This document shows, piece after piece, positions 1 through 46,218 of a stretch of 46,218 nt of DNA. The DNA is from Bacteroidales bacterium. GTDB taxonomy: Bacteria; Bacteroidota; Bacteroidia; Bacteroidales; UBA3824. Position 1 is the stretch's first letter, and each line of letters opens with the position of its first letter. Under the pieces are notes generated by a model. That model was not told the origin of the DNA. It saw only the letters and a list, made by a program, of their open reading frames with translations, and made no database searches. The position numbers were made by a program, and so were the translations under genes. The DNA is taken from the NCBI GenBank assembly GCA_024401025.1, contig JAKSLV010000001.1:70643-116860 (forward strand), in the 5' to 3' direction.

Positions 1-255
1 CAGATAAAGATTGCCCGTGCCAATCTGGAGCGCAAGCAGCTTGATTTCGTGCTCGCCACTTCCGACAAGTACATCGAGACCGATCCCGACAAGGCCGACG
101 CCATCGACAAGCGCAACGGCGGCGGTTCGTCCAAGTCCGGCGGTCGTGGCGGACGCGGCCCCAAGAGCGAGGGCAAGCGTGGCGGCGACAAGTCGTCATC
201 AAAGCGTTCCGGCAAGAAATCCGGCAGCAAGCGTTCCGGCAAAAAACGCAAATAA
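1..255 (+). CDS. rnr: Ribonuclease R, C-terminal end (partial)
   Basis: The reading frame is open from the first base and ends at TAA 253-255, so only the last 84 residues are present. The first residues (QIKIARANLERKQLDFVLA) match the end of the S1 RNA-binding domain region of RNase R, a processive 3'-5' exoribonuclease of the RNase II/RNB family. The rest is a low-complexity tail of Gly, Ser, Lys and Arg (repeated KRSGKKSG-like units), a basic tail typical of RNase R proteins and likely to contact RNA. The catalytic RNB domain lies outside the window. The gene converges on the minus-strand ATPase, with a strong hairpin between them. Family assignment rests on a short segment, so it is good but not certain. 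Confidence 0.8.
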   Translation, partial: QIKIARANLERKQLDFVLATSDKYIETDPDKADAIDKRNGGGSSKSGGRGGRGPKSEGKRGGDKSSSKRSGKKSGSKRSGKKRK

Positions 256-311
256 TCCGCCGCGTCTCCCAAACATAAATATACAATTATCGCCCGTTGC
301 TTTGATAAAAT

Positions 312-358
312 GAAGTGAACCCCGAAAGTTTTTTTGTCCAACTTTCGGGGTTCACTTC
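312..358. terminator. Perfect 19-bp hairpin between convergent genes
   Basis: Arms GAAGTGAACCCCGAAAGTT (312-330) and its exact reverse complement (340-358) flank a 9-base T-rich loop. It sits between rnr (+) and the ATPase gene (-), so it probably ends transcription from both sides. There is no clean T-run after the right arm on the plus strand; on the minus strand the stem is followed by ATTTTATC. The arm sequence also resembles terminal repeats of Bacteroidota IS3-type elements (see findings). Confidence 0.7.
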
Positions 359-388
359 TATCATCGAAAGCAGCGGGCGATTTTTGGT

Positions 389-1762
389 TTACAAATCTCC
401 CAATTCGTCAAAGACAAAATCATCAGCCGATTCTTGTGATGTATGCTTAAGAAACATACAATAATAAATGGGCATATAGAGGATTTTATCTTTCTCGAAT
501 ACTTTTCCTGAATTGCTGAATACAATAGCACGAGGAATATTGTATGATTCGTTGCTCACAAAACGGTCGAGTGCGGAATGTACGGTGTAATCTTTCCCTG
601 ATTTTATCTCCAACGGCAAAGCCGCAAGATTTTCATAATCATCTATCAGGAAATCAACCTCGCCCTGTTTTTTGTTGTCGTAATAATACAAATGGAATCC
701 ATGGGCATTAAGTTCCTGAGCCACTACAGATTCGTAAACAGTGCCAAGATTTATGCTGCGGATGTCTTGCATTATAGCATTGGCATTGTTTCCGTAAAGG
801 ATATTTGTGAGTATTCCCACGTCGTTGAGATAGAATTTCAAGAAATTCTTTATCTCTGATTCCTTGAGCGGAAACTTTGGATTGCTTATGGAATTCACTT
901 CCAATGCAACTCCCGAGGCGCTAAGATACTCAAATTCATCAATATAATCTGAATAATCCTTGCCTTTCTTTTCTTCAATACTCTTGTATACCACACGCTT
1001 TTTCTTGTTTTCAAGATTGCTTGGTATCAAATCATAGACACGCCGTATCTTGAGTTTTCGCTCGGTGTCATATTGCGAGGCATCAATTTTATAAAGCTCA
1101 TAAATCTGGTTCTGTACTTCCCTAACTCTTTGCAAGTGTCTGTCTCTCAAAAACATATTGACTGACTCGGGCATTCCTCCCACCAACAGGTAATATTGGA
1201 AACGCTTCATGATATTCTCGTGGAGCGCATCGTGCAAAGATTCGTGATTTACAAAGTGCTGATGCATACTTTCAATAACCTCTTCTCCGCAATTGACAGC
1301 CCACAGGAATTCCTCAAAATCAAGGGGATACATTTTTTTTACTGTTACACTTCCTATAGGCACAGATGGGGTTTCGGCCAAGGCGATTCCAAGCTGAGAG
1401 CCACTGGCTATAAAACGGAAACGTTTCTCCTGATTCAGGAACTTCAACATTGTCAGCAACTTGGGATAGCACTGGATCTCGTCAAGGAATACCAATGTGT
1501 CCTTGAAACTGCCAAGTTTGTTTTTAGCAAACATTGCAAGCTGTATATACAAATCCTGACACGTATTTACTCCGTCGAAAACACGTGGGCCTTCGATGTC
1601 TTCCTTCAAATTGATTTCAACAAAATTCTTGAACAATTTGGATCCAACATATCTGATGATATACGATTTGCCGATTTGACGGGCCCCGTCAACAAGTAAA
1701 ATTTTGTTGGGCTGGTCCTTTAGAAACGACTCTAAAACAGGTGTGAATTTTCGTCTAAGCAT
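389..1762 (-). CDS. AAA ATPase with DUF4143-type C-terminal domain
   Basis: 457 residues. Walker A GARQIGKS is at about residues 26-33 and Walker B LVFLDEIQ at about 90-96, followed by a sensor-like FIASGSQ near 118. The C-terminal part has the PD-(D/E)xK-like pattern EVD (368-370) and EIK (385-387), with a preceding conserved Glu (YESVVAQE, near 343-350), as in the DUF4143 region of this family. These ATPases are common and often present in many copies in Bacteroidales; their biological role is not established, though nuclease-like or toxin/antitoxin and mobile roles have been suggested. Start ATG at 1760-1762; a second Met is not available nearby. It is a single gene, convergent with rnr. 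Four phased repeats lie upstream (1819-1921) and may control it. The family call is firm, the function is unknown. Confidence 0.88.
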   Translation of the reverse strand: MLRRKFTPVLESFLKDQPNKILLVDGARQIGKSYIIRYVGSKLFKNFVEINLKEDIEGPRVFDGVNTCQDLYIQLAMFAKNKLGSFKDTLVFLDEIQCYPKLLTMLKFLNQEKRFRFIASGSQLGIALAETPSVPIGSVTVKKMYPLDFEEFLWAVNCGEEVIESMHQHFVNHESLHDALHENIMKRFQYYLLVGGMPESVNMFLRDRHLQRVREVQNQIYELYKIDASQYDTERKLKIRRVYDLIPSNLENKKKRVVYKSIEEKKGKDYSDYIDEFEYLSASGVALEVNSISNPKFPLKESEIKNFLKFYLNDVGILTNILYGNNANAIMQDIRSINLGTVYESVVAQELNAHGFHLYYYDNKKQGEVDFLIDDYENLAALPLEIKSGKDYTVHSALDRFVSNESYNIPRAIVFSNSGKVFEKDKILYMPIYYCMFLKHTSQESADDFVFDELGDL

Positions 1763-1781
1763 ATTAGTTGATATTTCTGCG

Positions 1782-1814
1782 CTAAATTACTAATAATTTT
1801 GGACTTATAAAAAC
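1782..1814 (-). promoter_or_regulatory. Weak candidate promoter for the ATPase gene
   Basis: On the minus strand TAATTTAG (1782-1789) is one base from the Bacteroidota -7 box TAnnTTTG, and a TTTT (1810-1813) lies 20 bases upstream at the -33 position. The repeat block begins just beyond this -33 position. Only a partial match, so tentative. Confidence 0.3.
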
Positions 1815-1818
1815 ATTT

Positions 1819-1921
1819 GTCACTTTTTCTGAAAAATCCAAGCTGTTTTTGTCACTTTTTCCGAAAATTTCTGTCACTTTTTCCGAAAAAAATTGGCTTG
1901 TTTTTGTCACTTTTTCCGAAA
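1819..1921. repeat. Four phased copies of a 16-bp direct repeat
   Basis: GTCACTTTTTCCGAAA occurs at 1851-1866, 1873-1888 and 1906-1921, with a one-base variant (CTG for CCG) at 1819-1834. Start-to-start distances are 32, 22 and 33 bases, close to 3, 2 and 3 turns of the DNA helix, which puts all copies on one face. The distances are not all multiples of three, so the repeat is conserved as DNA and not as a peptide, even though the minus strand can be read as FSEKVT repeats. It lies 57-159 bases upstream of the ATPase start codon. An operator or iteron-like protein binding array is the likeliest reading. Confidence 0.75.
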
Positions 1922-2120
1922 TAATGATGGATTCCTTATTATTTTCAAGATCCATTCCATCCGCGTTATCTGTGTTCTTTTTATTTTTAACATTATTTAA
2001 CTTTTTCTCAAAATCCCCTCTCCAATATCCTGTAATCACGATTTTGAGTTATAAAAATATAAATTTCTGTATCAAAACAGTATCAGAAAATATCTAAAAG
2101 ATGAAATAATTAAAGAATAA

Positions 2121-2152
2121 TTTGCAAAATATAAAAATATATTGTATCTTTG
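2121..2152 (+). promoter_or_regulatory. Bacteroidota-type promoter of the structured RNA
   Basis: A -33 TTTG (2121-2124) and a -7 box TATCTTTG (2145-2152) are separated by exactly 20 bases, matching the primary sigma factor consensus TTTG-N19-21-TAnnTTTG of Bacteroides. The expected transcription start is near 2157-2160, at the first hairpin of the RNA element. No protein gene follows closely: mraZ starts almost 480 bases downstream. Confidence 0.7.
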
Positions 2153-2156
2153 TGTC

Positions 2157-2396
2157 ATCAAAATAATCAAATGATGATTTTGATGGTTGATTTTTGAATG
2201 ACAGATGATAAATAAATAAGCGGCCACACGGCTGGGGAGTCAGCCAGGTCCGCAATCCGGTTAGATATGGAAACCGGACAGGTATTAGGAAATGCGGCGT
2301 TACGAAGCCGGAACATTGGTAGTCGCATTTTCCTTCTACTTAACAAAACGAGCAAAACAGTTAAGTCTGTTTTGCTAAGTAGAAGATACTTTTTTT
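2157..2396 (+). ncRNA. Candidate structured non-coding RNA, unknown family
   Basis: About 240 bases between a good promoter and a terminator hairpin, with a series of helices and no credible protein. Helices: 2156-2164 with 2177-2185 (9 bp, with an inner ATCA/TGAT stem); 2220-2225 with 2247-2253 (one bulged T) capping an inner GGCTG/CAGCC stem with GGGAGT loop (2230-2245); 2256-2262 with 2272-2278 (TCCGGTT/AACCGGA); 2288-2296 with 2324-2333 (GGAAATGCG paired with CGCATTTTCC, one bulge), enclosing a 27-base inner region; then the terminator. It is G+C rich in the middle of A+T-rich flanks. I compared it by eye with cobalamin, SAM, TPP, c-di-GMP and THF riboswitches, SRP RNA, tmRNA and RNase P and found no match. 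It may be a free sRNA or a leader of the mraZ operon. Confidence 0.55.
2333..2396 (+). terminator. Intrinsic terminator at the end of the structured RNA
   Basis: CTTCTACTT (2333-2341) pairs with AAGTAGAAG (2377-2385) and AGCAAAACAG (2351-2360) pairs with CTGTTTTGCT (2367-2376); a 9-base bulge separates the two helices on the 5' side. The loop is TTAAGT. A run of seven T follows at 2390-2396. Confidence 0.75.
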
Positions 2397-2414
2397 ATAA
2401 TTATTCTGTGAAAG

Positions 2415-2467
2415 GGTCCTTGGCGTGCTCCGGAGTTTATCTCCCGAGCCCCGGACCTATTTTTTTT
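2415..2467 (+). terminator. Second terminator-like hairpin upstream of mraZ
   Basis: GGTCC (2415-2419) pairs with GGACC (2453-2457) and CTCCGGAG (2428-2435) with CTCCCGAG (2441-2448, one mismatch), with a TTTAT loop. Eight T follow at 2460-2467. It lies only 30 bases beyond the first terminator. It could be a back-up terminator or part of a longer RNA leader. Confidence 0.6.
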
Positions 2468-2556
2468 GTATATATGTCATCCGGATGTGAGCGTGTCAGT
2501 TACTCGTTTTTCAAATCTCTTATTATCAGTATCTTAAAAAATATTTTTCAAAAAAG

Positions 2557-2580
2557 TGGGAAAAAGTGGGGCAAAGTGGT
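2557..2580 (+). promoter_or_regulatory. MraZ operator: three TGGG-type boxes, 10-bp period
   Basis: TGGG at 2557-2560, TGGG at 2567-2570 and TGGT at 2577-2580 recur every 10 bases inside the pattern AAAGTGGG. MraZ from several bacteria binds tandem TGGG-containing repeats about 10 bp apart just upstream of its own gene and represses the dcw cluster. Position, period and sequence all fit, so this is very likely the autoregulatory site. It covers the -33 region of the mraZ promoter. Confidence 0.8.
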
Positions 2581-2602
2581 GCAATTTGTCAAAAATTATA
2601 TC

Positions 2603-2610
2603 TAATTTTG
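2603..2610 (+). promoter_or_regulatory. -7 box of the mraZ/dcw promoter
   Basis: TAATTTTG fits TAnnTTTG exactly and would start transcription near 2616, about 19 bases before the mraZ ATG. No TTTG lies at the ideal spacing (the nearest, 2585-2588, leaves 14 bases), so the promoter may depend on the region of the MraZ boxes. Confidence 0.5.
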
Positions 2611-2634
2611 GAACACATTTTAAGATGAACTATC

Positions 2635-3099
2635 ATGTGCATTTTTACTGGAGATTTTCAAATAAAACTTGACTCAAAGGGTCGCTTCCAGTTCCCTTCT
2701 GCCTTCATGGAGCAGATCGGGGCGGGGGAGGACAGCTCTGTGCGTACCTTTGTGCTAAAGAAGGATCTCTACGAGAAATGCCTGACTATTTACACTTTAG
2801 GCAGCTGGCAGTCTCGCATAGAGGCTGTAAAAGCGCACCTCAACCCATTCAACCGTCAGCACAACGCCTTCCTCCGCGAATTCTTCAAGGATACCGCCGA
2901 GGTGGAGCTGGATGCAAGCAACAGACTGCTGGTTCCGAAGCGCCTGTTGCTCCAGACGGATTTGAAGAGTGATATCTTTGTTCTCGGCCTCGACGACAAG
3001 ATCGAGGTCTGGGACACTGATACTTACGAACAGAGCCGCCCGTCGGCTGAGGACTTTGCGCAGATGGCCGCCGATTTTCTGGGTAGTATTAATATTTAA
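2635..3099 (+). CDS. mraZ: Transcriptional regulator MraZ
   Basis: 154 residues, the usual size. Two SpoVT/AbrB-type DNA-binding repeats are visible: the first around GDFQIKLDSKGRFQFPSAF (residues 5-23), the second around AEVELDASNRLLVPKRLL (near 89-106). MraZ forms a ring-like oligomer that binds direct repeats upstream of its gene and tunes expression of the division and cell wall cluster. The start ATG at 2635 places the first AbrB strand at the N-terminus, as in homologues. It is the first gene of the dcw run, and three TGGG-type boxes lie 55-78 bases upstream of its start. rsmH follows after 14 bases. Confidence 0.95.
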   Translation: MCIFTGDFQIKLDSKGRFQFPSAFMEQIGAGEDSSVRTFVLKKDLYEKCLTIYTLGSWQSRIEAVKAHLNPFNRQHNAFLREFFKDTAEVELDASNRLLVPKRLLLQTDLKSDIFVLGLDDKIEVWDTDTYEQSRPSAEDFAQMAADFLGSINI

Positions 3100-3113
3100 T
3101 TCCTTTGGATGTT

Positions 3114-4034
3114 ATGGAATGTTTCTATCATAAGCCAGTGATGCTGGATGAGTGTCTCGAGGGATTGAATATCAATCCTTCGGGTGTGTATGCAGATGTT
3201 ACATTTGGCGGAGGCGGCCACTCTAAGGCCATCCTCAACCGTCTGGACGACGACGGCAGGCTCTTCGTGTTCGATCAGGATGCCGATGCCATGGACAACG
3301 TGCCCGACGACCCGAGGATCGTTTTCTTCAGAAGCAACTTCAGATATTTCGCTCAGTTCCTGAGGCTGGCGGGATATCCAAAGATAGACGGCGTTTTGGC
3401 CGACCTAGGCGTATCAAGCCATCATTTCGACGATGCGCAGCGCGGATTCTCGTTCCGCTTTGATGTTCCGCTCGATATGAGGATGAATCAGGCCGCCAAG
3501 TTCTCGGCCCGCGAGCTGGTGAACACATATTCTGCCGAGCAGCTCAAACGCGTTTTCCTGGAATACGGCGAGATAAAGAATGCCTGGCATCTGGCCCAGA
3601 ACATCGTGGCCTACCGCGGACAAAAGCCGATAGTTACAGTAAGCGACCTGATATCAGCGGCCGGTAAATGCGTTACCCTGCATCAGGAAAACAAGTATCT
3701 GGCCACCATGTTTCAGGCCCTTCGCATAGAGGTGAACGGCGAGATAGAGGTTCTCCACGAATTCCTGAAGGCCACCACGGGAGCCATCAAGGAGGGCGGA
3801 CGCCTGGTGATAATGACCTACCACTCGCTGGAAGACCGCCCCGTGAAAAACTTCATAAAGGCCGGCAACCTGGAGGGCAAGGAGGAGAAGGATTTTTACG
3901 GAAATGTGATTGCCCCGTTCCAGGCAGTAAACCGCAAGGTGATAACTCCGAGCGACGAGGAGCTGGAGCAGAACTCCCGAAGCCGCAGCGCAAAGCTCAG
4001 GATTGCAGAGCGCACGATGTACAATTACGATTAG
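3114..4034 (+). CDS. rsmH: 16S rRNA (cytosine(1402)-N4)-methyltransferase
   Basis: 306 residues from ATG 3114 (an in-frame TTG at 3105 would add three residues; the ATG is preferred because the product then begins MECFYHKPVMLDE, as in homologues). The SAM-binding motif ADVTFGGGGHS is near residues 27-37, followed by FVFDQDADA, GVLADLGVSSHHFD and the C-terminal YHSLEDRPVKNF, all signatures of RsmH (MraW). The enzyme methylates N4 of C1402 in the 16S rRNA decoding centre. It normally sits between mraZ and ftsL in dcw clusters, as here. Confidence 0.96.
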   Translation: MECFYHKPVMLDECLEGLNINPSGVYADVTFGGGGHSKAILNRLDDDGRLFVFDQDADAMDNVPDDPRIVFFRSNFRYFAQFLRLAGYPKIDGVLADLGVSSHHFDDAQRGFSFRFDVPLDMRMNQAAKFSARELVNTYSAEQLKRVFLEYGEIKNAWHLAQNIVAYRGQKPIVTVSDLISAAGKCVTLHQENKYLATMFQALRIEVNGEIEVLHEFLKATTGAIKEGGRLVIMTYHSLEDRPVKNFIKAGNLEGKEEKDFYGNVIAPFQAVNRKVITPSDEELEQNSRSRSAKLRIAERTMYNYD

Positions 4035-4066
4035 TTGGTTATTTAGTTTAAGACTTTTTGATACAC

Positions 4067-4780
4067 ATGACAGAAGACGACGAGCTTTTTGACAGGGATA
4101 ACAACCGCGACAATATAATGGAAAATGAAGATGAAGACTCTCTGAACGGTGCCTACGACCGTGTGTCGGGCAGTGGCGAGATGCCTTCGCTGGAGGATTT
4201 CCTGGGGCAGGATTTCAACGATCCTTCCGACGGAGTATCAGCCTACAACGACGGCATTGGCGACGAGTACGGCGATCTCAGGCTGTCCGACGACGCCATC
4301 CCCGACCCCAACGAAAATATGGACAGCGCCGCCGGCGAAAATGACGATGACGACGAAGGGGTGGAGAATTTCAGCCCTATGTCGATACTAAGCGGCAAAT
4401 TCTTCAAGAGCAAGTTTTTTATCCGAAATATTCCATTCGTGTTGACGCTGGGTGTTTTGGCCTTGGTGTATGTTGCCAATAGAAATTTCTCGGAATTCCA
4501 GATTGGCAGATGCATCAGGCTCCAGAAAGAGGTGCGCGACCTCAGGGCCGAATCCATAACCATAGCTGGACAGCTCATGGATATCAGCAAGGAGACCGAG
4601 GTGGCCAAGCGGGTGATTGACCACAAGATTGGAATCCGCGAGCAGAACACTCCGCCCCTGTATTTCATAATTGACAGGTACGAGGCTCCCGATTCTCTGA
4701 AGAAGAAGGACGCAGCTCCCAAGCGTGACTACATCAACGACTTCAACGATTTTGAGGACGATTTTAAAGAAATGAACTGA
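4067..4780 (+). CDS. ftsL: FtsL-like division protein with long acidic N-terminal tail
   Basis: 237 residues from ATG 4067 (a TTG at 4058 is the only earlier option). A single transmembrane helix (FVLTLGVLALVYVANRNF, about 124-141) is followed by an extracytoplasmic coiled-coil-like stretch (RLQKEVRDLRAESITIAGQLMD) and the position between rsmH and ftsI; this is the FtsL layout. FtsL joins FtsB/FtsQ and activates FtsW-FtsI. What is odd is the cytoplasmic tail of about 105 residues before the helix: it is rich in Asp, Glu, Asn and Gly (for example ENDDDDEGVE at 91-100), surely disordered, whereas FtsL proteins are usually about 100-120 residues in total. The C-terminus is again acidic (NDFNDFEDDF). 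Sequence identity to known FtsL is low, so the name rests on layout and position. Confidence 0.8.
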   Translation: MTEDDELFDRDNNRDNIMENEDEDSLNGAYDRVSGSGEMPSLEDFLGQDFNDPSDGVSAYNDGIGDEYGDLRLSDDAIPDPNENMDSAAGENDDDDEGVENFSPMSILSGKFFKSKFFIRNIPFVLTLGVLALVYVANRNFSEFQIGRCIRLQKEVRDLRAESITIAGQLMDISKETEVAKRVIDHKIGIREQNTPPLYFIIDRYEAPDSLKKKDAAPKRDYINDFNDFEDDFKEMN

Positions 4781-4782
4781 CA

Positions 4783-6933
4783 ATGGAAAACGAAGGAATT
4801 GGAAAAAGCGTTGTAGCATGGCTGTTTGCCATTCTGGTGATTGTGACTCTGCTTTGCATCCTGGTGGTGGTGAAGGTGGTATTCCTGCAGAGCACTTCCG
4901 ACTGGCAGGAAAATATTGCTACCATAAAGCAGGTGGACGTGGAGCCTTTCCGCGGCGACATCTGCGCATACGACGGCAGGGTGCTGGCCACATCCATGCC
5001 GTCGTACTCCGTGTACTGGGACCTCACTGTTAAGGGCCTGGGCGACTCCGTTTTCTACAAGAACATAGATTCGCTGGCATCCTGCATGAGCAGGTGTTTC
5101 GAGGATACCACCAAGGACGGATACGTGCGCCGTTTCACCGAGGCATACAGAAAGGGCCTGAAATACTATTGCGTAAAGAAGGATATAACCCTGTCGCAGC
5201 TTAAGGCAATGCGAAACTTCCCTATTTTCAACAAGGGACGCTACAAGAGCGGTTTTATATCCGAGCAGAGATACAAGCGCGAGCAGCCCCACAAATCGCT
5301 GGCATCGCGCACTATAGGCAGCATCAACGAGGGCAGCACCAACAAGATGAACGGCATGGAGGCCGCCTTCGACGACAGACTGTCGGGCATCAAGGGCATC
5401 AAGCTCATGAAAAAGCTTTCGTCGGGCGAGATGTATCCCATAAGCCCCTACGGCGACATCCACGACGAGGACCCCGTAGACGGCCTTGACGTGATTTCCA
5501 CTCTGGACGTTAACCTTCAGGACATTGTGGAGAAATCCCTGAGGGCACAGCTGATGCGGAGCGAGGCCGAGTTTGGCACCGTGGTGGTGATGGAGGTGAA
5601 AACCGGAAAGATAAGGGCTATATCAAACCTCGACATCATAAGGGACACTGTAAACAAGAAGATATCGTATGCCGAGCAGTTCAACCATGCCGTGGTTACC
5701 CAGATAGAGCCGGGCTCCACTATGAAGCTGGCATCAGTGATAGCCTGCATGGAGAAAACCGGAGCCAGCATATACGATACCGTGGATGCCGGAAACGGAG
5801 TTTTCGAGCTTCACGACATTGTAATCAACGATGTCGACCACCCATTCAAGGGAAAGTTCACCATAAAGGAGGGTTTCGAGAAATCATCAAACGTGATTAT
5901 CTCCAAGTTTGCCTACTACACATTCAGGGATTGCGAGGCCGAGTTTGTGGACCGCCTCTACAAGATGGGCCTCAACAAGCCTTCGGGCATCGACCTGGTG
6001 GGCGAAACCACGCCAAACATCAAATACCCCGACAATCAGCACTGGTCGGGAGTGTCGCTGGCGCAGATGTCGTACGGATACGAGCTTACTCTTACACCGC
6101 TTCAGATACTGTCGTTCTATAACGCCATTGCCAACAACGGCCACATGGTGCGTCCTCACCTGATGGAGGGTGTAAGGTCGCACGGACAGATGATAGAGGT
6201 GGTGGAGACCGAGGAGACCAACTCGTCGATATGCAGCAAGGAGACCTTGGAGAAGGTTCAGACCCTGCTGAAGGGCGTGGTGGAGAACGGCACGGCCCAG
6301 AACATCAAAAACCAGCACTACAGCATAGCCGGAAAAACCGGAACTGCACAGATAGCCAAGGGCCGCTCGGGATACGCATCCGACGGCAAGAAGATATACA
6401 CGGCATCGTTTGTGGGATACTTCCCGGCCGACAATCCAAAATACTCGTGCATTGTGGCCATATCAAACCCAAGCAAGGGTTCGATATACGGTAGCTCGGT
6501 GGCTTGCCCGGTGTTCAAGGTTATCAGCGACAAGCTCTACTCCAAGGACCGCGAGCTGTATTCCGGCAAAAACTTCAACCTCCTGGCCCAGGTCGACAAC
6601 AGCGACAAGGTGCCGCAGATAAAGTCGGGCGATATGGCGGTGGTTGACAGGCTGTGCTCCAGATTCAACATTCCTATGTCGAATCTGGAAAACTGCGTAA
6701 CGCCATACGTGTATGTGTCGTCGCAGGACGGCAAGGTAAAGCTCGATCCCATGAGTTCCAATCCCAACACCGTTCCCGATGTTATAGGAATGGGCCTCAG
6801 CGATGCCATGTACCTGCTAAGGCAGCGCGGCTACAAGGTGGGCGTTACGGGCCGTGGCGTGGTAAAGAAGCAGTCGGTGGCCCCGGGCAAGACAGCCTCC
6901 AAGGGCACTAAAATCAATATCGAATTGGGATAA
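4783..6933 (+). CDS. ftsI: Septal peptidoglycan transpeptidase FtsI (PBP3), PASTA-containing
   Basis: 716 residues. N-terminal membrane anchor at about 10-35, a PBP dimerisation region (RGDICAYDGRVLAT near 57-70), then the transpeptidase with all three active-site motifs: STMK with catalytic Ser at 312, SSN at 368-370 and KTGTAQ at 518-523. A C-terminal PASTA domain (VPDVIGMGLSDAMYLLRQRG onwards, about 656-716) is typical of Bacteroidota FtsI. The protein cross-links septal peptidoglycan with FtsW and is the target of beta-lactams. It starts two bases after the ftsL stop codon, so the two are probably translationally coupled. Division-specific identity is inferred from the neighbours ftsL and ftsW. 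Confidence 0.96.
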   Translation: MENEGIGKSVVAWLFAILVIVTLLCILVVVKVVFLQSTSDWQENIATIKQVDVEPFRGDICAYDGRVLATSMPSYSVYWDLTVKGLGDSVFYKNIDSLASCMSRCFEDTTKDGYVRRFTEAYRKGLKYYCVKKDITLSQLKAMRNFPIFNKGRYKSGFISEQRYKREQPHKSLASRTIGSINEGSTNKMNGMEAAFDDRLSGIKGIKLMKKLSSGEMYPISPYGDIHDEDPVDGLDVISTLDVNLQDIVEKSLRAQLMRSEAEFGTVVVMEVKTGKIRAISNLDIIRDTVNKKISYAEQFNHAVVTQIEPGSTMKLASVIACMEKTGASIYDTVDAGNGVFELHDIVINDVDHPFKGKFTIKEGFEKSSNVIISKFAYYTFRDCEAEFVDRLYKMGLNKPSGIDLVGETTPNIKYPDNQHWSGVSLAQMSYGYELTLTPLQILSFYNAIANNGHMVRPHLMEGVRSHGQMIEVVETEETNSSICSKETLEKVQTLLKGVVENGTAQNIKNQHYSIAGKTGTAQIAKGRSGYASDGKKIYTASFVGYFPADNPKYSCIVAISNPSKGSIYGSSVACPVFKVISDKLYSKDRELYSGKNFNLLAQVDNSDKVPQIKSGDMAVVDRLCSRFNIPMSNLENCVTPYVYVSSQDGKVKLDPMSSNPNTVPDVIGMGLSDAMYLLRQRGYKVGVTGRGVVKKQSVAPGKTASKGTKINIELG

Positions 6934-6957
6934 ATAATTAAATAAGGAGACGGAAAA

Positions 6958-8430
6958 ATGAGACTATCGCAGATTTTGGAGCGTATCGAGGTTGCCGGCA
7001 TCACAGGCAATCCCGACATCGAGATATCAGACATCACCTCCGATTCCCGGAGTGTGGATGGCTCAAAGCTTTTTGTGGCAATGCGCGGCACCAGGGTCGA
7101 CGGTCACGGGTTTATAGCCGATGTGGTGGCCCGGGGCGTGGCGGCGGTGGTGTGCGAGCAAATCCCGGATAATCTGCCGGCATCAGATACAGTATTTGTA
7201 AGGGTGTCTGATACTGCTGATGCTATTGGAAAAATCGCGTCGGCCTTCTTCGGCTATCCCTCCGAGCGTCTTACTCTTGCAGGAGTTACGGGCACCAACG
7301 GCAAAACCACTACGGCCACTCTTCTCTACAAGCTTTTCAAGAGCTTCGGCTACAAGGCCGGACTGCTGTCCACCGTGGAAAACTACGTGGACGATGCTGT
7401 GTATCCTGCCAAGCAGACCACTCCCGACCCCATCACCATCAACCGTCTGATGGCCCAGATGGTGGAGGCCGGATGCCAGTACTGCTTCATGGAGGTAAGC
7501 TCCCACTCGATAGTGCAGAAACGCATCTCGGGCCTCAGGTTTGCCCTCGGAATATTCTCCAACATAACCCTGGACCACCTCGACTACCACAAGACATTCC
7601 AGGAATACATCAGGGCCAAGAAGATGTTTTTCGACAATCTGCCCTCTGATGCTTTCGCCCTTGTAAACACCGACGACAAGAACGGCCGCGTGATGGTTCA
7701 GAACAGCAAGGCCATTGTAAAGACATACGGACTAAGGGGATTCAACGACTTCAACGTAAACATTCTGGAATGTAGCCTTGAGGGCATGCTCCTTAATGTG
7801 TGCGGCAGGGAGATGTGGACATTCCTTCCGGGAAAATTCAACGCATACAACATATTGGCCGTATACAGCTCGGCGGTATTGCTTGGACAGGATCCCGAGC
7901 AGGTGCTCACCAGCCTGAGCGCGTTGCACTCGGTGCGCGGACGTTTCGATATCGTAAACATTGCCGGCAAATCTGCCATAGTGGATTACGCACACACGCC
8001 CGACGCCCTCGAGAACGTTATCTCCACCATCAACCAGATCCGTCAGGACATGAACCGCCCGTCCACACTTATTACAATATGCGGCTGCGGCGGCGACCGC
8101 GACAGGAGCAAGCGCCCCATAATGGCGCAGCTTGCGGTAAAGCTCTCCGACAAGGTGATCCTTACATCCGACAATCCACGCACCGAGGACCCCGAGGCCA
8201 TACTCGACGAGATGATGGCAGGCCTCAAACCCGGCGACATGGCCAAGACTCTCCGCATATCCGACCGAAAGTCGGCCATACAGACCGCCTGCATGATAGC
8301 CCAGCCCGGCGACATTATCCTGATAGCCGGAAAGGGCCATGAGGATTATCAGGACATCATGGGCGTAAAACACCATTTCGACGACAAGGAGATTGTTACA
8401 GAACAGCTTAAACTTCAGATTGCCAAATAA
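6958..8430 (+). CDS. murE: UDP-MurNAc-L-Ala-D-Glu:diaminopimelate ligase
   Basis: 490 residues, usual length. ATP-binding loop GVTGTNGKTTT at about 109-119, the middle-domain motif NITLDHLDYH near 202-211, and the DNPR motif at 405-408 (DNPRTEDP), whose Arg selects meso-diaminopimelate over lysine. The enzyme adds the third residue of the stem peptide in the cytoplasm. The ATG at 6958 is preceded by AAGGAGACGG, one of the few clear Shine-Dalgarno-like sites in the window. Gap to ftsI is 24 bases and mraY follows after 39. Confidence 0.97.
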   Translation: MRLSQILERIEVAGITGNPDIEISDITSDSRSVDGSKLFVAMRGTRVDGHGFIADVVARGVAAVVCEQIPDNLPASDTVFVRVSDTADAIGKIASAFFGYPSERLTLAGVTGTNGKTTTATLLYKLFKSFGYKAGLLSTVENYVDDAVYPAKQTTPDPITINRLMAQMVEAGCQYCFMEVSSHSIVQKRISGLRFALGIFSNITLDHLDYHKTFQEYIRAKKMFFDNLPSDAFALVNTDDKNGRVMVQNSKAIVKTYGLRGFNDFNVNILECSLEGMLLNVCGREMWTFLPGKFNAYNILAVYSSAVLLGQDPEQVLTSLSALHSVRGRFDIVNIAGKSAIVDYAHTPDALENVISTINQIRQDMNRPSTLITICGCGGDRDRSKRPIMAQLAVKLSDKVILTSDNPRTEDPEAILDEMMAGLKPGDMAKTLRISDRKSAIQTACMIAQPGDIILIAGKGHEDYQDIMGVKHHFDDKEIVTEQLKLQIAK

Positions 8431-8469
8431 AGACTCAAGAAACAAAACACGTTATAATCAACCATAAAA

Positions 8470-9720
8470 ATGCTATACTATTTGTTCGAATACCTTCAGC
8501 AGTACGACTTCCCCGGAGCGAGGCTGTTCAGCTACATATCGTTCAGGTCGGCCACTGCTGTCATAATATCGCTGATTGTTACAATGACATTCGGCAAGTT
8601 CATGATAAGGTTCCTTAGGAGCCGCCAGATAGGCGAGAGCGTCCGCACACTATACCTCGACGGGCAGAATCAGAAGGCCGGCACACCCACTATGGGAGGC
8701 CTTATAATAATAGCGTCGATCCTGATACCCGTGCTGCTGCTCTGCCGGCTCGATAATATTTACGTTATCCTGCTGATATTCACCACTGTGTGGCTGGGTT
8801 TCCTGGGCTTCATGGACGACTACATCAAGATATTCAAGAAAAACAAGGACGGACTCAGCAGCCGCAAGAAACTGGCTGGACAGATTCTTCTGGGCGTGGT
8901 GATAGGCCTGTTCATATACCTGAGCCCTGATATCGTGGTTCGCGAAAACGTAAAGGTGGATACATCCAACCTTACCGAGATGCTGGATTCCGACAGCAAC
9001 CCCAGCGAGGTGGTGGATGCCAAAACCGTTGACGTAAAGTGCCTGAAAACCACAGTGCCGTTCCTGAAGAACAACGAGTTTGATTACGCCAAGGTGCTAT
9101 GGTTCCTTGATCCCGAAAAATACGGCTGGGCCATCGGCATAGTATTCATCCTGGTGGTTACGTTCATCATAACCGCCGTAAGCAACGGAGCCAACATCAC
9201 CGACGGACTCGACGGTCTGGCGGCGGGCACATCGGCGGTATCAGCCACCACGCTGCTGATATTCGCATACGTATCGGGCAATGTGATATTCTCGCAATAC
9301 CTCAACATCATGTACATCCCCGGAGTGGGCGAGCTGGTGGTGTTCTCGTCGGCCTTTATCGGCGCCACATTCGGATTCCTGTGGTTCAACTCGTATCCGG
9401 CGCAGATATTCATGGGCGATACTGGCAGCCTCACCATCGGCGGCATCATAGCTGTATTGGCGGTGCTGGTGCGCAAGGAGTTGCTGATACCCATCTTCTG
9501 CGGAATTTTCGTGGTGGAGAACCTTAGCGTGATACTCCAGGTATGGTGGTACAAGCGCACGTTCAAGAAATACGGACAGGGCCTCCATCTGTTCCTGATG
9601 GCGCCGCTCCACCATCATTACCAGAAAAAGGGAATGCCCGAGGCCAAGATAGTGACGCGTTTCATCATCGTGGCGCTGATACTTGCCGTGGTATCGGTGC
9701 TTACACTTAAGATAAGATAG
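8470..9720 (+). CDS. mraY: Phospho-MurNAc-pentapeptide translocase
   Basis: 416 residues, a polytopic inner-membrane enzyme that transfers phospho-MurNAc-pentapeptide to undecaprenyl phosphate, forming lipid I. Catalytic motifs: FMDDY (Asp 116-117), [10 protein letters not shown] (242-251) and [10 protein letters not shown] near the C-terminus. Most MraY proteins are about 320-360 residues; the extra length is a hydrophilic insert at about 155-220 between membrane helices, which is known in Bacteroidota MraY. The gene lies between murE and murD as expected. Confidence 0.97.
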
Positions 9721-9752
9721 TTTTTCATCATCAAAAAAAATATAAGCATACA

Positions 9753-11093
9753 ATGAGCAAGCTTGTGATATTGGGAGCCGCCGAGAGTGGCATAGGAGCC
9801 GCAGTGCTCGGCAAGAAGATGGGATACGATGTTTTTGTATCCGACTATGGCAAGATAAAGGACAGCTACCGTCAGGTTCTCGACAGCCGCGGACTCTGCT
9901 ACGAGCAGGGCGGACACTCCGAGGACAGGATTCTTGATGCCGACATCATCGTGAAATCGCCGGGCATCCGCAACGACGCGCCCATAGTAGCCAAGGCCGT
10001 GGCCAAGGGCATTCCCATACAGTCGGAGATAGAGTTTGCCAGCAAGTATGCCAGCGCCAAGTATATATGCATTACCGGCAGCAACGGCAAAACCACCACT
10101 ACCGAGCTTACATACAAGATCCTGCGCGATGCCGGATACAACGTGGGCCTGGGTGGCAACATAGGCAAGAGCTTTGCCCTTCAGGTGGCCGAGGACAGTT
10201 TCGACTACTACGTGCTGGAGCTCTCTAGTTTCCAGCTCGACAATATGTATGATTTCCGTGCTGATGTGGCCGTGCTCATGAACATCACCCCCGACCACCT
10301 CGACCGCTACGACTACAAGATGGAAAACTACGCCGATTCCAAGTTCCGCATCACTCAGAACCAGAAGCCCGGCGACGCATTCATTTACTACGCCGAAGAC
10401 CCCGTTACCATAGAGCAGATGGCCAAGCGCACATTCTCGCAGAAGCTTCTGCCATTCTCTCTTGATGCCAAGCCTGCCAGCGGCGCCCACTATTTCCAGG
10501 GCGGAAACCTTGTTGTAAGCTGTCAGGGAGCTGATACTGAAGTATCAGCCAAAGACTTCAAGCTGATGGGCCGCCACAACAGGTGCAACATCATGGCCGC
10601 CACGCTGGCCGCAATGCAGGTGGGAATTCCGCTCGATAAGATAAAGCAGAGCATAGACTCCTTCATGCCGTTGGAGCACAGGGTGGAACCTTGCGGAGTG
10701 GTGGACGGCGTGTCGTGGATAAACGACAGCAAGGGCACCAACGTGGATTCGGTATGGTATGCCCTCGATACAGTGGGCGATGGCGTGGTGCTGATACTGG
10801 GCGGTGTCGACAAGGGCAACGACTATTCTCAGCTGTATCAGCTCGTAAAGAAAAAAGTAAAGGCCATAGTGGCTATGGGTGTGGACAACGCGCCTATCCA
10901 CAAGGCTTTCGACGATATGATAAAGGTGGTGGACGTGCGCAGCATGGCCGAGTGCATACAGGTGTGCCGCTCTCTGGCTGTGCCGGGCGATACCGTGCTG
11001 CTATCGCCGGCTTGTGCAAGTTTCGACCTCTTCAGCTGCTACGAGGACAGGGGCGACCAGTTCCGTGCGGCTGTAAAGGCAATGATGGCATGA
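9753..11093 (+). CDS. murD: UDP-MurNAc-L-alanine:D-glutamate ligase
   Basis: 446 residues. Rossmann-like N-terminus (LVILGAAESGIGAAVLG), ATP loop ITGSNGKTTTTE at about 107-118, NITPDHLDRY near 177-186, and a C-terminal domain with WINDSKGTNVDSV and LILGGVDKGNDYS, all MurD signatures. It attaches D-Glu to UDP-MurNAc-L-Ala. Spacing to mraY is 32 bases and to ftsW 30. Confidence 0.97.
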   Translation: MSKLVILGAAESGIGAAVLGKKMGYDVFVSDYGKIKDSYRQVLDSRGLCYEQGGHSEDRILDADIIVKSPGIRNDAPIVAKAVAKGIPIQSEIEFASKYASAKYICITGSNGKTTTTELTYKILRDAGYNVGLGGNIGKSFALQVAEDSFDYYVLELSSFQLDNMYDFRADVAVLMNITPDHLDRYDYKMENYADSKFRITQNQKPGDAFIYYAEDPVTIEQMAKRTFSQKLLPFSLDAKPASGAHYFQGGNLVVSCQGADTEVSAKDFKLMGRHNRCNIMAATLAAMQVGIPLDKIKQSIDSFMPLEHRVEPCGVVDGVSWINDSKGTNVDSVWYALDTVGDGVVLILGGVDKGNDYSQLYQLVKKKVKAIVAMGVDNAPIHKAFDDMIKVVDVRSMAECIQVCRSLAVPGDTVLLSPACASFDLFSCYEDRGDQFRAAVKAMMA

Positions 11094-11123
11094 CCCCATG
11101 CCTTGTATGTATAAAAAAAGTGA

Positions 11124-12371
11124 ATGAATATGGAAGATTTTGCAGTAACAACCGACACCGCAGCCAACCAGAACAAGTGGCTGCGCATGTTCAAGGGCGA
11201 CCCCGTGATATGGTTCATGGTGGGCATACTGATGCTTGTGGGCATTGTGGAGGTGTATAGCGCCACATCCATGCTGGCCTGGAAGGAGCAGCATGGCAAT
11301 ACCACATATTATCTGGTGAAGCACCTCGGATTTGTATTCATGGGCTTCCTGGTGATGGTGGGATTGTGCCGCGTGTCGTACAAGTTGCTGTTCAAGGCCT
11401 CCAACGTGGGCCTGTATATATCTGTGGTGCTGCTGTTTCTCACCATCTTTACCGGATCGTCCACCAACGATGCGCGCAGGTGGTTTACCATTCCGCTCAT
11501 AGATATATCGTTCCAGACCAGCGATTTGGCCAAGCTTACGCTTATGATATACCTGGCCAAGGTGTTGTCTACCTGTCAGAATACGTTGGAATCCAAGAAG
11601 TTGGTGTTCCGCAAGTGCATGATTGCCATATTGGCGGTTTGTGTGCTGATACTGCCCTCCAACCTATCTACCGCGCTGCTCATAGGCGGCACCAGCGTGA
11701 TGCTGATGCTTGTGGGTCAGATTCCGGTAAAATGGATTGGCATCATGGTGGGCGGTCTGCTGCTGGCCGGAGTGCTGTTTATTGGCGGATGCAAGCTGGT
11801 GGGATTCCACACCCGTCTTGATACCTGGGTAACGCGTATCACCACATACTCGTCGAGCGATGCCGACAAGTCGGGCGCCGACTATCAGAGCGAGCAATCT
11901 AAGATAGCCCTCTCCAGGGGCGGCATACTGGGTCAGGGTGTGGGCAAGAGCCTTCAGCGAAACGCCATTCCGCATCCATATTCCGATTTTATCTTCGCCA
12001 TCGTGGTGGAGGAGACCGGTCTCATGGGAGGCATTGTGGTGGTGGCCTGCTACATAATATTCTTTTTCCGGTGCGTCAGGATTGTGAAAACCACGGAGCG
12101 AACGTTCCCGGTGTTCATAGTGGTGGGGCTGTGTCTGAATATCGTATTGCAGGCCGTGTCGCACTTTCTTGTGGTGGCCGGCATAGTGCCCGTTACGGGA
12201 CAGCCGCTGCCCTTCGTAAGCATGGGAGGTACGTCGCTGCTGTTCAACTCGGTATCTATAGGCATCATCCTTAACATATCTCGCTATGCTGGCAAGAAGG
12301 AGACCGTTACCGAGATAGAGGAGGAGCCAGTGCAGGAGGAGATTCAGGATTTCCCCTTCATGGCGGGATAG
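11124..12371 (+). CDS. ftsW: Septal peptidoglycan glycosyltransferase FtsW
   Basis: 415 residues with many hydrophobic helices. SEDS-family features include the N-terminal IWFMVGILMLVGIVEVYSA, the DARRW motif after the third or fourth helix (TNDARRWFTIP), GGILGQGVGKSLQR in the large extracytoplasmic loop, and the C-terminal PLPFVSMGGTSLLFNSVSIGIILNISR. FtsW polymerises lipid II at the septum together with FtsI. The start could be ATG 11124 or the in-frame ATG 11130 two codons later. A SEDS paralogue (RodA) is the only alternative, and the dcw position argues for FtsW. Confidence 0.96.
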   Translation: MNMEDFAVTTDTAANQNKWLRMFKGDPVIWFMVGILMLVGIVEVYSATSMLAWKEQHGNTTYYLVKHLGFVFMGFLVMVGLCRVSYKLLFKASNVGLYISVVLLFLTIFTGSSTNDARRWFTIPLIDISFQTSDLAKLTLMIYLAKVLSTCQNTLESKKLVFRKCMIAILAVCVLILPSNLSTALLIGGTSVMLMLVGQIPVKWIGIMVGGLLLAGVLFIGGCKLVGFHTRLDTWVTRITTYSSSDADKSGADYQSEQSKIALSRGGILGQGVGKSLQRNAIPHPYSDFIFAIVVEETGLMGGIVVVACYIIFFFRCVRIVKTTERTFPVFIVVGLCLNIVLQAVSHFLVVAGIVPVTGQPLPFVSMGGTSLLFNSVSIGIILNISRYAGKKETVTEIEEEPVQEEIQDFPFMAG

Positions 12372-12409
12372 CCAAATGCTGTATTATTATTAATTCATGA
12401 TTGAAGAAT

Positions 12410-13501
12410 ATGAAAGTTCTAATAGGAGGAGGCGGTACAGGCGGACACGTGTTTCCTGCCATAGCTATCGCACAGGCTCTCAGGAAGAAGCAGCCTGATA
12501 TCGACATACTGTTTGTGGGCGCACAAGACAAGATAGAGATGGAGAAAGTGCCAGCTGCCGGATTCAAGATCATAGGATTGCCGGCTGCCGGATTCCAGCG
12601 CAAGAATATCTTCAGGAACATCACTCTGCCATTCAAGCTTATCAAGTGCATGGCAAAGGCCCGCGGCATTATCAAGGATTTCCGTCCCGATATCGCCGTA
12701 GGCGTGGGCGGATATGCCAGCGGCCCCATCCTGAGGGCTGCCGCCAAGCAGGGCGTGCCCATAGTTCTTCAGGAGCAGAACTCCCATGCCGGAGTCACCA
12801 ACCAGATACTCTCCAAGAAGGCCTCTAGGATTTTTACAGCCTACGACGGCATGGAAAAGTATTTCGACGCCTCCAAGATAAAGTTCACCGGAAATCCGGT
12901 GCGCTCCGATATTGCCGACAATGCCTGCACCCGCGAGGAGGCTCTCAGCGAGTTTGGCCTCAGCCCCGACAAGCTTGTGGTTCTGTCGGTGGGCGGAAGC
13001 CTGGGCGCCGGCACCATCAACAAGAGCATAATGGCACACCTCGACGAGTTTCAGGAGGCCGGAATCCAGATTATCTGGCAGACTGGCAAATACTATTACG
13101 ACGACATCATGGCTAGGTTTGATAAGGACCGCTACACCAACATACATCCAATGGCATTCGTAAAGCGCATGGATTTGGCCTACAAGGCTGCTGATGTGGT
13201 TGTTAGCCGTTCGGGTGCGCTCTCGGTATCTGAGCTTTGCCTGGCAGCCAAGCCTGTGATTTTTGTGCCATCGCCCAACGTGGCCGAAGACCATCAGACC
13301 AAGAACGCCATGGCGCTCGTAAGCAAGGACGCCGCGGCCATGCTGCGCGACTCCGAGGCCGAGCAGCAGTTTTTCTCCGCAGTATCAGCTCTATGTGCCG
13401 ACAACGTGAAAAGAGCAAAGTTCTCGGAGAATATTGCAAAACTAGCTGTAAAAAATTCAGCTGATTTGATTGCCGACGAGATTATTGGAATGGTAAAATG
13501 A
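12410..13501 (+). CDS. murG: Lipid II synthase (UDP-GlcNAc transferase) MurG
   Basis: 363 residues from ATG 12410 (an in-frame TTG at 12401 is less likely; the ATG puts the phosphate-binding loop at the N-terminus: MKVLIGGGGTGGHVFPAIAIA). Two GT-B domains: the N-terminal membrane-associated half includes VGVGGYASGP and the acceptor-side LQEQNSHAGVTNQ; the C-terminal half has SVGGSLGAGTIN and VSRSGALSVSELCL for UDP-GlcNAc binding. It converts lipid I to lipid II on the inner face of the membrane. The gene ends in TGA at 13499-13501, followed by an A+T-rich gap. Confidence 0.97.
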   Translation: MKVLIGGGGTGGHVFPAIAIAQALRKKQPDIDILFVGAQDKIEMEKVPAAGFKIIGLPAAGFQRKNIFRNITLPFKLIKCMAKARGIIKDFRPDIAVGVGGYASGPILRAAAKQGVPIVLQEQNSHAGVTNQILSKKASRIFTAYDGMEKYFDASKIKFTGNPVRSDIADNACTREEALSEFGLSPDKLVVLSVGGSLGAGTINKSIMAHLDEFQEAGIQIIWQTGKYYYDDIMARFDKDRYTNIHPMAFVKRMDLAYKAADVVVSRSGALSVSELCLAAKPVIFVPSPNVAEDHQTKNAMALVSKDAAAMLRDSEAEQQFFSAVSALCADNVKRAKFSENIAKLAVKNSADLIADEIIGMVK

Positions 13502-13554
13502 AAAAAAATTAATTTTTATTTTACAAAAATTATTTATTTTTAAAAAATTATTCG

Positions 13555-13562
13555 TATTTTTA
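13555..13562 (+). promoter_or_regulatory. Possible -7 box within the dcw cluster
   Basis: TATTTTTA in the very A+T-rich 83-base gap between murG and the lipoprotein gene is one base from TAnnTTTG and would start transcription about 15 bases before the ATG at 13585. No clear -33 TTTG. It may give the lipoprotein and murC-ftsQAZ a second promoter. Confidence 0.3.
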
Positions 13563-13584
13563 CGCTGAAAAAAATTGTAACGAT

Positions 13585-14481
13585 ATGAAAGACACAAAAT
13601 TTTATATAATGCTGGTGTTGGCCGTAGCATTTTCTGTAGTTTTGCAGGGCTGTGGAACATCTATCGGTGAGTCTCTGACACTCACAAAATCCAAGATCGA
13701 GAGCCGTCTTGCATTGCAGGGCGAGCTGCTGATGGACAATATGATAGACTCCTACAAGGAGTTGCAGGACATCAAGTTCGATGGCGAGTTCAGCGCCTCT
13801 CTCGCAGGCGTGTTGTCGGAATCGGGCGCGCAGTACGAGCCCAAGCAGCTTGTGGATTCGCTTACCCGCAAGAAGCTTCAGGTGCTATATCTCTACAAGC
13901 AGGCTCTCCATGAGTATGCCCTCCTGGCCGACGATGGCTTCACCGGCAAGCAGGCAGCCTTCGCAAGGTGCGGACAGTCTATCGTAGAGGCTTTCCAGGA
14001 TCTTAACGACCAGGACGCTCTGGCCGAGGTAAAGCAGATAGAGACTCACGTAAAATCCAACAGATACAACGAGAACCTTGTGGCTGGATACCTTTCTAGC
14101 GGTCTTGGAGTGATGTGGAACCGCGACGTGGCCGAGTGGCACAAGTCGGTGAACGCATCGTTTGTAGAGTATCAGAACAGTGTGGCTTCTATTCCCGACA
14201 ACGCATTCAACGAGGACAAGCTCCTCAAGTACGTTTATCAGCCATACGAGGGCAAGCACAACCTCGTGGAGGTATACAAGCTAAACCTCATAAAGGGCCG
14301 CCGCGACGTTCTCAACGCTTTCGAGATCCGCATCGACAACATCACAACAGCTCTCCAGTATCTGGGCCTCGCATTAACCGAGCTTCAGAAAAACAGTTTC
14401 GACAAGGACGTGGTGCTCAACTACGCCAACAGAATACAGGTGCTGCTAAACGACGAGAGCCTTCACAACACCGAGGAATAG
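13585..14481 (+). CDS. Lipoprotein of unknown function inside the dcw cluster
   Basis: 298 residues. Signal peptide with lipobox LQGC (Cys at 23), then a mature part that appears almost all alpha-helical, with no transmembrane segment and no motif I recognise. Only few cysteines or enzyme-like signatures are visible. It sits between murG and murC, where most dcw clusters have no gene, in the same direction and with a 36-base gap to murC. Codon use resembles its neighbours, so it is not an obvious recent arrival. The +2 residue after Cys is Thr, not Asp, and there is no acidic export tail, so a periplasm-facing lipoprotein is the simplest guess. A role in division or wall synthesis is suggested by position only. 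Confidence 0.85.
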   Translation: MKDTKFYIMLVLAVAFSVVLQGCGTSIGESLTLTKSKIESRLALQGELLMDNMIDSYKELQDIKFDGEFSASLAGVLSESGAQYEPKQLVDSLTRKKLQVLYLYKQALHEYALLADDGFTGKQAAFARCGQSIVEAFQDLNDQDALAEVKQIETHVKSNRYNENLVAGYLSSGLGVMWNRDVAEWHKSVNASFVEYQNSVASIPDNAFNEDKLLKYVYQPYEGKHNLVEVYKLNLIKGRRDVLNAFEIRIDNITTALQYLGLALTELQKNSFDKDVVLNYANRIQVLLNDESLHNTEE

Positions 14482-14517
14482 TTTTTTTAGTGGCAGGGAG
14501 GCCTTTTGAGAAAAGAG

Positions 14518-15927
14518 ATGAACTTTTTCGACAACATAGATAACGTATATTTCCTTGGCATAGGCGGCATAGGCATGAGCGCACTGGCAAGGTATTTCAA
14601 TAAGCTGGGCAAGAGCGTCAGCGGATACGACCTTACGAGGTCCGACCTCACAGACCGACTTGTGAGCGAGGGCATCAGCATATCGTATGCCGACAGCGTG
14701 GATTCCATACCCGCCGGGGTTAGGAACAATCTTGACAGAACTCTGGTGATATACACTCCGGCCGTGCCTGTCACCAACGAGATATTCGTGTATCTTCAGC
14801 AGTCGAAAGTAGAGATGCACAAGAGGGCCAGGGTGCTGGGCATGATAGCCGACAACTACAGCACGATAGCCGTATCAGGCACACATGGCAAAACCACCAA
14901 TTCGTGCGTGATAGCCAACATCCTGAGCTGTGCGGGAAAGGACAACTTCGCTTTCCTGGGCGGCATTTCCCGTAATATCGACAGCAACCTCATGATGCCG
15001 GAGGCAAGAGAGCGTTTCGAGTCGGCTGATACATGGCTTGTGGCCGAGGCCGACGAGTTCGACCGCTCGTTCCTTTGGCTGCATCCAAAAATTACAATAG
15101 TGACATACGTGGATGCCGACCATCTCGACATCTACAAGGACCGCAACGACATCATACAGACTTTCAACAAGTTTGTGGATCAGAACTCGGAGGATGGCGT
15201 TGTTATATTAAATAAGGTGGTGGATCCGCTGGTGAGGGTGGAAAAGTGCCGCAAGGTTACATATTCGGAATCTGATGCTTCGGCCGATTTCCATGCCGCC
15301 AACATCCGTCTCAGCAATGGCGTATACACCATCGACGCCGTTACACCGGAGGGCGTCATCAGCGATATCACGATAGGCGCCAAGGGCCGTGTAAACATCG
15401 AGAACACTATGGCATGCGTGGCCGCAGCGGTTTCCGCAGGCATCAGCCACGATAGCATACGCCAGGGCATAGCATCCTTCAAGGGTGTGAAACGCCGTCT
15501 GGAGTTCCACGTGCAGAAGGCTGGATGCACCTACATCGACGATTACGCACATCATCCAAGGGAGCTGATGGCCACCATAAAATCGGTGCGCGAGCTTTTT
15601 CCGGGCAAGAGGATAACGGGCATTTTCCAGCCTCACCTCTTTACACGCACAAGGGATTTCGCCGAGGGTTTTGCCGAGAGTCTCGATCTATTGGACGATC
15701 TGATACTCATGGATATATATCCGGCCAGGGAAAAACCGATACCCGGCGTGGATTCCAAGATGATAGCGGGCCTCATGCACAACAAGAATGTTACGCTTAT
15801 GAGCGACCACAAACAGATTGTGGACAAGGTTCTGGCCGACAAGGCCGAGGTGGTGTTAACTCTGGGAGCCGGAAGCGTCGACAAGCTGATAGCTCCATTA
15901 ACTAAAGCACTTAATGAAAAAGATTAG
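14518..15927 (+). CDS. murC: UDP-N-acetylmuramate:L-alanine ligase
   Basis: 469 residues from ATG 14518 (TTG 14506 would add four residues; MNFFDNIDNVYFLGIGGIGMS from the ATG is the homologue-like start). The Rossmann loop GIGGIGMSAL is at about 14-23, the ATP loop VSGTHGKTT at 119-127, then DEFDRSFLWLHP and the YIDDYAHHPRE motif typical of MurC. It adds L-Ala to UDP-MurNAc, the first stem-peptide step. The 3' end overlaps ftsQ by 14 bases, which points to coupled translation. Confidence 0.96.
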   Translation: MNFFDNIDNVYFLGIGGIGMSALARYFNKLGKSVSGYDLTRSDLTDRLVSEGISISYADSVDSIPAGVRNNLDRTLVIYTPAVPVTNEIFVYLQQSKVEMHKRARVLGMIADNYSTIAVSGTHGKTTNSCVIANILSCAGKDNFAFLGGISRNIDSNLMMPEARERFESADTWLVAEADEFDRSFLWLHPKITIVTYVDADHLDIYKDRNDIIQTFNKFVDQNSEDGVVILNKVVDPLVRVEKCRKVTYSESDASADFHAANIRLSNGVYTIDAVTPEGVISDITIGAKGRVNIENTMACVAAAVSAGISHDSIRQGIASFKGVKRRLEFHVQKAGCTYIDDYAHHPRELMATIKSVRELFPGKRITGIFQPHLFTRTRDFAEGFAESLDLLDDLILMDIYPAREKPIPGVDSKMIAGLMHNKNVTLMSDHKQIVDKVLADKAEVVLTLGAGSVDKLIAPLTKALNEKD

Positions 15928-16717
15928 CAACAGAAGCATAGGAAAACTGGTGTTTGCCGTGTCGCTTGCTATCGTGATATATCTGTCGCTAAACAAGTTT
16001 CATGAAACTGTGTTTCGCAGCATAGATATCAGCATACAGGATTCGCTTGAGCTCAACTTTGTCAACAAGAACGATGTGCTTGATATGGTGTACTCCAACA
16101 CGCCGTATGTATCAGGCTACAAGATGGACAATGTGGACATACATGTGCTGACAAAAGTTATAAAGGAGAATCCGTATGTGAGGAACGTGGCAATATACAA
16201 GACATTGTCGGGCAAGCTGAAGATCGACGTGCAGCAGCGCAAGCCGATTTTGCTGGTGATGGGCAACAAGCAGGACTACTACATCGACGAGGATGGCTGC
16301 GTGTTTCCGGCCAGCGACAAGTATCCGGCCCGCACTCTTGTGGTGACCGGATGCGTGCAGGATATGTTTGATTTTAATGCTCAGCCTTATTATCAGATAT
16401 ACAAGGGAAAGAATTCGGAGCCCAGTATGACTTTGGATCTCTTTAAGCTTGGACGCCAGATAATTACCGACGATTTTTGGCGCGACCAAGTCTCGCAGAT
16501 TTATGTTACTACACTTAACGAGTACGAGCTGGTGCCCATGGCTGGAAAACACATCCTGGCGCTGGGCTCCATCGACGATTACGACAGGAAAATGTATATT
16601 CTGAAGCAGTTTTATCTGAAGGGACTCAATAAGACTGGCTGGAACAGATATAGTCTGATCTCTGTGAAATACAACGGTCAGATAGTTTGCAAAAGAAATA
16701 AAGATAAGATTTCATAA
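15914..16717 (+). CDS. ftsQ: Division protein FtsQ
   Basis: 267 residues. Short cytoplasmic N-terminus (MKKISNRSIGK), one membrane helix at about 11-26, then a POTRA-like segment (IDISIQDSLELNFVNKNDVLDMVYSN to about residue 95, ending with VRNVAIYKTLSGKLKIDVQQRKP) and a beta-type FtsQ domain with YYIDEDGCVFPAS. The order and position between murC and ftsA are those of Bacteroidota FtsQ. It links FtsL/FtsB to the early divisome in the periplasm. Overlap with murC is 14 bases. Confidence 0.93.
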   Translation: MKKISNRSIGKLVFAVSLAIVIYLSLNKFHETVFRSIDISIQDSLELNFVNKNDVLDMVYSNTPYVSGYKMDNVDIHVLTKVIKENPYVRNVAIYKTLSGKLKIDVQQRKPILLVMGNKQDYYIDEDGCVFPASDKYPARTLVVTGCVQDMFDFNAQPYYQIYKGKNSEPSMTLDLFKLGRQIITDDFWRDQVSQIYVTTLNEYELVPMAGKHILALGSIDDYDRKMYILKQFYLKGLNKTGWNRYSLISVKYNGQIVCKRNKDKIS

Positions 16718-16734
16718 TAAAGAGTATTTTCATT

Positions 16735-18063
16735 ATGTCCAAAACTCAAAACGTAGCAGCGATAGATATCGGAACAAGCAAGATTGTGGCTATCGTTGGA
16801 AATAAGGATGAACTAGGAAAGATAAAGGTCCTGGGTTATGGCGAGGCTCCCTCCAAGGGAGTGGCGCGAGGCACTGTACAGGATGTGGCTGATGTTACCT
16901 CTGCCATCAAGGAGGCGGTAAGGAAGTGTCAGGACATGTCGGGATTGCAGCTGAAGCAGGTGTTTGTAGGCATTTCGGGCCAGAACATACGCACTGCACT
17001 CACCTCGCATACCAAGTTCATAGCCAACAATGTGATTTCTCAGGATGATGTTGACCAGCTTACCAACGAGGTCTACGGCCTCAACAAGGAGCAGGGCGAG
17101 GAGATCATACATGTGATTCCCCAGCAGTATTCGGTCGACAACGGCACTGTGGGACTGTCGCCTGTAGGTTTTACGGGCAGCAAGCTGCACGGCAGTTTCT
17201 ACGTAGTGTTTGGCAACGCCACATCCAACCGCATCATCAAGCAGGCGGTGGTGAACGCCAATCTTAATATTATGAAATTGATTTATCAGCCCATCGCCTC
17301 TGCCGAGGCCCTCCTCTCGCAGGAAGACAAGGCCAACGGCGTGCTTGTGGCTGATATCGGCGCCGGAGCCACAAATGTGGCCATTTTCAAGAACAAGGTG
17401 CTGAGGGCTTCGTCGTCGATACCTTTGGGCGGCAATGCCATCACCAACGACATCAAGAGCGCATGCTCTTCCATCATCTGGAAGCAGGCTGAGGCTCTCA
17501 AGAGAGAGCACGCATCAGCACTTGCCCAGTCGTCGGACGGCAAGAAGATTATTTCCATAAAGGGTATCGGAGGCCGCAGCAGCAGCGAGATTTCCGTGCT
17601 GGACCTCTCGTATATCACCAATGCCCGCATGGACGAGATACTGGCCGGAGTGGCACACGTGATGCAGCAGTCGGGATACGCCGACGGCATAGAGGACGTG
17701 GTGCTTACCGGTGGCGGATCCAAGCTTACCAACATCAACCAGCTGGTGAAATACCGTCTGGGCCGTGCTGTAAGGATAAGCAAGCCAAGAGACCTTTCCG
17801 GTGAGAGTAAGATGCCTGACGGCGAGGAGTATTCAGCAATCATGGGATTGCTCGCAAAGGGCATAGAGTATGTGGAATCGTTCCTGGAGAAGCAGAGCAG
17901 CAAGCCTCAGAAAAAGGAGGGCGGCGATGCATCCGGATCTCAGAAAAAGGGCGACAATCCTGATGCCAATGCAAACGACAAGAAAGAGTCGGAGGGTTTC
18001 TTCCAGAAACTCAAGAAGTTAGCCAACCGCATATTTGAGGATCCTGAGGACCATACCGTGTAA
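16735..18063 (+). CDS. ftsA: Division protein FtsA
   Basis: 442 residues, actin-like ATPase. Phosphate 1 motif AAIDIGTSKIVAIVG (8-22), the 1C domain segment with VFVGISGQNIRT, phosphate 2 motif LVADIGAGATNVAIF, and the adenosine motif VVLTGGGSKL. A Lys/Ser/Gly-rich linker leads to a C-terminal amphipathic helix (GFFQKLKKLANRIFED) that should anchor FtsA to the membrane. FtsA tethers FtsZ filaments. ftsZ follows after 59 bases. Confidence 0.97.
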   Translation: MSKTQNVAAIDIGTSKIVAIVGNKDELGKIKVLGYGEAPSKGVARGTVQDVADVTSAIKEAVRKCQDMSGLQLKQVFVGISGQNIRTALTSHTKFIANNVISQDDVDQLTNEVYGLNKEQGEEIIHVIPQQYSVDNGTVGLSPVGFTGSKLHGSFYVVFGNATSNRIIKQAVVNANLNIMKLIYQPIASAEALLSQEDKANGVLVADIGAGATNVAIFKNKVLRASSSIPLGGNAITNDIKSACSSIIWKQAEALKREHASALAQSSDGKKIISIKGIGGRSSSEISVLDLSYITNARMDEILAGVAHVMQQSGYADGIEDVVLTGGGSKLTNINQLVKYRLGRAVRISKPRDLSGESKMPDGEEYSAIMGLLAKGIEYVESFLEKQSSKPQKKEGGDASGSQKKGDNPDANANDKKESEGFFQKLKKLANRIFEDPEDHTV

Positions 18064-18122
18064 ATATACTTATCTTTATTATCTAATCTAACACTTACTT
18101 TTTTATTAACAGAGTTTCAATT

Positions 18123-19604
18123 ATGCATGATAATATCGACGCAAATCCACCTGCTGACCAGCTTATAGATTTCGGCTGTGATGTTAGGACTAATATAATA
18201 AAGGTGCTTGGCGTGGGCGGAGGCGGCGGCAACGCCGTAAACCACATGTTCAAGTACGGAATCAAGGATGTGGATTTTATAGTGGCCAACACCGACAACC
18301 AGGCTTTGGAGATAAGCGAGGTGCCGGTGAAGATACGTCTTGGCCAGACCCTTACCGAGGGTTTGGGTGCGGGCAACAATCCTGAGCGTGGCCGCAACGC
18401 CGCTCTCGAGAGCCACAACGAGCTTTGTCAGGCGCTGGGCATTCCGCCAGACGGCAACATTACAGGTCCGCTGCCCACCAAGATGCTGTTTGTAACAGCT
18501 GGTATGGGCGGAGGCACAGGTACAGGCGCCGCTCCGGTAATCACAAAGATTGCCAAGGACGCTGGCATACTTACAGTGGCAATCGTAACTCTGCCTTTCC
18601 GTTTCGAGGGTCCAAAACGTGTCAACCAGGCCATCGAGGGTCTCAAGGATCTGGCCGACAACGTGGATTCTCTGCTGGTGGTAGACAACGAGCTGGTGCT
18701 AAAGCATTATGGCGACGAGGCAGTTGACGACGCTTTTGCAGCTGCCGACGATGTGCTCACCAAGGCTGCCAAGGGTATCGCAGAGATCATCACCACCCGT
18801 GGACATGTAAACGTCGATTTTGCCGATGTTAATACCGTGCTCAAGGATTCGGGCATAGCCCTTATGGGTACGGGATACGGCGAGGGAGAAAACCGCGCCA
18901 TCAAGTGTATCGAGGCCGCCCTTAATTCGCCTCTACTCAGCAACAACAACATCACCGGAGCCAAAAACATGCTCATAAACGTGATGTCGAGCAAGGACCA
19001 CAAGCTTACAATGAACGAGCTGAACCGTATCAACAGATACGTACAGAAGGCTGCCGGAAAACGTGCCGACCTTATCTGGGGTAAGTCGGAGGACAACACC
19101 CTGGGCGACCGTCTCAGCGTTACTCTCGTGGTTTCAGGTTTCAAATCTTCCAAGATCGTGAATCCTTTCGACGACGACAATTCTGATTTCTTTGAGGATG
19201 ACGACAGCCTTGGCCAGATAATTATTACAGACGACGGCCAGACCGATGCCGACAACGAGGAGGTTGCCTCAGAGACCGCCGACGAGACTCCGGCACAGAC
19301 CGATGCTGAGGCTGGCAATGATGTTGCTGAGGAGCCTCAGGCCGACGAGCAGGCACATCAGTTGGGCGACGAGGTGGATCTCGGCGATGTTGATCAGTCG
19401 CTTTACGACGACGAGACCACTGCCGACGACGAGGAGGAAGACCGCGTGATAGAGCCTAGCGGCAATTTCAAGCCAATTGATTTTGCCTCGCTCCCCAATA
19501 TGGATTCGTACGACCGCATACCGGCATATCAGCGCAAGGGATTGCAGCTGAACATCAACAACTACGATCCAAAATACAAGCGCACTCCTCTCAATGAGGC
19601 CTGA
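18123..19604 (+). CDS. ftsZ: Division GTPase FtsZ
   Basis: 493 residues. GTP-binding signature GGGTGTG at 129-135, N-terminal [15 protein letters not shown] at 28-42, and the T7 loop [11 protein letters not shown] containing the catalytic Asp. After the globular domain (about 335 residues) there is a long, strongly acidic linker (rich in Asp, Glu, Thr and Ala) and a C-terminal segment with [13 protein letters not shown] that resembles the partner-binding peptide of Bacteroidota FtsZ. It polymerises into the Z ring. It is the last gene of the dcw run; a 69-base gap separates it from the SiaB-like gene. Confidence 0.98.
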
Positions 19605-19673
19605 TACTTGCAACGGTTTGGCATTTTTATTGTAGTGTAAAAATGTTGATTAACACATAATACTGTTATATAT

Positions 19674-20834
19674 ATGGCACAAGAACTCACCAACAACCTT
19701 TTCGATATCGCCTTCCAGCTCTTCAACAGAGTGGGGGATAGGGATTTCGAGTATGTGTACAAGGGATACTTCGACCACGACATCACCAAGAAGATTCTCT
19801 TCCTGGCCGATTCCAGCATAGGAAGGCTCACCGGTTTCTCGCAGGCTACACTGCAGAAACGCATCTACTATATCATGGTGGAGGGCTTGCAGAATATCAC
19901 CCACCATCAGGACGAGGTGGCCAACGAGCCCAGCTTCGACAAGTATCCGCCCGTGTTCGCAATACAGAAGTATGGTGACAGGTACTATATATCTACAGGA
20001 AACATCATTGCAAATCCCAACATTGATCCGCTTAAGGTGAAACTGGAGCGCATCAATTCCATGGACCAGGAGGAGCTAAAGAAGTTCCACCGCGACATGC
20101 TCCGCAACGGATCCATCTCCGACAAGGGCGGCGCGGGTCTTGGTCTTATCGAGATGTCCAGAAAATCGGGCAACAAGCTGCTGTACAGCTTCGTGCACCT
20201 CGACGACGACTACTCGTATTTCTATATGCAGACCCTGATACCTACCGATGCCAATTTCGGCGTTGCCGATATGGACAATGGTCAGGCCTTCAGCTCGCTG
20301 GAGAACGTTAAGACTCTCCATTCCCACATGAACAAGGAGAACCTCTCGCTCATGTTCAACGGTTTCTTCAATCAGGAGAACCTCCTGAGCCTGCTCTCCA
20401 TCATCAAGAGCCGTCCTAACCTGCCGCTCACCACTATCAAGATTTCTAACGTGATGGTGGAGATGATTCAGAACATCATAAAGCATGGATCGAAGCTCTC
20501 CGAGGATCAGGTAGGAGTGCCTGGCGTGTTCTTCCTTGGTCAGACTGGCGATGAGACCCATCTTACAGCAGCCAACCTTGTGCAGGCCGGTGCCGCCGAA
20601 TCGATCTCCAGCAATATCGAATACCTCAACGGACTCGACCGTGAGCAGGTTTCGGATCTCTACGACCAGATTCTGCTCGATTTCGCGGCCGAGACATCAG
20701 CCAAGAAAACGGGTCTTGGACTCTCTGACCTCAGAATCAAGAGCGACCGTCCGCTCAAGTATCAGTTCCGTGATGCTCAGGTGGGCGATTCCAAGTTCTA
20801 TATTTTGCAAACTTCTATCAAAACAAAAAAATAA
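19674..20834 (+). CDS. SiaB-family protein kinase (DUF6272), two tandem units
   Basis: 386 residues, about twice the length of a single SiaB (near 180). Two GHKL-like units can be read. Unit 1 (about 1-195): N-box-like E70-x3-N74 (VEGLQNITHH) and glycine box GGAGLGLIEM (152-161). Unit 2 (about 215-384): E263-x3-N267 (VEMIQNIIKHG) and a weaker glycine box KTGLGLSDL (345-353). In Pseudomonas SiaB is a kinase that phosphorylates SiaC on a Thr. The next gene, 11 bases downstream, encodes a SiaC-like protein, which supports the call. The second unit lacks the first Gly pair, so it may be regulatory. No signal peptide or membrane helix is seen. The location directly behind ftsZ suggests co-transcription, at least in part. 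Confidence 0.8.
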   Translation: MAQELTNNLFDIAFQLFNRVGDRDFEYVYKGYFDHDITKKILFLADSSIGRLTGFSQATLQKRIYYIMVEGLQNITHHQDEVANEPSFDKYPPVFAIQKYGDRYYISTGNIIANPNIDPLKVKLERINSMDQEELKKFHRDMLRNGSISDKGGAGLGLIEMSRKSGNKLLYSFVHLDDDYSYFYMQTLIPTDANFGVADMDNGQAFSSLENVKTLHSHMNKENLSLMFNGFFNQENLLSLLSIIKSRPNLPLTTIKISNVMVEMIQNIIKHGSKLSEDQVGVPGVFFLGQTGDETHLTAANLVQAGAAESISSNIEYLNGLDREQVSDLYDQILLDFAAETSAKKTGLGLSDLRIKSDRPLKYQFRDAQVGDSKFYILQTSIKTKK

Positions 20835-20845
20835 CAGTACGAGAT

Positions 20846-21220
20846 ATGGAAAAACTATTCATAGAAGAGACAGAGGACACTCCCGAGGTAACACTTGATC
20901 CTCAGGAGGGTGTATTCAAGATTTCTAAGATTTCTGTGCCCGAAAATGCTCTCGATTTCTACCGTCCTATCCTGGATTGGATAAAGGAGTATGCCGAGGA
21001 CCCAAACGCTCAGACCGTTTTCGATTTCGATCTTGAATACGTAAACACAGCCTCCAGCAAGCAGGTTATCCAGGTGATACTGTTGCTTCAGAAGGTTGCG
21101 GAAAAGGGCGACGTAAAGGTTAACTGGTATTACGAGTCGATAGACGAGGATATGAAAGCCCTGGGTCTCAGATACAAGAAACTTGTGTCAGTGCCATTCG
21201 AGGTTATCGAGGTAGAGTAA
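20846..21220 (+). CDS. SiaC-family regulatory phosphoprotein (DUF1987)
   Basis: 124 residues, full length for the family. The motif DLEYVNTASSKQ (62-73) is the conserved part of SiaC; Thr 68 within NTASS lines up with the Thr that SiaB phosphorylates in Pseudomonas. There SiaC binds and stimulates a diguanylate cyclase when unphosphorylated. No GGDEF protein or SiaA-type phosphatase is encoded in this window, so the output in this organism is unknown. It forms a pair with the preceding SiaB-like gene and is followed by a terminator. Confidence 0.85.
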   Translation: MEKLFIEETEDTPEVTLDPQEGVFKISKISVPENALDFYRPILDWIKEYAEDPNAQTVFDFDLEYVNTASSKQVIQVILLLQKVAEKGDVKVNWYYESIDEDMKALGLRYKKLVSVPFEVIEVE

Positions 21221-21259
21221 GATAAAGATCATTTTTTTTATCACATATAGGCAAAAAAT

Positions 21260-21295
21260 AGAGCGGCTTCGTCAAAATTCTGACGGAGCCGCTCT
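21260..21295. terminator. Bidirectional intrinsic terminator
   Basis: AGAGCGGCTTCGTCA (21260-21274) pairs over 15 positions (one G-T) with TGACGGAGCCGCTCT (21281-21295), loop AAATTC. GTTTTATTT follows on the plus strand and ATTTTTTGCC on the minus strand. It separates the siaC-like gene from the convergent protease gene. Confidence 0.88.
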
Positions 21296-21321
21296 GTTTT
21301 ATTTAGCAATGCTGCAATGCC

Positions 21322-22770
21322 TTACATTCCAAAAGCGTAGAAGGCCTTGCGTCCGTTGGGGTACATGCCCTCTATGTATATTCCGCTGTTGCGTGGCACA
21401 CCTTTTATAATATTGCTGATGTCGCCTGGTTCAGATACGGGATTGTTGTTGATGGCAGTGATTATGAACCCCTTCCTTACACCTGCGCTCAGGAACTTGC
21501 CGCTGTCTATGCTGGTTACTGATACTCCGTTGCTTAAGTCCAGTTCTTTCAGCAGGTCCTTGTCGGTTTTCTCGAAAGTGGCTCCATACATCTCCATCTT
21601 CTTGGATGGCGCGTTCACGGTCTGGTTGTTGTCCAAATCCTTGAATGTTATCTCTGTGCTCTTAAGCTCGCCCTTGTGCACATACTGTATAGTGGCCTTG
21701 TCGCCGGGGCGGTAGGTGGATACCAGTTCCTGAAGTTCGGGACATGTGTTTGTGGCCTTGCCGTTTATTGATAGGATCACGTCGCCCTCCTTAAGTCCGC
21801 AATCGTAGGCTGCGGTGTTTTCCATCACACCTTTTATTACTACGCCGTTCAGGTTGCTGAGTTTGTTGGTGCGGGCGTCGTCGGAGGTTACGTCGGCTAT
21901 GTTGATGCCTATTATGGCGCGCTGCACTCTTCCATACTCCTTAAGGTCGGCCACCACCTTCTTCACTATCGATGTCGGCACTGCGAAGGCGTATCCCGTA
22001 AAACTGCCGGTCTGCGATGCTATGGCGGTGTTGATGCCCACAAGCTCGCCGTTGGTGTTTACCAGGGCGCCGCCGGAGTTTCCAGGATTAACGGCAGCAT
22101 CAGTCTGGATAAAAGACTCTATGGCGCCCTTCTGGCCTATGCTTCTGGCCTTTGCGCTCACGATGCCCGATGTTACCGTGGATGTAAGGTTGAAGGGGTT
22201 GCCTATGGCCAGCACCCATTCGCCCACCTTCAGGGTTTCGCTGCTGCCCAGCGGAATCACCTTTAGCTCTTCGGCCTCTATCTTCAGCAGGGCCAGGTCG
22301 GTGGATGGGTCGCGGCCTATCAGCGTGGCCTCGTAGCTGCGGCGGTCGTTAAGCACCACCTCTATCTCGGTGGAGTTTTCTATCACGTGGTTGTTGGTTA
22401 CTATGTAGCCGTCGCTGCTTATTATTACGCCGGATCCTGATGCCTGGGCTCCACTGCTGGGATGGCTCGGCATGCCGAAAAAGTATTGCAGGAACGGGTC
22501 GTTGTAGCCGTTGTCCTGGTAGTACTTGGTCTTCACGTGCACCACGCCGTCGATGCAGTTTTCGGCCGCTGTTGTAAACTCTGTGGGTGTGGCCGACGAG
22601 AAATATTGTGGTGCGGAAGCAAGAACTACCTCGCTGTTCTGTGGGAGTGCTGATGCTGGGGTTTCCACTTTGTCGCATGCTGCGTGCGACAATGCGTAGC
22701 CGGCCAAGCCACCGGCCATACCGATCACGAAAACAATCGCTCCGGTCTTCAATGTGTCTGATGCGTTCAT
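21322..22770 (-). CDS. HtrA/Deg-family periplasmic serine protease
   Basis: 482 residues from ATG 22768-22770, preceded by GGACAC; an open upstream extension with another Met exists but contains the promoter, so it is rejected. An N-terminal hydrophobic segment (8-30) exports or anchors the protein. The trypsin-like triad is His128 (TNNHVI), Asp158 (STDLALLK) and Ser232 (NPGNSGGAL). Two PDZ domains follow (about 285-380 and 395-482). DegP/DegQ relatives degrade misfolded envelope proteins and can act as chaperones. It is a single gene with its own promoter and ends at the shared terminator. Which Deg subtype it is cannot be told from sequence alone. Confidence 0.95.
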   Translation of the reverse strand: MNASDTLKTGAIVFVIGMAGGLAGYALSHAACDKVETPASALPQNSEVVLASAPQYFSSATPTEFTTAAENCIDGVVHVKTKYYQDNGYNDPFLQYFFGMPSHPSSGAQASGSGVIISSDGYIVTNNHVIENSTEIEVVLNDRRSYEATLIGRDPSTDLALLKIEAEELKVIPLGSSETLKVGEWVLAIGNPFNLTSTVTSGIVSAKARSIGQKGAIESFIQTDAAVNPGNSGGALVNTNGELVGINTAIASQTGSFTGYAFAVPTSIVKKVVADLKEYGRVQRAIIGINIADVTSDDARTNKLSNLNGVVIKGVMENTAAYDCGLKEGDVILSINGKATNTCPELQELVSTYRPGDKATIQYVHKGELKSTEITFKDLDNNQTVNAPSKKMEMYGATFEKTDKDLLKELDLSNGVSVTSIDSGKFLSAGVRKGFIITAINNNPVSEPGDISNIIKGVPRNSGIYIEGMYPNGRKAFYAFGM

Positions 22771-22822
22771 TTTGTGTCCTTTTTTGTTATGGTTAACGAA
22801 TGTATTATTTGTTTCAACATCG

Positions 22823-22854
22823 CAAATGTAGACACAGATTTTTTCTTGAGCAAA
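22823..22854 (-). promoter_or_regulatory. Promoter of the HtrA gene
   Basis: On the minus strand TTTG (22851-22854), 20 bases, then TACATTTG (22823-22830), a full match to the Bacteroidota consensus. The expected start near 22816 gives a leader of about 46 bases. Confidence 0.75.
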
Positions 22855-22937
22855 TATGTTAACACGGATTAACAAACTTTGAACCTAGTTAATTAATCCG
22901 TGCTAAAATTAGATAAAATTAATGAAAAACGGCGGCG

Positions 22938-23144
22938 TTATTCATTTTCTGATGCCGAGAACTCCCTCTTCAAAGTCATGTTCAGGGAATGGTTTTTCTG
23001 CGCTGTTACCTGGTCCAGATAGTCCACAGAGCTGTTTTCCTTGCCTGTAGCCGCCGAAGCTTGGGTATCGGAGCAGGACGATGCGGCCACAGCAGCCAGG
23101 GCCAGCATCAGGGCGCTTAATGTAAGCTTTACGGTGCGTCTCAT
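22938..23144 (-). CDS. Small putative lipoprotein
   Basis: 68 residues. A lipoprotein signal peptide (MRRTVKLTLSALMLALAAVA, then AASSC with Cys at 24) is followed by only about 44 residues of polar, low-complexity sequence (Ser, Ala, Gln, Glu) with no recognisable domain. The signal peptide and the lack of an overlapping gene argue that it is real. It stands alone on the minus strand, upstream of the protease gene and separated from it by the protease promoter. Function unknown. Confidence 0.6.
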   Translation of the reverse strand: MRRTVKLTLSALMLALAAVAASSCSDTQASAATGKENSSVDYLDQVTAQKNHSLNMTLKREFSASENE

Positions 23145-23462
23145 AATAATGATGGGTTTGATGGGGTTTTTAAACTAAAGTGTATGCGTATGCGCAAAGT
23201 AGAAAATAATGTTCATTCAAAATTGTTTTATTTTCTGCCGTAAATGTAATTATTATAATTATGGATTACAAATTTTTCAGGCACTTTTTTTTATTTATTT
23301 ATTTTTTTTCAGTTGGCATCAGCAATTGCAACTAAATAAGATAGATATTGCATTTGCAAATATTTATCAATTTTTTGTTAACAATTTGGTAGTTACTAAT
23401 AAAATACCTACTTTTGTGCAGTAATTCTAAAATTGGATAATAACGAATATTCTAATACTTAA
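23145..23462. other. Intergenic region, divergent, A+T rich
   Basis: The 318 bases lie between the small lipoprotein (-) and etfB (+) and are strongly A+T rich. Apart from the etfB promoter at 23385-23416 and a weak TACTTTG on the minus strand near 23200, I see no gene or stable hairpin. Confidence 0.6.
23385..23416 (+). promoter_or_regulatory. Promoter of the etfB-etfA-acd operon
   Basis: TTTG (23385-23388), 20 bases, TACTTTTG (23409-23416): a full consensus match. The transcript should start near 23422, about 40 bases before the etfB ATG. Confidence 0.78.
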
Positions 23463-24347
23463 ATGAAAGGATTCAAGATTATTGTTTTGGCAAAGCAGGT
23501 GCCTGACACACGCAACGTGGGCAAGGACGCCATGACTGCCGAGGGTACAGTAAACCGTGCTGCATTACCCGCCGTCTTCAATCCAGAAGACCTTAACGCC
23601 CTGGAGCAGGCTCTCAGACTCAAGGAGCAGTTCCCCGGCTCAACAATCTCGGTTGTAACAATGGGCTTGCCCAAGTCTGCCGAGGTTATCCGCGAGGCTC
23701 TCTACAGAGGCGCCGACGAGGGTTATGTAGTAACAGACCGCACTCTTGGTGGTGCTGATACTTTGGCTACATCATACACACTTTCTCAGGCTGTAAAGAA
23801 GATCGGTGATTTCGATATCATCCTCGGTGGCCGTCAGGCTATCGATGGCGATACCGCTCAGGTAGGTCCTCAGATTGCCGAGAAGCTCGGTCTCACCCAG
23901 GTTACCTACGCCGAGGAGATTCTCTCTGTAGATCCAGAGAAGAGAAAGATCGTTATCAAGCGTCACATCGATGGCGGTGTGGAGACCGTAGAGGGTCCAT
24001 TGCCATTGGTAGTAACAGTAAACGGAAGCGCCGCTCCTTGCCGTCCACGCAACTGCAAGCGTGTATGCAAGTACAAGAAGGCCACCATCCCTGCCGAGCG
24101 CACTGGCGACAACGCCGAGGCTCTCAACGCTTTGGTTGCCGAGCGTCCTTACCTCAACATCACCCAGTGGGGTGCCGCTGATATCGAGTGCGATCCCAAG
24201 CAGATCGGTAAGGCAGGCTCACCTACCAACGTGAAGGCTGTCAAGAATATCGTCTTCATGGCCAAGGAGAGCAAGACTCTCACAAGCTCTGACGAGGATA
24301 TCAACAATTTGGTTGTAGAACTTATTAACGATAAGATTATTGGATAA
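23463..24347 (+). CDS. etfB: Electron transfer flavoprotein, beta subunit
   Basis: 294 residues, slightly longer than the usual 250-265. The N-terminus (FKIIVLAKQVPDTRNVG), the nucleotide-binding DGDTAQVGPQIAEKLG and the loop GGRQAIDGDTAQVG are EtfB/FixA signatures. With EtfA it forms a soluble FAD (and AMP or second FAD) heterodimer that shuttles electrons from acyl-CoA dehydrogenases. The stop codon overlaps the etfA start (TAATG), so translation is coupled. The codon choice is strongly biased (CTC/CTT Leu, CGC/CGT Arg), as in the ribosomal genes of this window, suggesting high expression. Whether this ETF bifurcates electrons cannot be decided by eye. Confidence 0.95.
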   Translation: MKGFKIIVLAKQVPDTRNVGKDAMTAEGTVNRAALPAVFNPEDLNALEQALRLKEQFPGSTISVVTMGLPKSAEVIREALYRGADEGYVVTDRTLGGADTLATSYTLSQAVKKIGDFDIILGGRQAIDGDTAQVGPQIAEKLGLTQVTYAEEILSVDPEKRKIVIKRHIDGGVETVEGPLPLVVTVNGSAAPCRPRNCKRVCKYKKATIPAERTGDNAEALNALVAERPYLNITQWGAADIECDPKQIGKAGSPTNVKAVKNIVFMAKESKTLTSSDEDINNLVVELINDKIIG

Positions 24348-25387
24348 TGAATAACGTATTTGTATATTGCGAAATTGAGGGCACCCAGGTAAAGGACGTT
24401 GCCCTTGAGCTCCTCACAAAAGGACGTAAACTTGCCAATACTCTTGGCGTAAAGTTGGAGGCTATCATAGCCGGTTCTGGTCTCGACGGCGTTGAGAACC
24501 AGGTAATGAAGTTTGGTGTAGATAAGGTACACATCTTTGATGCTGAGGGCTTGTTCCCTTACACATCTAATCCTCATACAGCTTTGGTTGTTAACCTCTT
24601 CAAGGAGGAGCAGCCTCAGATCTGCCTCATGGGCGCCACAGTAATCGGCCGCGACCTCGGTCCACGCGTATCTTCAGCTCTCTTCAGCGGTCTTACCGCC
24701 GACTGTACCGAGCTCGAGATCGACGACTTCGAGATGAACGTGAAGAACGCCGACGGCACAATGGAGAAGAAGCTCTTCAAGGATCAGCTCATGCAGATCC
24801 GTCCTGCATTTGGCGGCAACATCGTTGCCACCATCGTAAACCCAGAGCACAGACCTCAGATGGCTACTGTTCGCGAGGGCGTTATGAGCAAGGAGGTTCT
24901 CGACGAGAACTACAAGGGCGAGGTTGTCCGTCACGATGTTGCCAAGTACGTGCCAGCCGCTGAGTACGTTGTAAAGGTTCTCGACCGTCACGTAGAGGCT
25001 GCCAAGCACAACCTGAAGGGCGCTCCTATCGTTGTAGCCGGTGGTTACGGCGTAGGCAGCAAGGAAGGCTTCGACAAGCTCTTTGAGCTCGCCAAGGTTC
25101 TCCATGCCGAGGTAGGCGCTTCACGTGCCGCAGTAGACGCAGGTTGGGTAGACCACGACCGTCAGATTGGTCAGACTGGTGTTACAGTTCGTCCTAAGGT
25201 ATACATCGCCTGCGGTATCTCTGGCCAGATCCAGCACATCGCCGGTATGCAGGACAGCGGTATCATCATCTCTGTAAACAGCGACCCAGAGGCTCCTATC
25301 AACAAGATTGCCGACTACGTTATCAACGGCACTGTTGAGGAGGTTGTTCCAAAACTCATTAAGTATTACAAGCAAAACAGCAAATAA
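24347..25387 (+). CDS. etfA: Electron transfer flavoprotein, alpha subunit
   Basis: 346 residues. The N-terminal half is the EtfA Rossmann-like domain (VFVYCEIEGTQVKDVALELL...). The C-terminal FAD domain carries the family signature: VGASRAAVDAGWVDHDRQIG, TGVTVRPKVYIACGISG, QHIAGM and IISVNSDPEAPI with the terminal ADYVINGTVEEVVP. It starts on the last base of the etfB stop region (TAATG), and the acyl-CoA dehydrogenase gene begins two bases after its stop. The three are one operon. Confidence 0.96.
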   Translation: MNNVFVYCEIEGTQVKDVALELLTKGRKLANTLGVKLEAIIAGSGLDGVENQVMKFGVDKVHIFDAEGLFPYTSNPHTALVVNLFKEEQPQICLMGATVIGRDLGPRVSSALFSGLTADCTELEIDDFEMNVKNADGTMEKKLFKDQLMQIRPAFGGNIVATIVNPEHRPQMATVREGVMSKEVLDENYKGEVVRHDVAKYVPAAEYVVKVLDRHVEAAKHNLKGAPIVVAGGYGVGSKEGFDKLFELAKVLHAEVGASRAAVDAGWVDHDRQIGQTGVTVRPKVYIACGISGQIQHIAGMQDSGIIISVNSDPEAPINKIADYVINGTVEEVVPKLIKYYKQNSK

Positions 25388-25389
25388 TC

Positions 25390-27096
25390 ATGGCAAACTA
25401 CTATAGCGATCATCCAGAATTGGAATTCCACCTTCATCACCCATTGATGAAGCGCATTGTGGATCTTAAGGAACGTAACTACGAAGATAAGGACAAGTTT
25501 GAGGATGCACCTGTTGACTATGAGGATGCCATCGAGAACTACAAGCAGATTCTTGAGATTACCGGCGACGTTGCCGCCAATGTAATCGCCCCTAACTCTG
25601 AGGCTGTAGACCTCGAGGGTCCACACTTGGAGAATGGCCGTATGATCTACGCGTCGAAGACTTACGAGAACCTCGACGTTACCCGCAAGGCTGGTCTCTA
25701 CGGCGCATCAATGCCTCGCCGTTTCGGTGGCTTGAATCTGCCCAACACCACATTCTCTATGCTCAGCGAGGTAATCTCTGCCGCTGATGCAGGTTTCCAG
25801 AATGTATGGAGCCTCCAGAGCTGTATCGACACTCTCTACGAGTTCGGCAGCGAGGAGCAGCGCGCAAAGTACATCCCACGCGTATCAGCCGGCGAGACAA
25901 TGTCTATGGACCTCACCGAGCCTGATGCTGGTTCCGACCTCCAGCGCGTAATGCTGAAGGCTACTCAGGATCCTGACGGCACTTGGAGATTGAACGGTGT
26001 AAAGCGTTTCATCACCAACGGTGACTCTGATATTCACCTTGTACTTGCACGTAGCGAGGAAGGCACACACGACGGCCGCGGTCTCTCAATGTTCATCTAC
26101 GACAAGCGCGACGGCGGTGTTGACGTTCGCCACATCGAGCACAAGCTCGGTATCCACGGCTCTCCTACATGCGAGCTCACTTACAAGAATGCAAAGGCAG
26201 AACTTTGCGGCGACCGCAAGCTTGGTCTTATCAAGTATGTGATGGCTCTTATGAACGGCGCCCGTCTCGGTATCGCAGCTCAGTCTGTTGGTGTTGAGCA
26301 GGAGGCTTACAACGAGGCTCTCGCTTATGCTAAGGACCGTGCACAGTTCAACAGCAAGATCATCAACTTCCCTGCTGTTTACGACATGCTTTCAAGAATG
26401 AAGGCTAAGCTCGATGCTGGTCGTTCACTTCTCTATATGACAGCACGTTACGTAGATATCTACAAGGCTCTTGAGGATATCCAGCGTGACCGCAAGCTTA
26501 CTCCAGAGGAGCGCGCCGAGCTCAAGAAATACTCTAAGCTCGCCGATGCTTTCACACCACTCGCCAAGGGTATGAACTCTGAGTACGCCAACCAGAACGC
26601 ATACGATGCAATCTCTGTACACGGCGGTTCAGGCTTCATCATGGAGTACAAGTGTCAGCGTCTCTACCGCGATGCACGTATCTTCTCTATCTACGAGGGT
26701 ACCACACAGCTTCAGGTAGTTGCAGCCATCCGCTACATCATCAACGGCACCTACAATCAGGTACTCGCTGATATGCTCGCTCAGCCAGTTGCCGAGAATC
26801 TCCAGCCACTCCAGGCACGTGCCAAGGCTATGGCCGAGAAGCTCGCCGCTTGCATCGAGAAGGTAAAGGCATTCGAGAACCAGGAAGCTCAGGACTTCCT
26901 CGCTCGCAGTCTCTACGACATCACCGGCAACACAGTAATGTCGCTCCTCATCCTCGACGACGCTACACGCGCTCCAGAGCTCTTCGAGAAGAGCGCACGT
27001 GTTTACATTCCATACGCTGAGGCCGAGGTTGCACGCGCTGCCGCTTTCATCGAGAACTTCGATATCAACAACATCGAGAACTACCGCATGGCCTAG
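25390..27096 (+). CDS. Acyl-CoA dehydrogenase, long form
   Basis: 568 residues; short-chain enzymes such as Bcd are about 380, so this is the long class with a C-terminal extension. The flavin/substrate core includes MSMDLTEPDAGSD (near 172-184), RLNGVKRFITNGD, MNGARLGIAAQSVG, and the C-terminal IYEGTTQLQVVAAIRYI, where the Glu of YEGT is the catalytic-base position of the family. The extra C-terminal part (about 460-568) is helical, like the acyl-CoA dehydrogenase C domain of DmdC-type enzymes. It passes electrons to the EtfAB made by the two genes before it. Its substrate is not clear: no thiolase, crotonase or CoA-transferase is nearby. Confidence 0.92.
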   Translation: MANYYSDHPELEFHLHHPLMKRIVDLKERNYEDKDKFEDAPVDYEDAIENYKQILEITGDVAANVIAPNSEAVDLEGPHLENGRMIYASKTYENLDVTRKAGLYGASMPRRFGGLNLPNTTFSMLSEVISAADAGFQNVWSLQSCIDTLYEFGSEEQRAKYIPRVSAGETMSMDLTEPDAGSDLQRVMLKATQDPDGTWRLNGVKRFITNGDSDIHLVLARSEEGTHDGRGLSMFIYDKRDGGVDVRHIEHKLGIHGSPTCELTYKNAKAELCGDRKLGLIKYVMALMNGARLGIAAQSVGVEQEAYNEALAYAKDRAQFNSKIINFPAVYDMLSRMKAKLDAGRSLLYMTARYVDIYKALEDIQRDRKLTPEERAELKKYSKLADAFTPLAKGMNSEYANQNAYDAISVHGGSGFIMEYKCQRLYRDARIFSIYEGTTQLQVVAAIRYIINGTYNQVLADMLAQPVAENLQPLQARAKAMAEKLAACIEKVKAFENQEAQDFLARSLYDITGNTVMSLLILDDATRAPELFEKSARVYIPYAEAEVARAAAFIENFDINNIENYRMA

Positions 27097-27135
27097 TATC
27101 AGGCTTTTCGGTTTTCTCCGATAAACTATAATAAG

Positions 27136-27172
27136 AGAGGCGACCTCAGCAAAATGAAGCCGCCTCTTTTTT
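27136..27172 (+). terminator. Intrinsic terminator after the etf operon
   Basis: AGAGGCGACCTCA (27136-27148) pairs, with two mismatches, with TGAAGCCGCCTCT (27155-27167), loop GCAAAA. A run of T follows to 27172. Confidence 0.82.
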
Positions 27173-27200
27173 ATATTTCCTTGCTATTGATGCAGAGAGG

Positions 27201-27575
27201 TTATTTCCAGAAAACAAGACCCACGGCTGCTATCAGGAGTATGAACGCCAGTATGTGGTTCCACTGAAGATGGAGGGCTCCAAACAGCATGCCGCTCACA
27301 ATGGTGAATACTATCAGGGAGAGCGCTTCCTGAATCACTTTCAGCTGTATCAGCGAGAAAGGACCTCCGTTGTCCACGAAGCCTATTCTGTTGGCCGGCA
27401 CCTGGCAGCAGTATTCGAACAGGGCTATGCCCCAGCTGATAAGGATTATCAGATACAGAGGAAGGTTGGAGTACTTGGGAATCTGAGCCATCTTGAGGTG
27501 GCCATACCATGCAAGGGTCATGAATGTGTTGCTGACAACGAGCATCACGATAGAGATAATGCCTTTTTGTAACAT
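27201..27575 (-). CDS. DUF486 / DMT-family small membrane protein
   Basis: 124 residues with four predicted membrane helices (about 6-24, 38-55, 78-100 and 105-123). The sequence FMTLAWYGHLK, SWGIALFEYCCQVPANRIG and LKVIQEALSLIVF is characteristic of DUF486, a compact relative of drug/metabolite transporters (EmrE-like fold). The substrate is unknown. It is a single gene, convergent with the etf operon and divergent from the lipoprotein gene. I found no clear promoter for it. Confidence 0.88.
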   Translation of the reverse strand: MLQKGIISIVMLVVSNTFMTLAWYGHLKMAQIPKYSNLPLYLIILISWGIALFEYCCQVPANRIGFVDNGGPFSLIQLKVIQEALSLIVFTIVSGMLFGALHLQWNHILAFILLIAAVGLVFWK

Positions 27576-27619
27576 ATTTTTTGTTTTATAAATTAGGGTT
27601 TTTTGTATTAAACGTGTTA

Positions 27620-27627
27620 TAATTTTG
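27620..27627 (+). promoter_or_regulatory. -7 box for the lipoprotein gene
   Basis: TAATTTTG fits TAnnTTTG and lies 30 bases upstream of the ATG at 27658. The nearest TTTG (27602-27605) leaves only 14 bases, so the -33 part is poor. Confidence 0.4.
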
Positions 27628-27657
27628 GAAGTCTAAATTATATACATTTCATCAAAA

Positions 27658-28824
27658 ATGGCTTTAAAAATACATAAAATACTTTTTATATTTCTGTTAA
27701 CTATCACGTTTGTGTCATGCGCTGGAGATGACGATGACGAACCTGGATCGTCCAACGAAGCGTTTGATGCGTCTCCCGGCAGCTCCGGTCATGAGGAAGG
27801 ATTTGTGATAGGACAGCCATGGTGGCTTTTTGCGCCTTCTGTTGCTTCTGATACTGTTCAGATTTCTGATACGCTTGCAGAATTTCCTACTCAGGAATCA
27901 TTCACCACGAAATCTGTGGCATACGTGTTTGGATTTCAGAGGCTGGCTTCTGATATTGTGAGTCAGCTTTTTGCCCTTCCGGCAGATTCCGAAAACAAGT
28001 GGATGAATTTCTTTACATCCAATCTGGGCACTTTTGTATCACTCAGCGATTCCAGACCCAAGCAGTGGCAGCTGGATTATGATGCCGAGTATCAGGGCAA
28101 GGTATGGCCATACCATCTGGAGATAAGCGATTTGCCCGATGGAAGCCCCGACGGCAAAACCAACAAGGCCATAGATTTTTTTTATGACGGGGAATACAAG
28201 AATGGAATTTTGTTTTTTGCGCCCCAGTATCTTAATCCCGTGATGTATCCCGAGAAGGTTATGGGACATGGGATGAAGTGCAGCCTGTATTTCAGCTCCC
28301 GGAGTGGAGTGCTGGAAAACATACTTAGCGTAAGCAATTTTGCCGACGACGGTCGCCCAAACGTATACGGCAATGTTTACTTATATACCAGAAAATATTC
28401 GAATGCCATATCGTTTGCCTCGATAGTGGATATGCCGCATCTGTGGTTTGGCAAGAAGGAAGACATCGGCTATTCGGTTTTGATGATTGGCGGCATAGAT
28501 TGCGCTATATCCAATATGGCGGTATCAGCGGCCCTTTGCCCAAACACCACCACAAACAATCTTTCCGAATCGTTGATACGGGAGTATGGAGTGGAGAAAA
28601 CGATGCCTAAAAAATGCCGACAGTGGAATGTGGTAAGCGGATGCGATACGATATACGAGTATCAGACTCCTGCCTTCATGAATTCCAACACATACATAGG
28701 CGCCGGCCGCGAGGTGCCAGACCGCACCGTATTCAGCAAGGCATTGTCGGTGATGGAGGATGCCAAAATCCTGGAGTATCAGCTTTCTCCATACAAAGTA
28801 TCCATTCAGCAGATAGAACAATAG
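27658..28824 (+). CDS. Surface-type lipoprotein of unknown function
   Basis: 388 residues. Signal peptide with FVSC (Cys at 21), directly followed by AGDDDDEPGSS. An acidic stretch right after the Cys is the lipoprotein export signal that sends Bacteroidota lipoproteins to the cell surface. The rest has no repeat or motif that I recognise; it contains many aromatic and beta-type segments (WWLFAPSV, WPYHLEISDLP, GNVYLYTRKYS). It shows no sign of being part of a SusCD-type pair, as no TonB-dependent receptor is near. It is followed 134 bases later by the SUMF1 gene set. Confidence 0.85.
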   Translation: MALKIHKILFIFLLTITFVSCAGDDDDEPGSSNEAFDASPGSSGHEEGFVIGQPWWLFAPSVASDTVQISDTLAEFPTQESFTTKSVAYVFGFQRLASDIVSQLFALPADSENKWMNFFTSNLGTFVSLSDSRPKQWQLDYDAEYQGKVWPYHLEISDLPDGSPDGKTNKAIDFFYDGEYKNGILFFAPQYLNPVMYPEKVMGHGMKCSLYFSSRSGVLENILSVSNFADDGRPNVYGNVYLYTRKYSNAISFASIVDMPHLWFGKKEDIGYSVLMIGGIDCAISNMAVSAALCPNTTTNNLSESLIREYGVEKTMPKKCRQWNVVSGCDTIYEYQTPAFMNSNTYIGAGREVPDRTVFSKALSVMEDAKILEYQLSPYKVSIQQIEQ

Positions 28825-28877
28825 CAATTGTAGAAAAAAAATATATCAATTTGTGTTTATAAATTGAATATTTGTTA

Positions 28878-28885
28878 TATATTTG
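28878..28885 (+). promoter_or_regulatory. -7 box for the SUMF1 gene set
   Basis: TATATTTG fits TAnnTTTG, with a TTTG at 28850-28853 (24 bases away, longer than ideal). The leader to the ATG at 28959 would be about 68 bases. Confidence 0.45.
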
Positions 28886-28958
28886 CAACATTATGCGCTT
28901 TGCAGCGTTATAATGCTGAAAGATCATCAATCAACTAACATTATTAACATTTTGCAAG

Positions 28959-29861
28959 ATGAATAGACTATCAATTATTATTGCAGCCTTGTTGTGCCTT
29001 ACTTTGCAGGTGAGCGCCCAAACAACGCCTGAGATGGTGAAGGTGGATGGCGGTACTTTCAAGATGGGTAATTCCGGAAAGGGAGATGCCGACGAGAAAC
29101 CTGTTCATACTGTAACGGTAAATTCCTTTTACATATCTAAATACGAGCTTACTGTCAAGGAGTACAAGCAGTTTGTAAACGATCACTCTGTAAATGAGTT
29201 TGCCGCCAAGCGCGAGCACGTGATGCCTTCCGCTCCTGATACTACCTGGATGCGCGAGCATCCCGACACCAAGAAGTATTATCCGCTGCCTGCCGTTTCA
29301 TGGTGGGGCTGGCAGGACAACATGCCTATGCACCATATCACTTGGTACGACGCAGTGGCATATTGCAACTGGCTGTCGGCCAAGGAGGGTTTGCAGAAGT
29401 GCTATTCTGAGGACGAGGACGGCGCTGTTTTCCTGGACCTTTCCAAAAACGGATACCGACTTCCTACCGAGGCTGAGTGGGAGTTTGCCGCACGTGGTGG
29501 CAAAAATTCCAAGAACACCACTTATTCCGGTAGCGAGAGCCCTGAGACTGTGTGCTGGTACGACGACACTTCTCTGCTGAAGGGACCTCAGAAGGTGGGT
29601 TCCAAGGCTCCAAACGAGCTCGGCATCTACGATATGAGCGGCAATGTATGGGAGTGGTGCTCCGACTACTATCAGAAAGATTTCTACGCAAAATCTCCTG
29701 CCGCCAATCCTATGAACAACACCATAACATCTTACCGTGTTCTAAGAGGCGGTTCATGGCACTATCAGGTGGACCACGCAACTGTAACATCGCGTGATGG
29801 TCCAGAGCCTGCGTTCACCAATTACAATTATGGCATGAGACTTGCAAGAAACGCACAGTAG
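28959..29861 (+). CDS. Secreted SUMF1-fold protein, non-enzymatic (A)
   Basis: 300 residues. Signal peptide 1-20 (ends VSAQ, no lipobox). The SUMF1/formylglycine-generating-enzyme fold is clear: MVKVDGGTFKMGN, FYISKYELTVKEYKQF, ITWYDAVAYCNWLSAKEG, YRLPTEAEWEFAARGG, ELGIYDMSGNVWEWCSDYY and YRVLRGGSW. In the place where true enzymes have two catalytic cysteines after RGGS, the sequence reads RGGSWHYQVDHATVTSRDG, with none. It should therefore be a binding or structural member, like GldK/GldJ-type proteins. A paralogue follows after 20 bases. Confidence 0.92.
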   Translation: MNRLSIIIAALLCLTLQVSAQTTPEMVKVDGGTFKMGNSGKGDADEKPVHTVTVNSFYISKYELTVKEYKQFVNDHSVNEFAAKREHVMPSAPDTTWMREHPDTKKYYPLPAVSWWGWQDNMPMHHITWYDAVAYCNWLSAKEGLQKCYSEDEDGAVFLDLSKNGYRLPTEAEWEFAARGGKNSKNTTYSGSESPETVCWYDDTSLLKGPQKVGSKAPNELGIYDMSGNVWEWCSDYYQKDFYAKSPAANPMNNTITSYRVLRGGSWHYQVDHATVTSRDGPEPAFTNYNYGMRLARNAQ

Positions 29862-29881
29862 ATAACCAATTCTTTTGTTTT

Positions 29882-30691
29882 ATGAGACTATCCGGAATAT
29901 TTGGCAGGATAATGTCTGCTGTTTTGTTGCTGGCCTTATCGTCAGCCGGCCTTATGGCTCAGATTACAAATCCCCCAGCCGTAGTTATGGTTAAGGGTGG
30001 CACTTTCAGTATGGGATGCAAGGATGGATATTCCGACGAGGCTCCTGTCCACAAGGTTACCCTCAGCGATTTCTATATTGGAAAGTACGAGGTTACTGTG
30101 GCTCAGTATCGTCAGTTTTGCAACGAGACCGGTCGCAGAATGCCTTCATCTCCCAAGGACGAGTGGTACGAGGAGCACGACAAGGCTGTAAAGTGGCAGT
30201 GGAACGATACCTATCCTATTGTGAATGTAAACTATAACGATGCCCTCGCATATTGCGCCTGGCTGTCGGAGAAAACGGGCGAAACCTACACCTTGCCTAC
30301 CGAGGCCCAGTGGGAGTATGCCGCTCGTGGTGGTCAGCAGTCGCACGGATACAAGTATTCTGGATCCAACGACATCAACGAGGTGGCCTGGTACGACGAG
30401 AATACCCATGAGAAGGGTATCCGTACTGTGGGACGCCTGAAGCCAAACGAGCTTGGTATCTACGATATGAGTGGCAACGCCTGGGAGTGGTGCAAGGATT
30501 ATTGGGGAAATTACACCGACAAGGCTCTCAAGGATCCTACTGGTCCCAAGTCAGGCACATGGCGCGTAATTAGAGGCGGCGCATGGTATAATGTGGATGA
30601 TATGTCGCGTGTTACATCGCGTGACGGCCCACTTCCTACTTTCACAAACTTCTATTATGGCTTCCGTGTGGCAAAGTCTGTAAAGAAATAA
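29882..30691 (+). CDS. Secreted SUMF1-fold protein, non-enzymatic (B)
   Basis: 269 residues. Signal peptide of about 26 residues (LALSSAGLMAQ). It has the same fold blocks as the gene before it: VVMVKGGTFSMGCKDGYSDEAPVHK, FYIGKYEVTVAQYRQF, YTLPTEAQWEYAARGG, ELGIYDMSGNAWEWCKDYW and WRVIRGGAWYNVDDMSRVTSRDG. Again no cysteine pair follows RGG. The shared ends (TSRDG-PxP-FTN-YYG-R-AK) show that genes A and B arose by tandem duplication. The next gene starts 15 bases later, so the three are one unit. Confidence 0.92.
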   Translation: MRLSGIFGRIMSAVLLLALSSAGLMAQITNPPAVVMVKGGTFSMGCKDGYSDEAPVHKVTLSDFYIGKYEVTVAQYRQFCNETGRRMPSSPKDEWYEEHDKAVKWQWNDTYPIVNVNYNDALAYCAWLSEKTGETYTLPTEAQWEYAARGGQQSHGYKYSGSNDINEVAWYDENTHEKGIRTVGRLKPNELGIYDMSGNAWEWCKDYWGNYTDKALKDPTGPKSGTWRVIRGGAWYNVDDMSRVTSRDGPLPTFTNFYYGFRVAKSVKK

Positions 30692-30706
30692 TTTTTCATC
30701 TTCATT

Positions 30707-31252
30707 ATGAACCGTAAATTTATCGTAAGAATCTTTGGAATAGTGGTTGCCCTATTCTTGATCCTGGCAGGTGATGTGGCGCACGCCCAGCTTCGAACGC
30801 GTGTGTTTCTGTCGCCAAGGCTCAAGATTGGTTGGACTTTCTATTCTGGATTCAATTATGGTTTAGAGATGAATATCGGTCTTTTCAACTTAAAGGAGGA
30901 GAAACCGGAGATCAATGTTTGCCTTGCTCCTCAGTATATGCTTGTAAACTACAAGGGTAATGTCCACAGCCTTATTTCCGTGAACGCCGTGCTTGAATCC
31001 GATTATTACAGGCTTACACTTGGAATGGGAGAGGCCCTCACCAAGTGGGGTTTCAACAACCGAAACTCCAACAAGGCTTTCGGATATAATGTGGGTCTGG
31101 GGCTTTCCACTTCCAGCAAGTTTACTCCCTGGGTGGAGGCCAACGGTTTTGTGCTGAAAAACGGATATTGGGAATTCTACGGGCGTCCATACTACCTATC
31201 GGTATCAGGATTTTTCAGGCCTGATCCTTACGTTGTCTACGAGACCAACTAA
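30707..31252 (+). CDS. Small outer-membrane barrel-like protein
   Basis: 181 residues with a cleavable signal peptide (to about AHA-Q, residue 27). The mature part alternates hydrophobic and polar residues with many aromatics (LKIGWTFYSGFNYGLEMNIGLF, SVNAVLESDYYRLTLGMG, NGYWEFYGRPYYLSVSGFF), as in small beta-barrels, but ends in YETN and not in the usual C-terminal Phe. No family is recognised. The position 15 bases behind two SUMF1-fold genes suggests the three act together at the outer membrane. Confidence 0.75.
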   Translation: MNRKFIVRIFGIVVALFLILAGDVAHAQLRTRVFLSPRLKIGWTFYSGFNYGLEMNIGLFNLKEEKPEINVCLAPQYMLVNYKGNVHSLISVNAVLESDYYRLTLGMGEALTKWGFNNRNSNKAFGYNVGLGLSTSSKFTPWVEANGFVLKNGYWEFYGRPYYLSVSGFFRPDPYVVYETN

Positions 31253-31265
31253 CATAAAAATATCA

Positions 31266-31305
31266 ACGGCAGGAAACTTTTGATTGTTCAAATGTTTCCT
31301 GCCGT
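31266..31305. terminator. Intrinsic terminator after the SUMF1 gene set
   Basis: ACGGCAGGAAAC (31266-31277) pairs perfectly with GTTTCCTGCCGT (31294-31305); inside, TTGA pairs with TCAA. TTTTGTTTT follows on the plus strand. The minus-strand gene at 31325 ends just beyond, so the hairpin may serve both. Confidence 0.85.
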
Positions 31306-31324
31306 TTTTGTTTTATATTGCTTT

Positions 31325-31912
31325 TTAGAATCTCTTGGTCTTGTTTATCTCCATCACCTCTCTCAGGTGGTCCACTATGAATCTCTGAGCTTCCATTCCG
31401 TATACCACTTTGGTCATGATGTTGCCGTTGGATAGAAACTCCTTTATCACGATGCCTAGCGCGTTGCCCTCGGCTGTGGGTATCACCTTGCGCCTCTCGC
31501 GCTTTATGTATCCGTATGTGGTGAGCACCTCTATCGCGCTTATGCCTTTCAGCTTTCTCATTTTCGATGATTGCCTCAGCGAGTTAAGCCTGTTGCAGAT
31601 GTCAGCCATGGTGATGGGTGTCTCGGAGAATTCGTATTTCTGCGATTCTTTGGTTGTGATGTCGTATTCCTCCAGAGTGTCCTCGGTTTTTCCGTGGGGA
31701 TTTCCCATATATCCATCTTCGCACTTGCGTATCTCGTCCTGCAGGTAGTCCGAAAGGAAATCCAGCTGTCGCGATACCTTGTATTCGTATATCACCTCCT
31801 TGGTGCTTATCGATTTGCCTGTTACGGGGTTGATGCCGTCGATTAGTTTGTCGATATAGTCCTTGGTGGTCTTCAGTTCTTTCAGAAGTTCTTCGGGATC
31901 GAGATTTTTCAT
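31325..31912 (-). CDS. Hypothetical protein, possible winged-helix C-terminal region
   Basis: 195 residues, soluble, no signal peptide. The N-terminal half has INPVTGKSISTKEVIYEYKVSRQLDFLSDYLQDEI, similar in style to a helical segment found in several Bacteroidota DNA-related proteins. The C-terminal half (ITMADICNRLNSL...MRKLKGISAIEVLTTYGYIKRERRKVIPTAEGNALGI) looks like a winged helix with a recognition helix and a wing. That is an impression, not a family assignment. It is a single gene with an excellent promoter. Confidence 0.75.
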   Translation of the reverse strand: MKNLDPEELLKELKTTKDYIDKLIDGINPVTGKSISTKEVIYEYKVSRQLDFLSDYLQDEIRKCEDGYMGNPHGKTEDTLEEYDITTKESQKYEFSETPITMADICNRLNSLRQSSKMRKLKGISAIEVLTTYGYIKRERRKVIPTAEGNALGIVIKEFLSNGNIMTKVVYGMEAQRFIVDHLREVMEINKTKRF

Positions 31913-31944
31913 ATTGGTATATTATTGTGGTTTTTAAACTTTTA

Positions 31945-31976
31945 CAAAAGTAGATATTCTTTTTTAATATACCAAA
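31945..31976 (-). promoter_or_regulatory. Promoter of the 195-residue hypothetical gene
   Basis: On the minus strand TTTG (31973-31976), 20 bases, TACTTTTG (31945-31952): a full consensus match, about 33 bases upstream of the start codon. Confidence 0.75.
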
Positions 31977-32023
31977 TAATCTTTATTTTTTATCTAATAT
32001 ATTGTATATTTTTTTACTTCTCA

Positions 32024-32938
32024 TTACTTAATATCGATTTTCCCGAGATTTTCGGCGCTTATGCTTACCTGATTCATTATGCTTGTGATGTCTTGCTGAG
32101 TGATGTTGGCGTAGTCGCAGGGTCTGGAGCACGGTATCAGGCCCGCCATGTCGGCGAATCCCGGCGATACCAGTATTCGGCTGTCGTCTTCGCGGTAATA
32201 TTCGCTTGGGCGGTGTTTCTCGCGCGGGAAAATGGCTATCCGGTATCTGTCGCCAGTATACACCACTCCCAGGTTGGCTTCAGGCTCTTCCATTCCGTAT
32301 GTCAGGCTTATCTGCTCAAGGACGTGTTGCAGCCTGTGCGCAGCATCGCTGGCATCAGCACTCTCTATAAGGATGATGCCGCGCGTGGGTTCCTTTATGA
32401 TGTGTATTCCGTTTGCGCTATTTATGGAGTATTGGCGTATCAGGCTGTCGAATTCCATGAACACTGGCAGTTTGCTGGCCTCTCCGGCCTGAAAATGGCA
32501 GTGGAATGGGGCCGACGCGCCGGATTTAGGGCTGTTGTAGAATACGCACATGCCGGGCATGGATGATGACAGCCGCATCAGCCTGCTGCTGTGTCCGTGG
32601 ATGCTTTGCGGTGTGTGCTGCCGGCTGATGATTGTGAGATGGTTTTGCAGTATCGGGAACGGGTTTACGCTTATGAGAAACTGCTCGTCGTAGTTTTCCT
32701 TTATCTGATACTCGGGCATGTTGGGCACGCACAGAAAACACGCTTTCTCGTCAAGCGGCTTCTGTATGTTGGCCGTGGACGATTTTATTCTGGCGGGGTT
32801 TAGCTGTAGTGTGTAGCTGAAGCCCTGATACTGGATTTTCCGCGTCTGGCTGTTGGCAAGGTTCGCGAATGCGGCCCTGAATTGCTCGCTGCTCTCCATC
32901 TGCCTCTGGAAGAGCCGTGTGGCTATGTTGTCTTGCAT
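32024..32938 (-). CDS. DUF4922 protein, HIT/GalT-like nucleotidyltransferase fold
   Basis: 304 residues. A histidine-triad-like motif H146-C-H148-F-Q150 (SGASAPFHCHFQAG) and a preceding CFLC (67-70) resemble the GalT/Ap4A phosphorylase/GDP-hexose phosphorylase branch of the HIT superfamily. FLISVNPFPILQNHLTIISRQH near 87-108 is also typical of that fold. The likely activity is transfer or phosphorolysis of a nucleotide or nucleotide-sugar; the substrate is not known. It is encoded 12 bases behind mutS2 and probably shares its transcript. Confidence 0.8.
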   Translation of the reverse strand: MQDNIATRLFQRQMESSEQFRAAFANLANSQTRKIQYQGFSYTLQLNPARIKSSTANIQKPLDEKACFLCVPNMPEYQIKENYDEQFLISVNPFPILQNHLTIISRQHTPQSIHGHSSRLMRLSSSMPGMCVFYNSPKSGASAPFHCHFQAGEASKLPVFMEFDSLIRQYSINSANGIHIIKEPTRGIILIESADASDAAHRLQHVLEQISLTYGMEEPEANLGVVYTGDRYRIAIFPREKHRPSEYYREDDSRILVSPGFADMAGLIPCSRPCDYANITQQDITSIMNQVSISAENLGKIDIK

Positions 32939-32950
32939 GTTGGTTGCTGT

Positions 32951-35440
32951 TTAGTAGTCGAGTTCCACCACGGTGATTCCGGCGCCTCCCAGGTCCACTT
33001 TCTCGTCGTAGCTTCTTAGTACGATGGGCTGAGTGCGCAGGTAGTCGCGTATCATCGATTTCAGGGCTCCCGTGCCGGTGCCGTGCAGAATCTTTATCTC
33101 GCGCTTGCCCGTGGTGAGGGCCTCGTCGATGTATTTGGCCACACGGTTTATGGCCTCGTCGCCACGCATTCCGCGTACGTCGAGTCCGTAGAGAAATCCT
33201 CCGTTTTTTTTCTCGGTCTGGAAACTGATGCTTACCACCTGTTTCTTTGGCTCCTCCTTTTTCTCGGGAGACGATTTGTCGCGGCTAAGGCGGTCCATGT
33301 TCACGAAAGTCTGCATCAGGCCCATCTGAAGCAATGCCTTCCCGTCTTTTATCTCCAGCACGAGTGCGGTTTGTGTTCCGCCGTCTATTGTTACCTTGTC
33401 GCCGGGCGTTATAGGTTTTTGGGCGGGCGGCATCAGCTTTTCCTTCTGCTCCTGTTTTTCCTTGAGTTTCTTTGCCTTGCGCTCGGCCTTTTCCTGCTGC
33501 TTGCGGCGTATGCGCTCCATCATCTCGTCTATCTTGGTGTCCTCGGCCTCCAGCTCCTGAAGGGCCTCCTCCTTGAATGTCTCCAGTTCCTTTCTGATTT
33601 CCCTTGTCTGGTTTTTCTCGGCCTGGGCGTTCTTTATTTCCAGAATGGTGCGCTCTATCATTCGGTTGGATTCCTTCAGGATCTCCTCGAATTTTGTCTT
33701 GTATGCCCTCAGCAGGTTTTTGCGCTCGCTAAGGGTGTATTCGGTTTCGGTTCGGTATTTCTCTTCCTGAGTCTCCAGGGTTTTCTCCCTGTTGCTGGCG
33801 TTGCTTAGTGCTATCGAGAGTTTGCGTTTTTCCTCCTCCAGCTCCTGCATTCTGCGTTCGTAGTCTATGTGGTCGCGTCCGGCTATCTCTTCCGCCATTT
33901 TCAGCAGCGATTCCTGTATGCCCATCCTGCGGGCGGTCTCGAATGCGAACGAGTTTCCTATCTTGCCGGTCTCCAGCATGAAGAGTGGTTTCATGTTGGT
34001 GTTGTCGTACATCATGGCTCCGTTTATGAGGCCTTCCGTTACGGTGGCGTAGTTTTTCAGGTTGGTGTAGTGGGTGGTGATTATTCCCTTGGTTTTGCGT
34101 CGGTTTAGCGTGTCCAGTATGGCCTCGGCTATGGCTCCGCCCAGTATGGGTTCTGTTCCGGTGCCGAATTCGTCGATAAGTATCAGCGAGTTTTTGCTGG
34201 CGTTGTCGAGGAATTTTTTCATATTGCTGAGGTGGCTGCTGTATGTGGAGAGGTCGTTCTCGATGCTCTGCTCGTCGCCTATGTCTATGAAGATGTCCTT
34301 GAAAATTCCCAGCCGCGAGTTTGCGCTTACGGGAGTCATCAGGCCGCACTGATGCATGTATTGTATTATGCCCACGGTTTTCAGGCACACGGATTTTCCT
34401 CCGGCGTTGGGGCCTGATATCATCACTATGCGGTTTTGGTGTGAGATCTCGATGTCGAGCGGCACGGCTTTCTTGCCCTCGGCCTTCAGTGTGGCTTCCA
34501 GGATGGGATGACGCGCCAGGCGGATGTCGCACACCGGCTCGTCGGTCATCTGAGGCATGCATGCGTTCATGTCGATGGCCATCCTTGCCTTGGCTCTTGC
34601 AAAATCCAGCTCGGCCAGTATGTCGTTGCACATCATCAGGTCGGGTATGTATGGGCGTATCTTGTCGGATGTCTCTATCAGGATTCTGGTAATCTCCCTT
34701 TTCTCCTGAAACTCCAGTTCCCTTACAGCGTTGTTTAGCTCTATGCTCTCCAGCGGCTCTATGAAGGATGTTTTTCCTGATGCCGACTCGTCGCACACGA
34801 TTCCTGATATCTTCCTCTTGCTGGAAGCCTGTACCGGTATCAGCATCTTTCCGTCGCGTATGTTTATCTCGGCGTCGCTGTCGCACCATCCCTGCTGCTT
34901 GGCGGTCCGCATCAGCCTGTGTACCACGGAGGATATTGCTGATGCCTTGGTTCTGATGTCGGCCCTTATCTTGCGCAGCTCAGGCGATGCGTCGTCGCGT
35001 ATCTCGCCGTTGTCGTCCATTACGCGCTGCATGCACTGTATCAGGGGCTGCTCCACGAATATATCAGCGCACAAAGCCCTAAGACTTGGAAACTCATCGT
35101 CCTTGATGCGCTTGAAGAATTTTATGATGTTCTTAAGCGTATCGCAGCTTTGTTTCAAGTCGTAGAGCTCTTGCTGAGTAAGGTATGTGTTGGCTATTGA
35201 TATTTTCTTGAGTCCGTGTCTGGTATCCAGATAGTTGTCTTGCGGAAAATCTATCGAGAGCAGGCATATTTCCTTGAATTCGCTGGCCAGGCTCAGCTGT
35301 CTTTTTATCTCGCTGATGTCGGTAGAGAAATCCATTGATTCCACCTTGCCGGCTCCCAGCCCGCCTAGGCATTTGTCTTTCAGGATGGCCCTTATTCTTG
35401 CGAATCCTGTCTTGTTTTCAAAGTTTTTGGGATAAATCAT
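32951..35440 (-). CDS. mutS2: MutS2 family ATPase / endonuclease
   Basis: 829 residues. The MutS-type core has clamp and lever helices (about 90-280) and the ATPase with Walker A GPNAGGKS (343-350), Walker B-like LILIDEFGTGTEP and the following THYTNLKNYA. A long charged coiled coil (about 520-690) follows, and a C-terminal Smr domain with LDVRGMRGDEA and HGTGTGALKSMIRDYL. There is no mismatch-recognition N-terminal domain, as expected for MutS2. In other bacteria it limits recombination or rescues collided ribosomes. The start overlaps the stop of the gene before by four bases (ATGA). Confidence 0.95.
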   Translation of the reverse strand: MIYPKNFENKTGFARIRAILKDKCLGGLGAGKVESMDFSTDISEIKRQLSLASEFKEICLLSIDFPQDNYLDTRHGLKKISIANTYLTQQELYDLKQSCDTLKNIIKFFKRIKDDEFPSLRALCADIFVEQPLIQCMQRVMDDNGEIRDDASPELRKIRADIRTKASAISSVVHRLMRTAKQQGWCDSDAEINIRDGKMLIPVQASSKRKISGIVCDESASGKTSFIEPLESIELNNAVRELEFQEKREITRILIETSDKIRPYIPDLMMCNDILAELDFARAKARMAIDMNACMPQMTDEPVCDIRLARHPILEATLKAEGKKAVPLDIEISHQNRIVMISGPNAGGKSVCLKTVGIIQYMHQCGLMTPVSANSRLGIFKDIFIDIGDEQSIENDLSTYSSHLSNMKKFLDNASKNSLILIDEFGTGTEPILGGAIAEAILDTLNRRKTKGIITTHYTNLKNYATVTEGLINGAMMYDNTNMKPLFMLETGKIGNSFAFETARRMGIQESLLKMAEEIAGRDHIDYERRMQELEEEKRKLSIALSNASNREKTLETQEEKYRTETEYTLSERKNLLRAYKTKFEEILKESNRMIERTILEIKNAQAEKNQTREIRKELETFKEEALQELEAEDTKIDEMMERIRRKQQEKAERKAKKLKEKQEQKEKLMPPAQKPITPGDKVTIDGGTQTALVLEIKDGKALLQMGLMQTFVNMDRLSRDKSSPEKKEEPKKQVVSISFQTEKKNGGFLYGLDVRGMRGDEAINRVAKYIDEALTTGKREIKILHGTGTGALKSMIRDYLRTQPIVLRSYDEKVDLGGAGITVVELDY

Positions 35441-35901
35441 TTAGTCTCCTCGTCCTTTTTTTCTTCGTTGTTGCCGGAGTTGTCGGTGTCAGTCTTTTTG
35501 TTGGACTTTTCGTCCTTGCTTTTGCCAGCCTCCTTGTTCTTGTATTTGCTCTTGAGGGTCAGGAATGATTTCTTGTAGAAGTACATGTCGCCAAAGCCGT
35601 CGGTCTTGGCTGCCTTTCCGGTATCCACCCATTCAAACATGCCCTCCAGCTCGTCGGGCCATTCGCCTTTCTCGAGTTGCTTCTTGTACTTGCTGAAGAT
35701 GGCCAGTTCTTCGAAATAGCCCTTGTGGACATAGGTTTCCCAGTTGTCCAATACGAATTTTGGTCTTTTTTTGAGTTTGTCGATTTCGCTTTTTACCCGA
35801 TCGATCACTTCCATTACGATGCGACCCACACCAAGGATCAATACGATAGCCATTGCGAAGCCTAAGCCTTTGCCGAGTCCTTCCCTGATTACATCTGCCA
35901 T
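35437..35901 (-). CDS. Single-pass membrane protein of unknown function upstream of mutS2
   Basis: 154 residues. One hydrophobic helix (about 13-33: GFAMAIVLILGVGRIVMEVI), a charged middle part (KYKKQLEKGEWPDELEGMF) and a low-complexity C-terminal tail of Lys, Glu, Asp, Ser and Asn. No family is recognised. The ATGA overlap with mutS2 means the two are translated together, and the transcript also includes the DUF4922 gene. The tail should be disordered. Confidence 0.8.
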   Translation of the reverse strand: MADVIREGLGKGLGFAMAIVLILGVGRIVMEVIDRVKSEIDKLKKRPKFVLDNWETYVHKGYFEELAIFSKYKKQLEKGEWPDELEGMFEWVDTGKAAKTDGFGDMYFYKKSFLTLKSKYKNKEAGKSKDEKSNKKTDTDNSGNNEEKKDEETK

Positions 35902-35954
35902 GTTGTTATACGTTTTAATGATTTTTGATGGAACAATTATTTATGATAGTTCTG

Positions 35955-35962
35955 CAAAGTTA
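35955..35962 (-). promoter_or_regulatory. -7 box of the mutS2 operon
   Basis: On the minus strand TAACTTTG fits TAnnTTTG. A TTTG at 35979-35982 leaves 16 bases, short of the usual 19-21. The transcript would start near 35948, 47 bases before the first ATG. Beyond it, to 36195, is a G+C-rich stretch with a long-range inverted repeat (see findings). Confidence 0.45.
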
Positions 35963-36195
35963 TGCATAAATTTCCATTCAAAAAAACATCTTTTTGCTTT
36001 ATGGCAGTCCAGCCTTTGTTGTGCAAATTCAATTATTTGCGTAATTGAGACAAAATAAATATCTGTAAATCAGTCAATACTTTATCGGCTCCGTTTTGCC
36101 GCCGCGCCTTATGATTTTTTATGTTAAAAAATATTAACGCGTTTTTGCGCTCCAGCTCCGCGCTTGCATTGCGTCATGGCGGCGGCATCAGAAGG

Positions 36196-36720
36196 CTAAA
36201 GATCGTTTAGGATTGCGCTGCTGTTTCCGTCTGTTGCCCTCACCCTGTCGATGTAGGTAAGCTGAACCTCGGTGCCGAAGTTCAGCACTATGGTTCCGTT
36301 GTCTACAATCCACGCGCGGCTCATGCACACCCTGTATCCGTATTCTTCCTTCACGTACATATCGGGGTATTCCTGATACGCGCCATACTTTACGGTAAGC
36401 CACTTGCTGAGGTTGTGGAAGATGTCGGGCGATACCGACTGATACTCGTTGAATCTCACCTTCACGTTGGCTATTATGTCCTCCTTCTTGTTGGCCATTC
36501 CGTTTGCCGAGTTCAGCACTATGGTGCAGTAGTATCCGCCGAAGTATCCCTTCATGCTGTTCTTGGTTACCTTCTTGAAGCCCTTTGTCTCCATTTTGGC
36601 GGAAAAGTCCTCCACCGTGCCGTCTATCGATGTGCCCATAAAGTTTAGATGCTGCGCCATCAGCGGGCTTGCCATCATCAGCAGCATCAGCATCAGAATA
36701 GTAATTCTCTTTCTCATCAT
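36196..36720 (-). CDS. Secreted protein of unknown function
   Basis: 174 residues. Signal peptide 1-22 (MMRKRITILMLMLLMMASPLMAQ), then a mature part with FMGTSIDGTVEDFSAKMETKGF, a common beginning of small periplasmic or secreted Bacteroidales proteins. Only one Cys pair-like set (YYCTIVL, YRVCMSR) is seen and no catalytic motif. The first or the second Met may be the start. It is a single gene; neither a clear promoter nor a T-rich terminator is visible. Confidence 0.8.
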   Translation of the reverse strand: MMRKRITILMLMLLMMASPLMAQHLNFMGTSIDGTVEDFSAKMETKGFKKVTKNSMKGYFGGYYCTIVLNSANGMANKKEDIIANVKVRFNEYQSVSPDIFHNLSKWLTVKYGAYQEYPDMYVKEEYGYRVCMSRAWIVDNGTIVLNFGTEVQLTYIDRVRATDGNSSAILNDL

Positions 36721-37049
36721 GTGTGTGTTTGGTTTGTGAATTTTTGGGCTGATACCCGCCTTATATTATGCAATCTATGCGCCAAACTTTTATCGCATAT
36801 ATTATATAAGGTGTGCCCATTTTTTTTCTTTATTCATTTTTCCCTGAAGCTGCTTTTTTTTCTACATTTCGCCAAAATTAACAAAAAATTAATATATCGG
36901 TTTATAATGCTGATACTTAGTTATTTATGTATTTTGAGCACTTTATATATATAATAGTGTGTAAAAATCTTTTCCGAAACATTTGGATAATTCATTATAA
37001 TTGTCTAATTTTGTAGCTCAAAGTATTAATTAATTAAGTTCAAAGAAAA
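36721..37049. other. Divergent intergenic region before the ribosomal genes
   Basis: 329 bases, very A+T rich. It holds the str promoter (36982-37013) and, near the minus-strand gene, an imperfect inverted repeat (CCTTATAT at 36759-36766 with ATATAAGG at 36804-36811, and ATGC/GCAT inside). No further gene is seen. Confidence 0.6.
36982..37013 (+). promoter_or_regulatory. Promoter of the ribosomal protein run
   Basis: TTTG (36982-36985), 20 bases, TAATTTTG (37006-37013): a full consensus match. The transcript would start near 37019, about 31 bases before rpsL. Confidence 0.82.
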
Positions 37050-37430
37050 ATGCCTACAATTCAACAGTTAGTTAGAAAAGGTAGAAAGACTATTACTGCA
37101 AAGAGTAAGTCTCCAGCATTAGATTCTTGCCCACAGAAGCGTGGCGTATGTACCCGTGTGTACACCACCACCCCTAAGAAGCCTAACTCGGCAATGCGCA
37201 AAGTTGCGAGAGTAAGACTTTCGAATTCCAAGGAGGTAAATGCTTACATCCCTGGTGAGGGCCACAACTTGCAGGAGCACTCAATCGTAATGGTAAGAGG
37301 CGGTCGTGTTAAGGACCTCCCTGGTGTACGTTATCACATCATCCGTGGTACTCTCGATACCGCTGGTGTTGCAAACCGTGGTCAGCAGAGATCTAAGTAC
37401 GGCGCCAAGAAACCTAAAGCTAAAAAGTAA
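37050..37430 (+). CDS. rpsL: 30S ribosomal protein S12
   Basis: 126 residues, full length. It is part of the decoding centre. Signature [30 protein letters not shown], and [20 protein letters not shown]. The Lys residues of TPKKPNSA and RVKDLPG, whose mutation gives streptomycin resistance in other bacteria, are wild type. It is the first gene of the str operon and 21 bases ahead of rpsG. Confidence 0.98.
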
Positions 37431-37451
37431 TTTTAAAGTTCATTTAGTAAA

Positions 37452-37928
37452 ATGAGAAAGAGCAAACCAAAAAAGAGAATGATTCTTCCCGATCCAGTTT
37501 ACGGTGACACTCTCGTTACACGCTTCGTAAACGACATGATGATGGACGGCAAGAAGAGCATCGCTTTTAAGATTTTCTACAAGGCCATGGAGATTGTTGG
37601 ATCCAAGACACAGGATTCTGGCAAGACCCCTACCGAGGTATGGAAGAAGGCTATGGAGAACATTACTCCAGACGTAGAGGTTAAGTCTCGCCGTATCGGT
37701 GGTGCTACATTCCAGGTTCCTACCGAGATCCGCGCTGACCGCAAGGAGTCTATCGGCGTTAAGAACCTCATCAAGTACGCACGCCTCCGTTCTGGCCACT
37801 CTATGGCAGAGAAGCTCGCAGCAGAGATTGTTGCAGCTTTCAACGAGGAAGGCGCAGCCTTCAAGAAGAAAGAGGATACTCACAGAATGGCAGAGGCCAA
37901 CAAGGCTTTCGCTTTCTTCAGATTCTAA
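37452..37928 (+). CDS. rpsG: 30S ribosomal protein S7
   Basis: 158 residues, full length. S7 nucleates assembly of the 30S head by binding the 3' domain of 16S rRNA. The sequence from [29 protein letters not shown] through [12 protein letters not shown] to [16 protein letters not shown]-like C-terminus ([10 protein letters not shown]) is typical. It lies between rpsL and fusA; a 39-base gap precedes fusA. Confidence 0.98.
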
Positions 37929-37967
37929 GACATTTAATTAATTTCAGTTCACAGCAGACACATTATT

Positions 37968-40088
37968 ATGAACAACGAACTTGTTAATACGAGAAATATC
38001 GGAATTGCCGCTCATATTGATGCCGGCAAAACAACAACTACCGAGCGTATTTTGTACTATACCGGTGTTACTCATAGAATGGGAGAAGTTCATGACGGGG
38101 CTGCCACTATGGACTGGATGTCTCAAGAAAAGGAGAGGGGCATCACGATTACTTCGGCGGCCATCACCGCTTACTGGAACTACAACAACATCAAACACAC
38201 GATTAACATCATCGACACCCCGGGTCACGTGGATTTCACTGTCGAGGTAGAGAGATCGATGAGAGTTTTGGATGGTGCTGTTGCCGTTTTCTGCGGAGTA
38301 GGTGGCGTAGAGCCTCAGTCAGAAACCGTTTGGCGTCAGGCTGAGAGATACAATGTACCAAGGATTGCTTTCGTCAACAAGATGGACAGAATTGGTGCCG
38401 ATTTCTTTACCGTGGTTCAGGAAATCGAGGAGAAACTGGGTGCAAACCCGATTCCCGTTCAGATTCCTATAGGCGCGGAAGACAAGTTTGTCGGCATCAT
38501 CGACCTCATCGAAATGAACGCATACGTCTGGAACACCGACGACAATGGAATGACGTTTGAGAAAACCTCCATTCCTGCCGACCTTAAGGACCAGGCTGAT
38601 GAGTGGCGGGAGAAAATGCTTGAGAAATGCGCCGATCTGGGTGATGACAATTTCCTGGAGAAGTATCTCGAAGATAGTTCATCTATCACAGAGGAGGACA
38701 TTAAGGCTGCCCTCCGAAATGCGACAATATCACTCAAGGCTGTACCGGTTCTTTGCGGCTCGTCGCTCAGAAACAAGGGCGTGCAGAAACTCCTTGATGC
38801 TATTGTGGCTTATTTGCCAAGTCCAGTGGACGTGGGTGCAGTAAAGGGACACGATCCTTCCGATCCTGATGTCGAGATTCTCAGGAAGCCCGACAACAAG
38901 GAGCCTTTCGCGGCTCTCGCATTCAAGATTGCGGTTGACCCCTTTGTAGGTCGTCTGGTATACATCAGAGTATACTCCGGCACTCTCAAGACCGGCGAGA
39001 TGGTCTACAATGTAAGAACAGGCAAGAAGGAAAGGGTGATGAATCTGTACCGAATGAGCGCCAACAAGCAGCAGGCCCTCGACTTTGTGGAGGCCGGTGA
39101 TATCTGCGGCGCATCTGGTTTCAAGGATATCCGCACAGGCGACACCTTGGCGGAGCAGAAACATCCCGTGGCTTTCGAGTCGATCCAGTTCCCAGACCCC
39201 GTTATCGGAGTGGCAATAGAGCCTAAAACGCAGGCAGATCTTGACAAGATGGATGTGGCTCTTCAGAAACTCTCTGAGGAGGATCCTACCTTCAAGGTAG
39301 AGACCGACAACGAAACCGGTCAGACACTTATGAAGGGTATGGGCGAGCTTCATCTCGATATTCTGATTGACCGCATGAAACGCGAGTACAACATCGAGAT
39401 TACACAGGGCAAGCCTCAGGTTACCTACAAGGAGATTATCACAAGAGAGGTAGAGCACCAGGAGGTGTTCAAGAAACAGACCGGCGGCAAGGGTAAGTTT
39501 GCCGACATCACAGTTAGGGTTTCTCCTTCAGAGGAGGGCGCTACCGGCCTCACATTCAAAAACAGCATCAAGGGCGGTGTAATTCCAAAGGAATTTATCC
39601 CCGCAGTTCAGAAAGGTTTCGAAGAGGCCATGAACAACGGACCTCTTGCTGGATTCAAGATGCAAAGCCTTACCGTTGAGCTTCTCGATGGAACTTACCA
39701 CAGCGTTGATTCAGACGCTCTGTCGTTCGAAATTGCTGCCAAACAGGCTTTCAGGGCAGCAACAGAAAAGGCAAAAGCTATCCTTCTGGAGCCTGTGATG
39801 GAGTTGACAGTGGACACTCCCGACGAGTACATGGGAGATGTTATCGCAGACGTCAACAAGCGCAGGGGACAGGTGATAAGCACTGATTCGAAGGCCAAAA
39901 TGAAGATTATCAAGTCACTGGTACCACTTGCAGAGACTTTTGGATATGTTACTGTTTTGCGCACATTAACATCCGGCAGGGCGATATCGTCTATGCAGTT
40001 CCACAGTTATGAGGAAGTTCCAAGTCAAATTGCACAGGGCATCATCGACCAGATAAAAGGTAAAATAGTTTTTATTGACCAATTATAA
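37968..40088 (+). CDS. fusA: Elongation factor G
   Basis: 706 residues, full length. GTPase motifs G1 [12 protein letters not shown] (15-26), G3 DTPGHVDF, G4 NKMD and the switch [12 protein letters not shown] are all intact. Domains II to V follow, ending with the conserved [14 protein letters not shown] region. EF-G drives translocation and ribosome recycling. Bacteroidota often have a second EF-G elsewhere; the operon position marks this as the housekeeping copy. No tuf gene follows; rpsJ begins after 13 bases. Confidence 0.98.
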
Positions 40089-40101
40089 TTGAATTTATAC
40101 C

Positions 40102-40407
40102 ATGAGTCAAAAGATTCGCATCAAATTGAAATCTTACGATCACAACTTGGTGGATAACTCGGCTGAGAAGATCGTTAAGACTGTTAAGGCTTCTGGTGCA
40201 GTTGTTAGTGGCCCAATTCCATTGCCAACTCAGAACAGAATCTTCACAGTTAACAGATCTACCTTCGTTAACAAGAAGTCTAGAGAGCAGTTCCAGTTGT
40301 CTTCATACAAGAGACTGATTGACATCTACAGCTCAACACCAAAGACCATCGACGCTCTTATGAAGCTCGAGCTCCCAAGCGGTGTTAACGTAGAGATCAA
40401 GATCTGA
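40102..40407 (+). CDS. rpsJ: 30S ribosomal protein S10
   Basis: 101 residues, full length. It begins [27 protein letters not shown] and includes [17 protein letters not shown] and the C-terminal [11 protein letters not shown]. It is part of the 30S head and, in other bacteria, the NusE partner in antitermination. It joins the str and S10 blocks into one run. The gap to rplC is 91 bases and may carry a regulatory hairpin. Confidence 0.97.
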
Positions 40408-40447
40408 TCCAAGGTTTTAGTTTAGCAAACAAAGTTTTTATCAAATT

Positions 40448-40481
40448 GTTTTCCTCTTTCGGCCGAGCCCGATATGAAAAC
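40448..40481 (+). promoter_or_regulatory. Candidate leader hairpin in the rpsJ-rplC gap
   Basis: GTTTTC (40448-40453) pairs with GAAAAC (40476-40481) and TCGG (40459-40462) with CCGA (40469-40472) around the loop CCGAGC. It sits 18 bases upstream of rplC in by far the widest gap of the S10 block. There is no T-run, so it is not a terminator. Ribosomal protein operons are often controlled at such sites, but no known leader family is recognised. Confidence 0.35.
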
Positions 40482-40498
40482 GAAAAATTCTATTAAAA

Positions 40499-41119
40499 AT
40501 GTCAGGAATAATAGGAAAGAAAGTAGGTATGACCTCTGTCTTCAATGAGAACGGACAGAATGTTCCAGTTACAGTAATTGAGGCAGGTCCATGTGTCGTA
40601 ACTCAGATTAAGACAGCAGATGGCAAGGATGGCTACGATGCTATCCAGCTTTCGTTCGACGACAAGAAGGCCAAGAACACATCAAAGGCAGAGCTTAAGC
40701 ACTTTGAGAAGGCCGGCACAACACCAAAGGCTAAGGTTGTTGAGTTCAAGAACATCGAGCAGGATGTTAAGTTGGGCGACGTTATCACAGTAGAGTCTTT
40801 GAACGACGTAAAGTTTGTAAATATTAGCGGCATTACCAAAGGTAAGGGCTACCAGGGCGTTGTAAAGCGTCATGGCTTCGGTGGTGTTGGTGATCAGACA
40901 CACGGTCAGCACAACAGACTTAGAGCTCCCGGTGGATTGGGTGCATCTTCTTACCCTTCAAGAGTATTCAAGGGTATGCGTATGGCTGGTCGTGATGGCG
41001 GCGACAAGGTTAAGGTTCGCAACCTCCAGGTCGTTAAGATCATCGCTGAGCACAACATTTTGTTAGTAAAGGGAGCAGTTCCTGGTCCTAAAGGTTCATA
41101 TTTAATCATCGAAGACTAA
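40499..41119 (+). CDS. rplC: 50S ribosomal protein L3
   Basis: 206 residues, full length. Begins [20 protein letters not shown] and contains the peptidyl-transferase-near loop [23 protein letters not shown], where the Gln that PrmB methylates in other bacteria lies ([12 protein letters not shown]). L3 helps to start 50S assembly. It is two bases ahead of rplD, so translation is coupled. Confidence 0.97.
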
Positions 41120-41121
41120 TA

Positions 41122-41754
41122 ATGGAAATATCAGTATTAAACATTGAAGGCCAAGATACAGGCAAGAAGGTAGTTCTCAACGATTCTATCTTCGCTATCG
41201 AGGCTAATGATCACGCTATGTACTTGGACGTTAAGCGTTACTTAGCAGATCAGAGACAGGGCACAGCCAAGGCAAAAGAGAGAAGCGAGATGAGCGGTTC
41301 TACCCGCAAGCTCAAGAAGCAGAAGGGTACCGGTGGCGCACGCTGTGGTGATATCAACTCACCAGTTATGGTAGGTGGCGCCAGGGCTTTTGGTCCTCGT
41401 CCACGCGACTACAGCTTCAAGCTCAACAAGAAGGTTAAGGTTCTGGCAAGAAAGTCCGCCCTTACATACAAGGCAAAGGACAACCAGATCATCGTTGTTG
41501 AGGACTTCAACTTTGAGGCTCCAAAAACCAAGAATTTTGTCGCTTTGAAAAATAATTTGAAAATCAGCGATAAAAAGTCTCTTTTGGTATTGTCAGCTGA
41601 GAATAAAAACATATATTTGTCCTCAAGAAATTTGGAGAAATCAAAAATTACAACTGCCTCTAAGTTAACAACTTACGAAGTACTCGATGCTCAGTCATTG
41701 GTGTTCACAACAAGCGCAGTTGAGGCTTTGAACAAGATTTTCGAGAATAAGTAA
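41122..41754 (+). CDS. rplD: 50S ribosomal protein L4
   Basis: 210 residues. The exit tunnel loop is visible as [22 protein letters not shown] with [13 protein letters not shown] following. L4 of other bacteria also represses its own operon. The order rplC-rplD-rplW is standard. Codon use shifts to A+T-rich in the last 70 codons, but the frame is intact. Confidence 0.97.
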
Positions 41755-41776
41755 CGTAAAAAACGTAAGATAGATA

Positions 41777-42130
41777 ATGGAAATCATATACAAACCCATT
41801 GTAACTGAGAAATTCAACGCTCTCGCAAGCAGAACAGTTAGAACTGGTAAGAAGGGTAACAAGGCAGGCCGTCCTGACACAAGAAAGGACAGAACTATTG
41901 CTCAGTTCGCATTTGTATGCAACCCTAACGCTAACAAGATTCAGATCAAGCAGGCAGTTGAGGAGCTTTACAATGTTACTGTAGTAGCAGTAAACACAAT
42001 GAACTACGCTGGTAAGGTAAAGGCACGTATGACTAAGGCCGGCTACATCGTAGGTAAGACAAAGAAATTCAAGAAAGCAATTGTCACACTCAAGGATGGT
42101 GACACAATTGATTTTTATAGCAACATCTAA
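41777..42130 (+). CDS. rplW: 50S ribosomal protein L23
   Basis: 117 residues, longer than the usual 95-100. The core [56 protein letters not shown] is L23. The extra residues are in a basic loop ([19 protein letters not shown]) near the N-terminus. L23 lies at the exit tunnel and docks trigger factor and SRP. rplB follows after five bases. Confidence 0.96.
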
Positions 42131-42135
42131 CCAAA

Positions 42136-42960
<825 letters not shown>

Positions 42961-42983
42961 CAAATATTTAATGCATATTAATT

Positions 42984-43250
42984 ATGAGTCGTTCAATTAA
43001 AAAAGGCCCTTTCATCGATTACAAACTCGAGAAGAAAGTTCTTGCCATGAATGAGTCTGGCAAGAAGTCGGTTATCAAATCGTGGGCAAGAGCCTCTATT
43101 ATTTCTCCTGACTTTGTAGGTCACACAATTGCCCTGCACAACGGAAACAAGTTCATCCCTGTTTACGTTACAGAGAACATGGTAGGTCACAAGTTAGGTG
43201 AATTTGCACCGACCCGTATCTTTAGAGGTCACGGCGGTAAGAAGAAATAA
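42984..43250 (+). CDS. rpsS: 30S ribosomal protein S19
   Basis: 88 residues, full length. [22 protein letters not shown] at the N-terminus and [21 protein letters not shown] at the C-terminus are the S19 signature. It contacts S13 in the 30S head. It stands between rplB and rplV as in other bacteria. Confidence 0.97.
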
Positions 43251-43284
43251 TTATTAGAGACCATTTAAATAACATATAGCAAAA

Positions 43285-43713
43285 ATGGCTGAAGAAGTTA
43301 AGGTTAAAAGAACCAAGAAAAAAGTAAGAGCGGAAAGATTGAAAGAGCAGAAGAAGAACGTTGCTTTTGCTATTTTGAGAAACAATCCAACCTCTCCCAG
43401 AAAGATGCGTCTTGTAGCTGGTCTTATCAGAAACCAGAATGTTACAAAGGCATTGGATATTCTGCAGTACTCTCCACAGGAGGCAGCAATAAAGTTGAGA
43501 AAACTTTTGCTCTCTGCAGTAGCTAACTGGGGCAAGAAAAACGAGGGCGTTCGTTTCGAAGACGCCGATCTCATCGTTAAGGAAGTAAAGGTTGACGGTG
43601 CCAGAATGTTGAAGAGACTTTCTCCTGCACCTCAGGGTAGAGCTTACCGAATCAGAAAGAGATCAAATCATGTTACTATCGTATTAGGTAATAAAGAAAA
43701 TTCAGAGAAATAA
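43285..43713 (+). CDS. rplV: 50S ribosomal protein L22
   Basis: 142 residues. The L22 core begins at about residue 33 ([28 protein letters not shown]) and ends with the tunnel loop [26 protein letters not shown]. The first 30 residues are a basic Lys/Arg extension not present in Escherichia coli L22 (110 residues), but usual in Bacteroidota. The stop codon overlaps the rpsC start (TAATG). Confidence 0.96.
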
Positions 43714-44414
43714 TGGGACAAAAAACTAATCCAATTAGTAACCGACTCGGTATAATTAGAGGTTGGGACTCAGAGTGGTATGATATCAAGAACTACTCTG
43801 ATAAGATAGTTGAGGACGACAAGATACGCAAGTATCTCAATGTCCGTCTCGCAAAGGCTAGCATATCCAAGATAATAATCCAGAGAACTCTCAAGGTTAT
43901 CACAGTTACTGTCAACACTGCCCGTCCAGGTATCATCATCGGCAAGGGCGGCCAGGAGGTAGACAAGATCAAGGAGGAGTTGAAGAACATTACTAAGAAG
44001 GATGTACAGATCAACATTCTCGAGATCAAACGTCAGGACCTTGACGCTGTTATAGTTGCAAACAACATCGCCCGTCAGATCGAGGGCAAGATTGCTTACA
44101 GACGCTGTATCAAGATGGCTGTCAGCAACACAATGAAGCAGGGTGCTGAGGGTATCAAGGTTGTTATTTCTGGCCGTCTCAATGGCGCAGAAATGGCTCG
44201 TACCGAGGCTTTCAAGGAAGGCAGAATTCCTTTGCACACTCTTAGAGCTGATATCGACTATTCGCTCGCAGTTGCTAACACAAAGGTTGGTTGCGTAGGT
44301 ATCAAGGTATGGATTTGCAAGGGTGAGGTTTACGGCAAGAGAGATCTTACCAACAACGTTGCTGTCAAGTCTCAGAAGAAAGGCAATTTCAACAAGTCGA
44401 GAAGACAGAAGTAG
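43713..44414 (+). CDS. rpsC: 30S ribosomal protein S3
   Basis: 233 residues, full length. [23 protein letters not shown] begins the protein; the KH domain ([20 protein letters not shown]) is near 70-90 and the C-terminal domain has [31 protein letters not shown]3 lines the mRNA entry channel. It overlaps rplV by one base. Confidence 0.98.
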
Positions 44415-44441
44415 TTTGTAAATTATTAAATTTAAGAGAAA

Positions 44442-44876
44442 ATGTTACAGCCAAAAAAGACTAAGTTCAGAAGAATGCAAAAGGGCCGTATGAGAGGTCT
44501 CGCCCAGAGAGGTCATGAGATCGCTTTCGGTACCTTCGCATTGAAGGCTTTGGAGAATTTCTGGATTACAGGACGTCAGATTGAAGCAGCCCGTCAGGCT
44601 ATCTCACGTAAGATGCAGCGTGAGGGTCAGATTTGGATTAGAATATTCCCTGACAAGCCTATCACCAAGAAGCCTGCTGAGGTTCGTATGGGTAAGGGTA
44701 AGGGTCAGCCTGAGTACTTCGTTGCACCTGTTACCCCAGGCAGAATCATGTTCGAGGCAGACGGCGTTCCATTCGAGATTGCCAAGGAGGCTTTCCGTCT
44801 GGCAGCCCAGAAGCTCCCAATCAAAACAAAGTTCGTCGTAAGACGCGATTATGTGAACCCTTTAGATAACGCATAA
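44442..44876 (+). CDS. rplP: 50S ribosomal protein L16
   Basis: 144 residues, full length. Begins [23 protein letters not shown] and has [22 protein letters not shown] and the conserved [12 protein letters not shown]16 helps to place A-site tRNA. Its stop codon overlaps the start of rpmC (TAATG). Confidence 0.97.
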
Positions 44877-45085
44877 TGAAAAGTTCAGCACAGAATAAGG
44901 AAATCAAGGAATTGACTACCGCAGAGTTGGAGGAGAAGCTTGCTGCTGCTCGTCTTGAGTACACTAAGATGCAGATCAACCACGCAATCACTCCCCTCGA
45001 GAGTCCAATTCAGATACGCGACAAAAGAAAATACATTGCTAAGTTGATGACAGAGAAACGTAGCAGAATTAATAACGCTCAATAA
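44876..45085 (+). CDS. rpmC: 50S ribosomal protein L29
   Basis: 69 residues, full length. A two-helix protein: KEIKELTTAELEEKLAAARLEYTKMQINHAI and then IRDKRKYIAKLMTEKRSR. It lies at the exit tunnel next to L23. It begins on the last base of the rplP stop. Confidence 0.95.
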   Translation: MKSSAQNKEIKELTTAELEEKLAAARLEYTKMQINHAITPLESPIQIRDKRKYIAKLMTEKRSRINNAQ

Positions 45086-45095
45086 TTGATTCAGA

Positions 45096-45371
45096 ATGGA
45101 AGAAGTTAAAGAAGGACTTGTTCGTAACTTTAGAAAGGAACGTATCGGTGTGGTAGTAAGCAACAAGATGGAGAAGTCTATCGTTGTAGAGGTTAACCGC
45201 AAAATGAAGCACCCTAAGTACGGCAAGTTTATCACTCGCACCAAGAAGTTCATCGCTCATGATGAGAAAAACGAGTGCAACATCGGTGACACAGTTCGCA
45301 TCATGGAGACTCGCCCAATGAGCAAGCGCAAGAACTGGAGATTGATAGAAATCGTTGAAAAAGCAAAATAG
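45096..45371 (+). CDS. rpsQ: 30S ribosomal protein S17
   Basis: 91 residues. The OB-fold core [34 protein letters not shown] and [24 protein letters not shown] are typical. S17 is an early binder of 16S rRNA. The position between rpmC and rplN is standard. Confidence 0.96.
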
Positions 45372-45383
45372 TTTTAATTTATT

Positions 45384-45749
45384 ATGATACAGCAAGAATC
45401 AAGAATGACTGTAGCTGACAACAGCGGCGCAAAGGAAGTTCTGTGTATCCGTGTCCTCGGCGGTACAGGACGTAGATACGCCTCTGTTGGCGACAAGGTG
45501 GTCGTAACTGTTAAGAGCGCAATTCCTTCTGGTGACATCAAGAAGGGTACAGTATCAAAGGCAGTTGTCGTACGCACTAGCAAAGAAATCCGTAGAGCTG
45601 ACGGTTCATACATCAGATTTGATGATAACGCCGTAGTTCTGCTTAACAATCAGGGAGAACTTAGAGGTACTCGTATCTTCGGCCCAGTTGCCCGCGAGCT
45701 TCGCGCCAACTACATGAAGATTGTTTCTCTGGCTCCAGAAGTTTTGTAA
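45384..45749 (+). CDS. rplN: 50S ribosomal protein L14
   Basis: 121 residues, full length. [36 protein letters not shown] at the N-terminus and [25 protein letters not shown] at the C-terminus are the L14 signature. L14 forms a bridge to the 30S subunit and is a docking site for silencing factor RsfS. Confidence 0.98.
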
Positions 45750-45774
45750 TTCTAATTTAGTAGTTAAAAAACAA

Positions 45775-46107
45775 ATGAAACTGCACATTAAAAAGGGAGA
45801 CACAGTTATTGTTAACTCTGGTGACTGCAAGGGTCAGAAGGGTACAGTACTTGAGGTTCTCGTAAAGAAAAATCGTGCTATTGTTGAGGGTGTCAACATG
45901 GTTTCTAAGGCAACTAAGCCTTCTGCTCAGAATACAGAAGGCGGTTTTGTCAAGAAGGAGGCTCCTATTCACATCTCTAACTTGATGGTTATTTGCCCTG
46001 AGACTGGCAAGCCAACCCGTATCGGTAGAAGAGTTGAGGGTACTGGCAAGGATTCTAAGATAGTACGTTATTCAAAAAAATCTGAAACAAAAAAGGAGAT
46101 AAAGTAA
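45775..46107 (+). CDS. rplX: 50S ribosomal protein L24
   Basis: 110 residues from ATG 45775; the frame is open further upstream but that would overlap rplN, and [23 protein letters not shown] is the true L24 start with its KOW motif. [19 protein letters not shown] is the other conserved part. L24 helps to start 50S assembly. Confidence 0.96.
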
Positions 46108-46108
46108 A

Positions 46109-46218
46109 ATGCAATACGTACCATCTTTAAAGACAAAATATAAGGCAGAGGTTGTTCCTGCGCTTATGAAGGAGTTCGGTTACAAGAGCATCATGCAGTG
46201 CCCAAAGTTGACCAAGAT
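46109..46218 (+). CDS. rplE: 50S ribosomal protein L5, N-terminal part (cut by window end)
   Basis: ATG 46109 directly follows the rplX stop. The 36 codons seen read [20 protein letters not shown] and then [16 protein letters not shown], the start of L5, which binds 5S rRNA. The gene runs out of the window. Confidence 0.95.

Follow-up and report, generated by a model that had tools for sequence, protein, structure and literature searches.

A predicted structured RNA, probably an independent gene, directly upstream of mraZ in Bacteroidales

Background

The closest published case to the locus analyzed here is UpsM (RSs0682) of Rhodobacter sphaeroides, which the part of PMC5089854 drawn on here describes as an abundant 206-nt RNA located before mraZ and ending in a strong terminator. 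According to the same part of that paper, mraZ has no transcription start of its own in this organism and is fed by about 1% read-through, and the RNA undergoes Hfq- and RNase E-dependent processing, with cleavage under stress (PMC5089854).

No report of the RNA described below was present among the matches listed in the open-access literature on mraZ, sRNA and dcw. Another candidate structured RNA placed in the mraZ/mraW neighbourhood is the mraW RNA motif. This motif (RF01746) is listed for Actinomycetales as likely cis-regulatory in the section of PMC2864571 used here, which also lists several Bacteroidetes RNAs. A third point of comparison is provided by the Bacteroides intergenic sRNAs of the GibS type, which, as far as the relevant part of PMC7366714 goes, combine a primary-sigma promoter, an intergenic RNA and a Rho-independent terminator; the word mraZ does not occur in the main text of that paper.

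In this article, we describe a putative structured RNA of ~310 bases, for which a promoter and a terminator of its own are predicted, that lies just upstream of the cell-division gene cluster in a 46,218-nt stretch of DNA (referred to as the window; its own genome is G000). Measured against the description of UpsM in the cited part of PMC5089854, the likeness consists in a multi-hairpin RNA of a few hundred bases placed directly upstream of mraZ on the same strand, in a strong intrinsic terminator at its end (recognized here from sequence and fold, the strict pattern scan being silent) and in confinement to one lineage. The two differ in that UpsM shares the mraZ promoter, whereas mraZ is here preceded by a conserved -7 element and MraZ-type boxes; moreover, UpsM belongs to Rhodobacteraceae, i.e., to another phylum, and the two RNAs are likened by description and not by sequence. 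The mraW RNA motif, to judge from the entry in PMC2864571, differs in being likely cis-regulatory and in belonging to Actinomycetales, while Rfam gives no match above threshold in the window; the Bacteroidetes RNAs of the same paper that have accessions should be covered by the Rfam comparison. The GibS-type sRNAs are set beside the present RNA by gene anatomy, as given in the part of PMC7366714 used, and are compared in sequence via Rfam only.

Results and discussion

Signals at both ends of the unit

The features discussed in this section and the following ones are:

2121..2152, + strand: RNA promoter, TTTG-N20-TATCTTTG, agreeing with the primary-sigma consensus of Bacteroidota, start predicted near 2157
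2155..2186, + strand: 5' hairpin H0, with 3 of 14 pairs changed on both sides among four distinct sequences; also in G012
2220..2253, + strand: helix A, with an outer stem, inner GGCTGG/TCAGCC and loop GGAG, from fold and covariation
2256..2278, + strand: helix B, TCCGGTT/AACCGGA, from fold and covariation
2279..2287, + strand: single-stranded junction CAGGTATTA, in which CAGGT is conserved and 6 of 9 bases are identical to G011
2288..2333, + strand: helix C, GGAAATGCGGC/GTCGCATTTTCC, loop motif GCCGGAA-ATTGG, from fold and comparison
2333..2396, + strand: hairpin D and T7 run (stem 2333-2385, T7 2390-2396), from the fold
2415..2467, + strand: T2, a conserved hairpin followed by a T-run (stem 2415-2457, T8 2460-2467), presumed intrinsic terminator
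2553..2582, + strand: triple MraZ-type box (AAAGTGKN3)3, belonging to the mraZ unit and not to the RNA
2603..2610, + strand: -7 element TAATTTTG of the mraZ promoter, without an obvious TTTG at the -33 spacing
2635..3099, + strand: mraZ, first gene of the division cluster (Pfam MraZ, 1.4e-18)

Read directly from the sequence, TTTG occupies positions 2121-2124 and is followed, after 20 bases, by TATCTTTG at 2145-2152, which bears out the full-consensus Bacteroidota promoter of the original prediction. The arrangement agrees with the consensus given for Bacteroidota promoters in the part of PMC7366714 consulted, and it is of the primary-sigma type that an independent intergenic sRNA of this phylum is expected to have. 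The pattern TTTG-N19-21-TANNTTTG is found five times in the window (both strands), where 30 shuffles average 0.57, and it is rare in shuffles of the surrounding 300 bases, arising on the + strand in 9 of 500. Among the 19 genomes of the genus examined, all of which have mraZ, exactly five have the RNA promoter pattern in the 600 bases before this gene.

The segment 2157-2480 folds at -107.2 kcal/mol (z = -6.0), and none of 100 shuffles is as low. The reverse strand of 2121-2480 also has a low z of -7.45 because inverted repeats fold on either strand; we assign the RNA to the + strand because the promoter and the T-runs point there. We infer the activity of the promoter and of the terminator from these sequence signals.

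At the 3' end, a two-part terminator with a T-run had been proposed. There are indeed two hairpins, each with a T-run, but hairpin D, which is terminator-like in the window, does not have this character in the relatives, where 17 bases separate its stem from the T-run; a T-run adjacent to the stem is found in the relatives for T2 only. The 12 pairs listed for hairpin D include three that change on both sides, one broken in the relatives and one broken in the window. The predicted folding energy of T2 is -21.8 to -23.1 kcal/mol, and a T-run comes after it in all five genomes that have all or part of the unit, including G012. A strict scan for terminator patterns flagged neither hairpin (its sole site lies on the - strand, vs 1.4 in shuffles), because T2 has internal bulges and the T-run of D starts four bases past the stem; both were consequently called from folds and T-runs. 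By sequence and fold, and unflagged by the scan, T2 supplies the Rho-independent terminator of its own that characterizes an independent sRNA in Bacteroidota.

Helices, loops and a possible alternative pairing

Single-sequence folds of the window and of its relatives give the same core helices. The original prediction of at least four helices holds in full as to their places, including the inner GGCTG/CAGCC and the pairing of GGAAATGCGGC with GTCGCATTTTCC (2288-2333); the first of them, described as a 9 bp helix at 2156-2185, stands as to location and not as to length, 13 of 14 pairs being formed in this region.

In helix A, changes on both sides affect four of the five outer pairs and one of the six inner pairs, and the GGAG loop is identical across all four copies. 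Helix B, whose arms lie at 2256-2262 and 2272-2278, has eight pairs, of which two are changed on both sides, one on one side and one is broken in the window. In helix C, 10 of the 11 pairs are invariant and one varies on one side; it is therefore conserved in sequence, without covariation support. The motifs kept in the relatives are the GGAG loop, the CAGGU junction and the GCCGGAA-AUUGG loop. Identity between the window and G011 amounts to 42 of 60 paired columns and 37 of 68 unpaired columns. A closing stem formed by the two linkers was rejected, since linker-linker pairing lacks significance (scores at least as high arose in 12, 9 and 7 of 60 shuffles).

In both the window and G011, the 5' arm of helix B (2256-2262) and the helix C loop (2306-2312) are complementary to each other, and the predicted short-arm energies of pairing with the C loop vs the arm's own partner are similar in the window (-9.5 vs -9.4 kcal/mol) and favour the loop in G011 (-11.7 vs -9.9 kcal/mol). 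One could take this for a new RNA class with a built-in switch, whose core would alternate between two structures, of which one is a pseudoknot; the trigger could then be a ligand, a protein or a partner RNA, and the switch could signal the state of the cell beside the division cluster. We regard this model as quite unlikely; the alternative pairing may be trivial because CCGG is self-complementary.

Covariation among the relatives

We trained a covariance model on G011, G008 and G002 alone, i.e., with the window excluded, and it finds the window with 64.6 bits (E = 3.2e-16, 56 kb searched). In the core alignment, which has three distinct rows, 98.9% of cells are paired and 7 of 30 pairs carry double changes. 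Four of the five measures, the covariation score among them, are not attained by any of 500 shuffles, and the number of pair types is attained by 16 of 500; when the partners are slid by 1 to 3 columns, pairing falls to 28-48%. This alignment was fitted to the structure of the relatives, which favours pairing, and the window folded alone yields the same core helices. For H0, 98.2% of cells are paired and the five measures are reached by 4 to 18 of 500 shuffles. A plain MAFFT alignment of the whole RNA, evaluated with RNAalifold, has 96 pairs and 12 double changes with an unfavourable covariation term of +2.19, which we attribute to the misplacement of some arms by the plain alignment.

The helices are conserved in the relatives, and the covariation check proposed together with the original prediction was passed on a small set of sequences, with double changes in 7 of 30 pairs of the core, 3 of 14 of H0 and 3 of 12 of hairpin D. 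Because three of the four full copies are nearly identical, the covariation comes from about two independent lineages.

Fold energy was also compared for 340 bases taken at the same distance upstream of mraZ. The z scores are -3.5 to -6.8 in the four full carriers and -2.2 in G012; among genomes that do not carry the RNA, low values are found as well (L053 -5.3, L048 -4.4, L049 -4.3, L055 -3.5, L056 -3.1). Since some genomes without the RNA score as low, fold energy alone is no proof of an RNA. In G014 and G017 (L048 and L049) a different low-energy, hairpin-rich stretch precedes mraZ (z about -4.4), unrelated by eye.

Sequence conservation in and around the RNA

The core does not maintain a reading frame between relatives, as a protein gene would be expected to do: four separate one-base indels distinguish the window from G008, and a protein-coding core was rejected on these grounds, in agreement with the original statement that no protein fits. 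Substitutions in the same comparison are distributed over the three phases as 19, 14 and 11 of 42, 42 and 40 positions, with no strong codon bias.

Between the window and its relatives, identity in the core is 56-59% by MAFFT and about 65% when guided by structure, and in hairpin D 43-45%; the stretches used for comparison reach 63-68% (AT-rich DNA before the promoter) and 68-70% (mraZ). The letters of the RNA are thus no better kept than the surroundings. G011 and G008 are 97% identical in the RNA (core 99%), compared to 78% in mraZ, 80% in the spacer, 80% over 200 bases upstream and 88% over 900 bases after mraZ. Upstream of the RNA, the G011 intergenic block is nearer to G008 than to G012 in four of five sixty-column segments (the exception being 69% for G008 against 86% for G012), and the genes flanking the block on both sides are nearer to G012. 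We conclude that the intergenic block was likely exchanged between lineages, which accounts for part of the similarity between the RNAs of G011 and G008. Within the block, segments across the RNA are 93-100% identical (88% where T2 enters the spacer) vs 69-92% elsewhere.

The ~135 AT-rich bases at 1986-2120 of the window, immediately before the promoter, share 63-68% identity with the four relatives that have all or part of the unit, including TTAACATTATTTAACTTTT; sequence further upstream than 1986 is well below this, at 19-35%. The divergent gene upstream of the RNA encodes an AAA_14/DUF4143 ATPase in the window (389-1762) and a sigma-70 family (ECF-like) factor in G011 (L072 1115-1684) and G008 (L083 449-1084), i.e., the upstream neighbour differs between genomes while the RNA and mraZ stay. 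Four TTTGTCACTTTTTCNGAAAA-like repeats, spaced 32, 22 and 33 bases apart, lie at 1816-1934, before the start of the AAA_14/DUF4143 gene, which is on the minus strand; on that strand they read GAAAAAGTGACA, loosely like MraZ boxes.

Carriers of the RNA

The full unit is found upstream of mraZ in 4 of the 19 genus genomes (G000, G011, G008 and G002). In G012 the promoter, H0 and T2 are kept at the same place and everything between them is missing, including the core, which is therefore dispensable in that genome; MraZ of G012 is identical to that of G011 over the aligned part. Inspected by eye, the other 14 of the 19 genomes show no resemblance to the unit, and none has this promoter pattern within 600 bases of mraZ. 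When the 19 MraZ proteins are placed in a tree, G012, G011, G008 and G002 form one group (93/94), and G000 branches from an open node that it shares with seven genomes without the RNA, which makes a single carrier clade possible and no more than that.

The arrangement in G012, along with the good conservation of T2, is what would be expected if the unit were an insulator, in which strong upstream transcription and its termination would protect the MraZ-controlled promoter and the core would be of little importance. Insulation would require neither the double changes of the core nor its kept motifs, and the RNA promoter pattern is absent in 14 of the 19 genus genomes; we consider this explanation very unlikely.

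A covariance-model search of the 19 genus genomes, in which at most 150 candidate places were scored per genome and several of the genomes are incomplete, gave four strong matches and three weak ones (E 0.005 to 0.19). A refined model was applied at three taxonomic levels, to 393 genomes sampled from the order, 395 from the class and 395 from the phylum; these samples overlap, and 8 candidates per genome were scored under stricter filters that lose weak matches. The order sample yielded the window's own genome and three weak matches (E 0.016 to 0.054), the class sample no match, and the phylum sample one weak match (E 0.0044); a relative elsewhere that has diverged further may have escaped these searches. 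All seven weak matches (L061-L066 and L096, E 0.0044 to 0.187 per genome) were judged after alignment to be due to chance. One or more helices are lost in L062, L065, L066 and L096, and pairing is poor in L063 and L064. In L061 most pairs are retained, with little sequence in common, and the match lies inside a 409-residue reading frame on the opposite strand. L063 and L065 are coding-like by eye.

Searching contigs of species genomes with a 19-base pattern located 19 stretches, of which three fit the model (L072, L081 and L083, corresponding to G011, G002 and G008). These carriers are Bacteroidales metagenome assemblies, one of them from sheep reticulum. The other 16 stretches fail the model, and L068 (Bacteroidales) is coding-like by eye. 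The same pattern has no occurrence in viral contigs, and distant blastn found no match to the RNA in phage and plasmid collections. A blast search of 60 genomes with the RNA gave matches in 29 (E up to 0.1, own genome included). Beyond its own, those on the contig of mraZ belong to G008, G002, G011 and G012; the remaining matches in the genus are short and on contigs other than that of mraZ, and those outside the genus are short. The window's own genome (75% complete) has one copy. As far as these sequence searches reach, the RNA appears narrowly distributed.

Comparison with known RNA families

The prediction that the RNA belongs to no known family is upheld by Rfam 15 (4227 families), which gives no match in the window at gathering thresholds; a permissive Rfam search returned six chance-level matches with E up to 10 and no credible family. 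No tRNA or tmRNA was found in the window. RNase P RNA is typically encoded by one gene per genome. In G000 this gene (RF00010) is located at G000:C31:4588-4940, away from the mraZ site, and RNase P RNA (bact_a) at the mraZ site was accordingly rejected; five of the seven other genus genomes searched also have it elsewhere, with none found in G008 and G002 (both incomplete). 6S RNA folds into one rod, with a large bubble in its centre and its two ends closing the structure. The RNA described here is instead predicted to form several hairpins, enclosed in the MFE structure by weak linker pairing, and the Rfam 6S families have no match in the window; the search with RF00013 was silent, but so was the Bacteroides control.

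These comparisons bear on the proposal that we are dealing with a diverged housekeeping RNA (RNase P RNA, 6S, SRP or tmRNA) or else with foldable sequence that arose by chance or is mobile or decaying. RNase P RNA does adjoin mraZ in Pelagibacter, the core is missing in G012, and fold energies before mraZ are equally low in some genomes that lack the RNA. Against it stand the location of RNase P RNA elsewhere, in G000 as in five of seven others, the lack of Rfam or tmRNA matches in the window, the single copy in the 75% complete genome, the position of all full copies before mraZ and the covariation. We consider the proposal highly improbable in either version.

A separate promoter for mraZ

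The MraZ site is published as (AAAGTGKN3)3, in the part of PMC5282649 considered. Three GTG (or ATG) with a 10-base period precede mraZ in all 19 genus genomes, whether or not they have the RNA, and the -7 element reads TAATTTTG in 18 of them and TACTTTTA in one. Between T2 and the boxes, identity with the window drops to 25-32% (75 columns, gaps counted), compared to 66-67% in T2 on one side of this spacer and 69-75% in the stretch of boxes and promoter on the other. The RNA unit and the box-promoter stretch of mraZ thus appear from these comparisons to be two conserved units side by side.

This layout bears on the possibility of an UpsM-like 5' leader, where the RNA would be the terminated front of an mraZ-ftsZ transcript and read-through at D and T2 would set the expression of the division genes. 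The position, orientation and terminator arrangement are the same as those reported for UpsM of R. sphaeroides in the part of PMC5089854 used, the RNA is always upstream of mraZ where it is found, and hairpin D with its T-run could form an attenuator together with the second terminator. UpsM is, however, marked by the absence of a separate start for mraZ and by dependence on read-through, while the sequence of all 19 genomes here has the -7 element and the triple box; in addition, hairpin D is not terminator-like in the relatives and the spacer between T2 and mraZ is unconserved. We therefore find a leader unlikely. Of the two functions originally envisaged for the RNA, a leader controlling mraZ-ftsZ is disfavoured by the promoter elements of mraZ, given that 14 of the 19 genomes have them without the RNA promoter, and a free RNA is favoured, because mraZ has its own -7 element and boxes throughout, T2 closes the unit and the spacer is not conserved.

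Conclusions

The most probable explanation, in our judgment, is that 2121-2467 is an independent noncoding RNA gene with its own promoter and its own terminator T2, mraZ being driven separately. RNA polymerase would start near 2157 at a full-consensus housekeeping promoter and would mostly stop at T2, producing an RNA of ~310 nt composed of H0, an AT-rich linker, the core helices A, B and C, hairpin D and T2; mraZ would be transcribed from its own MraZ-controlled promoter. We infer, in line with other intergenic sRNAs, that the RNA might act in trans, via base-pairing or protein binding, with the exposed GGAG loop, the CAGGU junction and the GCCGGAA-AUUGG loop as candidate contact sites. The unit, its helices, a core that has no conserved reading frame and the recurrence before mraZ are shown by comparison of the predicted features among genomes.

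The finding places a candidate structured RNA that has no Rfam match at the start of a gene cluster highly conserved among bacteria, and within a single genus the same mraZ promoter is accompanied by the complete unit, by a unit stripped of its core or by no unit at all. As UpsM belongs to a distant phylum, the two cases together suggest that an RNA has been gained more than once at the position upstream of mraZ. If the RNA acts in trans, it could link cell division to another process.
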